This document shows positions 1 to 64,000 of a stretch of DNA of 64,000 nucleotides, piece after piece. The notes below the pieces were generated by a model. That model was not told where the DNA came from and did no database searches. It saw nothing but the letters and a program-made list of their open reading frames with translations. The stretch lies in NCBI GenBank assembly GCA_016795155.1, contig JAEUIE010000016.1:1-64000 (forward strand), given 5' to 3'. The translations under genes were made by a program, and so were the position numbers. Source of the stretch: Planctomycetia bacterium (GTDB lineage: Bacteria; Planctomycetota; Planctomycetia; Gemmatales; HRBIN36). Each line of letters begins with the position of its first letter. The stretch's first letter is position 1.

Positions 1-65
1 TCCTCAGCCGGAAAGAGGTGACGAATCCGCTCATACTTCTCTTCGGATATCGAATGCCGTTCCAT
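1..65 (-). CDS. IS5-type transposase, N-terminal fragment (runs off left edge)
   Basis: An ATG at 65-63 opens a frame of 21 residues reading MERHSISEEKYERIRHLFPA before the window ends. The pattern (Arg-His, then a short helix with ERI, then L-F/L-P) matches the start of IS5-family DDE transposases, which normally begin with a DNA-binding helix of this form. Only the first 21 residues are visible, so the catalytic domain, completeness and activity cannot be judged. Family assignment is from recalled pattern, not a search. Confidence 0.6.
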   Translation of the reverse strand, partial: MERHSISEEKYERIRHLFPAE

Positions 66-282
66 GGCAGAATCTCCTGATTTGACAGAAGACCCTATAC
101 CTGATTACGCTGGCTTGCCTAGAGTATTTCCACACGCCCTAATGGAGAGAAACACAATAGCATGCTGCATCAATGGTATCGAACTTCGAAATACGGCAGA
201 ATAAGGTGATTATCATAACCCTTCCTGATCGTGAATAGCATGGGTACGCTTCAAGATGAAAGGTAACATTGGTTCATCTTAA
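66..282. other. Spacer next to the transposase; possible IS end
   Basis: These 217 bases separate the transposase start from the 3' end of the neighbouring gene. Read on the minus strand, the stretch around 129-150 begins GGGCGTGTGGAAATACTC, which could be the terminal inverted repeat of the element because it lies about 85 bases upstream of the transposase start. The matching end is outside the window, so this is a guess. No gene is visible. Confidence 0.25.
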
Positions 283-780
283 TTAGAGCAAGGCTGACGT
301 TCTATGTGCACCGGTACGGAATTCGGGGTGTCTGATTTGACCGCCAGAGTCTGCCACCCAAGCCATTAGGATTATAGCTACGACCAGCATAAGGCTGGTT
401 GCCCAAGCACCCAGCATAAGATACTTTGCACCGTAGCGCTTTGCCACCAATGATGCTAGACAGACAGCAACCGCGAGATAGCCGGCTATGGCAGCGATCT
501 TGGCTCGGTCTTCGTGAATAGCCATCCATTTCTTCCCCATAGAATCCAGTGGTGTAAGTACAGAGCTTTTCTCAAATCGATCTTCGGCTGCTTCGCCGGT
601 CCACATCACGGCAACGGTGGAGGCTCCAAAAAGCAAGCACATGCAGAGTGCGATGGTGATCACTTCCGTGTTCTTCCGCAGCAGCCCATAGCATAGCGGT
701 AATAACGAAGCAGCCAAGCCAATGAGTGGCAAGTGATTCAGGGCAACATGCAGATGTTCAGGCGTCATAAGCCGGTTCAT
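283..780 (-). CDS. Four-helix membrane protein with conserved histidines (DUF2231-like)
   Basis: A 165-residue inner-membrane protein with four hydrophobic segments at roughly residues 15-33, 40-60, 93-112 and 118-142. Polar motifs sit at the membrane edges: HLHVALNHLPLIG near the start, GEAAED after helix 2, HEDRAK before helix 3 and GGQIRHPEF after helix 4. Such placed histidines recall DUF2231-type or haem/quinone-associated small membrane proteins, but I cannot name a function. It stands alone, separated from the two-component genes by 370 bases. The ATG at 780 is the natural start. Confidence 0.6.
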   Translation of the reverse strand: MNRLMTPEHLHVALNHLPLIGLAASLLPLCYGLLRKNTEVITIALCMCLLFGASTVAVMWTGEAAEDRFEKSSVLTPLDSMGKKWMAIHEDRAKIAAIAGYLAVAVCLASLVAKRYGAKYLMLGAWATSLMLVVAIILMAWVADSGGQIRHPEFRTGAHRTSALL

Positions 781-1148
781 GGTGGTAACCTCATTCTGGG
801 CGCAGAGATAGGTGATCGAAACAGCTATCGAGACGATTTCTAAAGGATTTCAGTGCCTCGCTTGGTGATGGAAATGACCAGCAGGCGAGCCAGCAGGATT
901 TCTGAGATAGTCACGCGCATGGGAAGTACTCCATCGCTGGATAGTGCCAGCACACGGCAGTCACCAGGAAAACTGTCCTCACTTTACATGAATAGGCTGG
1001 GAATTACTTCGTGTGACTGCTTCACTTCAATGCAAGCATGTTCAACCAGTGTGTAGTGATTCTAGACTCGCCCCGGGTGGGCCGGTATCAGCGGAACTGG
1101 CAATCGCAATGGTGTTTGTCAGCGCAGCACTGACACGAAAGAATCTGG
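781..1148. other. Intergenic region, no gene recognised
   Basis: This 368-base gap has ordinary base composition. On the minus strand a frame of about 46 codons without a start codon can be read around 840-985, preceded in frame by a stop and more open codons. This could be a decayed gene remnant, but nothing in it is recognisable. I see no tRNA, terminator or clear promoter. Confidence 0.4.
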
Positions 1149-1811
1149 TTAGTCTGCCTGGAGTTGAGGGCCTAAATAGCCATGATCTGCCGCAAATTTG
1201 ACGTATTCAGCGGTCGTCTTGAGCCCCAGTTTCTCCGCAAGGCGTGCGCGGTACGTTGCCACCGTCTTGGGACTGATATCCAGTTGCTCAGCAATGGACT
1301 GGTTCGTCATTCCTTGTCCAAGCAGCTTCAGTACTTCAATTTCGCGTTCACTCAACCTGGCTGTAGAAGTTGCATGCAGCCTGGCAGGTGTCTGGAAAAC
1401 TTCTGCGGTTCGTGCTTCGTCATCAAGATCAATAAACACCCGGCCACGATGCACCATGCGAATTGCTGATAGAAGGTCGGCTTCACTGATGGTTTTCACG
1501 ACATAGCCTTTGGCACCTGCAGCTAGAGCAGCTCGAACATAAGCGGGATCATCGTGCATACTTAGAATCATTACATGTATTTTCTTATTCTGCTGGTGCA
1601 AGCTCTTTATCAAGGGCAGGCTTGGGCCGCCCGGCATGCTTAAATCAAGAACTACAACCTCGGGTAGCAATTTGGGTACCAGTTGCAGCATTTCCAGACT
1701 CGTGCCTGCTTCACCAACGACTTCCATGTCGGCTTGGCGGTTGATCAGCATCTTGAGGCCAGACCGTAATACGGTGTGGTCGTCAACCAGCATGATCCTG
1801 ATCTTATCCAT
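1149..1811 (-). CDS. NarL/FixJ-type response regulator
   Basis: A 220-residue DNA-binding response regulator. The receiver domain (residues 1-120) shows the acidic pair in LVDDH, phospho-acceptor Asp56 in VVLDLSMPG, and the switch Ser/Lys region in MILSMHDD and KGYVVK. The C-terminal LuxR-type helix-turn-helix (about 150-205) contains LSEREIEVLKLLGQG and SPKTVATYRARL. I chose the ATG at 1811 because the protein then begins MDKIRIMLVDD, the normal start of this family; an upstream in-frame extension overlaps the kinase gene. It overlaps the kinase gene by 8 bases, so the two are translationally coupled and form a cognate pair. The signal sensed is unknown. Confidence 0.93.
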   Translation of the reverse strand: MDKIRIMLVDDHTVLRSGLKMLINRQADMEVVGEAGTSLEMLQLVPKLLPEVVVLDLSMPGGPSLPLIKSLHQQNKKIHVMILSMHDDPAYVRAALAAGAKGYVVKTISEADLLSAIRMVHRGRVFIDLDDEARTAEVFQTPARLHATSTARLSEREIEVLKLLGQGMTNQSIAEQLDISPKTVATYRARLAEKLGLKTTAEYVKFAADHGYLGPQLQAD

Positions 1812-2703
1812 GTTGATTCTTTTCCAGCGGAATGCGTACGCTAACCTGGGTTCCTTTGCCAGGGATCGAACGCAGTTTGAACTCGCCATTCAATAAATTG
1901 ATGCGTTCCTGCATGCCAATCAATCCCAGTTGACCGTTGGGTTGCCATAGCTTTGACATCTGTTTGGCATCCATCCCGCAACCATTATCTGCGATATCCA
2001 GAAAGATGCTAGTGCCGTGCAATTGCAGTCGGATCGTCATTTCCTGGGCATGGGAATGCTTGATGACATTGGTGATTGATTCCTGCACAATTCGGAACAG
2101 TGCAATTTCCAGTTGTTGTGCCAAACGTTCTCCTTGAGCAAGCCCGCAGTCAACTTGGATTTTCAGAGGGCATTGCTTCATCGCGTCCTCCGCCAGTCGG
2201 TGCAAGGCTGGAGCCAATCCGAGGTCATCAAGAATCGTGGGGCGCAGACCGAGCATGATTTGCCTGATGTCCTTGAGCGATTGCTGGCCAAGCTTCTGCA
2301 AGTCTGCGCTGCGTTGAACGACATCGACTTCTGGGGAAGGTATCTGCAGCGACTTCAGGCCTGAGACCAGTAGAGTCAAAGATTGGCCTACGCTATCGTG
2401 CAGTTCCTGAGCGATGTGGCTGCGTTCTTCCTCGATACGAGTCATCAGCTGGGCCATGTAGCAATCACGAAAGCGAACTGCTTCCCGCAAGGGACGAACA
2501 ACCAGCCACCACAATAACGGGGAAATCAGGGCGGACAGAAGCAGGGTATCGACTATCGACTCCGCAAGCCGTGACGTATTACTAGGCAGTATCAGCGGCA
2601 GGATCAGCATTACGGAACACTCAGACAATGCTGCCAGCACTAGCAGGATAAGCCAGATTGAACATGGCGAACCGGTTATACCCCGATGAGTCGTATTTGA
2701 CAT
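1804..2703 (-). CDS. NarX/DegS-type sensor histidine kinase
   Basis: A 299-residue membrane histidine kinase of the HisKA_3 type. Two hydrophobic segments near the N-terminus (about 16-40 and 52-72) flank a very short loop, so there is little periplasmic sensing domain. The dimerisation helix carries HIAQELHDSVGQ with phospho-acceptor His about 102. The HATPase domain has ITNVIKHSHA (N box), DNGCGMD (G1) and GLIGMQERI (G2). The ATG at 2703 is preferred; a TTG five codons upstream is the only alternative. It forms an operon with the response regulator downstream and presumably phosphorylates it. With almost no extracellular domain it may sense membrane state or a partner protein (inference). 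Confidence 0.9.
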   Translation of the reverse strand: MSNTTHRGITGSPCSIWLILLVLAALSECSVMLILPLILPSNTSRLAESIVDTLLLSALISPLLWWLVVRPLREAVRFRDCYMAQLMTRIEEERSHIAQELHDSVGQSLTLLVSGLKSLQIPSPEVDVVQRSADLQKLGQQSLKDIRQIMLGLRPTILDDLGLAPALHRLAEDAMKQCPLKIQVDCGLAQGERLAQQLEIALFRIVQESITNVIKHSHAQEMTIRLQLHGTSIFLDIADNGCGMDAKQMSKLWQPNGQLGLIGMQERINLLNGEFKLRSIPGKGTQVSVRIPLEKNQHG

Positions 2704-2820
2704 GGCAACTCGCGGCAATGTTACATGTAGAATCAGTCATTTTCTACAAGATTAACTTACTCCTATTAGAGTGAAAAAACCTATGCAGTTCCCTACCAAA
2801 GAGCAATTCCATTTAAAATG

Positions 2821-2846
2821 GCCCGTCGGCATACACGCCGAAGGGC
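2821..2846 (-). terminator. Hairpin downstream of the anchor-L gene
   Basis: On the minus strand GCCCTTCGGC and GCCGACGGGC pair with one mismatch around a six-base loop. They are followed by CATTTTAAA, a weak U-tract. It lies 42 bases beyond the stop at 2889 and is a plausible intrinsic terminator for that gene. Confidence 0.5.
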
Positions 2847-2888
2847 TCATAGTGGTTGCTTATCAGACATATTTCATAAGTGGCAATA

Positions 2889-3152
2889 TTAAACCAGCTT
2901 GATGGAGATGATCGCCAAAGCCACGTCCACGCCACCTATCGTGATGCGGAGAGTTAGATCATACGTACCGACAGGTGGTTTACCTGTCTTGAGATTGACT
3001 GAGAAAGTGTTCGTGTGCTTATTGTACTTCACACTTTCCGTAGGTAGTCCGTTGAAGGCAACATTGATATTGGCCAGGAGGCTTGCTGCGGTTTGATCAG
3101 AGATCAAACCGTTTGCATCCACCAGTTGGAACGAAACCGGGATGTGTCCATT
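2889..3152 (-). pseudogene. In-frame C-terminal continuation of the anchor-L protein (PxKF-type domain) beyond an internal TGA
   Basis: Immediately after the TGA at 3155-3153 the same reading frame continues for 87 codons to a TAA at 2889. It reads NGHIPVSFQLVDANG and later GKPPVGTYDLTLRITIGG. That is the body of a PxKF-type domain: a P-V-x-F strand, DANG turn, and a closing G-T-Y-x-L-T-L strand. The first strand of the same domain lies before the stop (LLPLNGDTFR). The stop therefore splits one compact domain. The tail has no ribosome site or plausible start of its own. Nonsense mutation, stop readthrough or sequence error could each explain it. Confidence 0.75.
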
Positions 3153-5123
3153 TCAACGGAAGGTATCACCATTCAATGGCAGAAGATTGATGATGCCGTA
3201 ACCCACGACGTACGGCACTTCCACCGCGGCAGTATTGCCGGCATTGTCAGTGGCTGTACAGGTAACGTATTTGAGTCCGGGGCTTGATGTATTCACAACT
3301 CCGTTCGTGGACCAGAAAATCCCAGATTGGTCTGTCGCATTGCCGGAGACGGTAATGCCGGTAGCATTCACCAGAAAAGGCGACGTTTGGGAAAACGTCG
3401 GGTTGAGGGTAGGCAGTGTGGTATCCAGCATAAAGCTGAAATGGGTGGCTTCGCTGACCTGACCAGCCACCGTTTGTCGCACAAGAAGTGTGTTCGACCC
3501 TTCTACCGCTGTAAAACTGGTATTCCAACTGGTGCCATCGTTGGTTGAGAATTCCACAATTGCCCCAGGCGCTATGCCAGTCACGTTGAGCGTACCCAGG
3601 TTGGTCAGCTTGTCTGTCGAGGAAAACCCGCTGTCATCTACAAGGTTTACGATGGGGGCAGAAGGTGCAACGGTCAACGCTGCTGCGTTCGTGGTTACTG
3701 ATCCTTCACTGTTAGTGAACACGGCACGGTACAAGTTGCCATTGTCCGCCAGGGATGCTGTTGCACTGTAAGTAGTGTCCGTCGCTCCAGGGATATAGGT
3801 AAAAGTCGCCCCTGCGTCGGTCGAAATCTGCCATTGCACAGTCGGGATCGGCGTTCCCGTTGCCGATGCACTGAAACTGAACAACGAATGATCGACCGTC
3901 ACCACATCCTCGGGATGGTTAGTGACTACTGGTGCCTGATTGCCGGTGGCATACACTTCAACGTCTTCGGTACTGGTGCCAAATAGCGTGCCGTTCGTCA
4001 CAGTGAGCGTTACCGTATAGGAGCCACCCATGGTATAAGTGTGATTGGTTGTCGCGGTCTTCTCGTTCTCGTCCGGTGGCTGATCCAGCGGCCCGGTGGT
4101 AACCGTGCCATCACCCCAGTTGATAGTCCATGTAAGTGGCAACCCGTTCGGATCTTCACCTTCGATGTAGGCAGTAACAAAGAGTGCTGCCGGGCCGGAC
4201 TCAGGGGTCAGGCTGAGATCAGCAACGGGATTTTCGTTGCTGACGAATGAATCGGCACGGATGAATACTGCAGAATCGAGAACGCCATCGGATGCATCAG
4301 CAATGGCAAGCTTCATGTGATTGACAACTCCGGGATTAACCGGTGCCTGGAAGGTGAGGACTCGAGTGATCCCGTCCATTTCGAGGTCTATCAGTGACGG
4401 ACCGCCGTTAGGATCAAAGTAATTGGCACGGAAGAGATCGGGCCGCGTGGGAATGAAATCAGGATCTCTCGGATTGCCATTATTGATGTTATTCACAGCC
4501 ACCGGTACAAATGGCGAGGTGGGATCGCCTGCCACTTGCCGGACGGTGGCGTAGTTAGTGCCATTGACATAGAACGCGAATACATCGTTAAAGGGAGAGT
4601 TGACCCACTCGGGATACTCATCCGAAGCGAAGGCATAACTGAACACGACCTGATTGCCACTCGGAATAAAATCAAATTCAAGTACCGAGGCATCGAAGGT
4701 GGTGAAACCCGAAAGTGCATCGAGGTCAGGGTCACCAGGAAGATCGAAAAATGTAGTGATATCGTCAAACAGGTTTGGCCCAACAACATCAACAACACTG
4801 CCACTAGACAGGACAATTCCCTGGCTGAAGCCGACCACAGTGGGGTCATTAAAACTGAAGCTTCCCGCCGATGCAGCGTTGCCAGTAAAGCTGACATTAC
4901 TGATAGTCACTCCCGGGCCGGTGAGTGTTGCCGCTAGTTGATCAGGTGTCAAAGATATATCGATGAGTTCATTAGGATTAATTCCCGCTGGCACAGTCCG
5001 ATCTTCGAGAATTTCAATACCGATCCGACTTCGCATCTGAATCGGCTTGCCACGACGACCATGGTTAGCTCTGGTGGATTGGTACGAGTTCCTGAGTGAA
5101 TTTACCCAGTTGAAACGAGTCAT
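3153..5123 (-). CDS. Exported choice-of-anchor-L protein with PKD and Ig-like domains, truncated by an internal stop
   Basis: A 656-residue secreted or surface protein. Residues about 33-46 hold the planctomycete motif IEILEDRTVPA. A choice-of-anchor-L domain follows (about 50-290), with GIVLSSG, LEFDFIPSG and the hallmark SYAFASDEYPEWV. A PKD domain comes next (about 295-395; WTINWGDGT, HTYTMGGSYTVTLTVTNG), then Ig-like domains (VQWQISTDAG; VEFSTNDGTSW). The frame ends at TGA 3153-3155 just inside a final PxKF-type domain whose remainder is intact downstream. The unbroken protein would be about 743 residues. No enzymatic domain is seen; adhesion or matrix roles are inference. It is a single gene with a hairpin terminator downstream. 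Confidence 0.85.
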   Translation of the reverse strand: MTRFNWVNSLRNSYQSTRANHGRRGKPIQMRSRIGIEILEDRTVPAGINPNELIDISLTPDQLAATLTGPGVTISNVSFTGNAASAGSFSFNDPTVVGFSQGIVLSSGSVVDVVGPNLFDDITTFFDLPGDPDLDALSGFTTFDASVLEFDFIPSGNQVVFSYAFASDEYPEWVNSPFNDVFAFYVNGTNYATVRQVAGDPTSPFVPVAVNNINNGNPRDPDFIPTRPDLFRANYFDPNGGPSLIDLEMDGITRVLTFQAPVNPGVVNHMKLAIADASDGVLDSAVFIRADSFVSNENPVADLSLTPESGPAALFVTAYIEGEDPNGLPLTWTINWGDGTVTTGPLDQPPDENEKTATTNHTYTMGGSYTVTLTVTNGTLFGTSTEDVEVYATGNQAPVVTNHPEDVVTVDHSLFSFSASATGTPIPTVQWQISTDAGATFTYIPGATDTTYSATASLADNGNLYRAVFTNSEGSVTTNAAALTVAPSAPIVNLVDDSGFSSTDKLTNLGTLNVTGIAPGAIVEFSTNDGTSWNTSFTAVEGSNTLLVRQTVAGQVSEATHFSFMLDTTLPTLNPTFSQTSPFLVNATGITVSGNATDQSGIFWSTNGVVNTSSPGLKYVTCTATDNAGNTAAVEVPYVVGYGIINLLPLNGDTFR

Positions 5124-5526
5124 GCTGCGCCTGCCTTTCCAAATAGGTTTACCAACTTACTCATTGTCTCCTGGTGCTACGGAGAAGAGTATCGGCTAGA
5201 AAGGAAATCGGGAGGCGGTTTGTAGGGCATGCGCTGACAGATTAATCAGCCAGTTTCAGTTCTGAAAACTAACGGGCACATGAATGTTTTGAGGCAAAGC
5301 CTGTGGTGTAAAGGTGCGATTAACCAAAGCTCTGCTTACGATAACGATTGCTTCTATTCCAATCGTGTGGAAACCAAACCAATTAGTCTGAAAAACATTG
5401 ATTTGCAGAACACTTATCAATCCAAGACAAGAAGATAGAATGTCCACTTGATGCATTTGAACAAAATGAAAGTATCACAATTCAAGAGTATACGAAGAAT
5501 GCCTCAACAACATATGAAATAACGAA
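5124..5526. other. AT-rich intergenic region
   Basis: About 400 bases between the tRNA-Thr gene and the start of the anchor-L gene. It is noticeably AT-richer than the flanking genes. A 66-codon minus-strand frame at 5256-5456 has no family resemblance or ribosome site and I do not call it. The promoter of the anchor-L gene should lie in the first 100 bases, but no clear -35/-10 pair stands out. Confidence 0.4.
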
Positions 5527-5598
5527 AGCCGCCCGTGGGATTTGAACCCACGACCCCCGCTTTACGAAAGCGGTGCTCTACCGCTGAGCTAGGGCGGC
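5527..5598 (-). tRNA. tRNA-Thr (anticodon CGT)
   Basis: The minus strand folds into a complete cloverleaf. The acceptor stem is GCCGCCC/GGGCGGC, the D arm contains AGCTCAGCGGTAGAGC, the anticodon stem CCGCT/AGCGG encloses the loop TTCGTAA (anticodon CGT, reading ACG), and the T arm has GTGGGTTCAAATCCCAC. CCA is not encoded. It stands 60 bases from the end of the permease gene on the same strand. Confidence 0.97.
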
Positions 5599-5658
5599 AC
5601 TATTCAAATGACACTATGAAATATAGCGGGTTCATCCCGAATGCAAAGACTTCTCTGA

Positions 5659-8600
5659 CTACTCTCCTCGCAGTGCTGGGATGAGTGGCTTGCTTAGAGC
5701 CAGTCGAATACCAGCCAGGCTCGCAAGCAAACCAACCAGGGGAACTAACAGTAGCACCAGGCCGAGCCAGAAAAGCAATTGCATACCGGTGCCGCTGTTC
5801 AAAAGTGGCAACACTACAAACATTGCCGCCAGGCAGCCGATGGCCATACCCTGAAGGACGACCCATGCCACTTCGCTGAAGATGGTTGTGGAAATCTGTT
5901 TGCGTGTGAACCCCACTGCCTGCAGCAGGGCAAGTTCCGATTGCCGTTCCTGCACATTGCGAAGAATAACCAGAGCCAGGCCAGCGGTACCCAACAGCAG
6001 GCCCAAGCCTCCCAAGGCTTGGAACGTACCGATATAGGTATTCTCGACCGCATGGTATGCCGCCAGTTTGCTTGCTGTGGTGTTAACTGTCATGCCATGA
6101 CTTTCACCAAGAAGCATTTCCAACGCATTTCTAACTTGGCTGAATTTATCAGGTGGTGCATCTATCAGGAAGTAACGATAGCCTGTCTCACTGGGGAATA
6201 GCTTTTTGAAACTCGACTCATTCATGAGCAGTTCGCTTTGAAATATGGAGCCATTGATCATTCCCGCAAAGTTGGCAGCCCGATTCTGGTTATTCTCATC
6301 TTCGATCTCGATCAGGTCGTTGAGTTGTTTCTGTAATACCCATTGAGCTGTGTGATCGTCGATAAACAGATTGAGACTGGATGAGGTTTCGAGAAACATC
6401 CAGGGGTTCTGTTTCACGGAATCATCTTGGGGAGGTTTTCCAAGCGTGACCGTAAACCCGCCACGTTGATTGAACGCAGTTGTTGTTCCCAGAATTCTAG
6501 GTTTCGTGGGTTGATACAAATTTAAGCAACTGACATCCTCACCGCTGCGCAGTCGCAAGCCGTACCAGTTCAAACCAGTCAATTGAGTGACATGGTTTTT
6601 CAGTTCGTCAAATCGATCACCCAGAAGCATTTGCCAATCCTGATTGGTGTGCGGAACGCTACGGAGAGGCACATCGCACTCCGCAAACAGAGTATATCCG
6701 CCGGTTCCGGAAGATTTTTGAGTCGTATCAACCTGTCCTTTACGGAAAGCGCCAACTGCAACAACCAGAAAGCATCCGGAAGCCAGCAACGTCACCGTCA
6801 GCAAACTTCGGCTCGGTGAACGCCTGACATTGATCTGGCCCAGTTTCCAGATCGAGGAGCCAGCATTCAGCTCTTGCCCCGATTGATGACGCAGTTGCCT
6901 GCGAAGAAACAGGATAGCAGCCAGCAGAAACAGAAAACCTGCACCGAAGAAACAGCCTGGTTGCTGTGATAGCGGCAAAGTTGTACCAAAGATAATCAAA
7001 ATCAATGCCAGCAACATTGCGATGTGAGTCAGCCAGCGCAGCCATGGTCTGGAACTCGATGTTGCTGTTGACGGGAGTTCAGTGCGGCCAGCCAGTAACA
7101 TCGGTGCAGGCAACTTCACCAGGCTGCGAAGTGAGAAATACATGCTGCACAGTGCGATCACGATGCTGATGATGGCGCCAGTGGCTAATGTCATCGGTGT
7201 AAAGTGAAGTGACAACGAATCGCTCGCCAATAAGCCTCCCCAGCCTTGCCGTAAACCATTGATCATCAGCCATGCATAACCGAGTGCCAGGGGTATGCCA
7301 AGGATCGCACCGAGGAAGGCCAGTAACAGGCCTTCTGTCAGGATTGCTCTGCGAATCAATTTCACTGGCCAACCGGTGGAGAGTAACATGCCCACTTCAC
7401 TGGCCCTGCGTTCCAGACGCAAGCGAAAGAGTAATGCCACCAGCAAGGCTGCTGCCACGATGAGAAATAAACTGAAGCCTGCAAACAAACCGCCAAACAT
7501 GTTGGTGGTGCCACCCTGGGTCGCTGCGAGCAGCCCCTGCTGTCGAATATCTTGCCAGACCATGCCGAAGTCAGCAGGAGTTAAACTTTGAGTCAATGAA
7601 GTTTGCAATTGCTGAAAATCTGAATCAGTAAAAGGTTGGCTCGATTTCTTTTGAATACGAACAGACGTGTCATCGCCAAACCTGCTGCTGAACAGTTTTT
7701 TTGCAGTAGCTGGATGGATAAAGAGCTTGGGAGTAGCACGGTATTGCTTGTAGTAATCCTCATCTCGCTTTCGAACCCACTTGGGATGCCATTGTTCCTT
7801 GGGAAAAGGGGGAGTCCATTCAGCCAGCGTGCCTTTCATGCCTGGAAATTCGGGAGTCCAGGTACGATCTGCAGCCTGCCCGGTCATCGGAACAGTTCCG
7901 ACGACGTTGAAATCGTATTGTTTTTCAACAAGCTGGTGGCCTTCCGATTCGACAAAGTATTCCATTCGTACAGTACTGACATCCTTACCCAGATCCTCCG
8001 CAATAAAGTCATTGATTACTACGGAGTCTTCCTTGAGTTCTATTCCGTTGATGGAAGGTACGCCCACAACAGTTGAATAAGGGACGAAGGTTTGCGATAG
8101 TCTAGTTTGGTCCAGGCGAAACGTGCGATTGGCCAGGTAGGTAAGCGTTGGTGTAACCTGAAATTCATTGGACATAGCATGCTGAATGATTTTTTCTGCT
8201 AGCGGTTCAAGTAGAAGTCTTCGGCTAGTGAATACTGCAGAGGTGCGATCCTGATTGAGTTGCAGGGAGAATCCTAAGTCTTCCAGAGTGTGTACGCTCT
8301 GCAGTTTCTTCTGCAGTTCGTCTCTGCTGTTGGTATCGGTAGATGGCACTACTCCCGTTCTTGGAACCAGCATGGCATTCACTGAACCTGCAGGGAGTTG
8401 CTGTGCGTCGGCTAATCTTCGTTGCAGCGATTCCAGCTTGACGTAAGCGATCAATGGCTCACCCTGCATCGGTTGCAAGGTGAATCTGCCTGCTCCGGTA
8501 TTCGGAATGATGGCGGCAACCTTGCTGGTTTCCAGTACCAAGGCAGGATCATCACTTCGTTGCCCAAGAACGGATTCGCTCGGAATACTACCTTGTTTTT

Positions 8601-9057
8601 CCATACGCAGTTCCACCGTGTCGCTTGAACCTAACTGCAGGGCATCTGCCAATGCCTGGTTGATGATGAGACCATTATCCAACCCTGCTCGTTGCGCATT
8701 GAAGAAGTGCCAGAATCGTGAATCGACTCCCACCACCTGTACATGACCAGCTCTAGACAGCAATTGACTTCCATCAGCGGAACGGCGAAGCGCAGTTCCA
8801 CGCAGAATGATGATGGGCACACACTGACTTTGCATCTTGTCAGCCAACCGTGCGGGGAAGAATCGATCTGATTCGAGAGCAGCCTGGATATTCCCCAGAC
8901 GGTCCAGAGTCAGTTGTGTCAGGCTGCCTTTTAACGAGTCGCCCAGAAGCAATGCGCCGGTCAGCACGGCAGTGCCAATGGCTACGCCCACAACGATCAG
9001 CAGATTGGGCGTGAAGAAATACCAGAGATTGCGAAGTGGGAAGAAGATACGGGTCAT
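5659..9057 (-). CDS. Giant FtsX/MacB-type ABC transporter permease
   Basis: A 1,132-residue permease, much longer than LolC/LolE (about 400). It has an N-terminal membrane helix (about 16-38), a very large extracytoplasmic region, and a central cluster of helices starting LFAGFSLFLIVAAALLVALLF and including the FtsX-like ERRASEVGMLLSTGW. A further helix pair and second soluble region follow. A second FtsX module ends the protein (GLGLLLGTAGLALVILRNV, ERQSELALLQAVGFT). The duplicated FtsX arrangement suggests one chain supplies both transmembrane halves. I chose the ATG at 9057 (MTRIFFPLRNLW). It lies downstream of the ATPase gene at 9127-9819, its obvious partner. Likely role: lipoprotein or hydrophobic-compound extraction/export at the inner membrane (inference). 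Confidence 0.88.
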   Translation of the reverse strand: MTRIFFPLRNLWYFFTPNLLIVVGVAIGTAVLTGALLLGDSLKGSLTQLTLDRLGNIQAALESDRFFPARLADKMQSQCVPIIILRGTALRRSADGSQLLSRAGHVQVVGVDSRFWHFFNAQRAGLDNGLIINQALADALQLGSSDTVELRMEKQGSIPSESVLGQRSDDPALVLETSKVAAIIPNTGAGRFTLQPMQGEPLIAYVKLESLQRRLADAQQLPAGSVNAMLVPRTGVVPSTDTNSRDELQKKLQSVHTLEDLGFSLQLNQDRTSAVFTSRRLLLEPLAEKIIQHAMSNEFQVTPTLTYLANRTFRLDQTRLSQTFVPYSTVVGVPSINGIELKEDSVVINDFIAEDLGKDVSTVRMEYFVESEGHQLVEKQYDFNVVGTVPMTGQAADRTWTPEFPGMKGTLAEWTPPFPKEQWHPKWVRKRDEDYYKQYRATPKLFIHPATAKKLFSSRFGDDTSVRIQKKSSQPFTDSDFQQLQTSLTQSLTPADFGMVWQDIRQQGLLAATQGGTTNMFGGLFAGFSLFLIVAAALLVALLFRLRLERRASEVGMLLSTGWPVKLIRRAILTEGLLLAFLGAILGIPLALGYAWLMINGLRQGWGGLLASDSLSLHFTPMTLATGAIISIVIALCSMYFSLRSLVKLPAPMLLAGRTELPSTATSSSRPWLRWLTHIAMLLALILIIFGTTLPLSQQPGCFFGAGFLFLLAAILFLRRQLRHQSGQELNAGSSIWKLGQINVRRSPSRSLLTVTLLASGCFLVVAVGAFRKGQVDTTQKSSGTGGYTLFAECDVPLRSVPHTNQDWQMLLGDRFDELKNHVTQLTGLNWYGLRLRSGEDVSCLNLYQPTKPRILGTTTAFNQRGGFTVTLGKPPQDDSVKQNPWMFLETSSSLNLFIDDHTAQWVLQKQLNDLIEIEDENNQNRAANFAGMINGSIFQSELLMNESSFKKLFPSETGYRYFLIDAPPDKFSQVRNALEMLLGESHGMTVNTTASKLAAYHAVENTYIGTFQALGGLGLLLGTAGLALVILRNVQERQSELALLQAVGFTRKQISTTIFSEVAWVVLQGMAIGCLAAMFVVLPLLNSGTGMQLLFWLGLVLLLVPLVGLLASLAGIRLALSKPLIPALRGE

Positions 9058-9126
9058 GCGGTGATGATTCCCCAGAGTACATGAAGCATGACGAGATAAA
9101 GCAATCCTGACTTGCAACGTCGAATG

Positions 9127-9819
9127 TTACTGCATCGGCTTCAACTGGCCATCCAGCAATTCCATTCGAGTGGGGAATCGCTGTGCCAGTTCTGCGCTAT
9201 GCGTAACGCAAACCAGAACCGCATTATCTTCTTTGCAGAGGTTCAACAACAGTTCGCCAACACTCTCTGCAGCATGGCGATCAAGGCTGCCTGTGGGTTC
9301 ATCTGCCAGAACAATGGCAGGTTTCTGAATCAAAGCCCGGCAGACAGCAGTGCGCTGTTTCTCGCCTCCTGAAAGCTCTGCCGGTTTGTGATCTAGTCGT
9401 TGTCCCAGCCCCACTTTTTCCAGTAATTGCCTGGCACGTGCTTCGGTACCAACACGTTGCAAGGCAGGTAAAGCAAGGGTTGGAATCAACACGTTTTCCA
9501 AAGCTGAGCACTGGGGCAACAGGTGATGATCCTGAAAGATAAAACCAATTGTGGTGTTGCGGAAGTGAGCCAGGTCTGTTTCTGAAAGTGTTGAGGGGTT
9601 CTTGCCCTGCAACACGATAGTGCCTCGCGTGGGCTTGGTAAGTGTACCAAGCAAATGGAGCAGGGTACTTTTGCCTGAACCACTAGGCCCCAGGACGGCC
9701 AGTGCATCACCTTGATTCAACGATAGAGTAATGCCTTGCAGAATGGCCAGTGAGCCACTGCGTGTTGCATACTCATGGTACACATTCTGAGCTTCGAGAA
9801 TGGGCATATGATCTCTCAT
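9127..9819 (-). CDS. LolD/MacB-type ABC transporter ATP-binding protein
   Basis: A 230-residue ABC ATPase. It shows Walker A GPSGSGKSTL (about 43-52), Q-loop FQDHHLLP, signature AELSGGEKQRTAVCRAL, Walker B IVLADEPTGSLD and a switch His in VCVTHS. Length and sequence fit the LolD/MacB subfamily that powers FtsX-type permeases. Its ATG overlaps the stop of the thioesterase gene as ATGA, which supports this start over the ATG four codons later and implies translational coupling. The permease follows after 69 bases. Confidence 0.94.
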   Translation of the reverse strand: MRDHMPILEAQNVYHEYATRSGSLAILQGITLSLNQGDALAVLGPSGSGKSTLLHLLGTLTKPTRGTIVLQGKNPSTLSETDLAHFRNTTIGFIFQDHHLLPQCSALENVLIPTLALPALQRVGTEARARQLLEKVGLGQRLDHKPAELSGGEKQRTAVCRALIQKPAIVLADEPTGSLDRHAAESVGELLLNLCKEDNAVLVCVTHSAELAQRFPTRMELLDGQLKPMQ

Positions 9820-10241
9820 TGATCGTGCATGACCGCAAGCAGTTTGGCTCGGAATGCATCGGGTATGGGGATTCCGGTCATCTGCCGTTTTTCATTGGAA
9901 CCAACACAGCAGGCAACGGTAACTCCCTTGGCTACCGGTTTGCCCTCTTTTGAAAAATGAAACACATAGGTGATCGACTTGTTGCCGAGCTTTTCGATTT
10001 CAATTTCGATATCGATGAAGTCTTCAAAGGTGATGGGCATTACATAGTCGCATCTTGCACTGACACGAGGCAAGCCTATACGTTTGCCTTCCCAAGGCAT
10101 GGATACGGACAAGCCGAGTGAATGAAGAAACTCTGTCTCTGCCGATTCCATGAAGTAAAAGAACCGGGCAAAATGGACAATGCCCGCCATATCCGTGTCA
10201 CAGAATTCGATTTGACGCCTGGTGCGAAAAACAGTTGCCAT
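9816..10241 (-). CDS. Acyl-CoA thioesterase of the hotdog (4HBT/YbgC) family
   Basis: A 141-residue hotdog-fold protein. The start contains the 4HBT active-site pattern FCDTDMAGIVHFARFFYFME, where the Asp of DxxGxVxxxxY/F is the expected catalytic residue. The rest (PRVSARCDYVMPITFEDFIDIEIEIEKLG) follows the YbgC/FcbC fold. The family hydrolyses acyl-CoA thioesters as a cytoplasmic tetramer. It is the first gene of the operon with the LolD-like ATPase and FtsX-type permease, with an ATGA overlap. That may link it to lipid or lipoprotein handling, though the substrate is unknown. Confidence 0.9.
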   Translation of the reverse strand: MATVFRTRRQIEFCDTDMAGIVHFARFFYFMESAETEFLHSLGLSVSMPWEGKRIGLPRVSARCDYVMPITFEDFIDIEIEIEKLGNKSITYVFHFSKEGKPVAKGVTVACCVGSNEKRQMTGIPIPDAFRAKLLAVMHDQ

Positions 10242-10493
10242 GAATCACCGCCTTCTCTGGTTCATGAAACAAAAACGATTGCCTGTTGCCAAGCTGTTTC
10301 GCGTGGGAACTCGGAACAAAAGTGAAGATTGCTCCATTTCTGCATTGATGAGATGAAAAATGGAGTTCCCTGGCTTGTTTTCCAATGCAACTTTCATTTC
10401 TTTCCGGGGTTCATTCAACAGTCTTTTGACAGATACCCCCTGCATAGCGTATAACTGTACATGCTTTGCAATTTCCCCACCGATGGCCGTACC

Positions 10494-12296
10494 ATGAAAG
10501 CAAATGTAATCACACTGGCTTGCATCGCAGCTGGCTTGATGAGCCTGACCGCAACAGCATGGGATGATCCGCCCGTTTCCAAGGCAGGCAAAGTAACAGA
10601 AAACAAAGCGGAGTTTGCCAAGGATAAGGATGCCAAGCCTTTTCAAAGTGGACTGAACGACGCAAGCACCATCGCCTTCATTAATCAACAGATTGAAAAA
10701 ACATGGAAAGAGAACAAGATCCAACCTTCGGCTCTGGCCAACGATTACGAATGGATACGTCGAGCATTCATTGATACCATTGGTCGCATTCCATCGGCAC
10801 TTCCTGCCAATGTCAGTGCCAAGGAAGATCCGGTAGCTGCCAAAGGGGAACTGCAGTATTTTCTCGATCTCCCTGCTGGTCGAAGACGAACTGAAGTTCT
10901 CAAATATCTGCTCAATCATCAGGACTACGCCCGCAACTGGGCCAATATCTGGACCATCTGGCTGATCACGCGAACCACACAACCGGGAATTGATCGAGCC
11001 AACCTTCACTCCTGGCTGGAACGACAGTTTGGTGAGAATCGCCGATTCGACGAAATTGTGCTCGATCTGTTGACTGCGACTGCCACCGACAAAGATGGCT
11101 GCTCCAGCAAAGTGGATAAGAATGCTGCGCCCGCCAATTTCCTTCTGAGCCATTTTGGTGAAATGGTATCGCCAGAAAATCGGGCCCGCGATGGCCAGTT
11201 TGAAATGATACCTGCGACCAGTCGTGTTACGCGGGTCTTTCTGGGGATTCAAACCCAATGCACCCAGTGTCACGATCATCCCTTCATTGATGAGCGCAAA
11301 CAGGGACAGTTCTGGGGAGTCAATGTTTTCCTGAGACAGATGGAAAGACAACCGCCGGTTATCCAGTTGCAGAATGCACGTATGGCTTCACTGCAACATT
11401 ACAAACTGCGTGACAATCCCTCTGCCAATCCGGAAGCTGGTGTTTTCTATGAGCAGCGGAATGGACTACTCAAATATTCCTCTGCTGTCTGGCTTGATAA
11501 AAACAAACCGAATCTGTCGAGCGGTGCACCGCGCAGGCAGGAACTAGCGCGGGTTCTTATTCAGGATGAGTACTTCGCTAAGTCCTTCGTCAATCGCATG
11601 TGGGCGCGGTACATGGGCCGAGGGTTTACTAACCCGGTAGATGACTTCGGCGAACACAATCCCGTGTCACACCCTGAATTGCTCGATCGTCTGGCACAGG
11701 ATTTCATTACCAGTGGCTACGATGTACATCGCTTGATTACCTGGATCATGTCGAGCAAACCATATCAGCTTACCAGTGTGACCAACGCAACGAATATGAA
11801 ATCGGAAGCGGAACCATACTTCGCCCGCATGCAGTTAAAGACCATGTCACCAGAAGAACTGGTGGAATCCATCTTTACCGCCACCAACTATATTCAGATG
11901 AAACACGCTCGTAATCCCCAGGCCAGACGGGATACCGAGGCGGAGTGGCTACGGGATTTTACTGTGAATTTTGGTGACGATGAAGGCAACGAAGCATCAT
12001 TTAACGGCACCGTTGTTCAGGCATTGTTACTGATGAATGGCCAGAAAATGAACGATGCTGTCAACATCAGTCAGACAGTGAAATATGCACTGGAATCCAA
12101 TCGTCCGCTGGATGTCCTCTATCTGGCAACACTGAACCGCTTGCCGACGAACAAAGAGAAAGAAACATTCCAGGCTGCACTGAATCCGACTGGAGCATAT
12201 GCCGCCATTTATCTGAAAGATAAGGATCGGACCAAGCTGTATCGAGACGTACTGTGGGCCTTATTTAACAGCAACGAATTCATGCTCAATCATTAA
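10494..12296 (+). CDS. DUF1549/DUF1553 exported protein
   Basis: A 600-residue protein starting at the ATG at 10494 with a signal peptide (MKANVITLACIAAGLMSLTATAWD). The DUF1549 region (about 75-290) includes RRAFIDTIGRIPS, the QFGENRRFDEIVLDLL stretch and the motif QTQCTQCHDHPF, a CxxCH that could bind c-type haem. The DUF1553 region (about 340-590) has RRQELARVLI, FVNRMWARYMGRGFTNPVDD and SHPELLDRLAQDF. These domains are very abundant in planctomycetes and often accompany sulfatases or DUF1501 proteins; here no DUF1501 partner follows. The periplasmic role is unknown. It is divergently placed from the thioesterase operon. Confidence 0.92.
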   Translation: MKANVITLACIAAGLMSLTATAWDDPPVSKAGKVTENKAEFAKDKDAKPFQSGLNDASTIAFINQQIEKTWKENKIQPSALANDYEWIRRAFIDTIGRIPSALPANVSAKEDPVAAKGELQYFLDLPAGRRRTEVLKYLLNHQDYARNWANIWTIWLITRTTQPGIDRANLHSWLERQFGENRRFDEIVLDLLTATATDKDGCSSKVDKNAAPANFLLSHFGEMVSPENRARDGQFEMIPATSRVTRVFLGIQTQCTQCHDHPFIDERKQGQFWGVNVFLRQMERQPPVIQLQNARMASLQHYKLRDNPSANPEAGVFYEQRNGLLKYSSAVWLDKNKPNLSSGAPRRQELARVLIQDEYFAKSFVNRMWARYMGRGFTNPVDDFGEHNPVSHPELLDRLAQDFITSGYDVHRLITWIMSSKPYQLTSVTNATNMKSEAEPYFARMQLKTMSPEELVESIFTATNYIQMKHARNPQARRDTEAEWLRDFTVNFGDDEGNEASFNGTVVQALLLMNGQKMNDAVNISQTVKYALESNRPLDVLYLATLNRLPTNKEKETFQAALNPTGAYAAIYLKDKDRTKLYRDVLWALFNSNEFMLNH

Positions 12297-12360
12297 CTGA
12301 ATATCCGCATGGTCAAATACTGTGACTTGTGGTTTACTGCAGGGTATTCAGAGGGATGAG

Positions 12361-13728
12361 ATGCTCTCCATGACTGCTCCTGCACTCTCACATCGTGAAC
12401 TGATCAAGCTCATCCGTGAGAGTGGTATTATCACGTCAACTCAGCTTGACCAGAGTTTGAAAGCCTGTCACAGCACTGATATCAACCTGATTCTGAACCA
12501 GTTGCTCAAAGATGGACTGATTACCGAATATCAAGGCAAAGAACTGTATGCTGGCAGGAACAAGGGATTTTTCATCGGTAAATACAAAGTGCTGCGCCCG
12601 CTTGCTACCGGTGGCATGGGGGTAGTTCTGCATTGTGAACATATTCACATGCATCATCAGGTAGCTTTGAAACTGTTGCCTAAGGATTTAAATGACAACC
12701 ACGCTGCGGTAACGCGTTTTTATCGTGAAGCACGCGCGGTAGCTGCAGTCAAGCATCCGAACGTAGTACAGGCATACGATGTGGGACAGGAAGGCGATTG
12801 GCATTGCCTGGTCATGGAATATGTAGAAGGCATCAATCTCCACAAATTGATTACAACCTATGGTGCGTTTTCCGAAGTACGGGCAGCCCACTATGTAGCC
12901 CAGGCAGCTTTAGGATTGCAAAGTATCATGCAATCAGGCCTGGTGCATCGTGACCTGAAGCCAGGTAATCTGCTTCTGACACACGATAACTGCATTAAAG
13001 TGCTCGATCTGGGACTGGCTCGATTTCTCGATCAACGTTCCGATGACCTGACCCGGCAAATGGACAGCGATCAGGTGCTGGGTACTGCGGACTTCATTTC
13101 TCCGGAACAGGCATTGCACTCACATCAAGTCGATATTCGCGCAGATATCTACTCGCTGGGCATGTCTTTCTACTTCATGTTGGCTGGCAAGTTCCCTTTT
13201 AATAAGGAGAAGACCGTTGCAGGTAAACTAATGGCTCACCAGCGACGCATGCCCAAGCCGTTGCTGCAACGTCGTCCTGATGTGACGCCGGAGTTGGATG
13301 CCATCATCCTGAAGATGATTCAGAAAAAGCCTGACGATCGCTATACGACGCCGCAGGAGGTAGTGGAAGTCCTCAAGCCCTGGACGAATATTCCATTACC
13401 ACTGCCTGAACCAGAATGGTTCGCTCCGGCCTCCACCACGTTTCCTGCGTTGCCATTTACTCCCAGGCTCAGTGCAACAGAGTCAACTCGGGAAATACCG
13501 GCACTCGAACCTGCAACAGTCAAAACTCGCAAGAGTACTCCAGTACATGATCCGTTCGCTGAATTGAACGATGCAGTTACCTACTCATTGTCGAAAGCCA
13601 GCAGGGAAACAACCACTTCCCCCATTGCAACGCCTCAGCAGATACGCCTGGGTCTCATGTTTGCTGCGTTTGCCTTGCCCATTCTGACACTTCTGTTGGT
13701 GATTATCTGGTTCGTATTCTTGCGATAA
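12361..13728 (+). CDS. Membrane-anchored Ser/Thr protein kinase (PknB-like)
   Basis: A 455-residue kinase. Residues 1-70 form a small helical N-terminal region (ending LLKDGLITEYQGKELYAG) common in planctomycete kinases. The kinase domain (about 78-345) has LATGGMGVVLHCEH (P-loop), VALKLLPKD (catalytic Lys), HRDLKPGNLLL (catalytic loop), VLDLGLARF (DLG in place of DFG) and GTADFISPEQ. A Pro/Thr-rich linker leads to one C-terminal helix (about 430-452), placing the kinase in the cytoplasm. The ATG at 12361, preceded by GAGGGATG, is preferred to a GTG 39 bases upstream. Substrates are unknown. It converges with moaA, 3 bases away. Confidence 0.92.
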   Translation: MLSMTAPALSHRELIKLIRESGIITSTQLDQSLKACHSTDINLILNQLLKDGLITEYQGKELYAGRNKGFFIGKYKVLRPLATGGMGVVLHCEHIHMHHQVALKLLPKDLNDNHAAVTRFYREARAVAAVKHPNVVQAYDVGQEGDWHCLVMEYVEGINLHKLITTYGAFSEVRAAHYVAQAALGLQSIMQSGLVHRDLKPGNLLLTHDNCIKVLDLGLARFLDQRSDDLTRQMDSDQVLGTADFISPEQALHSHQVDIRADIYSLGMSFYFMLAGKFPFNKEKTVAGKLMAHQRRMPKPLLQRRPDVTPELDAIILKMIQKKPDDRYTTPQEVVEVLKPWTNIPLPLPEPEWFAPASTTFPALPFTPRLSATESTREIPALEPATVKTRKSTPVHDPFAELNDAVTYSLSKASRETTTSPIATPQQIRLGLMFAAFALPILTLLLVIIWFVFLR

Positions 13729-13731
13729 GAA

Positions 13732-14766
13732 CTATCCACCAATCGCATGCATGGTTCTATCGGGCTTGATGAACCTGGCTGAATTGATTTCATGCCCTTC
13801 CCATTTCGATGCGACATTTCGACGGATGATAGCTTGCAGTTCCTGGTCCCGAAATGTGCCAGAACGCAACAGTGGTTTGACATCCTCTTCGGCCAAGGCA
13901 AACAGGCAATTTCTCAGTTTGCCGTCAGCTGTCAGTCGCAGGCGATTGCAACTTCTGCAGAACGGTCGTGAAACACTGGCAATCATGCCAATCCTGCCAA
14001 TGCCATCAGCGAATTTGAACTCCATGGCCGGGTTGCGAGGATCATAATCATCAGCAGGAAGCAGTGGGCCAAACGCTTCTTCGAGTTGTTCCATCATTTC
14101 ATGCGCAAAATAACATTTCTGGCGTTCCCAGCTCTCAGCGCCGATAGGCATGTATTCGATGTATCTCATCTCCAAACCATGTTCACGACCGTACCTGGCC
14201 AGAGGAACGACATCCATTTCATTGATGCCTCGAATGATCACCGCGTTAATTTTGATGCTCTGAAAACCAGCTGCCTGGGCTTTTTCGATGCCTTTCAGAA
14301 CGAGTTCAAGGCCTGAGCGACGTGACAGTGTTTCGAAGCGCTCTGGGTCGAGAGTATCGAGACTCAAATTCAGGCGATGCAGCCCGGATTGGAAAAGAGG
14401 AACAGCCTGCTGAGCCAGGAGTAAACCATTGGTGGTCAGTCCAAGGTCAGTGATTCCCTGAATTTCTGTTAACAGTTCTACCAGGCGGTGAAGATCTTTG
14501 CGAAGCAGGGGTTCGCCGCCGGTCAGCCTGAGCTTGTTGACACCAAGTTTTGCTGCTGTTTGTGCAAAGCGTGCTATTTCCTCGAAAGTCAGCAGCTCAC
14601 TTTTTTCCATGAAGGTGACATCTTCGGGCATGCAATAGATACAACGCAAGTTACAGCGGTCAGTTACGCTGATACGCAGATTGTTGTGAACCCGGTTAAA
14701 ACCATCGGTGAGAGGCAAAACCGATTCAATTGAATGATTCGACGTAATACTATGTGTGAAAACCAT
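13732..14766 (-). CDS. moaA: GTP 3',8-cyclase MoaA
   Basis: A 344-residue radical-SAM enzyme of molybdenum-cofactor biosynthesis that converts GTP to 3',8-cyclo-GTP. The N-terminal [4Fe-4S] motif is CNLRCIYC (Cys38, 42, 45), followed by LRLTGGEPLLR. The second cluster motif near the C-terminus is FCRSCNRLRLTADGKLRNCLF. The chain ends in Gly-Gly, as the family requires for activity. Length is typical (about 330-345). No other moa/moe genes are nearby. The ATG at 14766 is supported by the conserved sequence starting soon after it. Confidence 0.97.
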   Translation of the reverse strand: MVFTHSITSNHSIESVLPLTDGFNRVHNNLRISVTDRCNLRCIYCMPEDVTFMEKSELLTFEEIARFAQTAAKLGVNKLRLTGGEPLLRKDLHRLVELLTEIQGITDLGLTTNGLLLAQQAVPLFQSGLHRLNLSLDTLDPERFETLSRRSGLELVLKGIEKAQAAGFQSIKINAVIIRGINEMDVVPLARYGREHGLEMRYIEYMPIGAESWERQKCYFAHEMMEQLEEAFGPLLPADDYDPRNPAMEFKFADGIGRIGMIASVSRPFCRSCNRLRLTADGKLRNCLFALAEEDVKPLLRSGTFRDQELQAIIRRNVASKWEGHEINSARFIKPDRTMHAIGG

Positions 14767-14890
14767 TTACGTTTATTCGTTTGCTGTGAAGGCCGAAAAA
14801 ACAGCCGTTTTATTGCCGGTTGTTTTGTTCCTTCTATATTAACTGACCGGTGCAAAATGATGTACCGTTGCTGTTGTGGAGCCTCCGGCC

Positions 14891-15058
14891 ATGGCCAAAG
14901 ACAAAAACGTGCGTGGTATTATCAAGCTGCAGAGCACCGAAAGCAAGCATTGCTATTATACCGAAAAGAACCGTCGTAATGTAACTGAGAAGCTCGAAGT
15001 GAAAAAATACGACCCCACGCTTCGTAAGCATGTTCTTTACAAAGAAGGTAAGATGTAA
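14891..15058 (+). CDS. rpmG: 50S ribosomal protein L33, zinc-free type
   Basis: A 55-residue protein, bL33. It reads [18 protein letters not shown], then the typical [10 protein letters not shown] and [15 protein letters not shown]. It has a single Cys and lacks the CxxC pairs of the zinc-binding form, so it is the C-minus type, as in E. coli. The ATG at 14891 follows GGAGCCTCCGGCC. First gene of a three-gene operon with L31 and a small basic protein. Confidence 0.97.
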
Positions 15059-15098
15059 CTTGCTGCATTGCAGCAGAGAATCTATTCCAGGTGATACC

Positions 15099-15371
15099 AT
15101 GCGTGACAAGATTCATCCCGAATATCGTGAGGTTATCTTCCGAGATCATGCGGCTGGTTTTTCGTTCCTCACCCGTTCCACGGTGAAGACCAAGGAGACC
15201 GCGCAGTGGGAAGATGGTAAAACCTATCCACTGGTCAAGCTGGATATTTCGAGCGCTAGCCACCCTTTCTTCACTGGCAAAATGAAGTTGCTTGATTCCG
15301 CTGGCCAGATTGATCGCTTTAACAAGCGGTTTGGCGGCACCTATGGCAAGAAGAAGGAAGAGAAGAAGTAA
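15099..15371 (+). CDS. rpmE2: 50S ribosomal protein L31, type B (zinc-free)
   Basis: A 90-residue bL31 of type B. Hallmarks are [20 protein letters not shown] at the start, [20 protein letters not shown], and [18 protein letters not shown] before a basic tail. It contains no cysteine, so it cannot use the zinc site of the type A protein. Start ATG at 15099, 40 bases after rpmG. In many bacteria type B L31 replaces type A under zinc limitation; whether this organism also has type A cannot be seen here. Confidence 0.96.
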
Positions 15372-15427
15372 TCACGTTAAGCCATTAGCTCCAAAGGCTA
15401 TTTGCATCAGGCACAAAGGAAACCGAG

Positions 15428-15613
15428 ATGGGCAGCATCAAACGATACGGTGGAGTTCGACCAGAAACACGTGCCATGAAGCGACGCAAGATTGCTCGCC
15501 GACTCGAACGGGCCGCGCTTAAGAAGTCACCTACCAAACTTGGCATACCACCGAAGGCCAATCTGCTCCGAAAGCAGATTCGTGAAGCACTCAGCATGGT
15601 TGGCGCAGAATAA
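15428..15613 (+). CDS. Small basic protein, possibly ribosome-associated
   Basis: A 61-residue, strongly basic protein starting MGSIKRYGGVRPETRAMKRR and continuing with alternating basic helical segments (ARRLERAALKK, KANLLRKQIREAL). It has no cysteines, signal peptide or membrane segment. It does not match S14, S18, S20 or S21 as I know them. It sits 56 bases after L31, before the terminator at 15639-15665, so it is co-transcribed with two ribosomal proteins. That suggests an rRNA-binding or ribosome-associated role, but this is inference. A plausible ribosome site (AAAGGAAACCGAG) precedes the ATG. Confidence 0.75.
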   Translation: MGSIKRYGGVRPETRAMKRRKIARRLERAALKKSPTKLGIPPKANLLRKQIREALSMVGAE

Positions 15614-15638
15614 CTCAATCAGCAATTGCTGAACTACA

Positions 15639-15665
15639 CAACGCTCAAGTGAACCTTGAGCGTTG
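15639..15665 (+). terminator. Intrinsic terminator of the L33-L31 operon
   Basis: CAACGCTCAAG pairs perfectly with CTTGAGCGTTG (11 base pairs, five-base loop) and is followed by TTTTATT. It closes the ribosomal-protein operon and lies between convergent genes. It probably also works weakly in the opposite direction for the kinase ending at 15687. Confidence 0.9.
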
Positions 15666-15686
15666 TTTTATTGCGCACTGTTCAAA

Positions 15687-17075
15687 TCAGAGCAGCAGCC
15701 ACCACATTACCAGGGCAGTCAGCATCAGGGTCACTAATCCAACGCCAACTGACAGTGCGATTAACTGAGTTTGTGTAATGCGTCTTCCCGTTGCCGACGT
15801 CCTGCTGGTCTTGCGGGTGGTGGATGAGCAGCGTGCCACATCTTTAAGCGTATCCACTTCCGATGGTGCCCGGTAAGGCATACGCATCACATCAGAAGTG
15901 GAATTGATGCGATAAGGCAACGGGCTGACGCTGCGTGGTCTTGCTGAAGGGCGTGAACTGCTGGTTTGAAGTAATTGTCTGACCATCGGGCTGGGATAAG
16001 GCACTTCCTCATCAGAAGGTGGTGGTACTTCTTCTGTCATAAATGGCAGAAGTGCCTCAACCACATCGTAAGGCTGCATGTAACGGTCGCTCGGCTTCTT
16101 GGCAATCATCTTAAAAATGATGTTGTTGATTGCCTCAGGCAAATCTGGGCGAACAGTCTGAATCGGATCGGGATACTTTGTCTGATGCCATACCAGTTTC
16201 TGTGGAATACTGCCTTTGTGAAAAGGAGCTCGGCCAGCGAGCAGGAAATACAAGGTGCAGCCTAAGCCGTAGATATCGGACCGGATATCTGCTGAACTGA
16301 CATCCAAAGCCTGTTCCGGTGCTATGTAATCAGCAGTGCCAAGTACGTTACCTGCATCATAGATTCTGGTGAGTTGATCCGTATCACCTTCAAATAAACG
16401 TGATAATCCCAGATCCAGCAGTTTCACATTACCTTGGCGATCGACGAGAATATTGGCTGGCTTAATGTCACGATGAATCCAGCCTATGTCGTGAGCATGT
16501 TGTAAAGCCAGAGCAGTGGAAATCGTGTAGTGCAGGGCACGAGCTAATGGCAAACCCTTTTCGGGAAAATGCTTGGAGATCAACCGTTCAAGGTTGACGC
16601 CATCCACGTACTCCATCACCATGAAGTGGACGCCGGAATCACAGCCCAGATCAAATGCTCGAACAATATTGTTGTGATCAAGTTGGGCAATAGCTCGTGC
16701 TTCACGCTGGAATCGTTCGAGTGCACCGGGTGCTTTGACTTTCTCTTCAGGCATAACCTTGACTGCAACAGGTCGTTTCAGTGAAGTATGCTCGCAAAGA
16801 TAAACAGCCCCCATCCCACCTTGGCCGATCAATTCGATCAGCTTGTACTTCTTTCCAAGATAGAAACGTCGCCAACGACCCTGCAATAACTGCTTGGATT
16901 GAAAGTAGGAGAGCAATCCTTCCTGGTACAAGTGGTGCGCAACCTGTTCGGGCCTTTCCAACGGTGGTTCGATGGAGGAAAGTCGCTCGATGAAAGCATT
17001 CAGTTTCTCGTCGTCGAGCACATTACTTTTGCGCACGACATCAAGGAAACTGTCTATGTTTGTCACGACAGCCAT
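15687..17075 (-). CDS. Membrane-anchored Ser/Thr protein kinase (PknB-like)
   Basis: A 462-residue kinase built like the one at 12361-13728. There is a small helical N-terminal region (about 1-75, ending YFQSKQLLQGRWRRFYLG). The kinase domain (about 80-345) has IGQGGMGAVYLCEH, VAVKVMPEE, HRDIKPANILV, LLDLGLSRL and GTADYIAPEQALD. A Pro/Ser/Arg-rich linker follows, then one C-terminal helix (SVGVGLVTLMLTALVMWWLLL). The ATG at 17075 is preferred; the only upstream alternative is a TTG. The two kinases are clearly paralogous in architecture. Targets are unknown. Confidence 0.92.
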   Translation of the reverse strand: MAVVTNIDSFLDVVRKSNVLDDEKLNAFIERLSSIEPPLERPEQVAHHLYQEGLLSYFQSKQLLQGRWRRFYLGKKYKLIELIGQGGMGAVYLCEHTSLKRPVAVKVMPEEKVKAPGALERFQREARAIAQLDHNNIVRAFDLGCDSGVHFMVMEYVDGVNLERLISKHFPEKGLPLARALHYTISTALALQHAHDIGWIHRDIKPANILVDRQGNVKLLDLGLSRLFEGDTDQLTRIYDAGNVLGTADYIAPEQALDVSSADIRSDIYGLGCTLYFLLAGRAPFHKGSIPQKLVWHQTKYPDPIQTVRPDLPEAINNIIFKMIAKKPSDRYMQPYDVVEALLPFMTEEVPPPSDEEVPYPSPMVRQLLQTSSSRPSARPRSVSPLPYRINSTSDVMRMPYRAPSEVDTLKDVARCSSTTRKTSRTSATGRRITQTQLIALSVGVGLVTLMLTALVMWWLLL

Positions 17076-17212
17076 GATGCATTCCAGCAAGGCCGGGCCA
17101 ATTGGTACAGGTACAACTTGGTGTGGGTGGCCTGCTTGAAAAAAGTCTTATCCTATTTTGGCTTATAATCGCACAACTTGGCAAGGGGAGGTTGAAGGAT
17201 TATTGCAAATGC

Positions 17213-17231
17213 ATTACGCTCGTAGCGTAAT
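17213..17231 (+). promoter_or_regulatory. Short perfect hairpin in the crcB leader
   Basis: ATTACGCT and AGCGTAAT form a perfect 8-bp stem with the three-base loop CGT, 33 bases before the crcB start. A TATAAT box lies at 17164-17169, about 95 bases before the gene, without a well-spaced -35. No fluoride riboswitch core is recognisable. The hairpin could be an operator or a leader structure. Confidence 0.4.
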
Positions 17232-17263
17232 TACAATAACAACACGGTTTATTGGGATGAAAA

Positions 17264-17671
17264 ATGAATATCTGGTGGGTTAGTTTGGGAATTGGTATTG
17301 CAGGTGGAATAGGAACTTTATGTCGATTTGGGATGTCTGAGTTAGGAGAGCGAATTTGGGGTAAATCTTTCCCCTTGGCCACGTTGTTAATTAACCTTAT
17401 CGGCAGTTTCCTTTTTGGTTTGGTATATGCATACGGATTAAGGGGTAATCTCAGTGTTGAAATGAAAGCTGTAATATTGACCGGTTTTTTAGGTGGTTTT
17501 ACTACCTTTTCCTCTTTTGCGTTCCACAATCAGCAGATGCTGGCTCAGCAGCAATGGACCCTGTTTGCTGCCAATCTACTGGTTCAGAATGTAATCGGTA
17601 TCATAGCAGTATGGCTGGGCATTCGCTTGGTTGATCTGGCAATGCCCGCACTTCCACCCTTGCAGCAGTAA
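17264..17671 (+). CDS. crcB: Fluoride ion channel CrcB/FluC
   Basis: A 135-residue membrane protein with four helices (about 5-25, 38-57, 68-88, 100-122). Family motifs are GGIGTLCRFGMSELG, the pore motif TLLINLIGSFLFG and GFLGGFTTFSSFAF, which carries the phenylalanines and threonines of the fluoride path and central sodium site. Fluc channels act as antiparallel dual-topology dimers, so one gene is enough. It exports fluoride passively from the cytoplasm. The phosphatase gene follows after 14 bases on the same strand and may be co-transcribed. Confidence 0.95.
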   Translation: MNIWWVSLGIGIAGGIGTLCRFGMSELGERIWGKSFPLATLLINLIGSFLFGLVYAYGLRGNLSVEMKAVILTGFLGGFTTFSSFAFHNQQMLAQQQWTLFAANLLVQNVIGIIAVWLGIRLVDLAMPALPPLQQ

Positions 17672-17685
17672 ACACCCGAGAGCTT

Positions 17686-18519
17686 ATGAATCCTGCCTGC
17701 CGTGAACGTTACCAGCGCGCCGTTGATGCAGCACATGATGCCGGCAAGCTGGCACTCCAGTACTTCGATAACCATGTTACGGTGGAATGGAAGGAGAATG
17801 ATACGCCGGTGACCGTAGCGGATCGTAAAGCTGAGGAACTTATCCGTTCGCGTGTGCTGGGTTTGTTTCCACAAGATGGTTTTCTGGGTGAGGAATCTGG
17901 CAAGGTTGCAGGCAGTTCAGGATTTCACTGGATCATTGACCCCATCGATGGCACGCGCAGCTTTGTGCGTGGAATTCCACTCTGGGGAACGTTGATTGGT
18001 CTGGAGTATCAGGGGGAACCGGTTGCAGGGGTATGTTTTCTTCCTGCTTTTGGAAAAGAAGGACAAACATTCCATGCGCTCAAGGGTCATGGTGCCTATC
18101 GAGACAGCACGCGAATATGCGTTTCCCAAGTGGATGCCATGAAAGACAGCCAGGTCTTTTATTCAAGTTTGAGTTGGTTCATGGCCAGCGAGATGAAGGA
18201 TGCATTTCTGGATATCGTGGGCCAATCACAGCGACAGCGCGGGTTCGGCGATTTCTACGGCTTCATGCTTGTCGCTCAGGGTTCGGGCGAGATGATGATT
18301 GAATATGGCGTCAGTCCATGGGACGTAGCTGCCCTGTTACCCATCGTGGAAGAGGCGGGTGGGATGTTCACAGATTGGGATGGCAACCGTACCATCTATC
18401 GTCCAGATATTCTTGCCAGCAATGGTGTGTTGCACCAAGCTACTCTGCAGCAGATGAAGGCGAAGCGATCCAGTCAGTTCCAGCCAGCAGATATCAAGCA
18501 TCGGCAACATATTACTTGA
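17686..18519 (+). CDS. hisN: Inositol-monophosphatase-family phosphatase, probably histidinol-phosphatase
   Basis: A 277-residue Mg-dependent phosphatase. Metal-binding motifs in order are DRKAEELIR, GEESG (Glu ligand), the core WIIDPIDGTRSFVRGIP (DPIDGT) and SPWDVAALLPIVEEAGG near the C-terminus. The FVRGIPLWGTLIGL stretch and SPWDVAAL resemble the HisN branch, which removes phosphate from histidinol phosphate. Inositol monophosphatase or another sugar phosphatase cannot be excluded. No other his genes are adjacent. ATG at 17686, just after crcB. Confidence 0.82.
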   Translation: MNPACRERYQRAVDAAHDAGKLALQYFDNHVTVEWKENDTPVTVADRKAEELIRSRVLGLFPQDGFLGEESGKVAGSSGFHWIIDPIDGTRSFVRGIPLWGTLIGLEYQGEPVAGVCFLPAFGKEGQTFHALKGHGAYRDSTRICVSQVDAMKDSQVFYSSLSWFMASEMKDAFLDIVGQSQRQRGFGDFYGFMLVAQGSGEMMIEYGVSPWDVAALLPIVEEAGGMFTDWDGNRTIYRPDILASNGVLHQATLQQMKAKRSSQFQPADIKHRQHIT

Positions 18520-18527
18520 GATTAGCA

Positions 18528-19787
18528 TCAGCTAACTGATTGGTAAACCTGCCTGACAATTTCCAGCTTATCTGCCCAGCGGTGATGTGTTTCGATTTTA
18601 GTCTGCCCTTGCTGGCCAAGTTTTTCTCGAAGAGATTGACTGTTTAGCAACTGTTGAATTGCATCAGTTAGTGCATGAACATCGCCACATGGTGTAAGTA
18701 ATCCATCCTGTTCATGCTGTATTACTTCAGCTATTCCTCCCGCTCGATACCCTACGCATGGGATGGCATTGGCCCAGGCTTCCAGCAGCACCAGGCCAAA
18801 AGAATCAGAGCGGCTGGGCAACGCGAAGACGTCCAAAGCTGCATAGAAATCAGGCTTCGCTTCTTCGGGAAGTACATCGAGTATGCGAACATGCTGCTTG
18901 ATAGCTTGAGGCAGTGTTTTCCAGACTCGGCGGAAATTAGGCATGGCTGGTCCAGCCAGTATCAGTGTGAATGGCACTTTTCGCTCATAGAGCAGACATG
19001 CCGCACGAAGCAGATCGACACTTCCTTTCTCCTCACTGAGGTTAGCCAGATGCCCAATACGCAATAAGCCAGCCGGTAATTGCCAGCGATGATCGGCACG
19101 TTCTCGGTTGCTTTGAGTACACTCAGCAGGATCGACCCCCAGCCCCTGAAGAATAATCCTGGATGAATCGATTCCTAATGAAGCAACAGCCTTCTGCTCC
19201 AATTGCGTTTGAACAAAGATGCGATCTGCCTGTTGAAGCAGATAACTCAATGGCGGGCTGAGATAGGATTGTCGAGTCGGATTGTTCTCCTGGGTAGTAT
19301 CTCCCAGATGCAGAAAAGGAGTCAGAAGAAACGGGATATTCAATCGCCTGGCCCAGTAGAGTCCACAATAGAGCGGAAAGGTATATGGGAAGGCACTGGC
19401 ATGTATGAGCTTCACTCTTTCCCGCGAAGAACTAGCCTTACTCCATAAAGAGGGCAAAGTAGGGCTGGCAGGCAATGTCATTCCTTGTACCCAAGGATGA
19501 GGCAACATCGAGAAGGATTTAAGAAATACCTTTCGACCAGGAAAAGTTCTCACCGCATGACGATGGATCTTGACATTGCCAGAGCGGATTGTCCCGGCGG
19601 GCAATTTTTGAGCATTGGGTCGCCAGAATGCTTCCAGTGCAAGAGCATTCGAAGTGTGAACATGGACAGGTTTGCCCTGTTGCGCGATATAGTGGGACAA
19701 CCTGGCAAAATAACTTTCTGCTCCACCCAAGGCGGGTGGAAATCGCTGGATTACATGGATAATGGGTAGTGATGTCATCCCTGACAT
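18528..19787 (-). CDS. Glycosyltransferase family 4
   Basis: A 419-residue GT-B glycosyltransferase. The N-terminal acceptor domain begins IIHVIQRFPPALGGAESYFARL with the glycine loop typical of GT4. The C-terminal donor domain has RIGHLANLSEEKGSVDLL and the family signature SRSDSFGLVLLEAWANAIPCVGYRAGGIAEV, where the E-x7-E type pair binds the nucleotide sugar. It probably transfers a hexose to a surface glycan or lipid; substrate unknown. It starts 9 bases after the stop of the upstream exported protein, as the last gene of the aroA operon. Confidence 0.88.
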   Translation of the reverse strand: MSGMTSLPIIHVIQRFPPALGGAESYFARLSHYIAQQGKPVHVHTSNALALEAFWRPNAQKLPAGTIRSGNVKIHRHAVRTFPGRKVFLKSFSMLPHPWVQGMTLPASPTLPSLWSKASSSRERVKLIHASAFPYTFPLYCGLYWARRLNIPFLLTPFLHLGDTTQENNPTRQSYLSPPLSYLLQQADRIFVQTQLEQKAVASLGIDSSRIILQGLGVDPAECTQSNRERADHRWQLPAGLLRIGHLANLSEEKGSVDLLRAACLLYERKVPFTLILAGPAMPNFRRVWKTLPQAIKQHVRILDVLPEEAKPDFYAALDVFALPSRSDSFGLVLLEAWANAIPCVGYRAGGIAEVIQHEQDGLLTPCGDVHALTDAIQQLLNSQSLREKLGQQGQTKIETHHRWADKLEIVRQVYQSVS

Positions 19788-19796
19788 GGAGGGATT

Positions 19797-21704
19797 TTAC
19801 CCTGCCTTGCCTTCCTCATTGATGGCTTTCTCGACGAAGTCGCGAGCTTTACGATCAAAGTCGATGAGTGCCTTTCGCGTTCGATCGATGAGGCCCAACT
19901 TTTCCTGAACTTCTTCGCCGTTTCCCAGTGCTTCGCGGGCGGCATTGAGCGTGGCGATGTGTTTCAAGTCGCCTTTGATCATGATAAGCACCGTGAGGTA
20001 GTCGCCCCGCTTTTCCAGATCGTCGAGGTATTGCTCAGCTTTGCCGATTTCTTTTTCGATTTCTTCCCAGGTCAGCGCTTTGGTTTTGCTGGACCAGACG
20101 GTCAGGGCAAAGGTACGGGCATCCTTGTGATCTTTATCGTTGTATTGTGTTTTCCAGATGCGCTCGATGGCTTTGATGCGTTCCATCACTTTTGGTTGAT
20201 TGCGGTTCTTCAAATAGCTCTTCTTGTAATTATCGAGTGCAAGGTCGAAGTCGTATTCGGCATCAGCCTGCTTGGCGAGTTTGAGAAACTTACGATCTTC
20301 TGTAGGGTTGCGCTCAAGAGCAACTTGTTCATCCATCTGTGCAACTGAATCGGTAAGAACTTTGACTCCACTTTCAGCATTGTCAACAAACCTCTTGGCT
20401 TCCTTGTTGTCCTGTGCTGCCTTGCGAACGCGTTCCAGTTCTGTCTTCAACTCATCTACACTTTCCTTTAACCCTTTGGATAGTTTCTCGAGATTGTCAA
20501 CAGCCTGTTTTTCGCTTCCTTTCCTCATGACATCAATGTACATCAGCTTATAGTCGACTTCGTAATTATCCTTCATCACGGTAAACTTCTTCAACCAGCG
20601 TTCGTACTCGAATTTCGTATCATCCAGAATCGCGGCATCGCGATTACCACTGATCTTGATGACCACCGGCTGATCATCCAGCAAAGGCACTGGCGCATCA
20701 GTTTTGCCTACACCTGCAATCTGTACACGCACGAAGGCGACATGATAAATCGGATCTTTCGATGAAATACGACCCTGTGTATCGGTGGTTCCCAGCGGTT
20801 CCGATGCTGAATTCTCATAGCCACCTGGAAAATGGCTGACACTGTAGCCGCCGATGGGATTATTGTCCTGATCAAGCACTCGCAACTGGAGTGGCACGAC
20901 ACGCGTTCCTAGTTTAATGGCACGGAAGGTGACCGTTTGCCTGTCTTTCGCAAGTGGATTGCTCAAACGGCTGAATAGCCTGGCAGTCACCAGGCCTTTG
21001 ACAGCATCCACATTGGTGATATAGGCCAGTGTTTCCGGTAGGCGGGTTGCAGTATAGCCATTGGCGCTGCGGCGAACCTGCACCAGTGCCATGACTTCAC
21101 CCTGCACCATGCGAATGGTTTCAGGTACACCCAAGCCTGCCGCTTGCATCTGGATGCGAAGTGTCTGATTGTTGACTTCCATGACTTCGCCTACATGGCC
21201 AAAATCCTGTGCAACCTGCATTGCAGCCAGTCGGGTAATCCAGTGGCGATCTGTGGTCCTTGATTTCCGCAGAGTACTTACTGTCGCAGTCTCGCCATCT
21301 ACTTGTCGGCTTTGTACTTCGTACTCACCATCCAGGTAATAAAGTCTTACCAGGTGTAATTTGTTGGGATGTATCTGTTTGGACAGATTATCCAGGTCGC
21401 CCCAGCCCCGTTCGATAACTGACTGCATCATTTGTCTGGCAGGGTCAGTATTAGCTTCGCCACCTTCACGATAAATCAATGTGCTGACCTTGGTTGTCCG
21501 GCCCAGATCTCGCTGCAGGCTGTCACCCAGGTCGCGGGCAAACTGTTCCACATATACATTGGTTAAAAGAGGGTGTGGCTCGGCATGGATGACCAGCAGT
21601 AACTGGTAAGGCTCCTTAAGCCATTCGGTATTGTAGTTTTCCGGTGCTTGTGCCTGCAGAAGGGTGGTGGTGCAAAATAAACTGATCAAAGCAAGTCGTA
21701 ACAT
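19797..21704 (-). CDS. Exported protein of unknown function with coiled coil
   Basis: A 635-residue protein, no family recognised. The ATG at 21704 gives a clear signal peptide (MLRLALISLFCTTTLLQAQ, cleavage near residue 19); a GTG three codons upstream is the alternative. The first half is mostly strand-like and includes a short carboxypeptidase-like segment (QLRVLDQDNNPIGGYSV). The second half, about residues 360-635, is highly charged and helical (KELKESVDELKTELERV type heptads), a likely coiled coil. It lies 22 bases after aroA and 9 before the glycosyltransferase, so all three are probably co-transcribed. A periplasmic structural role is possible but unproven. Confidence 0.75.
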   Translation of the reverse strand: MLRLALISLFCTTTLLQAQAPENYNTEWLKEPYQLLLVIHAEPHPLLTNVYVEQFARDLGDSLQRDLGRTTKVSTLIYREGGEANTDPARQMMQSVIERGWGDLDNLSKQIHPNKLHLVRLYYLDGEYEVQSRQVDGETATVSTLRKSRTTDRHWITRLAAMQVAQDFGHVGEVMEVNNQTLRIQMQAAGLGVPETIRMVQGEVMALVQVRRSANGYTATRLPETLAYITNVDAVKGLVTARLFSRLSNPLAKDRQTVTFRAIKLGTRVVPLQLRVLDQDNNPIGGYSVSHFPGGYENSASEPLGTTDTQGRISSKDPIYHVAFVRVQIAGVGKTDAPVPLLDDQPVVIKISGNRDAAILDDTKFEYERWLKKFTVMKDNYEVDYKLMYIDVMRKGSEKQAVDNLEKLSKGLKESVDELKTELERVRKAAQDNKEAKRFVDNAESGVKVLTDSVAQMDEQVALERNPTEDRKFLKLAKQADAEYDFDLALDNYKKSYLKNRNQPKVMERIKAIERIWKTQYNDKDHKDARTFALTVWSSKTKALTWEEIEKEIGKAEQYLDDLEKRGDYLTVLIMIKGDLKHIATLNAAREALGNGEEVQEKLGLIDRTRKALIDFDRKARDFVEKAINEEGKAG

Positions 21705-21735
21705 GAGGATCACCCATCCGATGAATCGTATCCGT

Positions 21736-23022
21736 TTATTGTCGCAGATTTTCCAGGTCTTGCCAGTACCTGGGATAAGTCTTGGCAGTACATCCTGGAT
21801 TTCTTACCTGCACACCCGGAATACGTAAACCGATCAAAGCCAGGCTCATAGCCATGCGATGATCGTTGTAAGTATCAAATACTGCACCATGCAGCGGACG
21901 GGGATGAATGGTAAGACCATCGGGATGTTCATCGACGATAGCTCCAGTTTTACGAAGTTCACTAGCCAGTGCAGCCAGGCGATCAGTTTCCTTGTGACGG
22001 ATATGAGCCACATTGCGAATAGTTGTTGTCCCTTGGGCGAATAATGCAACCACTGCCAAGGTCATCACGGTATCACTGATGGCATTCATGTCGATATCAA
22101 TGCCAGTCAACGGAGTACCTTGAACTGTGTTTTGATCGGGAAGAGTGCAACCCATACGTTTCAGAACATGACGAAAAGCTGCATCTCCCTGCATGCTGTC
22201 TGCAAGTCCAGGTACAGTCACTCGGCCACCTGTGATGGCTGCTGCTGCCCAGAAATAGCTTGCGCTGGAGGCATCGGGTTCGATGGCATAAGTCCTGGCA
22301 GTGTATCGCTGAAGTTTAATCCGGTAACTCAGATCTGGATCATGCATCTCTTCGACATCGACACCCCACTGCTTCATCATTTGAATGGTCAGTTGAACAT
22401 ACGGCTGTGAGACCAAGGCGCCCGGTACATGAATGATCGTTTCCTTGTGTGCATAGCAGGATGCCATGAGCAGTGCGCTGAGAAACTGACTGCTGATGTC
22501 GCTCCGAATGCTGACGACCCCACCATGCAATCCTGCAGCATTGAGTTGAAGTGGTGGACAATCAGGCCGTAACTCGGTGGAGATGTTCACGTGTAGGGCA
22601 CGCAGGGCTTCGAGTAAGTCGCCAATGGGACGTTGCCTCATTCGTTCGACGCCATCGAGACGATATGAGCCGTTACCCAGAGAAAGCATGGCAGTGAGAA
22701 ATCTGATAGTGGTCCCACTGTTGCCACAGAAAAAGTCCGCATGGGGTTTCCATTGTGAAACTGGAGCGCAAGGAACGGTAATTCGATCACTTTCCCAGTC
22801 AGTATGAACAGCAATACCCAAACGCTGAAGTGATTCGACCATCACTTCCGTATCTTCAGACCGTAGTGCATTTTCCAGTTGAGAATAAGAAGGGCCCTTT
22901 ATTGCTGGCTGTGCAAGAGCAGCCAGGATTAAAGCCCTGTTGGTGATGCTTTTAGATCCCGGAACCTGAACTGTACAAACCGGCGGCTTGGATAATGGTG
23001 TAACTGCATACAGATCGTTCAT
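21736..23022 (-). CDS. aroA: 3-phosphoshikimate 1-carboxyvinyltransferase (EPSP synthase)
   Basis: A 428-residue enzyme of the shikimate pathway that joins phosphoenolpyruvate to shikimate 3-phosphate. Motifs are PGSKSITNRALILAALA at the N-terminus (Lys and Ser ligands), FFCGNSGTTIRFLTAML (LFLGNAGT equivalent), ISSQFLSALLMA, HKETDRLAALASEL and YNDHRMAMSLALIGL (catalytic Asp/His/Arg block). Length is normal. It heads a minus operon and is divergent from the BlaI-type gene, whose promoter lies in the 146-base gap. Confidence 0.97.
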   Translation of the reverse strand: MNDLYAVTPLSKPPVCTVQVPGSKSITNRALILAALAQPAIKGPSYSQLENALRSEDTEVMVESLQRLGIAVHTDWESDRITVPCAPVSQWKPHADFFCGNSGTTIRFLTAMLSLGNGSYRLDGVERMRQRPIGDLLEALRALHVNISTELRPDCPPLQLNAAGLHGGVVSIRSDISSQFLSALLMASCYAHKETIIHVPGALVSQPYVQLTIQMMKQWGVDVEEMHDPDLSYRIKLQRYTARTYAIEPDASSASYFWAAAAITGGRVTVPGLADSMQGDAAFRHVLKRMGCTLPDQNTVQGTPLTGIDIDMNAISDTVMTLAVVALFAQGTTTIRNVAHIRHKETDRLAALASELRKTGAIVDEHPDGLTIHPRPLHGAVFDTYNDHRMAMSLALIGLRIPGVQVRNPGCTAKTYPRYWQDLENLRQ

Positions 23023-23066
23023 TTTTCACCTGTATCTCATCTTCGGAAAAGTTGCGGAATTTTCCA

Positions 23067-23096
23067 TTGACATGCACTAGACAATGCGTCTATACT
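23067..23096 (+). promoter_or_regulatory. Sigma-70-type promoter of the blaI-M56 operon
   Basis: A consensus -35 TTGACA (23067-23072) and a near-consensus -10 TATACT (23091-23096) are separated by 18 bases. Transcription would start near 23103. Operator 1 lies in the spacer and touches the -10. Operator 2 spans the start point. Confidence 0.8.
23078..23092. promoter_or_regulatory. BlaI-type operator 1
   Basis: TAGACAATGCGTCTA is a palindrome (TAGAC-N5-GTCTA) lying between -35 and -10. A BlaI dimer bound here would block RNA polymerase. It shares its half-site with operator 2, centred 25 bases downstream. Confidence 0.8.
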
Positions 23097-23102
23097 CTGT
23101 TA

Positions 23103-23117
23103 TAGACAATATGTCTA
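23103..23117. promoter_or_regulatory. BlaI-type operator 2
   Basis: TAGACAATATGTCTA, a palindrome with six-base arms TAGACA/TGTCTA, lies at the predicted transcription start, about 50 bases before the repressor gene. The two operators share nine of their first ten bases (TAGACAAT), so they are very likely bound by the same protein. Confidence 0.8.
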
Positions 23118-23168
23118 ACGACTCGTGTATCTGGCTCGTTTGAGCCTGTGTCTGCAGGAAGAAGAGTC

Positions 23169-23555
23169 ATGAGATATCCTGATGTCACGGATGCGGAATT
23201 GAGCATTCTCGAAGTGCTGTGGAGCCAGCAAAGTGCTACTTTGCGTCAATTGGCAGAAACAGTCTATTCTGAAAAGCCATTGGCTGGTGCACAGGCGACG
23301 GTTGCCAAGTTGCTCGAAAGACTGGAAGCGAAGCAATGCATCTCGCGTAAGCGTGGCGACGGACCTCAACAGTTCTATGCTCTGGTAGATCGCGATTCCC
23401 TGATTGGCTGGCGCTTGCAGACAGTTGCCAATCAGCTCTGTGAAGGATCGTTATCACCTTTGCTAACCAATCTCGTCAAAGCTGGAAAACTAAGTGCTCG
23501 CGAAAGAAAAGAATTGTCGAATCTACTGGCCCAGGTAACTCAACAGAAACCATAA
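23169..23555 (+). CDS. BlaI/MecI-family transcriptional repressor
   Basis: A 128-residue winged-helix repressor. It reads DVTDAELSILEVLWSQQSAT at the start, then AQATVAKLLERLEAKQCISRKRG (recognition helix and wing), as in BlaI/MecI. The C-terminal half forms the dimerisation helices. BlaI proteins are inactivated by proteolysis triggered by a membrane M56 peptidase, and such a gene follows 27 bases downstream. The two operators upstream indicate autorepression. The ATG at 23169 follows GGAAGAAGAG. The regulated response is unknown; no beta-lactamase is present. Confidence 0.93.
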   Translation: MRYPDVTDAELSILEVLWSQQSATLRQLAETVYSEKPLAGAQATVAKLLERLEAKQCISRKRGDGPQQFYALVDRDSLIGWRLQTVANQLCEGSLSPLLTNLVKAGKLSARERKELSNLLAQVTQQKP

Positions 23556-23582
23556 GGCCAACAGGCAAAAGGGAGTCCGTGT

Positions 23583-25889
23583 ATGACTATCCTGTTTGAA
23601 TGGCTCATCAGCAATGCCATCACAGCCTCGCTGCTTGCTCTGTTGGCTATGGTGATCACGAAATGCTTCCCGCGACGACCCGCACTCAGTCATGCCTGTT
23701 GGCTACTGGTGCTTATCAAGCTGCTCACTCCGCCCGTGTATCATGTTTCATTGAGTGCTCCACAACAAGTCACATCGTCAAATATTCTGAAAGCACCTGT
23801 TCTGACAGAATCGGCTATACCTCCCACATCAACCCCTGCACCATCTGCTGATACTTCCACAGCGTTGCCTGCATACTGGTTTGAGTTTGATGATACGGCT
23901 ATGACTCAGGAAGATAGTGCATTGGAAATGGCATATTCTGACCAGTTGCCAGCCATCACGGAACCGTTGCCTGTTGTCGCCACCATCGACAAGACGGTAG
24001 AAATACAGCCTATAAGAGAAAACCAAACGCAATATCTGGGCTTAACGCAATGGTGGAATGAACATGGTGAAAGAGCCTTGTTCTGGACTCAGATCGTGGT
24101 GCTGGCCGTATCTGCATTACTATTGATACTCACGATGGTCCGCGTCATACGCTTCGAAAATCTGTTACAACTGGCCACCCCTGCCCCTGATGCAATACAG
24201 CAGATGGCACGACACATGGCATCACTATGGGGAATAAAAGCCAACCCAAGAGTTGTTATGGTATCGGGAAAAGTAGGGCCATTGCTGTGGCAACGCTGGC
24301 AGCAGCCTTTGATTGTTTTGCCTCGTGGTCTGGTAGAAGCAATGTCAGAAAGCGAGTTGAAAACAGTTCTCGCTCATGAATTAAACCATTATCGTCGTGG
24401 CGATCATCTCTGGCGTTATCTGGAGTTGGTTGCTGTGACACTCTACTGGTGGCTTCCAACAGTCTGGTGGGTCAGTCGACGATTGCGCCAGTCTGAAGAA
24501 GAATGTTGCGACGCAGGAGTGGTGGCAACGTTACCCGACGGGGTTACGAATTATGCCAGTGCTCTCGTGCGCAGTTTATCCTTTGTGACTGAACCTGCCA
24601 GTCCTTGTCCCGCCCTCAGCAGCGGACTGGGGCCAGTCACATTACTGAAACGGAGACTTCACATGTTACATGCTAATGTTGAGCGCAAAGTAGGAATACG
24701 AGGCTGGTTTTTCCTGATGGCAGTTGCAGTGGTTGCACTGCCTTGGGGAATCAGCTGGGCTGATGATGATGATCCCCCACCGCTGCCCCGAAGAGAGGCA
24801 AGAAGACCAGAGGCTCGTCAGGATGACCGGGCAGAGCGGAAAGACCCGGTGAGAGTAACTCGCCCGGCTGATCCCGCTGCTGCAGCTATTCCTCCATTTG
24901 CTCCCGGGACACCAGGTTTGCCCACCATGCCTGCACCAGTGCAAGCACCGGCACGCGCTGGCGTGGCACATGCCGCACCAGCTGCACCTTCCATGCCAGG
25001 CTTTCCCGGACAAGGTGGATTCGGGATGAATGAAGATATGCGAGCCGGGCTGGAAACAGCTGTCAAGCAGGCAGAACTCGACCTGAAAGTCCGACGCATT
25101 AAGGTAAAACAGACTGAGAATGCAGTCAGACAGCGGGAAGCCGATCTTGAACATGCTAGAAGAATGCAGGAAAAGGGAACCATTTCATCAACTGAAGTGC
25201 GAGAGAAACAGAATCAGCTGGATAACGCTAAGATTGAACTAGAACTGGCCTTGGTAGAAGTGGAACGTGGCGAACTCTCGCTGGAAGTAGCCAGACAGCG
25301 CAGCAGAACCCTGTCTCGCCAGCCTCAACCATTTGGTGGTCCTTTTGGAGGAGTAACCGCCCCTGTGCCGCCGGGAAGAGAAATCCCTTCCAGTGACGAT
25401 ATGCCACCAACACCTCGAGGTAGAGGTATTGGCGGAGCAGCTGGTGGTTTAGGTGGTTCGTTACCACCTGCACCTGGTGGAGCAATTGCTGGTGGATTAC
25501 GAGGATTCGGGTCGCTGGGTAGTAGAGGCTCGGGTTCACCTGATGCATTTTTCCGCAATTTTGATCGACATAATACGGGCAAAATCCGTCGCGAAGATGT
25601 GCCTGACTGGATGCGAGAGCGTTTCTTTGAAGTGACTGATACCAATAAAGATGGTATTGTAGATCAGGAAGAATTTTCCGCTAATTACAACAAACTCTGG
25701 GAACAAGGCAATCGCACTGGTGGTCCAGGTGGTGGAAGAGTCACAGCTCGCAATAACATTTCCGATGGTGCGGGCCGGCGCGGAGCAGATCGTGATCCTC
25801 GCGATGACCGTATTGAGCAACTGGAACGAGAATTGCGTGAAATGCGCAAGGCACTGGAAAATATGAAGAAGCCTGACGGTACCCGCTAA
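23583..25889 (+). CDS. M56 (BlaR1-like) membrane metallopeptidase with C-terminal coiled coil and EF-hands
   Basis: A 768-residue protein. The N-terminal M56 module (about 1-395) has two helices near 5-50, one near 160-185 and one after the active site near 372-392. The zinc motif is HELNH (His265, Glu266, His269), with a downstream SEEECCDAG supplying the usual third ligand. BlaR1's penicillin-binding sensor domain is absent. Instead there is a Pro/Ala-rich linker, a coiled coil (about 485-575), a Gly/Pro-rich stretch, two EF-hand loops (DRHNTGKIRRED about 660-671; DTNKDGIVDQEE about 686-697) and a short coiled coil at the end. It is encoded with the BlaI repressor and probably transmits an extracytoplasmic signal to it. 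Calcium as the signal is inference. Confidence 0.9.
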   Translation: MTILFEWLISNAITASLLALLAMVITKCFPRRPALSHACWLLVLIKLLTPPVYHVSLSAPQQVTSSNILKAPVLTESAIPPTSTPAPSADTSTALPAYWFEFDDTAMTQEDSALEMAYSDQLPAITEPLPVVATIDKTVEIQPIRENQTQYLGLTQWWNEHGERALFWTQIVVLAVSALLLILTMVRVIRFENLLQLATPAPDAIQQMARHMASLWGIKANPRVVMVSGKVGPLLWQRWQQPLIVLPRGLVEAMSESELKTVLAHELNHYRRGDHLWRYLELVAVTLYWWLPTVWWVSRRLRQSEEECCDAGVVATLPDGVTNYASALVRSLSFVTEPASPCPALSSGLGPVTLLKRRLHMLHANVERKVGIRGWFFLMAVAVVALPWGISWADDDDPPPLPRREARRPEARQDDRAERKDPVRVTRPADPAAAAIPPFAPGTPGLPTMPAPVQAPARAGVAHAAPAAPSMPGFPGQGGFGMNEDMRAGLETAVKQAELDLKVRRIKVKQTENAVRQREADLEHARRMQEKGTISSTEVREKQNQLDNAKIELELALVEVERGELSLEVARQRSRTLSRQPQPFGGPFGGVTAPVPPGREIPSSDDMPPTPRGRGIGGAAGGLGGSLPPAPGGAIAGGLRGFGSLGSRGSGSPDAFFRNFDRHNTGKIRREDVPDWMRERFFEVTDTNKDGIVDQEEFSANYNKLWEQGNRTGGPGGGRVTARNNISDGAGRRGADRDPRDDRIEQLERELREMRKALENMKKPDGTR

Positions 25890-25910
25890 GCGTGAGACTA
25901 TTTCCATTCA

Positions 25911-25938
25911 ATGATCAGTGCGATTTTGCACTGATCAT
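25911..25938 (+). terminator. Hairpin after the M56 gene
   Basis: ATGATCAGTGC and GCACTGATCAT form a perfect 11-bp stem around GATTTT, 22 bases after the stop codon. The following ATTTGC is a weak U-tract, so termination may be partial. Confidence 0.65.
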
Positions 25939-26048
25939 ATTTGCATTGGAGACACGTAACAATGACAGGTGATAGTCACTCGACAATAGTTTGTTGCAAA
26001 TCAGTTGATTCAATGGTCTAATCAGCATTCATCCTCAGGAGAATCAAC

Positions 26049-26567
26049 ATGGATCAGAACAAAAATGAAGCGTCTAGTGCTATCATTGGCCACGAGCCTT
26101 ACGAATTTACTCCAGCACAGAATGAAGTGATCGGTGAGTTAGGGAATTCCCTGAAATGGGTTTCCATCCCTATCTTTGCACTAGGTGCATTTTGCCTGAT
26201 GAATTTTATCTTTTTCCTGATGCTGGCATTCAAGACAGGTAACCTGACCAACTGGCACAGCTTCGCTGTCGGCCTGCTTCTGATCATGCAGTTTCTGTTC
26301 TTCCTGTTGATGGCTCGATGGACAACTACAGCATCACTAGGCTTTCATGCCATTACACAAACCAAAGGCAAGGATATCAGCTTTCTGATGATTGCTCTCA
26401 ACAATCTGCGTGCGATGTTCAGCGTGCTGGCATTTTGTGTGAAAGCGTTTCTGATCATCAGCATCATCTCGCTGATAATGAATCTGATTCATTACTACAA
26501 TTCAGAGCCTCTCGTTAAGCCAACACCGGCAGCAACCAGCCCCACCCCATCCAATCAAGCTAAGTAA
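26049..26567 (+). CDS. Small polytopic membrane protein, unknown function
   Basis: A 172-residue protein with a soluble N-terminus of about 35 residues and four hydrophobic segments (about 36-58, 75-95, 110-125, 130-152). A Pro/Thr/Ser-rich C-terminal tail follows. The ATG is preceded by AGGAGAATCAAC. No family recognised. It lies 160 bases after the M56 gene with a hairpin between and its own terminator after it, so it is probably independently transcribed. A role with the BlaI-M56 pair is only a positional suggestion. Confidence 0.65.
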   Translation: MDQNKNEASSAIIGHEPYEFTPAQNEVIGELGNSLKWVSIPIFALGAFCLMNFIFFLMLAFKTGNLTNWHSFAVGLLLIMQFLFFLLMARWTTTASLGFHAITQTKGKDISFLMIALNNLRAMFSVLAFCVKAFLIISIISLIMNLIHYYNSEPLVKPTPAATSPTPSNQAK

Positions 26568-26571
26568 TCAA

Positions 26572-26608
26572 AAACCCTCTTGTCTCATTCAACAGGACAA
26601 GAGGGTTT
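26572..26608. terminator. Bidirectional intrinsic terminator
   Basis: AAACCCTCTTGTC and GACAAGAGGGTTT form a perfect 13-bp stem with an 11-base loop, then ATTTC on the plus strand. On the minus strand the preceding AAAA gives a T-run, so it can also end the convergent Fae-like gene (stop at 26632). Confidence 0.9.
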
Positions 26609-26631
26609 ATTTCATTCAGAAAACCAGACAG

Positions 26632-27181
26632 TTACAGTTGTCCATCCAGTCCCAACTGATGGAAGTAATGAGTAGTCTTGGACTGATTCTTAAGCAACCA
26701 GTCGATGGAAGGTTCATTCTTCATTGCCTTGGTGATGACTTTTACTGTTGCTTCGCGATGCACATCAAAAAGTGCCAGATGATCGACTTTGTCAACACTC
26801 AACACCGAGGGATCAAGCCACACGCTGTAAATAATACCCAGTTCATTCGCCAGTTTTTTGGGGTATCACTTTCTTGCGGACTGCATCCAGCACACCATTG
26901 GCGATGGCAGCCTGCACCGTTCCCATGAGGATATTCGTATAGCGGTTGTCCTTCACGGTTACTTTGCTGACCATGAGGGTAGCTGGTTTCACTTGAGCAT
27001 CACTGTTGAGGATGGCGAAAACCTTCGTGTGCCCTTTAGTCTGGTCGCCGAGCAGCGTGGCAATGGCCTGACCGACGTGGCCGTCAAGTGCTCCCAGTAT
27101 TATTTCAGGCTCTGCACAGAGATAATCTTTATCGCCCTCTACCAGTGCCTCAGCTGTTCGCATTACAATTCGTTTTGCCAT
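26632..27181 (-). pseudogene. Formaldehyde-activating-enzyme (Fae)-like gene with a one-base frameshift
   Basis: Two abutting frames together make one Fae-family protein of about 182 residues, close to the family's length. The first (ATG 27181, after AAAGGTACGAC) runs through EALVEGDKDYL, GHVGQAIATLL, KGHTKVFAIL and VKPATLMVSKVTVKD to VRKKVIPQ. There a run of six A's on the minus strand (26854-26859 in plus coordinates, as T6) shifts the frame and stops soon after. With five A's the frame continues through LANELGIIYSVWLDPSV and HREATVKVITKAMKNEPS to the stop at 26632. Fae condenses formaldehyde with tetrahydromethanopterin. Here the conserved AHID segment reads AEPE, so even the repaired protein may be a non-canonical Fae. 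Error, decay or slippage are open. Confidence 0.8.
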
Positions 27182-27219
27182 GTCGTACCTTTCATGAACC
27201 ATTTCTCAGACTGACGATG

Positions 27220-30200
27220 TTATAACCAGGTTATGATTGGGCTTAATGGACTAATACTTGTAGGACGCAGTGCCAACAAAGCCTGATACTGGAACACGAT
27301 CAAGGGGTTATTCCTGTAGTTGATGCGTGGATCATTGATGGCGCCGGTAAGAGGTGGTACTCGGCGAATCAGGTCAATGCGTCCACCATTGACACCAAGT
27401 CCACCCAGGTCAAGGACACGATCACCACTGCGAAGTCCAGGACGTACATCATTGCAATTGTCAATGAGGATCAGATCAAAACCGGTGCCGGCATACATGG
27501 CATCACGGCCGCCTGCTCCGTAGATCGTATCATCACCAGCTTCGCCGAAGATACTGTCGTCTCCTTCGTTGCCAATGAGGATGTCGCTGCCCAATCCGCC
27601 GAAGAGGTAGTCGTTGCCAAGTCGCCCTTCAAAGCGGTTGAACTCGCCCGCTCCAAAGAAGGCATCCGCCAGGCTACTGCCGACGATGTTCTCAATGGTG
27701 CTTTCGCTGGCGTTCGCCATGGCAATGCGACCAGCCGCCCCGGGCAAGGTCAGTGCGCCGTTGAACAGTCCCGAAGCTGTTTGGTTTCGCATGCCGAGAA
27801 CGCCGGGCGGTAGTCCAGGCGTTGGAGTGTTAGGTCGCTGCTGACCTGGCGTTAGTGGCGAGTTGATGGGAATAGGTGTTGGGCGAAGATTTACCAAGGC
27901 TGCGATGGTACGCTGGCTGTAATCGAGCGTATCGATACCATCGCCACCATTAATGAAGCCGTTGTCGAGGAGACGGCCATTGATAAAGCTGAACTGGTCG
28001 TCGCCTGCTTCGCCATTGAGGTTGATAATGCCCGGCGTGGCACCAGCCGTTGATTGAATAAAGAATCGATCGCGACCTGCACCGCCATTGAAGTTAGAGG
28101 TTGAGGTGGCAGGGATGGAATTAGCGCTGGTGGCAGTGATCTGGAACTGGTCATCACCATCATGGCCGTTGATGGTCATGGAAGTTTGCAACGTGTGGCC
28201 TTGCAGTTCGACATTGTCGTTACCTGAACCAAGGTCAAGTTGCATCACATTGCCCGAAGTGGAAGGATGAGTGTCGGGTGTAATGGTGATGATACCAATG
28301 GGTATGTTCAAACCACCATAACGGGTGACCTCAGTAACAGAGTTACGCCTGATGAGGTAATCGTACCCGGTCGTTTGCCCTTGCTCCTGAAGGAAGGTTT
28401 CGAAAAAATTAACTTCTAGACGGCTCTTGATATCGTCGAGCGTCTGGGCTGCGTTGCCCACGGTAAGCACAGAATTTGCCACATTACCTACGACAATGGT
28501 TCGGTTCCGATTGACATCAATCGGATTGCCAAGTGTAGAGACTACATGCCAGTTATTGACGGCTCCACCATTGGCCAGGAGAGTAAATCTGTCTGCAGGT
28601 AGATTTGCTGAAGTGTAGGTGATGACAGCAGGTGCGAGATTCGTTACTGCAGCATTCGTAATAATCACATTGTTGTTAGGGGTGGGCGTGGTGACATCGT
28701 AGAGCAGCAGTCTATCAACCGATCCACTTCCCATATCGACATCAACAGGAGCAAGGATGTTATCGAGATTGCCCACCAATCCGACGAGCCCACCCGTCAT
28801 GGCCAGTGAATGCAACTGCACCACATCGGCTCCACTACCCATGGATGCATTGATGTTGCCGTTGTTGGCGCGGATGGCAAGAAAGTCGATGTCATCATCC
28901 CCGCTGATGTCTGTGATGCCGGTGCCTGTGGTGATGACCATGATATCATCGGAACCATCGCCGCCGCACACGGTCAGATTCGCTGAGCCGGTGTTGTTAA
29001 TGGTGAAAATATCATTGCCCTGCACGCCTGCAAGTGACATGTTCACAGCGGCAATGCTATTGATGATGAATGTATCGTTGGTTGTTCCACCAATGATGTT
29101 CTGAATGCCGGTGAAGCCTGCTGTCAGCAGCACACTGATAGTGCCTGTACCGCCACCCGTAATAGTGTAAGTTCTAGCTGCATTGTCACCGTAAATGGTG
29201 TTGCTGCCAGTTCCGCCATCAATACTACCGGTTAGTGTGCCGGGGGTGAGGAACCAGAAACGGTCATCGCCAGCGCCACCAGTCAGATTCTGTATATTCG
29301 TAAACCGTGTGGCAGGCGCTGCCGGGGTGACAATACTGATCGGACAGGGAATGGGGTCAGGCAGCAGTGGAGTCACGCTGCCGATAAAGAGTGTATCGAT
29401 GGCCCCGCTGTTGGGACCCGTGATGCTGAAGGTGTGTCCAACGGCAATGTTGATGATAGTGTTCGTCCCCGCAGCACCATCAATATCACAGTTCAGTTGG
29501 CCCGCTGCTTGGAATGTGAAAACATCAATCAGAGTGCCGCCCACCAGATCACCGAAACCGGCAAAGGGCAGGGCATTGATCGTTCCAGAATCGATGGCAG
29601 TAATCTGCCAATCGTTATTGAGATTAGCTCCAATCAGCGTGCTGCAGGTACCCGGAGCAGAGTAGCCAATGAAATTGTTGATGTTGAAGAAATTGCCACC
29701 GATGGCCGTCGCAGTGCTGTTGCTTAGATTAATGGTGACTGCAGAGCCATAGTTGGAATAATCGAGCGTATTGGTGCCACCAGCGATGCCATCAATATTG
29801 CCTGAAACAAAGCCTGCTGGAAGGAATGCAAAGCGGTCGTTGGCAGTGCCACCGGAGAGATGTTCATAACCACTGAACTGGATGACACCCTGGTAAACGC
29901 CACCTTCTGCTGCCAATGTGCCTGTATCAGTTCCTGTCAGAGTGAACACCTGATTGAAATCAGGGCCATCGAGTTGATCATTGTTAAATCCAAAATCAAC
30001 GGCCTGCACGCCTGCAACCGGCAAAGCAGTTGGGCTGGTGAAATTGAACAGCAGGATGTCATCACCAACACCGCTATTGATCAATACCTGGCTGTTGGAT
30101 TGCAAAGTGCCCGTAATGGTTCCGATGGCGCCTGTGCCATTGAGCCCAAAACCCATGGTTAGAACATTCGCGCCAATTATGCCAGATGCCGTTACTGTCA

Positions 30201-33096
30201 GATTAACGCCAGCAAACAGATTTAACTGACTGGCACCGGTCATGCTTCCCAGTACCGTAATATCCTGGCCAGTCACCAGCGAGATATTCTTGCCGGCAAG
30301 GGATGCTGATCCAACCGATTCCGATCCACTAATCTGCATGCCACCAGTGTTAAAACTATCACCAATGGTCATCAGACCTGCAGAGTTCAGTAGTGCAAAT
30401 TCAGCGTCACTTATTCCGTAAGTAACTCCCAGAGATCCTACTGCAGTTCCGATTCCTATGACGGCATTGCCTGGTGTGGGAATCAGATTGATATTGCCTG
30501 CTCCACTGTTAACCGCTTGGGTTACAGCCAGGTCTGGTGATGTCAAGGTAACTGCACCGCCAGTCGTTGATATGCCATTCATGCCATCGACAACGCCGAT
30601 GGTGAGCAAGGTACTGTTAGTAAAGCTTAATGGTGTTCCTGTAGTAGTACCGGCCAATGTGCCTACTGTGTTTGCGTTATTGAGAGTTACACCGCCAGGA
30701 GCTTCCAACGCAAGCTGTCCAACTGTTAGCGTACCTGGAGCCATTGAACTGATATTAGCAGCGGTGATCAGGTGCAGTGTGTTGAACAGAGCTGGGCTAA
30801 CTGCTGCGGTAATGGTGATGGCACCCGCGGTTGCATTGCCGATAGTAACTACACCAGCTGCAACGCGATCGAGTTCAAAATCGGTCAGCCCTAGATTGCT
30901 GCCTGTGCCATTGGTGCCGAGGTCAATCGGACGGCCAACGGAAACAGTTTGAAAGGTAACGCGAGCAGTGCCAGCATTGATAATATCCTGAACATCAACA
31001 ATCTCGACATCATCTGCATTGATCGTAATGTTGCCACCAACTCCGCCTGCAGTGGTCAGGTTCACCAGATCGGTGCGAACCCCAAACAAACCGGGGGCTG
31101 GATTGTTGCCCGTGTTGAGTTCAAATTCGCCACCGGGGCCTGTAGTAATGGTGATAGTTCCGCCAAAGGTGGCCATGCGGCTGTCGCGGGTATTGGTCTG
31201 GATCAGTCTGATATCGCGACCTGCTGCAGCAATGAGATTACCTGAAACAAATCCAGCACCGGCATCTACATAGGTATTCTCATCGACGATGATGTCGCGA
31301 CCTGCATTCAGCGTGACATTATTCGCAGCACGGACATCACCATAGTCGTTGAATGGGTTGGCATCGCCATTGGAGAAGCCAAACCGGAGATCACGACCTG
31401 CATTTAGAACGATGGCACTGCTCGATGAGGCGATGGCTGCTTCAAAAGGTGCACCACTGGAACTGACAGGATTGCCACCGCTGGTAATCAGATCGATGCC
31501 AACATTGATGGTGACTTGCCCAGGCGCCTGGATGATTTCACTAAAGTTCAGAACCTGAATCGTGCCTACTGCGTTGAGTTCGATATTCCCGGTTGCCCCA
31601 GTGTTCCTGATTCCCAGCACACCCGGTGCGACATTGCCAACATCAAAACTGCCTGCATCAGAAAGAAAAATTCCGCCTGTAAATGTTGCAGCTTCGATGA
31701 AATTTACATTGGTTTCGAGGCTGCCAATGGCGCCTGAAGAACCTATGCCGGTCGCAGCTTGCAAAAGCAGGCGATCAGAAACCAGATTAATGGTACCTGC
31801 AGGGGGATCATTATTGTCAACAATGGCAGCGTTAACTGAGGAAATACTGATCAAACCCGAAGCAGTTACCGTGTTGAGAAAAACAGTGCCTTGGGCAACA
31901 AGAGTTGCATCACCAGCAGGCACATTGATGTTTTGGACAGTAACGGAATCGAGTTCATTCAGGAAAATGCTGCCAACACCAGTTGAAACCGCATTAAGTG
32001 TTCCTGCGTTGATATTGACCGGATTTACTGCTGTACCAATACTGGTGCCAGTATTCAGATTAACATTGGAACCCTGCAGTAGACCACCTGCACTTCCAGT
32101 GATCACGCCGGAAGCGTTAACGGTGATATTGCCAGCAGTCTGGAAGGCACTGCTGACATTGACTGTTTCAGCAAACATGGTTGCTGAGTTGCTGACTAGA
32201 TTAACAGGGCCATTGAGCAGGATGGTGTCGTTATCAGCGTTTCCGTCAATCAGAAGGGTCGCAGTCAGATCAAGTGCAGGCGCAACACTTGAGAACTGCA
32301 TGGTATCGTTGCCATCGAACAGGTTGATGGTGAGTGAACTGGTTGGATTCTGAAAGACTGTGGTTTCAAATGTGTTGTTCATGCTGCGCAATTGCAGGAT
32401 ATTGTTGCCTGCTATGCCTTCATCTTCGAGGATGGCATTGTCATCAGTGCTTGGCAGGTTGAACACCAGATCAGCAATGGTGAGTCCGCTGATGTCGATG
32501 GGTTCCAAGCCCTGGAACTGTACCAGTTCGCCATCTAGCAGGATGATGCCGTCGCTGAGGTTGAAAAAATCGACCGATGCTTGGGTTACTGCTGCTCCAC
32601 CAGTGATGATCAGCTTGTCGCCTGGTTTGGTTTCCGGCGAGTTGCCATTGAAGGTGATGAATTTCGTGAAGGAACCCAGTGAACGATCCACGGTAAGTGT
32701 ATCTTCGCCATCAAGAGTATTGACAAGAATACTGACTCCCGTGGCTGCTCCAAAGGGAACGGTTACCGTGTTCGTATTGTCGCCCGAAGCACCCGGTATG
32801 GTAGTAGTGAGGATAAGGTTTGGATCCTGAATAATCCAGCGGCTGTTGGCATCATCTGACCAGATGGTCAGGGTATCGTGATTGGATGAGCCATCGTTAT
32901 CGGTACCAATGTCGGTGATGTTCAGGTTGCCAAAAAAATCGACACTAATCAGAGTATTGGCAGGTGTCAGTCGGTCTTCCAGATATTCGAATGAGAGTTT
33001 ATGATTGTGTGTTGTGCGATTTGCCCTGAAGACGTTAGATACTGTGCCGGAATTGCGACGTAGCCAGCGGGAAAAGCAACGACGGAGAAAGGACAT
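27220..33096 (-). CDS. Giant surface protein with haemolysin-type calcium-binding repeats
   Basis: A 1,958-residue exported protein. The ATG at 33096 (MSFLRRCFSRWLRR) follows GGAGAAAGG and is preferred to a start 81 bases upstream. Residues about 36-46 carry the planctomycete motif YLEDRLTPA. A long array of strand-rich repeats follows, full of Asn, Thr, Gly and Ala, with recurring phrases such as LNAGRDI, IQNLTGGAGDDRFWFL and NDTFIINSIA. This is typical of a beta-solenoid. The last quarter contains RTX nonapeptides (GGLGSDILIGNEGDDSI, GEAGDDTIYGAGGRD), which bind calcium and fold after secretion. Probably cell surface or matrix; no catalytic domain seen. Confidence 0.88.
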   Translation of the reverse strand: MSFLRRCFSRWLRRNSGTVSNVFRANRTTHNHKLSFEYLEDRLTPANTLISVDFFGNLNITDIGTDNDGSSNHDTLTIWSDDANSRWIIQDPNLILTTTIPGASGDNTNTVTVPFGAATGVSILVNTLDGEDTLTVDRSLGSFTKFITFNGNSPETKPGDKLIITGGAAVTQASVDFFNLSDGIILLDGELVQFQGLEPIDISGLTIADLVFNLPSTDDNAILEDEGIAGNNILQLRSMNNTFETTVFQNPTSSLTINLFDGNDTMQFSSVAPALDLTATLLIDGNADNDTILLNGPVNLVSNSATMFAETVNVSSAFQTAGNITVNASGVITGSAGGLLQGSNVNLNTGTSIGTAVNPVNINAGTLNAVSTGVGSIFLNELDSVTVQNINVPAGDATLVAQGTVFLNTVTASGLISISSVNAAIVDNNDPPAGTINLVSDRLLLQAATGIGSSGAIGSLETNVNFIEAATFTGGIFLSDAGSFDVGNVAPGVLGIRNTGATGNIELNAVGTIQVLNFSEIIQAPGQVTINVGIDLITSGGNPVSSSGAPFEAAIASSSSAIVLNAGRDLRFGFSNGDANPFNDYGDVRAANNVTLNAGRDIIVDENTYVDAGAGFVSGNLIAAAGRDIRLIQTNTRDSRMATFGGTITITTGPGGEFELNTGNNPAPGLFGVRTDLVNLTTAGGVGGNITINADDVEIVDVQDIINAGTARVTFQTVSVGRPIDLGTNGTGSNLGLTDFELDRVAAGVVTIGNATAGAITITAAVSPALFNTLHLITAANISSMAPGTLTVGQLALEAPGGVTLNNANTVGTLAGTTTGTPLSFTNSTLLTIGVVDGMNGISTTGGAVTLTSPDLAVTQAVNSGAGNINLIPTPGNAVIGIGTAVGSLGVTYGISDAEFALLNSAGLMTIGDSFNTGGMQISGSESVGSASLAGKNISLVTGQDITVLGSMTGASQLNLFAGVNLTVTASGIIGANVLTMGFGLNGTGAIGTITGTLQSNSQVLINSGVGDDILLFNFTSPTALPVAGVQAVDFGFNNDQLDGPDFNQVFTLTGTDTGTLAAEGGVYQGVIQFSGYEHLSGGTANDRFAFLPAGFVSGNIDGIAGGTNTLDYSNYGSAVTINLSNSTATAIGGNFFNINNFIGYSAPGTCSTLIGANLNNDWQITAIDSGTINALPFAGFGDLVGGTLIDVFTFQAAGQLNCDIDGAAGTNTIINIAVGHTFSITGPNSGAIDTLFIGSVTPLLPDPIPCPISIVTPAAPATRFTNIQNLTGGAGDDRFWFLTPGTLTGSIDGGTGSNTIYGDNAARTYTITGGGTGTISVLLTAGFTGIQNIIGGTTNDTFIINSIAAVNMSLAGVQGNDIFTINNTGSANLTVCGGDGSDDIMVITTGTGITDISGDDDIDFLAIRANNGNINASMGSGADVVQLHSLAMTGGLVGLVGNLDNILAPVDVDMGSGSVDRLLLYDVTTPTPNNNVIITNAAVTNLAPAVITYTSANLPADRFTLLANGGAVNNWHVVSTLGNPIDVNRNRTIVVGNVANSVLTVGNAAQTLDDIKSRLEVNFFETFLQEQGQTTGYDYLIRRNSVTEVTRYGGLNIPIGIITITPDTHPSTSGNVMQLDLGSGNDNVELQGHTLQTSMTINGHDGDDQFQITATSANSIPATSTSNFNGGAGRDRFFIQSTAGATPGIINLNGEAGDDQFSFINGRLLDNGFINGGDGIDTLDYSQRTIAALVNLRPTPIPINSPLTPGQQRPNTPTPGLPPGVLGMRNQTASGLFNGALTLPGAAGRIAMANASESTIENIVGSSLADAFFGAGEFNRFEGRLGNDYLFGGLGSDILIGNEGDDSIFGEAGDDTIYGAGGRDAMYAGTGFDLILIDNCNDVRPGLRSGDRVLDLGGLGVNGGRIDLIRRVPPLTGAINDPRINYRNNPLIVFQYQALLALRPTSISPLSPIITWL

Positions 33097-33362
33097 GGAA
33101 CACCTGTCAGTGGTTGATGTAATAAGCAAGAAGTATTCAGCAGGCGACAATCTAACATAGGTTATGAATATTGACAAAACATATTGCCCATCTTGTCTAT
33201 TTTAACAGATCTGGAGATAGCATTCGGCGCGTAGTTAAATTCGCTACAACTTGCATAAACCGAAACAACGACTCAAATTGAGTTCTTTCACAGAACGCTT
33301 GTTCGATGTTATGAGTCTGGCGCACTGATGAAGTTCGTAATGCCTGATCTATAAAGAGCCAA

Positions 33363-34268
33363 ATGGAAAAGACCCTCAAACAGGGAATGTTATTTGGATT
33401 GACAGCATATGGACTATGGGGAGTTATCCCCATCTACTTCCGAATGCTCACGGACATTACCAAATCGTACGAAATACTTGCACATCGCGTTGTCTGGTCA
33501 GCCCTGTTCCTCATATGTATCCTCGTCATGATGAATTCTCAATGGGGAACCGTAATCAGTGTATTCCGAAGACCACGAATGCTCCTGACACTCCTGTTGA
33601 GTTCAGTGCTAATCGCACTCAACTGGTTTGTTTACATCTACGGCGTGGAAACCAAGCGGGTGGTGCATTGTTCGCTGGGCTACTTTATAACCCCACTGGT
33701 GAATGTTGCCTTGGGTGTTATATTGCTCAATGAAAAAATCCGGTTCTGGCAGGGCATTGCACTTGGATGTGGAGTTGTAGGTATGCTCCTTATGGCCAGC
33801 CTGGCTGATTCCTTCCCATGGATCGCACTCAGCCTGGCAGCTACTTTCAGTTCGTATGGTTTGATGAGAAAACTGCAACCTGTCGACACGTTAACCGGTG
33901 TGACTATTGAAACATGGATACTGGCTCCCATCGCAGTTCTTTATCTGTTCATGCAGGGAACAGCGTGGCAAACCTCAAGTCGACACGAACATTGGCTTTT
34001 GATTCTCTCTGGACCAGCAACCGTCATTCCACTTTTCTGCTTTGGACAGGCAGCACGACTCTTGCCTTTATCCACGCTTGGTTTTTTGCAATACCTATCG
34101 CCAAGTATGCAGTTTCTGGTTGCGGTTTTCTATTTTCATGAACCTATGAACACCATGCAGGCAATGGCTTTCGCAGTTGTCTGGGTTGGCTTGTTGATCT
34201 ATTCTTTTGATCTAGTACTTGCACAAACGGGTAAAAAGAGGATTAAAAAATTGAGCAAAGGCGAATAA
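33363..34268 (+). CDS. rarD: EamA-family transporter RarD
   Basis: A 301-residue inner-membrane protein with ten hydrophobic helices. It begins KQGMLFGLTAYGLWGVIPIY, and LIALNWFVYIYGVETKRV and SLGYFITPLVNV are characteristic of RarD rather than generic EamA members. The C-terminal repeat has LLPLSTLGFLQYLSPSMQFL. RarD is named from a chloramphenicol-sensitivity phenotype; its natural substrate is not firmly known. ATG at 33363. It stands alone and diverges from the RTX gene. Confidence 0.93.
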   Translation: MEKTLKQGMLFGLTAYGLWGVIPIYFRMLTDITKSYEILAHRVVWSALFLICILVMMNSQWGTVISVFRRPRMLLTLLLSSVLIALNWFVYIYGVETKRVVHCSLGYFITPLVNVALGVILLNEKIRFWQGIALGCGVVGMLLMASLADSFPWIALSLAATFSSYGLMRKLQPVDTLTGVTIETWILAPIAVLYLFMQGTAWQTSSRHEHWLLILSGPATVIPLFCFGQAARLLPLSTLGFLQYLSPSMQFLVAVFYFHEPMNTMQAMAFAVVWVGLLIYSFDLVLAQTGKKRIKKLSKGE

Positions 34269-34454
34269 TATGGGACGATTAGCTAAAATGGACAGAATTA
34301 TTTTGGTAGAATAACATCAGAAATGTTGATTTTGACGAAAATTCTATCACGCATTTGCATGCTCGAATTGGTAACCTATAGTAGTGTGGATTGTTTCCAG
34401 AGGCAGGGATGGTCTCTTCGTACCAGACACGGTTGTTGATGCAGGAGGTTTCTC

Positions 34455-35042
34455 ATGCGTCGTCCATCACAAAATAAACACCGCGCTGGAGTTGCAGTAG
34501 TTGAAACTGCAGTTCTTCTGCTGCCTATTTTTATCTTCACGCTGTTTGGGGTCTGGGAAGTTGGTCGTCTATTGCAGACGCATCAGATTGTATCCAATGC
34601 AGCCAGAGAAGGTTCCAGGCAGGCTTCTACTGGGCAAAGAACCTCCAGCACGAATCACCCTGAACTGCCTTTCAATGCAGACTACGAAGTTCAAAAGGCT
34701 GTAGAGAACTATCTTCGCAATTCAGGTTTGCCTCTAACTGACTCAGGCGGTGCAACCGTTTTCACGGTTCGTGTGCAAAATGTTTCTAAAGGTCTGACTG
34801 CAGATTATCCCACTGGCACAACGCCTGCACAGGACCCGGTATCCAGTAGTGTGCAGGATATCAATAATGGCAATGATGTGTTGCTGGTAACGGTAACCTA
34901 TCCCTACAGCATGGTGCGGTGGTCGCCTGGACAATTTTTTGTTCCCAATAACCGGATGATTTCCATTACATCACGCTGGTACAGTCTGAAAGATATCCCC
35001 ATTGTGGTGGATACCAATATCCCCGGGGCACCTATTCCATAA
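34455..35042 (+). CDS. TadE-like pseudopilin/membrane protein
   Basis: A 195-residue protein with a short basic N-terminus (MRRPSQNKHRAG). The TadE signature follows at about 13-45: GVAVVETAVLLLPIFIFTLF, then WEVGRLLQTHQIVSNAAREGSR. One membrane helix anchors an exported domain of about 150 residues. TadE-family minor pseudopilins work with Tad pili, but no tadA/B/C genes are here. AGGAGG lies 9 bases before the ATG. First of three consecutive Tad-like genes. Confidence 0.88.
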   Translation: MRRPSQNKHRAGVAVVETAVLLLPIFIFTLFGVWEVGRLLQTHQIVSNAAREGSRQASTGQRTSSTNHPELPFNADYEVQKAVENYLRNSGLPLTDSGGATVFTVRVQNVSKGLTADYPTGTTPAQDPVSSSVQDINNGNDVLLVTVTYPYSMVRWSPGQFFVPNNRMISITSRWYSLKDIPIVVDTNIPGAPIP

Positions 35043-35051
35043 GGGGAATCC

Positions 35052-35555
35052 ATGCGATTAGCACAGTTAAAATACAGGAAACGACGAGGTGGGTATACGC
35101 TTGAAATGGCGTTTATGCTTCCACTGGTTTTGCTGTTTCTCTTTGCCATTCTGGAATATGGCCGATATGTGATGACCCGCAATCAATTGGAAAATGCGGT
35201 TCGTGAAGCAGCACGAGTTGCTGCAGCACGCACGAATGATCGTACAACTGCGGAGATCACGGCCATCGTCAATAATTACATGGCACTCTACAACGTGCAG
35301 GTAAGCTCACCTGTGGTTGCGGTATTCAAAGCGGATCCTGTAACCAAAACACCACTGGATGCCAATGATATTCCAACCGTGATTGCCAATGCCCCGTTTA
35401 ACAATGCCAAGTTCGGTCAGGGAATCTGTGTGCAGGTGACCGGGACTTACAACACTCTTTTCGGTGGCATTGCATTAAATCAACAGACGAGTGCCAGAAT
35501 TGGCGCTTCGTTTCCGGTGAACGTCTTTTCCATCATGTACAGTGAAGGAAACTAG
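35052..35555 (+). CDS. TadE-like protein
   Basis: A 167-residue protein with one N-terminal helix in the TadE pattern: RRGGYTLEMAFMLPLVLLFL, then LEYGRYVMTRNQLENAVREAAR. The rest (about 50-167) is an exported domain. It starts 9 bases after the preceding tadE-like gene (AAGGGGAATCC before the ATG) and is 86 bases before the vWA gene, so all three form one operon. The conserved Glu in the helix is typical of pilin-like subunits. Confidence 0.88.
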   Translation: MRLAQLKYRKRRGGYTLEMAFMLPLVLLFLFAILEYGRYVMTRNQLENAVREAARVAAARTNDRTTAEITAIVNNYMALYNVQVSSPVVAVFKADPVTKTPLDANDIPTVIANAPFNNAKFGQGICVQVTGTYNTLFGGIALNQQTSARIGASFPVNVFSIMYSEGN

Positions 35556-35641
35556 CACCAGTCTTTGAATTGGAAGATAGGTACATTGCAACAATTGGCT
35601 GCACCGCCTTGCAGCCAGTGACAGAGAAAGACAGGACCATC

Positions 35642-38600
35642 ATGACTCTATCACATCAGTTTTGGCATCGCAATTTGCGAACGCGACCAGGCGCCATTAT
35701 CGTTCTTGCCACGTTGACACTGGTGGTGATATTCACCTTTGTTGCCCTGGCGATTGATTTGAGTATGAAAGCACTGGCTCGTAACCAGTGTCAGAATGCA
35801 GCCGATGCTGCAGCAATTACCGGGGCCCGCTCTTTGACAGGTGACCCTTCAACGGGTTATAACCTGGCCAACGTGCTGCCTAATTCGCAGGCAGCAGCCG
35901 GGAACAACTACATCCTCGGACAGGCTATCAACCCTTCTACCCAAGTCTCCATCACACCAGGACATTATTACTACAACCAGGCAACAGCAAGCTTTGTGGC
36001 CTCCACCGATCCTGGTGCTCCTGCTATCAACATCACTCCCTTGCCTCCTAATACTCTGGTGAAGGCTGATGTAACTCACAATGCGCCGAGTTATTTTTCC
36101 CGCATCCTCGGCTATACCTCGATGAATACCCAGGCGACTGCAACAGCCATTCACAGACCACGAGATATAGTCATGGTGGTGGACTTTTCCCACTCCATGG
36201 CCTTCGACAGCTTAATGGCTACGCCACTGGCGAATACCAGTAACACCATTGACCGCACCAATACGCAGTCAGGCACCACAGAAAATCCAACCATGGGACA
36301 TTATTCCCATGCAACTCGATTTCCGCTTCGGGGCACTACGCCGTTTCAGCACATTACGGGTGAAATTGTCGGAGTGAATAATCTCTTTGCGGAAGGCCCA
36401 GGTGGAGATCCGCCAGTCGTTGAAGATTTTTATCAGGATGCTGCTCCGTTTGGAAATACCACCAAGGCATTCAATAAAAACGATACTCCGGGTGGTGCAA
36501 CCTACTTGCGCAATGCTTCCAACAACTTCTACATTGCTCGCAATGTCAATGAAGTGGTAAACCGCGCGGTTGGTTCAACATCCACAACAGTGGCTGCACC
36601 TTTTGACAATATGGATCCTGCTTCAAGTACTGCAGGTTATGGTGTTAATTTCAAGAGTTACATTGAAGGACCCGGATATTGGGGCAAGACTTTCTTCATC
36701 TGGCCACCTGATCCTCGTGGTTCAACGATCCCCAACGATATTTCAGCATCCAATGATGCTAAAGACTGGAGACAGCGATTTTTCATCGAAGATGATGCAG
36801 GAGAAGTGGCAGCTCCACCCCCGCCTCCTCCACCACCTCCACCACCGCCACCTCCGCCTCCGGCAGGTCCACCACCTCCTCCGCCACCACCTCCTCCGCC
36901 TCCTCCACCGCCTCCGCCTCCAGGGCCACCACCGCCACCACCGCCACCTCCACCGCCGCCTCCACCACCGCCTCCGCCTCCCCCTGGTGGAACTGACATG
37001 GCTTTACAGAGTGTAACAGTGACTTCAAGGCCATTGCGAAATAATGCCTTACTCTGGTATGCACGCACCAACTGGAATACGACCCCTTCACCGGGAACGT
37101 ACTATCAAGCACCTCAGACTCTAGGCACAGGGACAACAGGAATCGGCACGCCTGTAGCACCTCATACCGTGGTTCGGTTTAATCCGACACGAGAACATAA
37201 TGTTCAAAACATGAGTGGTGCGACTACACAATCGCTTATTGCCTATAACAATTCTTCTTATCTAGGCGCAGGAACACGGCGCTATTGCATGCGTATCAAC
37301 TACGATGCTATTTTGTACTGGTTGAAAAACATGGACGGCAATTCGGGAGCAAATCCCTTCCCGAGTGTCATGCGGGCGGGTGGCATACTCTTTTACGATG
37401 CTATTCCGGATACTATCACCAGTCCGCGTGGCAACATGCCCACTACGACGCAGGCGCAACGCAACGAACGATTCTGGAAAGAATACATCGATTACGTTCT
37501 GGGATTTTACGAGAATAATTCGTCAAATGGTCATCCCTTCCTAGGTGGCGGTACGAGAAGCTGGAACAACCAGGCCATGCGAAAGTCAGGTTATGGTTGG
37601 GATATTGGAATTGATGAGACTGCAGCAACTGGTACGAATCAATTCCCCATGGCAAACAACTCGAATCAGTGTGTCATCAATGTTCGTCCGGTTGGTTCTG
37701 ACGCACGATATATGAACTATCGTGACAGTCCTATGCGACCTAAAACCAGGTATTGGTTTGGTCCGCTGACCATGCTTGATTTCATCGAGAATTATAACTT
37801 CAACAGCTATACTAATACAGCTGGCCAGACAGGTTCTCGATTCTGGCTTCCAGGCACCGCACATCAGGCACCGATGTGGCAGCTGAAAGTAGGTGTCCAA
37901 ACGGTGATCGGCGATGTGCGCAACAATCATCCAAATGACTACCTTGCCGTAGTGGGCTTCAGTGTGCCAGCTTACAACAATGGACCTTCAGGTGGCAGTT
38001 CGACAACTCAGCCGGGATACTTCAATCAGGTGCTTTCGCCGCTTTCGCCGTTGTTTAACAACAACTACAAGCGTATGGTGAATTCGATCTGGTTCCCGCG
38101 AAAAGTGATTAATTCAACTCCCTACACTGAAATTCACCCATTCGATGCTGCGGGGATGAATACGATTCCACGAGCAATTCGTGGAACGTGTAGTCCCATG
38201 GCATTTGCATTGGCCTATAACCAGTTCAGTGGCGAAACCACCATGAAGAATTACAATCCGGTCCCTGCGCCTGATTATGAAGCGGGTGGTAATGGACGAA
38301 ACGGCGCTCAACGGCTCATCATCTATGAAACCGATGGCGTCTCATCAGCTACTTCATTCCTGCTTGGAACTGAGACGGATTCTTCACATCTGGTGCGCAA
38401 CCAGCACCGATCCTATTTTAAAGTGCGTTGGCGTGATTCAGGTGGTTCACCCGAATACCCGGATGGCGTGTACGGCCCTGTGGATGATGCAGTTACACAA
38501 ACCAAAACCATGTGTGACATCATCACCAGCAAAACCACCGATGCCGTGCCCGGCTTTGCTACCAATACCAAGCCTGTTACGATCCACTGTATCGCTTTCG

Positions 38601-38833
38601 GCAGCTTGTTCGATCCGGCTTATACCGATTCAGCGACCGTAGCGGCTCGTAACAAGGCTCTCGATTTGTTGCAGTACGCTCAGTACAAGGGAGGCACCCA
38701 GCCAACGCCTTCCACGGCACTCGAGTCGTACAAGATTATCAATCAGCCAAACTATGCAGATCGTATCGAAGCGCTGCGTCAGGCTTTCAGCCGAAGTATG
38801 CAGGATGCCGTTACAGTAACGATCATCCGCTAG
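35642..38833 (+). CDS. TadG-like protein with vWA domain split by a long polyproline tract
   Basis: A 1,063-residue protein. The N-terminus is the TadG/TadE_N pattern: PGAIIVLATLTLVVIFTFVA, then NQCQNAADAAAITGARSL. A vWA-like core begins near residue 177 with the metal-site motif VVDFSHSMA (DxSxS). Its later part appears near residue 895 (RLIIYETDGVSS), with about 700 residues between. Within that insert, residues 392-448 are 57 residues of which 54 are Pro (three runs separated by AG and G). The ATG at 35642 is preferred over upstream in-frame TTG codons. It is probably a surface or pilus-associated adhesin; the role of the proline rod is unknown. Confidence 0.85.
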   Translation: MTLSHQFWHRNLRTRPGAIIVLATLTLVVIFTFVALAIDLSMKALARNQCQNAADAAAITGARSLTGDPSTGYNLANVLPNSQAAAGNNYILGQAINPSTQVSITPGHYYYNQATASFVASTDPGAPAINITPLPPNTLVKADVTHNAPSYFSRILGYTSMNTQATATAIHRPRDIVMVVDFSHSMAFDSLMATPLANTSNTIDRTNTQSGTTENPTMGHYSHATRFPLRGTTPFQHITGEIVGVNNLFAEGPGGDPPVVEDFYQDAAPFGNTTKAFNKNDTPGGATYLRNASNNFYIARNVNEVVNRAVGSTSTTVAAPFDNMDPASSTAGYGVNFKSYIEGPGYWGKTFFIWPPDPRGSTIPNDISASNDAKDWRQRFFIEDDAGEVAAPPPPPPPPPPPPPPPPAGPPPPPPPPPPPPPPPPPPGPPPPPPPPPPPPPPPPPPPPGGTDMALQSVTVTSRPLRNNALLWYARTNWNTTPSPGTYYQAPQTLGTGTTGIGTPVAPHTVVRFNPTREHNVQNMSGATTQSLIAYNNSSYLGAGTRRYCMRINYDAILYWLKNMDGNSGANPFPSVMRAGGILFYDAIPDTITSPRGNMPTTTQAQRNERFWKEYIDYVLGFYENNSSNGHPFLGGGTRSWNNQAMRKSGYGWDIGIDETAATGTNQFPMANNSNQCVINVRPVGSDARYMNYRDSPMRPKTRYWFGPLTMLDFIENYNFNSYTNTAGQTGSRFWLPGTAHQAPMWQLKVGVQTVIGDVRNNHPNDYLAVVGFSVPAYNNGPSGGSSTTQPGYFNQVLSPLSPLFNNNYKRMVNSIWFPRKVINSTPYTEIHPFDAAGMNTIPRAIRGTCSPMAFALAYNQFSGETTMKNYNPVPAPDYEAGGNGRNGAQRLIIYETDGVSSATSFLLGTETDSSHLVRNQHRSYFKVRWRDSGGSPEYPDGVYGPVDDAVTQTKTMCDIITSKTTDAVPGFATNTKPVTIHCIAFGSLFDPAYTDSATVAARNKALDLLQYAQYKGGTQPTPSTALESYKIINQPNYADRIEALRQAFSRSMQDAVTVTIIR
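36815..36985 (+). repeat. CCN triplet repeat encoding polyproline
   Basis: This is 171 bases of almost pure CCN codons (CCA, CCG, CCT, CCC mixed). Codon mixing keeps the DNA from being a perfect microsatellite, but its length could still vary by slippage in multiples of three. Translation would depend on elongation factor P to avoid ribosome stalling (established for polyproline). Confidence 0.95.
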
Positions 38834-38861
38834 ACTTCTGGCTGAAAAACATGCTAAGGTT

Positions 38862-38888
38862 AAGAGGATGGTAAACAGCCATCCTCTT
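38862..38888 (+). terminator. Intrinsic terminator of the tad-like operon
   Basis: AAGAGGATGG and CCATCCTCTT form a perfect 10-bp stem with the loop TAAACAG, followed by TTCATT. It lies 28 bases after the vWA gene and separates it from the ABC-transporter cluster. Confidence 0.85.
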
Positions 38889-38940
38889 TTCATTCCGCAC
38901 CGAGCAACTCGGTTGCATTTCGTGCCCAGGAAATGCTCTC

Positions 38941-39708
38941 GTGAAGGACTCTGTCTGTACCTTTGAACTGCAGCAAGCTGGCAAGACCTATCGTCGCTGG
39001 ATAGGCCAACCGAGGCAGTTGGAAGCATTATCCAATGCAACACTGCAGGTGAACCAGGGTGAAGTTTTTGCGCTGGTTGGTCCCAATCGAGCAGGCAAAA
39101 CAACTCTTGTCAAACTGCTGCTCAGCCTTTGTAAGCCTACTTCAGGTTCGGTTGTGCGCTGGGGTGTTCCTTCGTCAGATCGTACGACACTCTCGCGAAT
39201 TGGTTATGTCCATGAGAACCAGGCATTCCCGCGCTATCTCTCTGCCAGTTCATTGTTGCAGTATTATGGCACACTGACGTATTTGACTGAGGATGTACTC
39301 GAAAAGCGTATTCCGCAATTGTTGCAGCAGGTAGGCCTGGCTCGGCGCAGCCAGGAACCCATTCGTGCCTTCAGCAAAGGTATGGTGCAGCGTCTGGCAT
39401 TAGCTCAGGCGCTCCTCAACGATCCTGATCTTCTGGTACTGGATGAACCAACAGAAGGACTGGATCAGGATGGGAGACAAATGGTGCACGATGTGGTGCT
39501 GGAAATGAAGCAGCGAGGTAAAACAATACTTCTGGTGTCGCATGTACTTCACGATATTGAACAGCTATGCGACCGGCTGGGCGTTCTGATCAATGGACGG
39601 TTTGCCTACCTGGGTACCATGAAGGACTTCCGGAAAGATCCGACAAATGGTATGGACCGTACCCTTGCAGAAGCCTTGAAACCTCTATATGCGCAACAAC
39701 AATTATGA
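38941..39708 (+). CDS. ABC transporter ATP-binding protein (ABC-2 type)
   Basis: A 255-residue ATPase. Walker A reads LVGPNRAGKTTLVK: Arg replaces the Gly usual at the fourth position of GPNGAGKTT, a variable position, so activity is likely kept. Signature is AFSKGMVQRLALAQAL, Walker B LLVLDEPTEGLD, switch His in LLVSHVLHD. The frame starts at GTG 38941; a nearby ATG is out of frame. The permease gene begins 11 bases after its stop. Together they form an ABC-2 exporter, first of six collinear genes. Confidence 0.92.
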   Translation: MKDSVCTFELQQAGKTYRRWIGQPRQLEALSNATLQVNQGEVFALVGPNRAGKTTLVKLLLSLCKPTSGSVVRWGVPSSDRTTLSRIGYVHENQAFPRYLSASSLLQYYGTLTYLTEDVLEKRIPQLLQQVGLARRSQEPIRAFSKGMVQRLALAQALLNDPDLLVLDEPTEGLDQDGRQMVHDVVLEMKQRGKTILLVSHVLHDIEQLCDRLGVLINGRFAYLGTMKDFRKDPTNGMDRTLAEALKPLYAQQQL

Positions 39709-39719
39709 TCTGAGAAACC

Positions 39720-40832
39720 ATGTACGAAGCAGTTCAACAGAATGAATTTTCACCGCAAGCCTGGCGTGCCTTTACTGCTTTGATTGCGGATACTTATCGC
39801 CAGGCACATGCGTCGGCAGTTCTCTGGATCATGCTGACGGTCACGCTGGTCGGATTTCTACTTTGCCTGAGTGTCAGCATGGAAGGGTTTATGACACTAG
39901 GTCCCAAAGAAGAAGCACCTGAATTTCTTCCACCCGATGCCCCGGCGCTCTATATGGTGAACGATGTTGTGATGTATCTTGGTGGGATAGGCTCACTATT
40001 CCCGGCACTGGGTCAGTCGCACATGCGAGATACCTTCTTTCGTCGGGAAGCAACCCGTACGGGTGTCATTCGTGCTGAAGGAAAGCTGTATCTGGGTTTC
40101 GGCATGATCGAAGTAGCACGCACCCGCCAAGCGAGCGATGCGGTCCGTTTTCTGGAGGTGTTGCTGGCTACCACCATGGCAGGCATGGTCGGAATGGTGC
40201 TGGCTATTATCTGGACTGCAGGTTTCCTGCCAACTTTTTTGGAGCCTGGTGCAGCTTCAGTGCTACTGGTCAAACCGGTGCCACGCTGGCAACTGCTGAT
40301 CGGAAAATATCTGGGAGTGGTGATTTTCGTTGGTGTTCAGGTATCGCTCTTTGTTCTTCTGACATGGCTGGCTCTGGGTTGGCGTACTGGAGTCTGGGAT
40401 TTTCCTTATCTTTTCACTGTTCCAGTCATGACATTGCAGTTTGCCATTTTTTACAGCTTCTCAGTGATGCTTGCAGTTATTACTCGTAACACCGTAGCCT
40501 GTGCGTTTGGCACGCTGCTGTTTTTTGCAGCATGCATAGTCATGAACACCGCCCGCCATTCACTGGTCATTCATGCCGGCGAACCGGGATACCTGGCTCA
40601 TGTTCCTTTGATGGTGGAAGCTGGTTATTGGTTTTTACCCAAGCCAGTTGACCTGGTCATTCTATTGTCAAGCTCTCTCGATGCTGCCAACTACTTCCAG
40701 CAGATGTTTGAGTACCATGCACTGCATCAACGCGCAGGATTCTCAGCAACGATGTCGATCCTGGCATCCTGCCTGTTTATGGTTGCCAGTCTGTGGATTG
40801 GTGCTGTACAGTTCAATGATGTAGATTATTAA
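39720..40832 (+). CDS. ABC-2 type transporter permease
   Basis: A 370-residue inner-membrane protein with about seven hydrophobic segments (near 32-54, 80-95, 145-170, 178-190, 200-225, 235-275, 335-360). The segment SVLLVKPVPRWQLLIGKYLG is the characteristic ABC-2 coupling region following a membrane helix. ABC-2 permeases export lipids, polysaccharides or copper-associated factors; the substrate is not visible here. It partners the ATPase encoded 11 bases upstream. Confidence 0.88.
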   Translation: MYEAVQQNEFSPQAWRAFTALIADTYRQAHASAVLWIMLTVTLVGFLLCLSVSMEGFMTLGPKEEAPEFLPPDAPALYMVNDVVMYLGGIGSLFPALGQSHMRDTFFRREATRTGVIRAEGKLYLGFGMIEVARTRQASDAVRFLEVLLATTMAGMVGMVLAIIWTAGFLPTFLEPGAASVLLVKPVPRWQLLIGKYLGVVIFVGVQVSLFVLLTWLALGWRTGVWDFPYLFTVPVMTLQFAIFYSFSVMLAVITRNTVACAFGTLLFFAACIVMNTARHSLVIHAGEPGYLAHVPLMVEAGYWFLPKPVDLVILLSSSLDAANYFQQMFEYHALHQRAGFSATMSILASCLFMVASLWIGAVQFNDVDY

Positions 40833-40876
40833 GGAGACGGTACAAAGCTGTTGGTGAAACTTCTTTGGACCATGCC

Positions 40877-42100
40877 ATGCCCCGAGTAAAACACAAGGCG
40901 AATTTTCAGCAATCAGCCATGCCAGTCATGCCGGAGAAATCCCAGTTGGCAACTGCGCAGACAGAAAAGTCTACGTCCTCCCCCGTTCGACCGAGCGCCC
41001 ATCTTTATTTTGTCAATGCACCTGTCGATTTCCTGGTGATAGGACTTGCATCAATCATCATGTACGTGGCGATGGTGCTGCTTTATCAAGGGCAGTCAGT
41101 TGTCTGGGCTGGGCAGTTAGCCTTTGCCATGCAGATTGTGATCAATCATCCACATTTTGCTGCAACCAATTATCGTCTGTATCACAACAAGGAAAACATT
41201 ATGCAGTATCCGATAACTGCACTGGTGATTCCCTGGCTGGTGCTGGCAGCCATGATAGGTTCATTTCTTTCTCCAACATTTATTGCCGTTATTTTCTTCA
41301 AGATATTTCTGTTCTGGTCGCCTTACCATTTCAGTGGCCAGACGTTGGGCATCACTTTGATATATGCTCGACGGGCTGGCTTCTTCGTGGGCAAATGGGA
41401 ACGGTTTACCCTCTCGAACCTGATCTATTCTTCATTCCTGTTTATGACGGCACGAGGCGACATGATAACTGCAGCTTCGGATCTGGTATTGCCTGTGCAG
41501 TATGATGTGGAACAATACCGCCTCGGTTTGCCCGACTGGGTGCCCAATGTGATATTGGTCTGGATGATAGTGAATGGCTTGGGCTTTATTACACTGGTAA
41601 TCAAATGGTGCAAGGAACAGGGCCGCATGATCCCAGCCATTGTGCTGCTGCCCGTTTTCACGCAACTCATCTGGTTCATCCCCGGTTCGTTTTGCCCATC
41701 ATTTTATCTGTTCGTCCCGATGTTTCACAGTCTGCAGTACCTGCTGATTGCATGGTCGTTACAGCTAAAGGAAAAGATGGATGTGGAGAAAATTACTCCA
41801 TCAGTTGGTTATGTCGTCAAAGAATCGTTGCGCTGGGGAGGCATCAACCTGCTTCTCGGTTCCATTCTGTTTTGGGGTATACCCCAAGCCATGTACTTCA
41901 TCTTCAAAAACGAGTTTGAGCTGAACTATAGTTATCTTTTTGTGCTGGGAATTATCGTTGCCGGTGTACAAGTACATCATTTCTTTGTCGATGGGGTTAT
42001 CTGGAAACTGAAGAAGAAAACGGTGGCTTCTCCATTGATGGTAAACCTGGATGACTTGATTCATCCACCCGCTGTCATGCAGCCTGCCAGGGGAGTTTGA
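40877..42100 (+). CDS. Polytopic membrane protein of unknown function
   Basis: A 407-residue protein. A polar N-terminal region of about 40 residues is followed by eight or more hydrophobic segments. Polar motifs include INHPHFAATNYRLYHNKE, SPYHFSGQTLGITLIYARR and FHSLQYLLIAWSLQ. The repeated His-rich membrane-edge motifs suggest a metal-dependent or lipid-modifying active site, but no family is recognised. The chosen ATG at 40877 lies downstream of an in-frame TTG. Its stop codon overlaps the start of the cyclophilin gene (TGATG), so the two are translationally coupled. Confidence 0.75.
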   Translation: MPRVKHKANFQQSAMPVMPEKSQLATAQTEKSTSSPVRPSAHLYFVNAPVDFLVIGLASIIMYVAMVLLYQGQSVVWAGQLAFAMQIVINHPHFAATNYRLYHNKENIMQYPITALVIPWLVLAAMIGSFLSPTFIAVIFFKIFLFWSPYHFSGQTLGITLIYARRAGFFVGKWERFTLSNLIYSSFLFMTARGDMITAASDLVLPVQYDVEQYRLGLPDWVPNVILVWMIVNGLGFITLVIKWCKEQGRMIPAIVLLPVFTQLIWFIPGSFCPSFYLFVPMFHSLQYLLIAWSLQLKEKMDVEKITPSVGYVVKESLRWGGINLLLGSILFWGIPQAMYFIFKNEFELNYSYLFVLGIIVAGVQVHHFFVDGVIWKLKKKTVASPLMVNLDDLIHPPAVMQPARGV

Positions 42101-43038
42101 TGCTACACTTCGCCCTGCTTTGGCTATTCGTGGGATTGCAGGGAATACCCGCACCGGAGGGTGTCAAGGTAGCCGAGGAACGACTGGTTTTGAAAACACC
42201 AGCCGGGGTGATTGTTATTGCGTTGTACCCGGAGGTAGCACCTCAATCGGTTGCTCAGATGCTGAAATTGGCACGCGAGGGTATTTTTGATGGAATCTGC
42301 ATACCACGCATTGCTCCCGGGTTTCTGCTCCAGTTCAGTGCAGCAGAACTGGATCGCCAGCCAGTTCTGCCTGCAAGCCTGAGAACACTGATCAGGCCGT
42401 TGCCTGCAGAGTTCAGCAAGCTCAAACATGTGCGAGGAATGGTCAATCTTGGACGGCTCGACGGAGATGTGAACAGCGCTACTACTTCGTTCTGTATTCT
42501 TCTGGGTGATGCACCTCACCTGGATGGAAAGTACACCATTTTTGGACATGTCGAGTATGGCATGGATGTCGTGGAGGAGATTCTGAATGCTCCACGCGAT
42601 GGTACGCATCCTCTCGAACGAATCGACATCGATAAAGTGGAGGTGCTGACGGGTAGCGATCTGCGGAATTATCCACCACCTCGTGTTAAAGCTGTATTCA
42701 GTTCGAAGGCGCAAAGTACAGCCCCGCTGAGCGCTGAGCAGGTTGCACGTGGTGCCATGGAAAGGCAGGGGCTATTAACCATTGGTATTTTTCTGATGAT
42801 CGTCTGTTCACTGATCAATGTCTTTGTTCCAAAACTGCGCCCCGGACAAATGCAGACACTGAACCTGACGATCGTATTGATTGGAGCTTTTTTAGTTGTT
42901 GCCCTCCTTCAGCCACTCAGTCTTGATTTGTTTCATACACCGGGTGGAACCAAGCTTGGCCATGGAGTAGCCATCGTCATCTTTTTCGGTTTACTGGGAG
43001 TGTTCCGGCTGATGAGTCGTTTTGAAAGTGCATCCTGA
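42100..43038 (+). CDS. Cyclophilin-type peptidyl-prolyl isomerase with C-terminal membrane anchor
   Basis: A 312-residue protein. The cyclophilin domain (about 25-190) has APQSVAQMLKLAREGIFDGI, IAPGFLLQF, the GMVNLGRLDGDVNSATTSFCILLGD block and YTIFGHVEYGMDVVEEI. The usual catalytic Arg of FHRV is represented by CIPRIAPGF, consistent with activity. The N-terminal hydrophobic stretch looks like a signal peptide. Three hydrophobic segments follow at about 225-245, 260-278 and 290-306, which is unusual for a cyclophilin. The domain is probably periplasmic and membrane-tethered. It overlaps the upstream gene by one base; the protease gene begins 1 base after its stop. Confidence 0.88.
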   Translation: MLHFALLWLFVGLQGIPAPEGVKVAEERLVLKTPAGVIVIALYPEVAPQSVAQMLKLAREGIFDGICIPRIAPGFLLQFSAAELDRQPVLPASLRTLIRPLPAEFSKLKHVRGMVNLGRLDGDVNSATTSFCILLGDAPHLDGKYTIFGHVEYGMDVVEEILNAPRDGTHPLERIDIDKVEVLTGSDLRNYPPPRVKAVFSSKAQSTAPLSAEQVARGAMERQGLLTIGIFLMIVCSLINVFVPKLRPGQMQTLNLTIVLIGAFLVVALLQPLSLDLFHTPGGTKLGHGVAIVIFFGLLGVFRLMSRFESAS

Positions 43039-43039
43039 T

Positions 43040-43825
43040 ATGAAACCCTGGGCTTATCTGGCATTATTGGTGTTGCCTTGCATGCTTCTGCCAGGAGGCA
43101 AGTCTGGGCCAGTTTCTTTCCAGGCTGGATTGTCACAATCATCTTGGAATCACGAGTTGCTCACGAGAAGCACCGTGCTCATCTGGTCGCAAAGGCCAAC
43201 GGGAATCACGCTAACAACTGGTGTGGTACTTGATAAGGAACGGAAACTGGTACTGGCCACTCGACATGCCTTGGAGAAACTTGATCACACAGGTAATCCA
43301 GATGGATTAATTAATTCTATTTACGTTTTGTGGCCAGAACTTGATCAGGAAGGAAAGCTGATACGTACCAGTGATCATTATTTTCAACTGATGCGATCGG
43401 GGAAATTACCGACGGCCAAATTGATCAAGGAAGACCCTTCGCGTGATCTTGTCATCCTGCAGGCAGGTACTGAATCTCCAGGATACATAAAAAACGTTTC
43501 AATTCACCAACAGTCAATTTCACCAGGAACCAGTCTGGCTGGAATGGCACAACCCTTTACACGTGGTCAACTTTGGCATCCATTTACGGTTAGTATGCAG
43601 GAATTAACTCATCGTCGTCTGTCGTATGCCTCGCAGGGTAATCGCGTAGCACTCTACCTGGCAGCAGTGGATGATGTGATTGAATTCGGCTACAGTGGCT
43701 CACCCATGGTGATGACTTCGAATGGTCAATTGGCAGGTATTCTGCTGGCAGCCCAGTTGGATAGGCCAGGAACACTGGTTCTCATCACCAGCCAGGAAAT
43801 AATGCAGTTGTTGCCTATAGAATAA
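43040..43825 (+). CDS. Exported trypsin-like (S1) serine protease homologue
   Basis: A 261-residue protein with a signal peptide (MKPWAYLALLVLPCMLLPGG). The chymotrypsin fold is suggested by VLATRHALEK (His), DPSRDLVILQAG (Asp) and EFGYSGSPMVMTSNGQLAGIL (Ser). The nucleophile motif is GYSGSP rather than GNSGGP, an uncommon variant that may alter the oxyanion hole. Length is short and no PDZ domain follows. It lies directly between the cyclophilin and HtrA genes on the same strand, which supports an envelope protein-quality role (inference). Confidence 0.8.
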   Translation: MKPWAYLALLVLPCMLLPGGKSGPVSFQAGLSQSSWNHELLTRSTVLIWSQRPTGITLTTGVVLDKERKLVLATRHALEKLDHTGNPDGLINSIYVLWPELDQEGKLIRTSDHYFQLMRSGKLPTAKLIKEDPSRDLVILQAGTESPGYIKNVSIHQQSISPGTSLAGMAQPFTRGQLWHPFTVSMQELTHRRLSYASQGNRVALYLAAVDDVIEFGYSGSPMVMTSNGQLAGILLAAQLDRPGTLVLITSQEIMQLLPIE

Positions 43826-43876
43826 TGTTATTCACATTCAGTCGATCATCTTGAACTGCTCAAGAGGGAGAATCTC

Positions 43877-44989
43877 ATGCGCATTCGAAGATATGTGCAG
43901 TGCTTGTTTATGGTTCTGATCAGTGTTGCAGGCACTGTATTGATATTACATGGTCCTCAATGGATAGCTCCTGCGGCAGCCCAGCAGTCTGGTTTGGGAG
44001 TTGATACCACGGAGTTATCGCCGGAAGAGGCTAACAATGTCCGTATTTATCAGCAGTCCAATCGTGGCGTAGTCAATATTACGACCCGCAGTGTGCAACA
44101 GGATGATATATTCATGATGTCGATGCCTCGTGAAGGCTCCGGTTCCGGTGCTGTGCTTGATAAACAGGGGCATATTGTCACCAACTTCCATGTCATTGAA
44201 GAAGCCCGCCAGATTGTTGTGAATCTGTACGATGGCAGCTCTTATCGAGCTGAACTGGTAGGTGTTGATCCTAATAATGAGCTGGCTGTGCTGAAGATTA
44301 GTGCACCGGAAGCTAAGTTATATCCCATTCCCTGGGGTGATTCATCAAAGATGCTGGTTGGGATGCGCGTCTATGCACTAGGAAATCCCTTTGGTCTGGA
44401 ACGTACGCTGACATTAGGAATCGTCAGTAGTTTGAATCGCACGTTGAAAACTGATACTCGACGCACTATTCGAGGCGTTATTCAGACCGATGCAGCCATC
44501 AATCCAGGCAATTCTGGTGGGCCGCTTCTCAATCGCAAGGGCGAAATCATTGGCATCAATACAGCGATTGTGACACGATCAGGGCAGAGTGCCGGTATTG
44601 GACTAGCTATTCCTTCCAATAATGCCCAGCGAATTGTTGCTGACCTCATCAAGCATGGACGTATTCAGCGGGCAGATCTGGGGATCAATGCTGTCTATGA
44701 GACTGAACGCGGCTTACTGATTGCACAACTGAATCCGAACGGTGCTGCTGCTCAAGCTGGACTACGCGGTCCGCAGGAACGGATCGAACGTCGCAATGGA
44801 CTGATACTTCGAGGAATAGATCGTTCCAAAGCGGATTTCATCATCAAAATTGATGGTCGTAAAGTTCGCACCTTGGACGATCTGCTTTCCTATGTTGAAA
44901 CTAAGAAAGCAGGAGACACTGTGCAGCTTTCTATCATTCGCGATGGGCAGCCTGAAGAAATACCAGTGCAGTTGGAATGGAACAACTGA
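43877..44989 (+). CDS. HtrA/DegP-like periplasmic serine protease
   Basis: A 370-residue protease with an N-terminal signal/anchor (about 8-30). The trypsin domain shows GSGAVLDKQGHIVTNFHVIE (His), NELAVLKI (Asp) and INPGNSGGPLLNRKGEIIGIN (Ser). A single PDZ domain follows (about 262-365), with GLLIAQLNPNGAAAQAG and DFIIKIDGRKVRTLDDLL. One PDZ domain makes it DegS/HtrA-like. It degrades or refolds misfolded envelope proteins. GAGGGAG lies upstream of the ATG. It is the last gene of the plus-strand cluster, 51 bases after the S1 homologue. Confidence 0.94.
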   Translation: MRIRRYVQCLFMVLISVAGTVLILHGPQWIAPAAAQQSGLGVDTTELSPEEANNVRIYQQSNRGVVNITTRSVQQDDIFMMSMPREGSGSGAVLDKQGHIVTNFHVIEEARQIVVNLYDGSSYRAELVGVDPNNELAVLKISAPEAKLYPIPWGDSSKMLVGMRVYALGNPFGLERTLTLGIVSSLNRTLKTDTRRTIRGVIQTDAAINPGNSGGPLLNRKGEIIGINTAIVTRSGQSAGIGLAIPSNNAQRIVADLIKHGRIQRADLGINAVYETERGLLIAQLNPNGAAAQAGLRGPQERIERRNGLILRGIDRSKADFIIKIDGRKVRTLDDLLSYVETKKAGDTVQLSIIRDGQPEEIPVQLEWNN

Positions 44990-45002
44990 TATCGATTGTT
45001 CT

Positions 45003-46601
45003 TTAGATTGAAATCAGGCGCTTACCGAAGTCTGCATCATTACGTTCCGGAAAATCGCTTCGGAAATGTACGCCGCGTGATTCCCGACGTGCCAGCATGG
45101 CACCCAGCATTAAATGCGCTGTGGTGATCAGGTTCTGCAATTCCCAACCCGGCTGACTTTCAAACTCGTGCGTCAAAACATATCGGCCCCAGAATGAAAG
45201 ATCATCAATAGCAGATTGCAGACCTTCCTGGTCCCGTTCGATGCCAGCTTTTCTGCCCATCAGGCTTTGCAGCGAGTTTTTCAGATCGGTCAGATTCAAT
45301 TCGGTAATGTCAGGAGCAAAATGGCTCTGCAAAGGCAGAGCACGGAGTGACTTATCCGAACGTTGCAGCTCTTTCGTCACACCTTCTGCACACCATTTGC
45401 CATACACCAGTCCTTCCAGCAGGCTGTTGGACGCCAGCCGGTTGGCACCATGCAGGCCACTGCTGGTAACTTCACCGGCAGCCCATAGCCCAGGCAGGGA
45501 AGTCTTGCCTTCGAGATTAACCTGAACACCACCTACCATGTAATGGGCGCCAGGCCGTACAGGAATCTTGTCCTTGCTGAGCGATAATCCAAAGCTGGCA
45601 CACACTTTTTCGATGCCAGGGAAGCGTTGCTTGACCAGTATTGGGCTTAAGTGCGATAAATCCAGGTAGACGCAAGCGTGATGCGTCTGTTCCATCTGAT
45701 TGGCAATAGCCCGGCTGACCACATCACGAGGAGCAAGCTCAGCCCGTGGATCAACTTCGAGCATGAAGCGATGCCCGTTCTTGTCTACCAGGTGTGCTCC
45801 TTCTCCTCGTACCGCTTCGCTGATGAGATACCTGGCGGAACCTGCAACATAAAGCAGTGTGGGGTGAAACTGCATAAACTCCATATCCATCATGGTTGCG
45901 CCTGCACGATGTGCCAGGGCCATGCCATCTGCGGTGGCAACCGGTGGATTGGTGGTTTCACGGTAAACCTGTCCAGCTCCGCCACTTGCTAGGATGGTCT
46001 GCTTCGCCCAGACGATGCTGAGTCCAAAGTCAGGCCGATGCACCAATGCTCCAACGCATCGCCCTTCGTGTGTCAAAAGGTCAAGGGTGAATGCTTTTTC
46101 CCAGATGGTCAGGTGACTGGTACTCTTAGCCTTCTCAATGGCTGCCCGCATGATTTCCTGGCCCGTGGCATCACCCAGAGCATGTACTACCCGGCGATGA
46201 CTGTGCCCGCCTTCCAGGGTCAGCGCCAGTTTACCCGCTTCATCTTCATCGAAGACGGCTCCCCAGCGGATAAGTTCTGCCAGTTGTTCCGGAGCGGCTC
46301 GAATGACTGCTTCCACGACTGTGCGATCACAGATTCCTGCACCGGCTTTCAGCGTATCTTCCACATGATTTTCAAATCGGTCTTCCGGATCGACTACGCC
46401 TGCAATGCCACCCTGAGCATATCGGCTGTTGGATTCGGGAAGCATGTCCTTGCAGAGCACCATGACATCGTGCTCAGTAGGAATGGAGAGTGCTGCCCGC
46501 AGCCCGGCAATCCCTGAACCAATCACCAGGACATCGGTAAAGAAATGCGACAACCGCTTGGCATTGAAATTCACCAGGTAACGACGGGGTGGTACAGGCA
46601 T
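45003..46601 (-). CDS. nadB: L-aspartate oxidase NadB
   Basis: A 532-residue flavoenzyme that oxidises L-aspartate to iminoaspartate for NAD synthesis. The FAD-binding start is [16 protein letters not shown]. Further motifs are [35 protein letters not shown] (catalytic His region), HRFM and [29 protein letters not shown]. The C-terminal helical domain carries Arg residues near the end. Length matches the family. nadA and nadC are not in the window. It converges with htrA (13-base gap) and diverges from the sugar kinase. Confidence 0.96.
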
Positions 46602-46696
46602 CTTCGTTTCTCATTCGGCAGGTTGCAATCATTCTACTGGCAGCTTGGCCTGTTTCAGCTTATTCTGATCACTGGTTCATTGTTTCCGGATCATGC

Positions 46697-47698
46697 ATGA
46701 TACTCAAACATAAAGCATTTGCGCGGGCAGGGCTGGTGGGAAACCCTTCAGATGGGTACCACGGCAAAACCATTTCCATCATTATTCGTAATTTCTGGGC
46801 CGAAGCGGTTCTCTACGAATGGGACACGCTCGAGATTCTGCCTGGTAAGGAAAACCAGAACCGGTTTTCAACCGTTCACGATCTGGTGAAGGATGTCAAG
46901 CTGCATGGCTACTATGGAGGTGTGCGACTCGTCAAAGCCACTATCAAGAAGTTTGTCGAGTATTGTTATCGACATCAACTGCCTCTGCATGACCGTAATT
47001 TCAGTATTCGTTTTGAGAGCAACATTCCACGACAGGTAGGGCTGGCAGGTTCCAGTGCCATCATCACTGCTACTCTCCGCTGCCTGATGGACTTTTATGA
47101 CATCGATATTCCCATGGAGGTGCAGCCTTCGTTGATTTTGTCGGTGGAGAATGATGAACTGGGTATCACTGCAGGCTTGCAGGATCGGGTCATCCAAGTT
47201 TATGAGGGGCTTGTTTACATGGATTTTGCCAAAGAGAAAATGCGAGAAATGAAGGGCTTTTCGCATGGCGTCTATGAACGACTCGATACCTCTCTTTTGC
47301 CGCCGCTGTATCTTGCTTTCAAAGCAGATGTGAGTGAGCCAACCGAAGTATTCCATAATGATATTCGCAGCAGATACAGGCAAGGTGATGCCGCAGTGGT
47401 TCAGGCCATGCAGACCTTTGCCGACCTCGCTGCTCAGGGAAAAGACGCATTGCAGCATGGCGATAGGGATAAGCTGCATTGGTGCATGAATAGAAACTTT
47501 GATACGCGACGATCCATTTATCAACTTCCTGCTGGACAGATTGAAATGATTGACGTAGCCAGGTCATCTGGGGCCAGTGCAAAGTTTGCAGGATCAGGCG
47601 GGGCGATTCTGGGAATGTATCAGGATGAGAGTCAATTTGAACAACTGCAGGATGCACTAAGGAAAATCCAATGCGTCGTGATCAAACCACAATGGTAA
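46697..47698 (+). CDS. GHMP sugar kinase closely resembling plant glucuronokinase
   Basis: A 333-residue GHMP kinase. The start [21 protein letters not shown], phosphate loop [16 protein letters not shown] and C-terminal [16 protein letters not shown] are the three GHMP motifs. Between them [28 protein letters not shown] and [11 protein letters not shown] follow plant glucuronokinase almost phrase for phrase, as I recall that sequence. Plant glucuronokinase makes glucuronate 1-phosphate from glucuronate and ATP on the way to UDP-glucuronate. The ATG at 46697 fits where the homology starts; a longer frame extends 108 bases upstream. The substrate here is inferred. A DUF1080 gene follows 13 bases later. 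Confidence 0.85.
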
Positions 47699-47711
47699 CA
47701 AGGAGCATCGT

Positions 47712-48422
47712 GTGAAAGGTTTATTGTTCTTGATGTTGTGTAGTGTTACTTGGATTACGCTGGCTGAAGATACGGCGTTGCCAAAAGCCAGTATTGATGG
47801 CAATGGGCCCGGCTGGGTTGCTTTGGTTGAGAAAGACTTCACCCAGGCCAACTGCGATCCAGACACCTGGAAATGGCGAGACGATGGTGTGCTCGCCTGC
47901 ACCGGTACTCCAGTCGGCGTGTTGCGTTCTGTCAAGCAATACACTAACTTCGAACTGGTAGTTCAGTGGCGGCATTTGAAAAGTGCAGGTAACTCCGGCG
48001 TTTTTGTGTGGGCACCCGAAGGCCCATTGTTTGCCCTTAAACGAAACGCGTTGCCTCACGGGATTGAAGTGCAGGTACTCGATCATGGATATACTGAGGA
48101 GTACGAAAAATCGAGTGGCAAGAAGGCTACCTGGTTCACTACCAACGGCGATGTCTTCCCAGTAGGCAGCAGCAAAATGAAGCCTTTCGCACCCGTTTCG
48201 CCCGATGGCAGCAGAAGCTTTCCCAGGAAGAACCTAAGTAAAGGTGTTGGCGAATGGAATCACTACTACATTCGTGCTATCAACGGTGAAGTCAGGCTAT
48301 GGGTCAATGGGGAAGAAGTTTCAGGAGGCAGTGGATGTAAGCCAGCAAGTGGATATCTTTGCTTGGAATCGGAAGGTTCGCCCATCGAGTTCAAGGGCAT
48401 TCGCTTGCGTGAGTTGCCATGA
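47712..48422 (+). CDS. DUF1080 (3-keto-disaccharide hydrolase-type) exported protein
   Basis: A 236-residue protein with a signal peptide (VKGLLFLMLCSVTWITLA), starting at GTG 47712 after AAGGAGCATC. The DUF1080 domain, a concanavalin-like jelly roll, covers about 35-235. It contains WKWRDDGVLACTGTPVGVL, FELVVQWRHLKSAGNSGVFVWA and the C-terminal GYLCLESEGSPIEFKGIRLREL. Planctomycetes encode very many such proteins; some act on 3-keto-glucosides. It directly follows the sugar-kinase gene, so a shared role in sugar use is possible but unproven. Confidence 0.9.
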   Translation: MKGLLFLMLCSVTWITLAEDTALPKASIDGNGPGWVALVEKDFTQANCDPDTWKWRDDGVLACTGTPVGVLRSVKQYTNFELVVQWRHLKSAGNSGVFVWAPEGPLFALKRNALPHGIEVQVLDHGYTEEYEKSSGKKATWFTTNGDVFPVGSSKMKPFAPVSPDGSRSFPRKNLSKGVGEWNHYYIRAINGEVRLWVNGEEVSGGSGCKPASGYLCLESEGSPIEFKGIRLRELP

Positions 48423-48432
48423 GCATCACATT

Positions 48433-49704
48433 TTATTTGATGGGAATACGGAAAACCGAAGATCCCGATTCTTCAAGCAGTTTCGAAGCAGAACGAACTT
48501 TCGAGATAGGGTCCTTGGTTGGTGCGAACATCTGGGAGTCAGTGATAGCTGGTTGTTCCACTGAACTTTGTGAAATGGACGCCTGCTGGGCCTCTCGAAT
48601 TAACTGCAGTTCTGTGCGGATGGCCTGCAGTTGATCTTCAGAAATCTGGTCGTATTCTTCGATCATCTTGCTGATGACTGGTTGATACTTGGCATACTCA
48701 GGGCCTTGAAGTGCCTGAAGCTGATCCCTGAGTTCCCTCAGCACCGCAGATTGCGTTACGTCTTCGGGCCAGGGGATATGCGAGTGTGGTGCATGTTCGT
48801 GCAGATCGTTTTCTGTTGGAGAGATCATGATAAAGGCCTCATCGGAAGAGGGTAAGGCATTCAACACGCGATTCTTTTCAATGGGCAATTCGTAAATCGA
48901 TGCGGGTTGCAGTTTCATGCTGAATGGCCCGATAGTTAATTCATCACCGACATCCAGAAATCCTGCGCGTACCTGGTTTCCATTGATGGAGATGCCACCG
49001 CGGCCAAGCAGATCAACCACAAATACTCCATGTGCTGTTAGTACCAGGCTGGCATGTACATTCGAGATGGCATCATCATTCAGTTGGATGGCGCATCGAG
49101 ATGTGCGACCAATCAACGTGATCAAGCGATCAATCTGCCAGGTTTTGGTAATCGAATCAGAATCGTTATCGTGGATTTCCAGAGTCAACCGAGGTCCGAA
49201 GATATCGAATGCTGAACCAGCCGAAAGGGGATCGTTCCATTCCTGTTCCGTGTCAGAAACTTTTCGCCGATCTTCAATCAGTTTAAATTGTCGGGCACCG
49301 AACTGAACCGGCTGGCCTGGTTTCACCCAACTCCCGGTTTTGATCTCCTTATTTGCTGTTTTTACTGAACCGGTTTGTGACACGTTAATGCAGAAGATTC
49401 GGCCTTCGATTGCCTGCAGGTAAATATGCCGCGGGCGAATGTTTTCAGCTGGTTGATAAATATCTGCGGACGGATGGCTTCCCATCAACGCAAAAGGTTG
49501 ACGTAGACAAAACCGAATGGACCGCGCCTGGCTGGTCGATTCGACTTCCAGTTCAAGTGCGGAAGGAACTCCGCACGCATGTAAAAATGCATCCATCATG
49601 GATGGTATAAGCTCTGTCTGTTGTTCGAGATCAATCCTTGTGGGCGCGGTTAATCTACCATGAGGGATAGTCAGCCGCAAGCAGTTTATTCCAAGACATT
49701 TCAT
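48433..49704 (-). CDS. Protein with two FHA domains
   Basis: A 423-residue cytoplasmic protein. The first FHA-like domain (about 60-150) has FALMGSHPSADIYQ and IRPRHIYLQ. The second, better conserved (about 175-275), has LIGRTSRCAIQLNDDAISNVHASL and LGRGGISINGNQV, with the Arg, Ser, His and Asn typical of phosphothreonine recognition. The C-terminal 130 residues are helical, probably a coiled coil. It lacks a kinase domain and may read marks made by Ser/Thr kinases such as the two in this window (inference). The start is less certain; another Met pair lies about 35 residues in. Confidence 0.82.
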   Translation of the reverse strand: MKCLGINCLRLTIPHGRLTAPTRIDLEQQTELIPSMMDAFLHACGVPSALELEVESTSQARSIRFCLRQPFALMGSHPSADIYQPAENIRPRHIYLQAIEGRIFCINVSQTGSVKTANKEIKTGSWVKPGQPVQFGARQFKLIEDRRKVSDTEQEWNDPLSAGSAFDIFGPRLTLEIHDNDSDSITKTWQIDRLITLIGRTSRCAIQLNDDAISNVHASLVLTAHGVFVVDLLGRGGISINGNQVRAGFLDVGDELTIGPFSMKLQPASIYELPIEKNRVLNALPSSDEAFIMISPTENDLHEHAPHSHIPWPEDVTQSAVLRELRDQLQALQGPEYAKYQPVISKMIEEYDQISEDQLQAIRTELQLIREAQQASISQSSVEQPAITDSQMFAPTKDPISKVRSASKLLEESGSSVFRIPIK

Positions 49705-49739
49705 ATATCTGAAAAAAGGAAACCACTCGTGAGATTGTC

Positions 49740-51026
49740 TTGCTAATCCGCTGGTTGAATGATCTCGATACCATCACTAAGCGCAATTTCCTGCTGGAAT
49801 TGATGTACAACCTGAGTGCCGGGGTGGTCAGCGGATTGATCCTGGTAGCCCAAGTGGTTGCCGTAGGTAGTTTGAAAGATAACAGCCTGGCTGCTACTGT
49901 GATGGTGGCTGCCCAGCCAGCCTTGGCTTTGCTGCTGCCCATGTGGGCGATTGTTTCCCGCCACACTCGCCTGTTCAATCTCGCCATTGGTGGCGGTATT
50001 CTTCGCTGCATCCCGCTTCTGCTTGTTGCCTGGGTCGATCAATCCTGGCAACTGGCCCTCGTGGTGATGGCTTATCATTTTCTCGGTGGGCCTGCAACAC
50101 TCGCTATCCCTTCGCTCTACAAGTATGCCTACCCCGATCAGCATCGCGGCAAGATCATCGGCATTCTCAAACTGGTGCAGAACTGTGTCACGGTACCAGT
50201 GCTGATAGGAGTTTCTCTCTGGTCCGATTATGATACTTCGGCCTATCAGATTGCTTATCCTCTGGGTGGTGTATTGGGTTTGATTGGAGTGCTGGCCTAC
50301 TGGTTGCGTTATCTCCCAACGGATGATCCGCATGCACGTCGAACAATGAGCGAATCACCCAGTTGGAATGGCATGAGACTGGTTCTCGCCAAGGACAACA
50401 ATTTCAAACTTTTCCAGGCAACCATTTTTCTGACTGGTGCCGGGTTTCTGCTGAGCCGGGGTGTCTGGCTCTATCTGCTCCGTGATCATTTCCAGCTGTC
50501 ACAGTTCACCATAACGCTGCTGGTCATGATTTTTCCGGTGATTCTGGGAGGTATCACTTCGCCATTCTGGGGCTGGCTTATTGATCAGACTTCGCCGGTG
50601 GCAGGCCGCATTGCTTTTGCTCTGATGGGCATTCCTGCCTACCTGTCTATCTTTTCAAGCTTTTATTTTGACTACCTCTGGCTTGCTTTTCTCGGCGCTG
50701 CTCTGCGTGGCGTTGTCCTGGGCGCTGCAGAGGTCGCAACGACGACAGGCAACCTCTACTTTGCGGAAACCCGTGAGCGGGCAGCGCTCTATGAAAGCAT
50801 CAGCTCCGTGTTTCAGGGGCTTCGAGGCATGACCATGCCACCCCTGGGTTGGGTCGTCTATCAATCGCTCGGCTGGCTACACTGGCCCGGCTCACTCATG
50901 TTCGTGGTGCCAACAGTGTTCAACTTGTGGAGCCTGCTCATTGCCTGGCGACTCTGGCACGCTGAGAAGCAAGAACGGTTGCAAGAAGCAACGGAACATG
51001 AGCTGCCGGTTGAGGTGGATGAGTAG
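49740..51026 (+). CDS. Major facilitator superfamily transporter
   Basis: A 428-residue membrane protein with about twelve hydrophobic helices in two halves. MFS features include YHFLGGPATLAIPSLYKYAYPDQHRGKIIGILKLVQN between helices 4 and 5 and the second-half loop GAAEVATTTGNLYFAETRERAALYES. The frame opens at TTG 49740; the first ATG is 21 codons later inside a likely N-terminal segment, so TTG is preferred with some doubt. Substrate unknown. It diverges from the FHA gene with only 35 bases between and converges with the PVC-haem gene. Confidence 0.83.
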   Translation: MLIRWLNDLDTITKRNFLLELMYNLSAGVVSGLILVAQVVAVGSLKDNSLAATVMVAAQPALALLLPMWAIVSRHTRLFNLAIGGGILRCIPLLLVAWVDQSWQLALVVMAYHFLGGPATLAIPSLYKYAYPDQHRGKIIGILKLVQNCVTVPVLIGVSLWSDYDTSAYQIAYPLGGVLGLIGVLAYWLRYLPTDDPHARRTMSESPSWNGMRLVLAKDNNFKLFQATIFLTGAGFLLSRGVWLYLLRDHFQLSQFTITLLVMIFPVILGGITSPFWGWLIDQTSPVAGRIAFALMGIPAYLSIFSSFYFDYLWLAFLGAALRGVVLGAAEVATTTGNLYFAETRERAALYESISSVFQGLRGMTMPPLGWVVYQSLGWLHWPGSLMFVVPTVFNLWSLLIAWRLWHAEKQERLQEATEHELPVEVDE

Positions 51027-51029
51027 TAG

Positions 51030-54000
51030 CTACCTCCCCAAAACCCATCGGGCTTGGCCTTCTTTCAATTCCAACCGTACTCCTTCGCTTCGTTCTTTCT
51101 TGTTCACTGCCAGAGTGAGCACATGGACGCCTGGGGTTAGCTTGAGTTTGATGGTCGGCGAGAGTTCAACAGCAGTTTGATCCAGCCAGAGTTGCAGTCC
51201 CTTGACATCGTTGATGGTCAGTTCAACTTCGCCTGTGGTGCCCACTTCCAGCCTGGTGCGGGCAAAGCCAATCTGAGTGTCGATACCTGACCATTCGCCT
51301 TTCTTGCGGACATAGACATCAGGTAGCACATCCAGCGGTAGCAATCCCGCTACGGTGGTGTACTCGGCATTCCAGATCAACCCTTGCGGCATCATCACCG
51401 CGCCGGAGAGACGATTGCGGAGAATCGCTTCGTTGGCAGCAGCGTTAGGCACCAGCACTTCCCACGTGCGGGCGATACGGGCAGTGCCGACAGAGTAGTT
51501 GCCGACCTTGCCGAGTTCGGTGAGGAAGCGCGTGAGATCGACCAGTTCCTGCTTCGTCAGTCCATCGACCAGCCCTTCTGGCATCAGCGATTTGCCATCC
51601 TTGCGGTCGTCGATGTCTTTGATGGGGATGGTGATGTCCTTCCCCTCTGCATCGCGGAGTACCAGTTCGTCCTTGTTCTCGCGCTGCTTGATGCCGGTAA
51701 GGACTTTGCCATCGACTGTGGCCACGACGGTGGTGTTGTAGTTTTCCTTGATGGCCTTGCTGGGGAGGAGCAGCGATTCGAGCAGATAGTCGGGCTGGGC
51801 ACTAGCGCCGATGCTGGTGAGGTCAGGCCCGACTTGCCCGCCGGAACCACCGATGCCGTGGCACTTGAGGCAATTGAGTTCCTTCTGACGATAGACGAGT
51901 TCACCCCGGGCCGCATTACCTTCCTTAGTCACCGCCTCCAGTACCTCTTTGTAAACCGCCGGTGTGGCTTCCCACTTGGCGGTGGTGAGCTTGCCGGCTT
52001 TGGTGAAGGCATCAATGAGGGGCTGATGCACTTGGCCCGTAGAGCGAGCGATACGTATGGCGATCTTGGCGACATCGGGGGGTACGCTGGCGTTCTCCAG
52101 GGCTGTGGTGAAAGACTGGGGGCCACCTTTGGTTTGAAGCAGTGCAGGCAACAGTCGATTCAGATCGGCTTCTTTTGCCTGGCTCAGATAGCGGGCAGCT
52201 AGTGGTGAAGCTGCTTGCAGGTCAAAGCGAATCAAGCGAAGCAGTGCTTCCAACTGAATGCTGGTATTCCTGGAACTGGTCAGTTCTTTGAGTGCATCTA
52301 CTGCACCATAGGAACCCAGTGCATCCAATGCAGCCAGACGCTGTTCAATCGGCTTACTATCCGACTTGGCCGTTTCCGTCACGAGCGCTCGCAAGAGCTC
52401 ATGCTTCCACTTGCCTGCGAGCCGTAACGCCTGCACCGCCGTTTGATTGCTGTTCAACAGCTGCTCCAAGAATTTCTTTTCCCCAGAAGGATTCGCCTTA
52501 GCCACCTCCAGCGCCTGCAAGCGTTTCAGTCGCTGGTCGTCGCTCAGCTTGCTGTCGAGACACTGTTCCCACAGAATCTGTAACTCCTTTGGCCCACCCA
52601 GCTTCGCTACCTGGTTCCAAAGCGCATCGGCTGTCTCTCCCTTAAGATCGTTCTGCTGTAGGTACTTAAGCAACGGCTCCACCAGTTCTGGCGAGCCGCT
52701 GGCCTGCACCGCAAAGAGGAGATGCTTGGGATCATCGAACTTCAGCTTCCCTGCACGAAACGCTGGCAACCAATGTGGCTCCAATTCACGAACTGTAAGC
52801 CAGAGGGCGTAATCGAGGAAACGGTCCATGGGGTGGTTGAGAACACTGAGTACTAAAGGTAACGCCTCGATTTCTGTTAGATGCGAAAGTGCTAAGACCG
52901 CCTCCATTCGCACTCTTGGATGTGGGTCACTCAAGAATTGTCGTAAGAATGCGATCCTTTTGTCATGCTCACCAACACGAAGAAAAATCTTGTTGTCTTC
53001 GTTGGCAATACTGCGTGCAACAAGTGATCGTATAGCAGCGTTTTTTGATTCTTCTAATTGAAAGAACGTTGGTGGTTGCGTCATGAAAGATCGCATGAGC
53101 ATGTAGTATTCCATCAAGTTCAATTCGATCTTTGCCAAATCTTCAAATCTCGGTTTTGAATTGAGAGCTTTAACTTCATCCAGGAAAATGCGTTGGAATT
53201 CGAGTGTCTGCTGTTGAGAAGCACCATCGTTCTTTGAATGGAAAAGACGCTGCAGCCATACCTGTTTTGCCATTTCGCGCGTCCATTGTTCAGGTTGAAT
53301 CATGTGTTCCAAGAGAAGTTCAAACGTTGCTGCTTTATCCAGCTTCGGTTTCTTCACCAGCGGTCTGCCCTTCGCCGTCACCCGCCAGATGCGGCCATGG
53401 GTGACATCGCGGCGGGGATCGCGGAAGTCGACCTCGCCGTGCTGGATGATCGGGTTGTACCAGTCGGCAATGTAGATCGCGCCGTCGGGGCCCATCTTCA
53501 CGTCGATCGGGCGGAAGGCGGGGTGGGTGCTCTTGATCAGTTCAGGCTGCTCGATGCTCGCGAAGCCTGCTCCATCGTCTTTCAGCACGAACCTACAGAC
53601 GCGGTGGCCCCGGAAATCGTTGGTGAGCAGGTTCCCTTGCCAATCGTCGGGGAGGTGTCTGCCACTGGTGACTTCGAGCCCGCAGAACTTCGGCGAGCCG
53701 GGGTTCAGGCCGGGAAAGATACGCTTGGCATCGGCAGCGGTAACGTAGTAGCCACCGGGGATGACGTAGTTGATGCCTTCGCCGCCCGCTCCATCGGTGA
53801 CGAACGCCTGGCCATAGCGGTCGAATGCCAGGCCCCACGGGTTGACCCAGCCGCGGGCGAAGACGTCGAGTTCCATCGTCTGCGGTTTGAAACGCCAGAT
53901 GCCACCGGCGTTGAGTCGCCTGGGGCCGTGGGGCGTTTCGATGTGGCTGTGAATGTAGATGCTCTGCATCATGTACATCCGGCCATCAGGCCCCCAGCGG

Positions 54001-54494
54001 AGCGTGTGCAACATGTGGTGCGTATCTTCGGTGCCAAACCCGGAGAGGACGATCCGTTTCTTGTCAGCCTTGCCATCGCCATTGGTATCGGAGAAGTGGA
54101 GCAGCTCGGTACTGTTGGCCACATAGCAACCACCATCGCCGGGGAGCAGCCCGGTGGGGATGAGCAGGCCATCCGCGAAGACAGTGGTCTTGTCAGCCAC
54201 GCCGACACCTTTGGTGTCTTCCAGGATGATGATCTTGTCGTTAGCCTTCTGCCCGGGTTTGATCTGTGGGTACACTTCGGACGAAGCAATCCAGAGCCGA
54301 CCGGCCGCATCGAAGTTCATCTGAATCGGTTTGGCGAGCAACGGATCAGCAGCGAACAGGTTGACCTCAAAACGAGGATCGACAATGAACGTCTTTCGTT
54401 CGAGTTCAGGATCAGGATCGGGGATGGTAGCGTCCCGTTGGGCGTAGATGGGAGATGGAAGAAGAAGGACGAGAAGCCAAAGTAGACGCGGCAT
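51030..54494 (-). CDS. PVC-type haem-binding dehydrogenase-like protein with HEAT repeats
   Basis: A 1,154-residue exported protein. The ATG at 54494 gives a clean signal peptide (MPRLLWLLVLLLPSPIYAQ). A beta-propeller follows (about 25-400; AADPLLAKPIQMNFDAAGRLWIA, GPDGAIYIADWYNP), then helical HEAT-like repeats (about 520-850). A cytochrome c-like domain (about 875-1000) has CLKCHGIGGSGGQVGPDLTSIG and the Met ligand in SLMPEGL. A strand-rich ligand-binding-like end (about 1030-1154) completes it. This architecture is a planctomycete hallmark and is thought to oxidise sugars or similar compounds. Its start codon lies inside a 23-bp repeat also found at the end of the preceding gene. Confidence 0.92.
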   Translation of the reverse strand: MPRLLWLLVLLLPSPIYAQRDATIPDPDPELERKTFIVDPRFEVNLFAADPLLAKPIQMNFDAAGRLWIASSEVYPQIKPGQKANDKIIILEDTKGVGVADKTTVFADGLLIPTGLLPGDGGCYVANSTELLHFSDTNGDGKADKKRIVLSGFGTEDTHHMLHTLRWGPDGRMYMMQSIYIHSHIETPHGPRRLNAGGIWRFKPQTMELDVFARGWVNPWGLAFDRYGQAFVTDGAGGEGINYVIPGGYYVTAADAKRIFPGLNPGSPKFCGLEVTSGRHLPDDWQGNLLTNDFRGHRVCRFVLKDDGAGFASIEQPELIKSTHPAFRPIDVKMGPDGAIYIADWYNPIIQHGEVDFRDPRRDVTHGRIWRVTAKGRPLVKKPKLDKAATFELLLEHMIQPEQWTREMAKQVWLQRLFHSKNDGASQQQTLEFQRIFLDEVKALNSKPRFEDLAKIELNLMEYYMLMRSFMTQPPTFFQLEESKNAAIRSLVARSIANEDNKIFLRVGEHDKRIAFLRQFLSDPHPRVRMEAVLALSHLTEIEALPLVLSVLNHPMDRFLDYALWLTVRELEPHWLPAFRAGKLKFDDPKHLLFAVQASGSPELVEPLLKYLQQNDLKGETADALWNQVAKLGGPKELQILWEQCLDSKLSDDQRLKRLQALEVAKANPSGEKKFLEQLLNSNQTAVQALRLAGKWKHELLRALVTETAKSDSKPIEQRLAALDALGSYGAVDALKELTSSRNTSIQLEALLRLIRFDLQAASPLAARYLSQAKEADLNRLLPALLQTKGGPQSFTTALENASVPPDVAKIAIRIARSTGQVHQPLIDAFTKAGKLTTAKWEATPAVYKEVLEAVTKEGNAARGELVYRQKELNCLKCHGIGGSGGQVGPDLTSIGASAQPDYLLESLLLPSKAIKENYNTTVVATVDGKVLTGIKQRENKDELVLRDAEGKDITIPIKDIDDRKDGKSLMPEGLVDGLTKQELVDLTRFLTELGKVGNYSVGTARIARTWEVLVPNAAANEAILRNRLSGAVMMPQGLIWNAEYTTVAGLLPLDVLPDVYVRKKGEWSGIDTQIGFARTRLEVGTTGEVELTINDVKGLQLWLDQTAVELSPTIKLKLTPGVHVLTLAVNKKERSEGVRLELKEGQARWVLGR

Positions 54495-54499
54495 CCTGC
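54477..54499 (+). repeat. 23-bp inverted repeat, copy A (contains the start codon of the PVC-haem gene)
   Basis: The plus-strand 23-mer from 54477 to 54499 is the exact reverse complement of 54614-54636. On the minus strand it supplies GCAGG-ATG and codons 1-6 (MPRLLW). With the next bases it also forms an imperfect palindrome, GACGCGGCA-TCC-TGCGGCGTC, with one mismatch. Confidence 0.9.
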
Positions 54500-54613
54500 G
54501 GCGTCCACTGTTTAGTAGTCCCCGTTGCGGAATTGTCTTGTCGTTGGAATAGCTATGATTCACGGTCGTTCCTTGATTCAATTGGTGATGTGGTTATCAC
54601 GCTGGCTGACGCG

Positions 54614-54636
54614 GCAGGATGCCGCGTCTACTTTGG
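54614..54636 (-). repeat. 23-bp inverted repeat, copy B (contains the stop codon of the SGNH gene)
   Basis: Exact inverted copy of 54477-54499. On the minus strand it reads CCAAAGTAG, giving the last two codons (Pro-Lys) and the TAG stop at 54630-54628. With flanking bases it forms a perfect palindrome GACGCGGCA-GGA-TGCCGCGTC (54608-54628). The two copies bracket 114 bases, the whole gap between the genes. Confidence 0.9.
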
Positions 54637-55545
54637 AGGCAATTTCCCCTTCATCTCGTTAATCTGCTTGTCCAGTTCTGCAATAAGTGGCTCGAATTGC
54701 GGAATCTCTTTAGCATTGTTCCCTTGCTCGTGCTTGCGAAACAAAAAGAGATAGGTATTGTTCTGCGGGCGGTATTGGTGGAAGTAAAGCTCATCCTTGC
54801 GCTTGATGAGTTTGGTCACAGGCGTCCAGTCTCTTGGTGGATTATCTGCAGGAATCAATACGATCCCAGGCGGCCCTGCTGCATTGCGGCCTTCCGCAAC
54901 GATCACAGCAGTGATGATTTTTCCTGCGAGTTCCTGATAGCCGAGATCATTGGGCAGGATGCCATCATCGGTCTTGGGTGGCTGTTGCTTTGTCACGTTG
55001 TTTTTATTGGGCTGATAGACATCATGCAGATCCACCAGCAAGGCACCTCGTTCCTTGGCCAGCGTTTTGATGACAGCATCATACTCAGCCTGTGAAAAAG
55101 TTGGCGACACTTTAGCGGCAACAGGGGTAGGAATGGTCAGAAAGATACAACGAGTTTCAGGGGTTGCTATGTCAGCAAGTAACTGCCGATACTGCTTCTC
55201 GAACTTTTCTACCCCTGGTTTCCCGGCAAACGCTTCACAGGTGCCGTATCCCAGTATAAGCAGAGTAGGTTTTGCCGCTTTCACTTGTTCTACCAGCGTA
55301 CGGTAGCCATCGGCCTGGGTGCCAAACCCTGCACGGGCCTCGCCCCAGACAGTGTCGCCACTCCAGCCGAGATTACGGACAGTAAACTTTTTGTCCTTAT
55401 GAGTCATGTGCAGCAGCAGTTCGACTTGGCCGAACTGCTGTTCCCTTTCCACCAGTGCTCCGCCAACCATGACAATGCGGTCGCCGTCTTTGATGTCAAA
55501 AGAAGGGGCAGGGAGGGAAAAGAGGACAAGTAGCGGAATGAGCAT
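54628..55545 (-). CDS. SGNH/GDSL-fold exported protein with degenerate active site
   Basis: A 305-residue protein with a short signal peptide (MLIPLLVLFSLPAPSF). The SGNH fold is visible: block I at DGDRIVMVGGALVEREQ, block II at RNLGWSGDTVWGEAR, block III at LILGYGTCEAF and block V at DDGILPNDLGYQELAGKI. The nucleophile Ser of GDS is replaced (GGA) and the catalytic His of DGIHP is Leu (DGILP). It is therefore probably not a classical esterase and may bind a ligand instead. It precedes the PVC-haem gene on the same strand with a 133-base gap, so both are probably one transcription unit. The last codons and stop lie in repeat copy B. Confidence 0.85.
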   Translation of the reverse strand: MLIPLLVLFSLPAPSFDIKDGDRIVMVGGALVEREQQFGQVELLLHMTHKDKKFTVRNLGWSGDTVWGEARAGFGTQADGYRTLVEQVKAAKPTLLILGYGTCEAFAGKPGVEKFEKQYRQLLADIATPETRCIFLTIPTPVAAKVSPTFSQAEYDAVIKTLAKERGALLVDLHDVYQPNKNNVTKQQPPKTDDGILPNDLGYQELAGKIITAVIVAEGRNAAGPPGIVLIPADNPPRDWTPVTKLIKRKDELYFHQYRPQNNTYLFLFRKHEQGNNAKEIPQFEPLIAELDKQINEMKGKLPPK

Positions 55546-55677
55546 AGGTAGGTCTTTATCAGTAACAGGTGGGTAAGGTTAGCATGGCGGAAATGATGAC
55601 GGATTGCAAGAGGTAGAAGCAAACTGGCGTGTATCGTTCGATACACGCCAGCGAAAGTTGTTGATGTTAGACTAAGA

Positions 55678-56037
55678 CTACACCGTCTGCACCTTGCCAT
55701 GATCATCGCAATGGTCGCCGTGCGGGTGATGCAAGTGGCCGTTTACCAGGTAATCGACATGGTCGCCGTGGGGTACAGCAGGGTGACCGCAACTGGCACT
55801 GTGAACGTGGCCCTGGTCGTGACCACCGCACTGATGCGAAGGAGTACAATCAGCCGGGTTGGTGGCTGAAACGGACAAGCTATGTTGAACCACCTGGCCA
55901 CCAGCGGTGTGCTGCAACTGGCCGTTTTGCAGATAATCGACATGGCCATCGTGCATGATGCCAGTATGGCCGCAGTTGGTGCCGTGAACGTGGCTTTGAT
56001 CGACGGTACTCTCGACATCTGCTCTCTTAATAGCCAT
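55678..56037 (-). CDS. Histidine-rich protein with two repeats, probable metal binder
   Basis: A 119-residue protein beginning MAIKRADVESTVDQS. It contains two copies of an approximately 28-residue unit: HVHGTNCGHTGIMHDGHVDY followed by LQNGQLQH, and HVHSASCGHPAVPHGDHVDY followed by LVNGHLHH. About 21 His and four Cys make it a good candidate for binding zinc, nickel or copper. A His/Asp tail (HPHGDHCDDHG) follows. No signal peptide, so probably cytoplasmic. The ATG at 56037 follows AGGAGGTTCATC; an upstream extension is unlikely. Storage, chaperone or sensing functions are all possible. Confidence 0.82.
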   Translation of the reverse strand: MAIKRADVESTVDQSHVHGTNCGHTGIMHDGHVDYLQNGQLQHTAGGQVVQHSLSVSATNPADCTPSHQCGGHDQGHVHSASCGHPAVPHGDHVDYLVNGHLHHPHGDHCDDHGKVQTV

Positions 56038-56106
56038 GATGAACCTCCTGATAGTTGTCAAGCTGGACTTGGAAACAGTTTGCCTGATTTCTGATCGACT
56101 TTCCAG

Positions 56107-56137
56107 CAAAAAACCTCCATGTATTAACACGGAGGTT
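56107..56137 (-). terminator. Intrinsic terminator after tRNA-Asp
   Basis: On the minus strand AACCTCC and GGAGGTT form a seven-pair stem, extended by further pairs with one mismatch. It is followed by TTTTTTGC. It sits 13 bases beyond the tRNA-Asp gene. Confidence 0.75.
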
Positions 56138-56149
56138 CCTCGAAATCAG

Positions 56150-56223
56150 CGAGGGCGACGGGGCTCGAACCCGCAACCTCTGGCGTGACAAGCCAGTGCT
56201 CTAACCAATTGAGCTACGCCCCC
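56150..56223 (-). tRNA. tRNA-Asp (anticodon GTC)
   Basis: The minus strand gives a full cloverleaf. The acceptor is GGGGGCG/CGCCCTC (one G-T pair) with discriminator G, and the D arm is AGCTCAATTGGTTAGAGC. The anticodon stem CTGGC/GCCAG holds the loop TTGTCAC (anticodon GTC). The T arm is TGCGGGTTCGAGCCCCG. CCA is not encoded. Confidence 0.97.
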
Positions 56224-56470
56224 AGTATTGGGGAATGAAAGTATAAGCGCCTGATAAAAAAGGGCAAGTCCCGCAGGGTACTCACCCAGCGCTTTTTAGC
56301 CTCATTCTCCACACTATTCCCACTTGATCTGGACACTCGTACTCATCCGCAAGTTCGTTATCTATGTTATGCCCGTTATGTACTGGCATTTTCTGCTGCT
56401 TCGCCATTGCAACCGATCTGTTTTACCATGACAATACTTCTGCAGGTTTGTTTTCTGTGGAGAGATACCA

Positions 56471-57346
56471 ATGTATCTGCTCTTGATCCTTGCATGCATG
56501 ACACCCGTGGCGGATGAAGTCGTCAACCTTGGGCAGGGTCAAACCTGGTATGAACAGGAAAAATCACCTGTCCAGTCGATGGAAGGTGTGTTGGATTACC
56601 TGCCTGGTACAGGGCGAATTGGTGTCCCCTTTGACTACAAGCCCTTTCAATTCATCCGTAAGGATACAACCGGGCAGGTACAGCATATCCCTATTCATGC
56701 TCCTGGCTTGGAATCTTTACTCGCTTTGAACGTAGGCCAGCGAGTTCAGATCGATGCCAAGCTTGTAGTCAAGGGCGAAGGTGAAGCGAAGCGGGAAGAA
56801 CTTTGGCCAGGCAAGATAAAACTGCTCGGCATGGCGCCGCGTAATGTCTTTACTGAACTGAAACCTCTGGCACGCACCAATCGTTTCAGCCCCAATTCTG
56901 CACCTATTGGCCCGGATGCTTCCCGACTGGTCATTCGCAATGGCAAAGATGCCGCAAAGGCCATTGGCTATGTGCGTGATGAACAGTTTGGAGAACAACA
57001 GGGAACAGAACATCTGGCAAGATTCTTTGGCGTCAAAACCATTGACTGGAAAAATCAGATGGTGATTTATGTGGGAAACGCTAACCAGGCCCGCATTGTG
57101 TTGCGGAAAATCGAAATCACCAAGCTGGATGTGGATGAAAAAGGTTTGACCGTTCATTATCGGGTGGAAGAGGGCAGACCACCACTTGCGAACTCAGCCT
57201 ATGTTACCGATACCATCCTGATCCCCAAGGTGGAGGGAGAAGTTACTTTTAAGGTGGAGAAGAAGCCTGCCAGTACAGATAATCAGAAAGTAGTGCCTCA
57301 ACCTGAAAAAATCCGGCCTACTATCCCCGGTGCCCCACTTAAATAA
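56471..57346 (+). CDS. Exported protein with PrcB-like C-terminal domain
   Basis: A 291-residue protein with a short hydrophobic N-terminus (MYLLLILACMTPVADE) that may be a signal peptide. Residues about 20-120 form a strand-rich domain of unknown type. Residues about 175-265 (FFGVKTIDWKNQMVIYVGNA, KIEITKLDVDEKGLTVHYRV, YVTDTILIPKVEGEVTFKV) resemble the PrcB C-terminal fold found in spirochaete protease-complex subunits and many lipoproteins. The tail is Pro/Lys-rich. The family match is by pattern only. YifB follows 48 bases downstream on the same strand. Confidence 0.65.
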   Translation: MYLLLILACMTPVADEVVNLGQGQTWYEQEKSPVQSMEGVLDYLPGTGRIGVPFDYKPFQFIRKDTTGQVQHIPIHAPGLESLLALNVGQRVQIDAKLVVKGEGEAKREELWPGKIKLLGMAPRNVFTELKPLARTNRFSPNSAPIGPDASRLVIRNGKDAAKAIGYVRDEQFGEQQGTEHLARFFGVKTIDWKNQMVIYVGNANQARIVLRKIEITKLDVDEKGLTVHYRVEEGRPPLANSAYVTDTILIPKVEGEVTFKVEKKPASTDNQKVVPQPEKIRPTIPGAPLK

Positions 57347-57394
57347 CCTAGACTTGGTGGTGTTTGCCTGTTGCTGGAAAGGATCAGCCGCCGA

Positions 57395-58939
57395 ATGCTT
57401 TCCAAGCTGAAGACGTTTGCCCTGGTGGGCATCGATGCCATTCCCGTGGAAGTAGAAGTCGATGTAGCCGCCGGGCTACCCAAAACCATTCTTGTTGGCT
57501 TGCCCGAAGCGGCGGTGAAGGAAAGCACTCACCGTATTGAACGGGCGTTGGCCAATCTCGGCTTCCAGCGTCCCACCGGTCGGTGTGTCATCAATCTCGC
57601 TCCGGCTGACTTAAAGAAAGATGCCAGCTCATTCGATCTGCCCATTGCATTGGGCATGATGATCGGCATGGGGCAACTGGTTGCGGATGATCTACACGAC
57701 CTGGCAATCGTCGGCGAACTAGCACTGGATGGCACGATGCGTCCCATCAAAGGCGCGCTAGCTATGGCTCTCGCCTGCAGGCAACAAGGCCTGAAGCGCT
57801 TGCTGGTGCCTGCCATGAATGCACGTGAAGCCTCGGTGGTAGAGGACATTGAAGTCTACGGCGTGAGTGGTTTGAATGAAGCGTTCAGCTTTCTCTCCGG
57901 TCAACTGGAAATAGAGCCAATGCCTTCGGGCATTGGCGATTTAACCAACTATTTCAACAAGTACGATGTCGATTTTGCTGATGTGCGTGGCCAGGATTAT
58001 GCCAAGCGGGCACTGGTGATTGCAGCAGCGGGTGGTCACAACGTACTGCTCTCCGGTCCGCCAGGCAGTGGCAAAACGATGCTGGCCCGGCGATTGTCCA
58101 CAATTCTGCCGCCGCTCACGCCTGCGGAGAGCCTGGAAACCACACGCATCTATTCCGCGATGGGTTTGTTGACACCCGGCAAAGCGTTACTGACGGAGCG
58201 GCCTTACCGTTCGCCGCATCATACGGTGAGCAATGCCGGGTTGGTGGGTGGTGGTTCAACGCCCACGCCAGGTGAGATCAGCCTGGCACATCATGGCGTC
58301 TTGTTTCTGGATGAGTTGCCTGAATTCAATCGCACTACCCTAGAAGTATTGCGTCAACCGCTGGAAGAAGGCCGCGTGACCATCTCGCGAGCATTGCGTG
58401 CATCCACCTTTCCTGCACATTTCATTCTGGTAGCCGCAATGAATCCTTGCCCGTGTGGCTACCTGGGTGATACACGCAAGCAATGTAAATGCGCACCACC
58501 CATGATTGAACGCTATGTTGGCAAAATCAGTGGGCCATTGCTGGATCGTATTGATCTACATGTGGAGGTACCCGCTGTCCCTTTTGCTGATCTCAATGCA
58601 CCGGTGACGAAAGATTCCATCGGCAGCGCACAACTGCGTGAACAGGTGCAGCGGGCAAGGGCAGTGCAATCGCAACGCTTCGGCAAAGATACTCTGCGTT
58701 TGAATGGCCGTATGAGTAGTAGGCTGATTAGACAACACTGTGTTCTGGATGCCGGCTGTCAGGATATCTTGCGAACCGCTGTGGAAAGTCTGGGTTTATC
58801 GGCCCGCGCTCATGACCGCGTTCTCCGTGTTGCCCGTACCATTGCCGATCTGGATGGGCAATTCTCGATTGCTCCGCAACATGTTACCGAAGCGCTCAAC
58901 TATCGCATACTGGATAGGAAGCTTTGGCTACAAGGATAG
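57395..58939 (+). CDS. YifB/ComM family Mg-chelatase-like AAA+ ATPase
   Basis: A 514-residue protein. The N-terminal ChlI/Lon-C-like domain begins MLSKLKTFALVGIDAIPVEV and includes GLPKTILVGLPEAAVKES and LAPADLKKDASSFDLPIA. The AAA+ domain has Walker A LLSGPPGSGKTMLAR, LFLDELPEFNR (Walker B) and the cysteine cluster MNPCPCGYLGDTRKQCKCAP. The C-terminal Mg-chelatase lid has ARAHDRVLRVARTIADLDG. ComM acts as a helicase promoting branch migration during natural transformation in Vibrio and Haemophilus. The ATG at 57395 with GGAAAGGATC upstream is preferred over a TTG 24 bases before. Confidence 0.95.
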   Translation: MLSKLKTFALVGIDAIPVEVEVDVAAGLPKTILVGLPEAAVKESTHRIERALANLGFQRPTGRCVINLAPADLKKDASSFDLPIALGMMIGMGQLVADDLHDLAIVGELALDGTMRPIKGALAMALACRQQGLKRLLVPAMNAREASVVEDIEVYGVSGLNEAFSFLSGQLEIEPMPSGIGDLTNYFNKYDVDFADVRGQDYAKRALVIAAAGGHNVLLSGPPGSGKTMLARRLSTILPPLTPAESLETTRIYSAMGLLTPGKALLTERPYRSPHHTVSNAGLVGGGSTPTPGEISLAHHGVLFLDELPEFNRTTLEVLRQPLEEGRVTISRALRASTFPAHFILVAAMNPCPCGYLGDTRKQCKCAPPMIERYVGKISGPLLDRIDLHVEVPAVPFADLNAPVTKDSIGSAQLREQVQRARAVQSQRFGKDTLRLNGRMSSRLIRQHCVLDAGCQDILRTAVESLGLSARAHDRVLRVARTIADLDGQFSIAPQHVTEALNYRILDRKLWLQG

Positions 58940-58986
58940 CATGTGCTTTCCATTTCATCTGGCTGTAGTTTGACAAAGAGGTTGGT

Positions 58987-60015
58987 ATGAAGACCATAGT
59001 GCGACTCGGAATTCTGGTTGTTTCCCTGATCGCTTGCATCGTCGTTGCGAGTGCCTCACAGGAAAAGGCTATCTCGGAAATGAAGTTCGATGAGGTCAGG
59101 GAACTCGCTCCTGGCGTCTTCTTCCGTTACTCCTCGATCAGCGCCACCGATCCCAAGGTGCCTTTCGGTGGCAGCAACCATGCATGGGTGGTCTTTAAGG
59201 ATTATGTCGTGGTTATTGATGCCAACTTTCCCAAGGAAGCGTCTGACGTGATTGCCGCTATCAAGAAGACGACCAGCAAGCCCATCCGCTACGTGCTCGA
59301 TACTCACCATCATGGCGACCATGCCTATGGCAACGCGGTCTGGGCCAAGGAAGGGGCGAAGATTGTGGGCCACGTCAACTGTTCCCGCCTTCTGCAGACC
59401 AGTGGCCCGAAGCAGTGGGACGATGCAGCCAAGTCGCGGCCTGATGTGGCGGAGAGTTCGCTCAAGCAGGTGGACATCAGCTTCGATGACACGTATGTAC
59501 TGGAAGACGAGACCCAGCGAGTAGAGTTCCACTACCTCGGCCACGCCCACACTCCCGGCGATGCGGTGGCCTGGCTGCCCAAACACAAGATACTGTGCAC
59601 CGGCGACGCCTGCGTGAACGGAGCGTTCAACTACACCGGCCACGCCCACACCGCTTCCTGGATCAAGGTGCTGGAGAAGATGCAAGCCTTCGACCCCAAG
59701 CTGGTCGTCCCCGGCCACGGTGCTGTCACGGGCAAGGACGTGCTCGACAAACAGAAACGCTACTTTGTTGACCTTCGGCAACATGTTCGTACCGGCATCG
59801 ACAAGCTGAAGATGATCGACGAGATCACGAGTTCCGTTGAGATGGGTTGGTACAAGGACTGGACCGGCAAAGCAGCCAAGGAGAACAAAGAGAACATCAG
59901 CCACGTGTATGAAGAGATGAAAGGGAAGATCGACCACTCGAAGTTGGGGTATGATCGCAACCCAGCATTCACGCCAACGGCGGGAGATGGTGGGGTGAGG
60001 GTGACACGGCGGTGA
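58987..60015 (+). CDS. Exported metallo-beta-lactamase-fold hydrolase
   Basis: A 342-residue protein with a signal peptide (TIVRLGILVVSLIACIVVASA). The MBL fold spans about 35-265. Zinc ligands are in DTHHHGDHAYGNA (HxHxDH), in the His of the LGHAHTPGD segment, in the Asp of CTGDACVNG and in VPGHGAV. The 75-residue C-terminal extension is helical. Such secreted MBL hydrolases may act on lactones, esters or phosphodiesters; no beta-lactamase activity can be claimed. Codons from about 59300 on are clearly richer in G/C at the third position than in the preceding genes. Confidence 0.9.
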   Translation: MKTIVRLGILVVSLIACIVVASASQEKAISEMKFDEVRELAPGVFFRYSSISATDPKVPFGGSNHAWVVFKDYVVVIDANFPKEASDVIAAIKKTTSKPIRYVLDTHHHGDHAYGNAVWAKEGAKIVGHVNCSRLLQTSGPKQWDDAAKSRPDVAESSLKQVDISFDDTYVLEDETQRVEFHYLGHAHTPGDAVAWLPKHKILCTGDACVNGAFNYTGHAHTASWIKVLEKMQAFDPKLVVPGHGAVTGKDVLDKQKRYFVDLRQHVRTGIDKLKMIDEITSSVEMGWYKDWTGKAAKENKENISHVYEEMKGKIDHSKLGYDRNPAFTPTAGDGGVRVTRR

Positions 60016-60033
60016 TGAAAATATTATCCATCA

Positions 60034-60067
60034 CCCAGGGTAGCCGTGCGTACACGGCAACCCTGGG
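60034..60067 (+). terminator. Stem-loop after the MBL gene, possibly a dispersed repeat
   Basis: CCCAGGGT pairs with ACCCTGGG, and inside it GCCGTG pairs with CACGGC, forming a long two-part stem followed by CTGTTTTGCG. It lies 18 bases after the stop codon and can serve as a terminator. A second small hairpin (GCCCTTCGGGC) follows at 60081-60091. The CCAGGGT/ACCCTGG motif recalls palindromic repeats of planctomycete genomes. Confidence 0.7.
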
Positions 60068-60142
60068 CTGTTTTGCGTATGCCCTTCGGGCAAAGTCGTT
60101 GCTCGGTTAAACAATACTAAAAGACTGCATACTGACGTCTTT

Positions 60143-60517
60143 TTAGTCTCTCGAAACAACTTCCCAGTGGTAGGAACTGCACAAACTTCGAGGCAGAAGT
60201 TGAAGATCATGATTGTCTGGCCACACTACGCCTTGTTTGCGTAGTTCTCGAATCATGTCACCAATGGTAAAGAGATGATCGAGCACTTGGTCAGGAAGTA
60301 TTACGTGAAGCTTGTCTTCCATTTCTGTCAGCCAATCTGCCCAATCAAGTGAATCGGTGCTGAGCTGACGGAAACTAGTTGACGGAGTGATGGCGTTGAT
60401 CGCCTTCTCATCATGTTGGTAGTAAGCACGAACCCAGCGAAGTAATCCCGCACAATGATGGCAAATAGTGTCCTTCAAGACACCATCAACCTCACGGATA
60501 GTGCAAGTGGATTTCAT
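60143..60517 (-). CDS. Acyl-carrier-like protein with an N-terminal zinc-knuckle-like motif
   Basis: A 124-residue protein, ATG at 60517. The N-terminal 30 residues hold Cys5 and a CHHC cluster (Cys19-His-His-Cys22), followed by AGLLRWVRAYY; this looks like a small zinc-binding knuckle. Residues about 42-105 follow the acyl-carrier fold: ITPSTSFRQLSTDSLDWADW, where Ser56 of DSL is the expected phosphopantetheine site, then LHVILPDQVLDHLFTIGDMI. No acyltransferase or synthase is adjacent. The 5' end faces dapA across 57 bases. The combination is unusual and its function is unknown. Confidence 0.7.
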   Translation of the reverse strand: MKSTCTIREVDGVLKDTICHHCAGLLRWVRAYYQHDEKAINAITPSTSFRQLSTDSLDWADWLTEMEDKLHVILPDQVLDHLFTIGDMIRELRKQGVVWPDNHDLQLLPRSLCSSYHWEVVSRD

Positions 60518-60574
60518 ACAGTGCCCACTATTCAATCGAGGCTTCCGGACACGATGGAATCGTGTCCCACACCA

Positions 60575-61462
60575 TTACACCAAGCCATACTCGCCCAGCG
60601 TCTTCTTGATCTTGGCTTCGCCGGCGGCGTCCAGTGGCGTCATCGGTAGACGGAACTCACCACGGTCGCGGCCGAGTAACTTCATCGCGGTTTTCACGGG
60701 GATGGGGTTGGTTGCGATGCCCAGGAGGTCGCGGCAGAGGGGGAAGAGTTTGCGGTGCCATTGCAGGGCGGTGGCGTGGTCGCCCTTCAGGTACGCACGC
60801 ACCATGGCTTGCATATCTCTTGGCACGATGTTGCCTACCACCGAAACCACGCCTCGGCCGCCGATGCTCATCAGCGGAAGTGTCAGGCTGTCGTCGCCAC
60901 TGAGGACGGTGAGGTTCGAACCTACAGCAATCTGTGAAGCTTGATCGAGTGATCCCGTCGCTTCCTTCACGGCAACGATGCTCTTGAGTTCGCCCAGTTT
61001 GCAGATGGTTTCAGGCAAGATGTTCGACGCAGTGCGGCCGGGGATATTGTAGAGCACCACGGGCAGATCGCTGGCTTCGGTGACAGCTTTGAAGTGCTGG
61101 TAGTAGCCTTCCTGGGTGGGCTTGTTGTAATACGGGCCGACCATGAGGGCGCCATCAGCGCCTTCCTTCTGAGCGAACTTAGTCAGGCGGATGGCTTCGC
61201 GGGTGCTGTTCGAGCCTGTGCCTGCCATCACCTTGATGCGTTTGTTGGAGTGCTCGATGACGGTGGTGATCACCTTCTCGTGCTCATCGTGGCTGAGAGT
61301 GGGGGCTTCGCCGGTGGTGCCGACGGGGACGATGCAGTCGGTGCCTTGCTCGATGTGCCAATCGACGAGTTTTTTGAGAGCAGGGTAATCCACTTCGCCA
61401 TTCAGGAAGGGCGTGATCACCGCTACGCTCACGCCTGCAAACATCTCACCTTTAGTCGCCAT
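60575..61462 (-). CDS. dapA: 4-hydroxy-tetrahydrodipicolinate synthase
   Basis: A 295-residue class I aldolase of lysine/diaminopimelate synthesis that condenses pyruvate with aspartate semialdehyde. It shows [20 protein letters not shown], the [17 protein letters not shown] pyruvate-binding block, the [11 protein letters not shown] Tyr/Arg region and Schiff-base Lys in [13 protein letters not shown]. Length is typical. It is the only dap gene here and lies upstream of the acyl-carrier-like gene on the same strand. The ATG at 61462 is supported by the homology start. Confidence 0.95.
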
Positions 61463-61590
61463 GATCGTTCATCGTCGAGGGAAACGGAAGCTGAAGTCAT
61501 TGTCGCTTCAGCATAGTGCATGGTATTCCGTGCCCATCTTGATACAAGAGAAGATACTGTCTTCTTCCAGCTGATGAGTATGGTGTTGCC

Positions 61591-62676
61591 ATGAATGCTT
61601 TTTTGCTCCATGACACGAACAGTATCCCTTCGCCTTCGCTCCTCTTCGGCTGGGCAGGGATTCAGTCGAACCTGCAGCGAATGATCGCTATTGCCGGGTC
61701 GCCTGCTCGGCTGCGGCCTCACATGAAGACGCACAAGACAAAGGAGATCACTCAGCTCTATCTGCAGGCGGGGATTGCCAAGCATAAGTGTGCGACGCTG
61801 CGGGAAGCGGAAGTGCTGGCTGAGTGTGGTGCTGCTGATGTGCTGATTGCGTACCCGATGGTAGGGCCGAATCAGCAGCGGCTCTGTGCGCTGGCCCAGC
61901 GATTCCCCAAGACGCGGTTCTCCTGCCTGGGTGATGACGATGAGGTGCTGACCCAACTGAACCAGGCTGCTGCACAAGCGAACGTGAAGCTGGGCTTCTT
62001 CCTCGATTACAACGTTGGTCAGAATCGGACCGGCATGCAGGATATGCCCACCTGGATGGCGAAGGTGATCCAGTGGACACACCTCAGGCTGTGTGGCATG
62101 CATCTCTATGACGGCCACAACAATGCACTGGCCCAGGAAGAACGTCGAGCCTTGTCGCAGCGTACGTATCAGCGAGCGGTACAACTGGGGCTCGATCAGC
62201 CGGGACAGTCCCTGGAGTTTGTTCTCGGAGGGACACCCGCGTTCCTGCTGCTGACTGATATGATCAAGCACCCGCAGGTATCGTTCTCGCCTGGCACCTG
62301 CATCTTGCACGATGCAGGCTACGGGCCGAAGTACCCGGAGCTGGGCTTCACCCCCGCTGCAGCAGTCCTCACCCGCTGCATCAGCAGGCCCGGCCCGAAA
62401 CTGGTGACCTTCGACATCGGCACCAAAGCCATCTGTGCTGATCCACCGTTCGGCCAGCGGGTGCATCTCGTCGGATTGGAAAACGCAGTGTGTACCCTGC
62501 ACAACGAAGAGCACTACGTCGTCGAAACCGAGGATGCAGCCAAATGGAAGCCGGGCATGACGACGTATGCCATCCCCAAACACATCTGCCCGACGGTAGC
62601 GATGTACGATAAGGCATATGTAGTGGAGGAGGGCAGGGTGACGAAGGAGATTGCGATTGCGGCGCGGGGGCGGTAG
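61591..62676 (+). CDS. D-threonine aldolase/DSD1-family PLP enzyme
   Basis: A 361-residue fold-type III PLP enzyme. The N-terminal barrel holds PLP Lys in RPHMKTHKTKEI. The middle has KLGFFLDYNVGQNRTGMQ and LCGMHLYDGHNN. The C-terminal strand domain has the metal-binding block PKHICPTVAMYDKAYVVEEG (His and Cys ligands), as in D-threonine aldolases and D-serine dehydratases. It probably cleaves or dehydrates a D-hydroxy-amino acid; which cannot be told from sequence. ATG at 61591. It diverges from dapA. Confidence 0.9.
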   Translation: MNAFLLHDTNSIPSPSLLFGWAGIQSNLQRMIAIAGSPARLRPHMKTHKTKEITQLYLQAGIAKHKCATLREAEVLAECGAADVLIAYPMVGPNQQRLCALAQRFPKTRFSCLGDDDEVLTQLNQAAAQANVKLGFFLDYNVGQNRTGMQDMPTWMAKVIQWTHLRLCGMHLYDGHNNALAQEERRALSQRTYQRAVQLGLDQPGQSLEFVLGGTPAFLLLTDMIKHPQVSFSPGTCILHDAGYGPKYPELGFTPAAAVLTRCISRPGPKLVTFDIGTKAICADPPFGQRVHLVGLENAVCTLHNEEHYVVETEDAAKWKPGMTTYAIPKHICPTVAMYDKAYVVEEGRVTKEIAIAARGR

Positions 62677-62706
62677 TTACACCAAGCAGATGGTTATTAC
62701 GCAGAG

Positions 62707-63054
62707 ATGACAATGCAAACACCAACCAACACAACGCAAGAGACTACTCCAGTACGCCGGCCTCGCCTCTGGCCCTGGTTTGTCGTTGGGTTCCTGCTCG
62801 TGTTCGCTGGGCTACTTGTGTTCTATACGCGATTGCAAATGCACCATTCCGGAGCATACGCGGTGGAGTATCCACTCTGGCGGTACTACGGAAGTGCGAT
62901 CCCTCGACTGTTTAGTGTGAGGAACCTAGGCCCAGCAACCGCTGCTGATTCGTACCTGCTGCCGACAGTTGCTTTACATTTACTGTTCTCTGCAGGGGGT
63001 GGATGTGTAGCCTTAGGTTTAGGCTGGTTAGTACGAAGACATCGAAATCGCTGA
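62707..63054 (+). CDS. Small membrane protein of unknown function
   Basis: A 115-residue protein with a polar N-terminus of about 20 residues and two hydrophobic segments: WFVVGFLLVFAGLLVFYTRL (about 24-43) and LHLLFSAGGGCVALGLGWLV (about 90-110). The loop of about 45 residues between them has many aromatic residues and is probably extracytoplasmic. No family recognised. It follows the PLP-enzyme gene by 30 bases on the same strand and converges with the porin gene. Confidence 0.6.
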   Translation: MTMQTPTNTTQETTPVRRPRLWPWFVVGFLLVFAGLLVFYTRLQMHHSGAYAVEYPLWRYYGSAIPRLFSVRNLGPATAADSYLLPTVALHLLFSAGGGCVALGLGWLVRRHRNR

Positions 63055-63058
63055 CAGG

Positions 63059-64000
63059 TTAAAAGTCACAAGCCACGCGGAAGCCCAAGCCGTTGATCCA
63101 GCCATCGCCTGAGCCGCCTTGACCATCGCGGTGGGTGAGGGTGTAGTTGGCTTGCATCTTCATGTTCGGGTTCAGGAACCAGTTGAGGCCTAAGGTTAAG
63201 TCCACCAGCCTGCCACCGTCGATGGCTTGATCGTTGAGATCAACATAGCTGATGCGTGCTCCGATCTGCCAGGCACCAGTGCCACCGCAACCAGCGGGGC
63301 CGCCGAAGCGGGCGTTGTGCAGGGGAATCACTCGGCCAAAGACACCTTCCTTCTTGTCGTATGATTGGTGTTCACCTGTCAGGAAGAAGAGTACCTGGGC
63401 ATAGCCACCCTGGAAGAACGCTGTTCCCTGGGGTACTCCGGTTGGTCCCACTGCATCTTGCATGAACTGGCCTGTCCATTCAGCCTGGAACGTCCAGGGA
63501 CCATACACGCCAGCAAGTTCCGGACTGACAATGAACTGGTTGCTGCCAGGCAGCGTGCCAGTATCAGCCAAGGTGGGAACAGCATAACCAGGGCCGTTAC
63601 GGAGCGTAGGGCGAATACGCAGGCGGAACTGGTCAGCAACAAGGCTGCCTTGTGCACCACTGAGCCCGACGTGAAGGAGTTGTCTACCTTCGTCTTCATA
63701 GACCGGGAGACCACTGATGCGTCCGCTGACGGTGTAGTCACCTACTCCGATGCTGAATGCATTCTGGAGTGGTCGATAGAGACCATACCGCCAGGTGATG
63801 CGTTCGGACTCGGTCCAATTGCTGGCGGAGATGCCCGGATCAAACCCTTCATCGAACGGGCCATAGAAGGCATCCATGTTGTAGGAGCGTTCGAGGAATG
63901 GCAGGAAGCCCTGGTAAGTGTTGTTGGACATGCCGATAGGCTTCACCTGGTTGCCGATCCGCACGTTTCCGAGCACGGGCACTTCACGAAGCTGAACCCA
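63059..64000 (-). CDS. OprO/OprP-type porin, C-terminal part (runs off right edge)
   Basis: At least 313 residues of an outer-membrane beta-barrel; the 5' end lies beyond the window and the frame is open at the edge (WVQLREVPVLGNVRIGNQVK). It has alternating amphipathic strands such as ITWRYGLYRPLQNAFSIGVG, WTFQAEWTGQFMQDAV and GAWQIGARISYVDLND. The last strands are DLTLGLNWFLNPNMKMQANY and a terminal Phe (GFRVACDF), the outer-membrane sorting signal. Gemmata-type planctomycetes commonly encode such porins near phosphate genes, but none is visible here. Substrate specificity is unknown. Confidence 0.85.
   Translation of the reverse strand, partial: WVQLREVPVLGNVRIGNQVKPIGMSNNTYQGFLPFLERSYNMDAFYGPFDEGFDPGISASNWTESERITWRYGLYRPLQNAFSIGVGDYTVSGRISGLPVYEDEGRQLLHVGLSGAQGSLVADQFRLRIRPTLRNGPGYAVPTLADTGTLPGSNQFIVSPELAGVYGPWTFQAEWTGQFMQDAVGPTGVPQGTAFFQGGYAQVLFFLTGEHQSYDKKEGVFGRVIPLHNARFGGPAGCGGTGAWQIGARISYVDLNDQAIDGGRLVDLTLGLNWFLNPNMKMQANYTLTHRDGQGGSGDGWINGLGFRVACDF

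What the first reader, a model, noticed from the sequence alone, without database searches (positions are those of the whole stretch)
54477..54636. A 23-bp inverted repeat provides the stop codon of one gene and the start codon of the next
The 23-mer at 54477-54499 is repeated exactly in inverse orientation at 54614-54636, with 114 bases between. On the minus strand copy B carries the TAG stop of the SGNH-like gene, and copy A carries the ATG plus the first six codons (MPRLLW) of the signal peptide of the PVC-haem gene. Copy B is itself a perfect 9-bp-arm palindrome and copy A nearly so. This looks like a MITE or REP-type element that inserted between the genes and was taken up into coding sequence at both edges. 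The paired hairpins could also control translation of the second gene.
Basis: partly seen in the sequence, partly recalled or inferred. Interest (0 to 1): 0.65.

Follow-up and report, generated by a model that had tools for sequence, protein, structure and literature searches.

The report
REP dimer bridging two operon genes
A small mobile hairpin repeat of a known bacterial kind (a GTAG-type REP pair) sits between two genes of an old, apparently planctomycete operon, where its own ends now serve as the stop codon of the first gene and the start codon of the second; unrelated repeats of similar shape occupy the same spot in many relatives.

Summary
In detail: a 23-bp exact (29-bp with one mismatch) inverted repeat lies at the junction of a GDSL/SGNH hydrolase gene and a DUF7133/cytochrome-c ("PVC-haem") gene. 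It is not unique: the core occurs 13 times in this genome (control 0), 10 copies forming five head-to-head pairs with GTAG outward. Only one of 101 other genomes of the order has an exact match. This is a GTAG REP dimer (BIME/REPIN-like). The genome has RAYT-type transposases flanked by other GTAG/GTGG REPs, but none flanked by this one. Copy B's GTAG gives the TAG stop (a known habit of GTAG REPs). Copy A gives the ATG and MPRLLW; 47 orthologues support that start position. Only this site, of eight, overlaps genes on both sides. Orthologous junctions lack this element, but 18 of 57 compact ones carry other inverted repeats of at least 12 bp, about 1.6-fold more than other junctions in the same genomes (p 0.003-0.05, exploratory). 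Proposed effect (inferred): the arms pair in the mRNA (z -7), hiding the second start until a ribosome reaches the first stop. New member of a known kind, with an unusual double use and a possible insertion hotspot.

The parts
54477..54505 (+). REP copy A: GTAG-tagged hairpin (1 mismatch) with 5-nt CCAAA flank shared with copy B
   Evidence: one of 13 genome copies
54608..54636 (-). REP copy B: GTAG plus perfect 9-bp-arm hairpin, CCAAA flank
54506..54607 (.). spacer of the head-to-head dimer; the ~14 nt next to copy B resemble the inner end of other dimers, the rest is unrelated
   Evidence: 38-40 nt alignments of the B end to the C29 and C57 dimers, 85-89% identity
54628..54631 (-). GTAG tag of copy B; its TAG (54630-54628) is the stop codon of the SGNH gene
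54482..54485 (+). GTAG tag of copy A (read as CTAC within codons 4-5 of the PVC-haem gene)
54492..54494 (-). ATG start codon of the PVC-haem gene, inside the hairpin of copy A
   Evidence: Met 18 residues before the conserved AQ motif; 47 orthologues have 18-36, median 19
54561..54563 (-). alternative GTG start with AAGGA 6 nt upstream; would add 23 residues not seen in relatives
54628..55545 (-). SGNH/GDSL hydrolase gene (305 aa)
   Evidence: PF13472
51030..54494 (-). PVC-type haem protein gene (DUF7133 + HEAT + cytochrome c), 1154 aa from the ATG
   Evidence: PF23500, PF13646, PF00034

Best explanation
The segment is a GTAG-tagged REP dimer in head-to-head arrangement (a BIME/REPIN-like miniature element, about 150-160 bp), one of eight insertion sites of a small, nearly genome-specific family. 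It inserted in the short junction of an old SGNH / PVC-haem operon. Its outer ends lie at the two gene borders, so that GTAG of copy B became the amber stop of the first gene and the hairpin of copy A became the start codon and first codons of the second gene's signal peptide. SHOWN: the repeat family, dimer form, stop and start positions, conservation of the operon and of the start position, and absence of the element in relatives. INFERRED: movement by a RAYT-type transposase acting in trans or since lost. INFERRED: on the shared mRNA the two arms pair and mask the second start codon (and burden termination of the first gene), so the second gene is translated mainly when ribosomes reach the first gene's stop and open the stem.
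For: 13 copies of the core in the genome, control 0; 10 of them in five GTAG-outward pairs 117-150 bp long, inner ends partly homologous. Across the other 101 genomes of the order only one exact match. Other sites lie in intergenic DNA, several just after stop codons. Seven Y1-transposase-domain genes in the genome; three are flanked by other GTAG/GTGG hairpin pairs. A deltaproteobacterial MAG rich in this core has a single Y1 gene, with GTAGAAGCGGCTTCCAGCCGCTTC upstream. Operon order conserved in relatives, PVC-haem orthologues 58-80% identical, start Met conserved and mostly without Shine-Dalgarno. GTAG REPs often give TAG stops (PMC3733652); 12 of 90 copies of this core end an ORF of at least 150 aa. 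RNA fold of the junction -70.3 kcal/mol, z -7.05, with the ATG paired to copy B.
Against: No transposase flanked by this exact REP was found in this genome. No other species of the genus is held, so the exact empty site is not available; the comparison is with more distant genomes at 58-80% protein identity. A GTG start with a better Shine-Dalgarno lies 69 nt upstream in frame. MPR-type N termini also occur in a few relatives without the repeat (L203, L209, L256), so part of the MPRL match could be ancestral. No expression data; the regulatory step is prediction only.
Confidence: 0.8

Rival explanations
1. The REP dimer is there but the second gene starts upstream at GTG 54563; the repeat is then internal coding sequence and no start codon is provided.
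For: AAGGA lies 6 nt before this GTG; the frame is open from TTG 54581.
Against: 47 orthologues put Met 18-36 residues (median 19) before the conserved AQ, as the hairpin ATG does (18); only 9 of 48 starts have a Shine-Dalgarno-like tetramer, and the 23-residue extension is not seen in relatives.
Confidence: 0.15
2. The inverted repeat is a native intercistronic regulatory or terminator structure of the operon, not a mobile element.
For: Dyads at this junction are over-represented in relatives; the fold is very stable.
Against: The sequence is dispersed in this genome and absent from the relatives' junctions; the relatives' dyads differ in sequence, and the two tested belong to their own dispersed families; no terminator pattern.
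Confidence: 0.07
3. Two independent single REP insertions, or a REP plus local inverted duplication, rather than one dimer insertion.
For: The spacer middle is not homologous to other dimers' spacers; CCAAA flanks are symmetric, as a local inverted copy could give.
Against: Four other dimers have the same orientation and similar size; the inner end next to copy B resembles the other dimers.
Confidence: 0.2
4. Classical MITE with terminal inverted repeats and target-site duplication.
For: 23-29 bp terminal inverted repeats, about 160 bp, multi-copy.
Against: No direct repeat at the flanks; GTAG tag and hairpins point to RAYT/IS200-type chemistry, which leaves no duplication (established knowledge of that family).
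Confidence: 0.05

Closest known systems
GTAG REP superfamily, head-to-head dimers (Di Nocera et al. 2013, PMC3733652)
   Same: GTAG tag at one end, short hairpin, dimers with GTAG outward and spacers of mostly 20-100 bp, preferred site just downstream of ORFs, TAG stop codons provided; reported from the PVC superphylum
   Different: This core was not compared with that paper's 24 families (the string GCGGC does not occur in its main text); start-codon provision is not discussed there (0 occurrences of 'start codon')
REPIN/BIME with RAYT
   Same: inverted REP pair, multi-copy, Y1 transposases in the genome
   Different: small family (13 copies), no cognate RAYT found here
Rickettsia palindromic elements (RPE) and intragenic REPs
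   Same: palindromic elements inside coding sequence, including N termini (PMC3733652)
   Different: those lie within ORFs; here the element forms the border of two genes
E. coli REPs within 15 nt of a stop codon (Liang et al. 2015, as cited in PMC12306157)
   Same: stem directly at the termination codon
   Different: here the stop codon itself is part of the stem and the other arm holds the next start codon; effect untested

Membership tests
GTAG REP | unpaired GTAG tag at one end of a 20-40 bp palindrome | tested here: met
   GTAG + 8/9-bp-arm hairpin, 3-nt loop
GTAG REP | multiple dispersed copies | tested here: met
   13 copies at 8 sites on 7 contigs, control 0
GTAG REP | mainly extragenic, near 3' ends of genes | tested here: met
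   the other sites are intergenic, several shortly after a stop codon
GTAG REP | association with a RAYT gene | tested here: inconclusive
   RAYT-like genes with other REPs in the genome; none flanked by this REP; a foreign Y1 gene has the variant upstream
REPIN/BIME (REP dimer) | two REPs in inverted orientation forming one unit | tested here: met
   five GTAG-outward pairs of 117-150 bp
REPIN/BIME (REP dimer) | transposed as a unit | tested here: inconclusive
   C29 and C57 dimers 80% identical over 126 nt; window spacer only partly similar; no exact empty site
MITE (TIR with target-site duplication) | direct target-site duplication | tested here: not met
   flanks show inverted CCAAA symmetry, no direct repeat
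Intrinsic terminator | GC stem followed by T run | tested here: not met
   none found

The most novel reading that the evidence does not exclude
The SGNH/PVC-haem operon junction is a recurrent docking site: unrelated REP-like dimers have been installed there independently in many lineages because an intercistronic dyad is favoured, giving convergent, lineage-specific control of two coupled genes; in this species the element also supplies both the stop and the start codon.
Probability: 0.25. Interest if true: 0.65.

Novelty: new member of a known kind. Interest (0 to 1): 0.42.

Why it matters
It is a clean case of a selfish hairpin repeat becoming the punctuation (stop and start) between two conserved genes. 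The orthologous junctions in nearly 60 related genomes, many with other repeats, offer a natural series for testing whether REP insertions between cistrons are neutral or selected.

Tried and rejected
Gene fission by the repeat: a fused SGNH-PVC paralogue exists in this genome (C50), but orthologues across the order are two separate genes, so the split is ancestral. Upstream GTG start: disfavoured by 47 orthologues. Terminator: none. Cognate RAYT in this genome: none of seven Y1 genes carries this REP. RAYT proteins in the 66 loci holding the core: no tblastn hit. 'ATG in the hairpin as a start' in other copies: 9 of 47 head a long frame, but several are mirror frames of genes ending at the same REP, so this is not counted as evidence. 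Family-level relatives: only distant SGNH paralogues (about 30% identity), no empty site. Literature on REP-provided start codons: one unrelated paper.

Full report
WHAT IS THERE. Copy B reads CCAAA-GTAG-ACGCGGC-ATCCT-GCCGCGTC; copy A has one C-to-G change in the inner half. On the minus strand the TAG of copy B's GTAG (54630-54628) ends the SGNH/GDSL hydrolase gene (305 aa; PF13472). The ATG inside copy A (54494-54492) begins MPRLLWLLVLLLPSPIYAQRDA..., the signal peptide of a DUF7133/HEAT/cytochrome-c protein.

IT IS A REPEAT FAMILY. The assembly (5.28 Mb, 68 contigs, 97% complete) holds 13 copies of the core at 8 sites and none of the reversed control. Ten copies form five pairs, always with GTAG outward, 117-150 bp from tag to tag: the window pair, C29, C57, C50 and C21. 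The C29 and C57 pairs are 80% identical over 126 nt including the spacer. The window pair shares with them only its ends and about 14 nt next to copy B. Three further copies look single. The other sites are intergenic, several starting a few nt after a stop codon; only the window pair overlaps plausible genes on both sides. Among the other 101 genomes of the order only one exact match was found, so the family is almost private to this genome within its order. The same core is nevertheless present in Planctomycetes of other groups, Hydrogenedentota, Acidobacteria, Myxococcota, deltaproteobacterial MAGs and others.

FAMILY ASSIGNMENT. GTAG plus a short hairpin, head-to-head dimers with GTAG outside, spacers of tens of bp, location just after genes, and TAG stops provided to genes are the published features of GTAG REPs (Di Nocera et al. 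2013, PMC3733652). In the 90 copies of this core collected here, 12 provide the stop of an ORF of at least 150 aa. The genome encodes seven Y1-transposase-domain proteins; three sit between GTAG/GTGG hairpin pairs of other sequence (L017, L022, L023), i.e. they look like REPtrons. None carries the present REP. A deltaproteobacterial MAG with many copies and a single Y1 gene has the GTAGAAGCGGCTTCCAGCCGCTTC variant upstream of it (L169), which hints at the cognate transposase type. There is no target-site duplication, so it is not a classical MITE.

IS THE START CODON REALLY IN THE REPEAT? The ORF is open further upstream (GTG 54563 with AAGGA at a good distance). In 47 orthologues the Met lies 18-36 residues (median 19) before the conserved AQ motif; in the window it is 18. 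The window's 23-residue extension is not seen in relatives, and only 9 of the 48 starts have a Shine-Dalgarno-like tetramer. The ATG in copy A is therefore very probably the real start. A few relatives without the repeat also begin MPRL/MPRF (L203, L209, L256), so it cannot be said how many of the six codons were changed by the insertion.

RELATIVES. SGNH followed by PVC-haem is conserved across the order, with PVC-haem orthologues at 58-80% identity. None of the junctions read contains this REP. Junctions without a dyad of at least 12 bp have a median gap of 55 nt, those with one 132 nt (Mann-Whitney p 1e-4), as expected if dyads are insertions into a short junction; the window gap to the ATG is 133 nt. 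In genus g20, G045 has a pair of GTTCCCACGCTCCGCGTGGGAAC repeats at the junction, inside the N-terminal reading frame of the second gene; its congener G046 lacks that repeat there, although both genomes carry it elsewhere (11 and 13 exact copies in all). In G101 the junction dyad belongs to a 141-copy family mostly in inverted pairs. Overall 18 of 57 compact junctions (gap under 600 nt, window excluded) have an inverted repeat of at least 12 bp, of many different sequences.

IS THE JUNCTION SPECIAL? Against other co-directional junctions of similar gap in the same loci (up to 19 kb each), excluding the window, dyads of at least 12 bp are commoner: 17 of 34 against 20 of 120 for gaps 60-300 (Fisher 1.5e-4). 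Restricted to within-genome comparison it is 14 observed against 8.7 expected (p 0.003), and for dyads of at least 16 bp 10 against 6.9 (p 0.05). Gene calls were crude (longest ORFs), species are related, several gap and length thresholds were tried without correction, and the hypothesis arose from these same loci. I treat this as a lead, not a result.

MECHANISM. As RNA the junction folds with the two arms paired (-70.3 kcal/mol, shuffles -41.5, z -7.05); each arm alone also forms a hairpin of about -17 kcal/mol. Either way the second ATG lies in structure. A ribosome finishing the first gene must open the base of the stem to read the TAG, and the ATG pairs roughly 10-15 bp into the stem, so coupling of the second gene's initiation to the first gene's translation is a natural reading. 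REPs within 15 nt of a stop are reported to stall ribosomes in E. coli (Liang et al. 2015, as cited in PMC12306157). No promoter- or terminator-like site was found between the genes. All of this step is inference.

VERDICT. The kind is known; the double provision of stop and start, and the repeated occupation of the same operon junction by unrelated repeats, are the parts worth following.

Noticed in passing
L017 (C8:115331), L022 (C23:57911), L023 (C32:35497) of the window's genome: Three Y1/RAYT-type transposase genes, each flanked by pairs of a different GTAG/GTGG hairpin (GTAGCCAGGGGC, GTAGTCATCACTC, GTGGCACTGT): at least three other REPtron-like families in one genome.
   Followed up: partly
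L025/L117 (G000:C50:131176-133158) and L116 (G006:C47): SGNH-like and PVC-haem-like matches lie in a single open frame (1753 and 1576 codons) in paralogues, suggesting the two junction proteins act together.
   Followed up: no
L121/L191 (G045) versus L127/L196 (G046): A different palindromic repeat pair lies inside the N-terminal reading frame of the PVC-haem gene (encoding ...FPRSAWERN...) in one species and is absent from that place in its congener.
   Followed up: partly
G101, e.g. C11:46820-46896: 141 copies (up to 2 mismatches) of AGAGCCCCACTGCGTGAGCGGTGGGG, mostly as inverted pairs about 51 bp apart start to start: a large REPIN-like family, one pair at the orthologous junction.
   Followed up: partly
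L046-L111: The core GTAGACGCGGC-NTCNN-GCCGCGTC occurs in MAGs of several phyla (Planctomycetes, Hydrogenedentota, Acidobacteria, Myxococcota, deltaproteobacteria, Kiritimatiellaeota), suggesting an old or horizontally spread REP type; the search pattern itself fixed the TC in the loop.
   Followed up: partly
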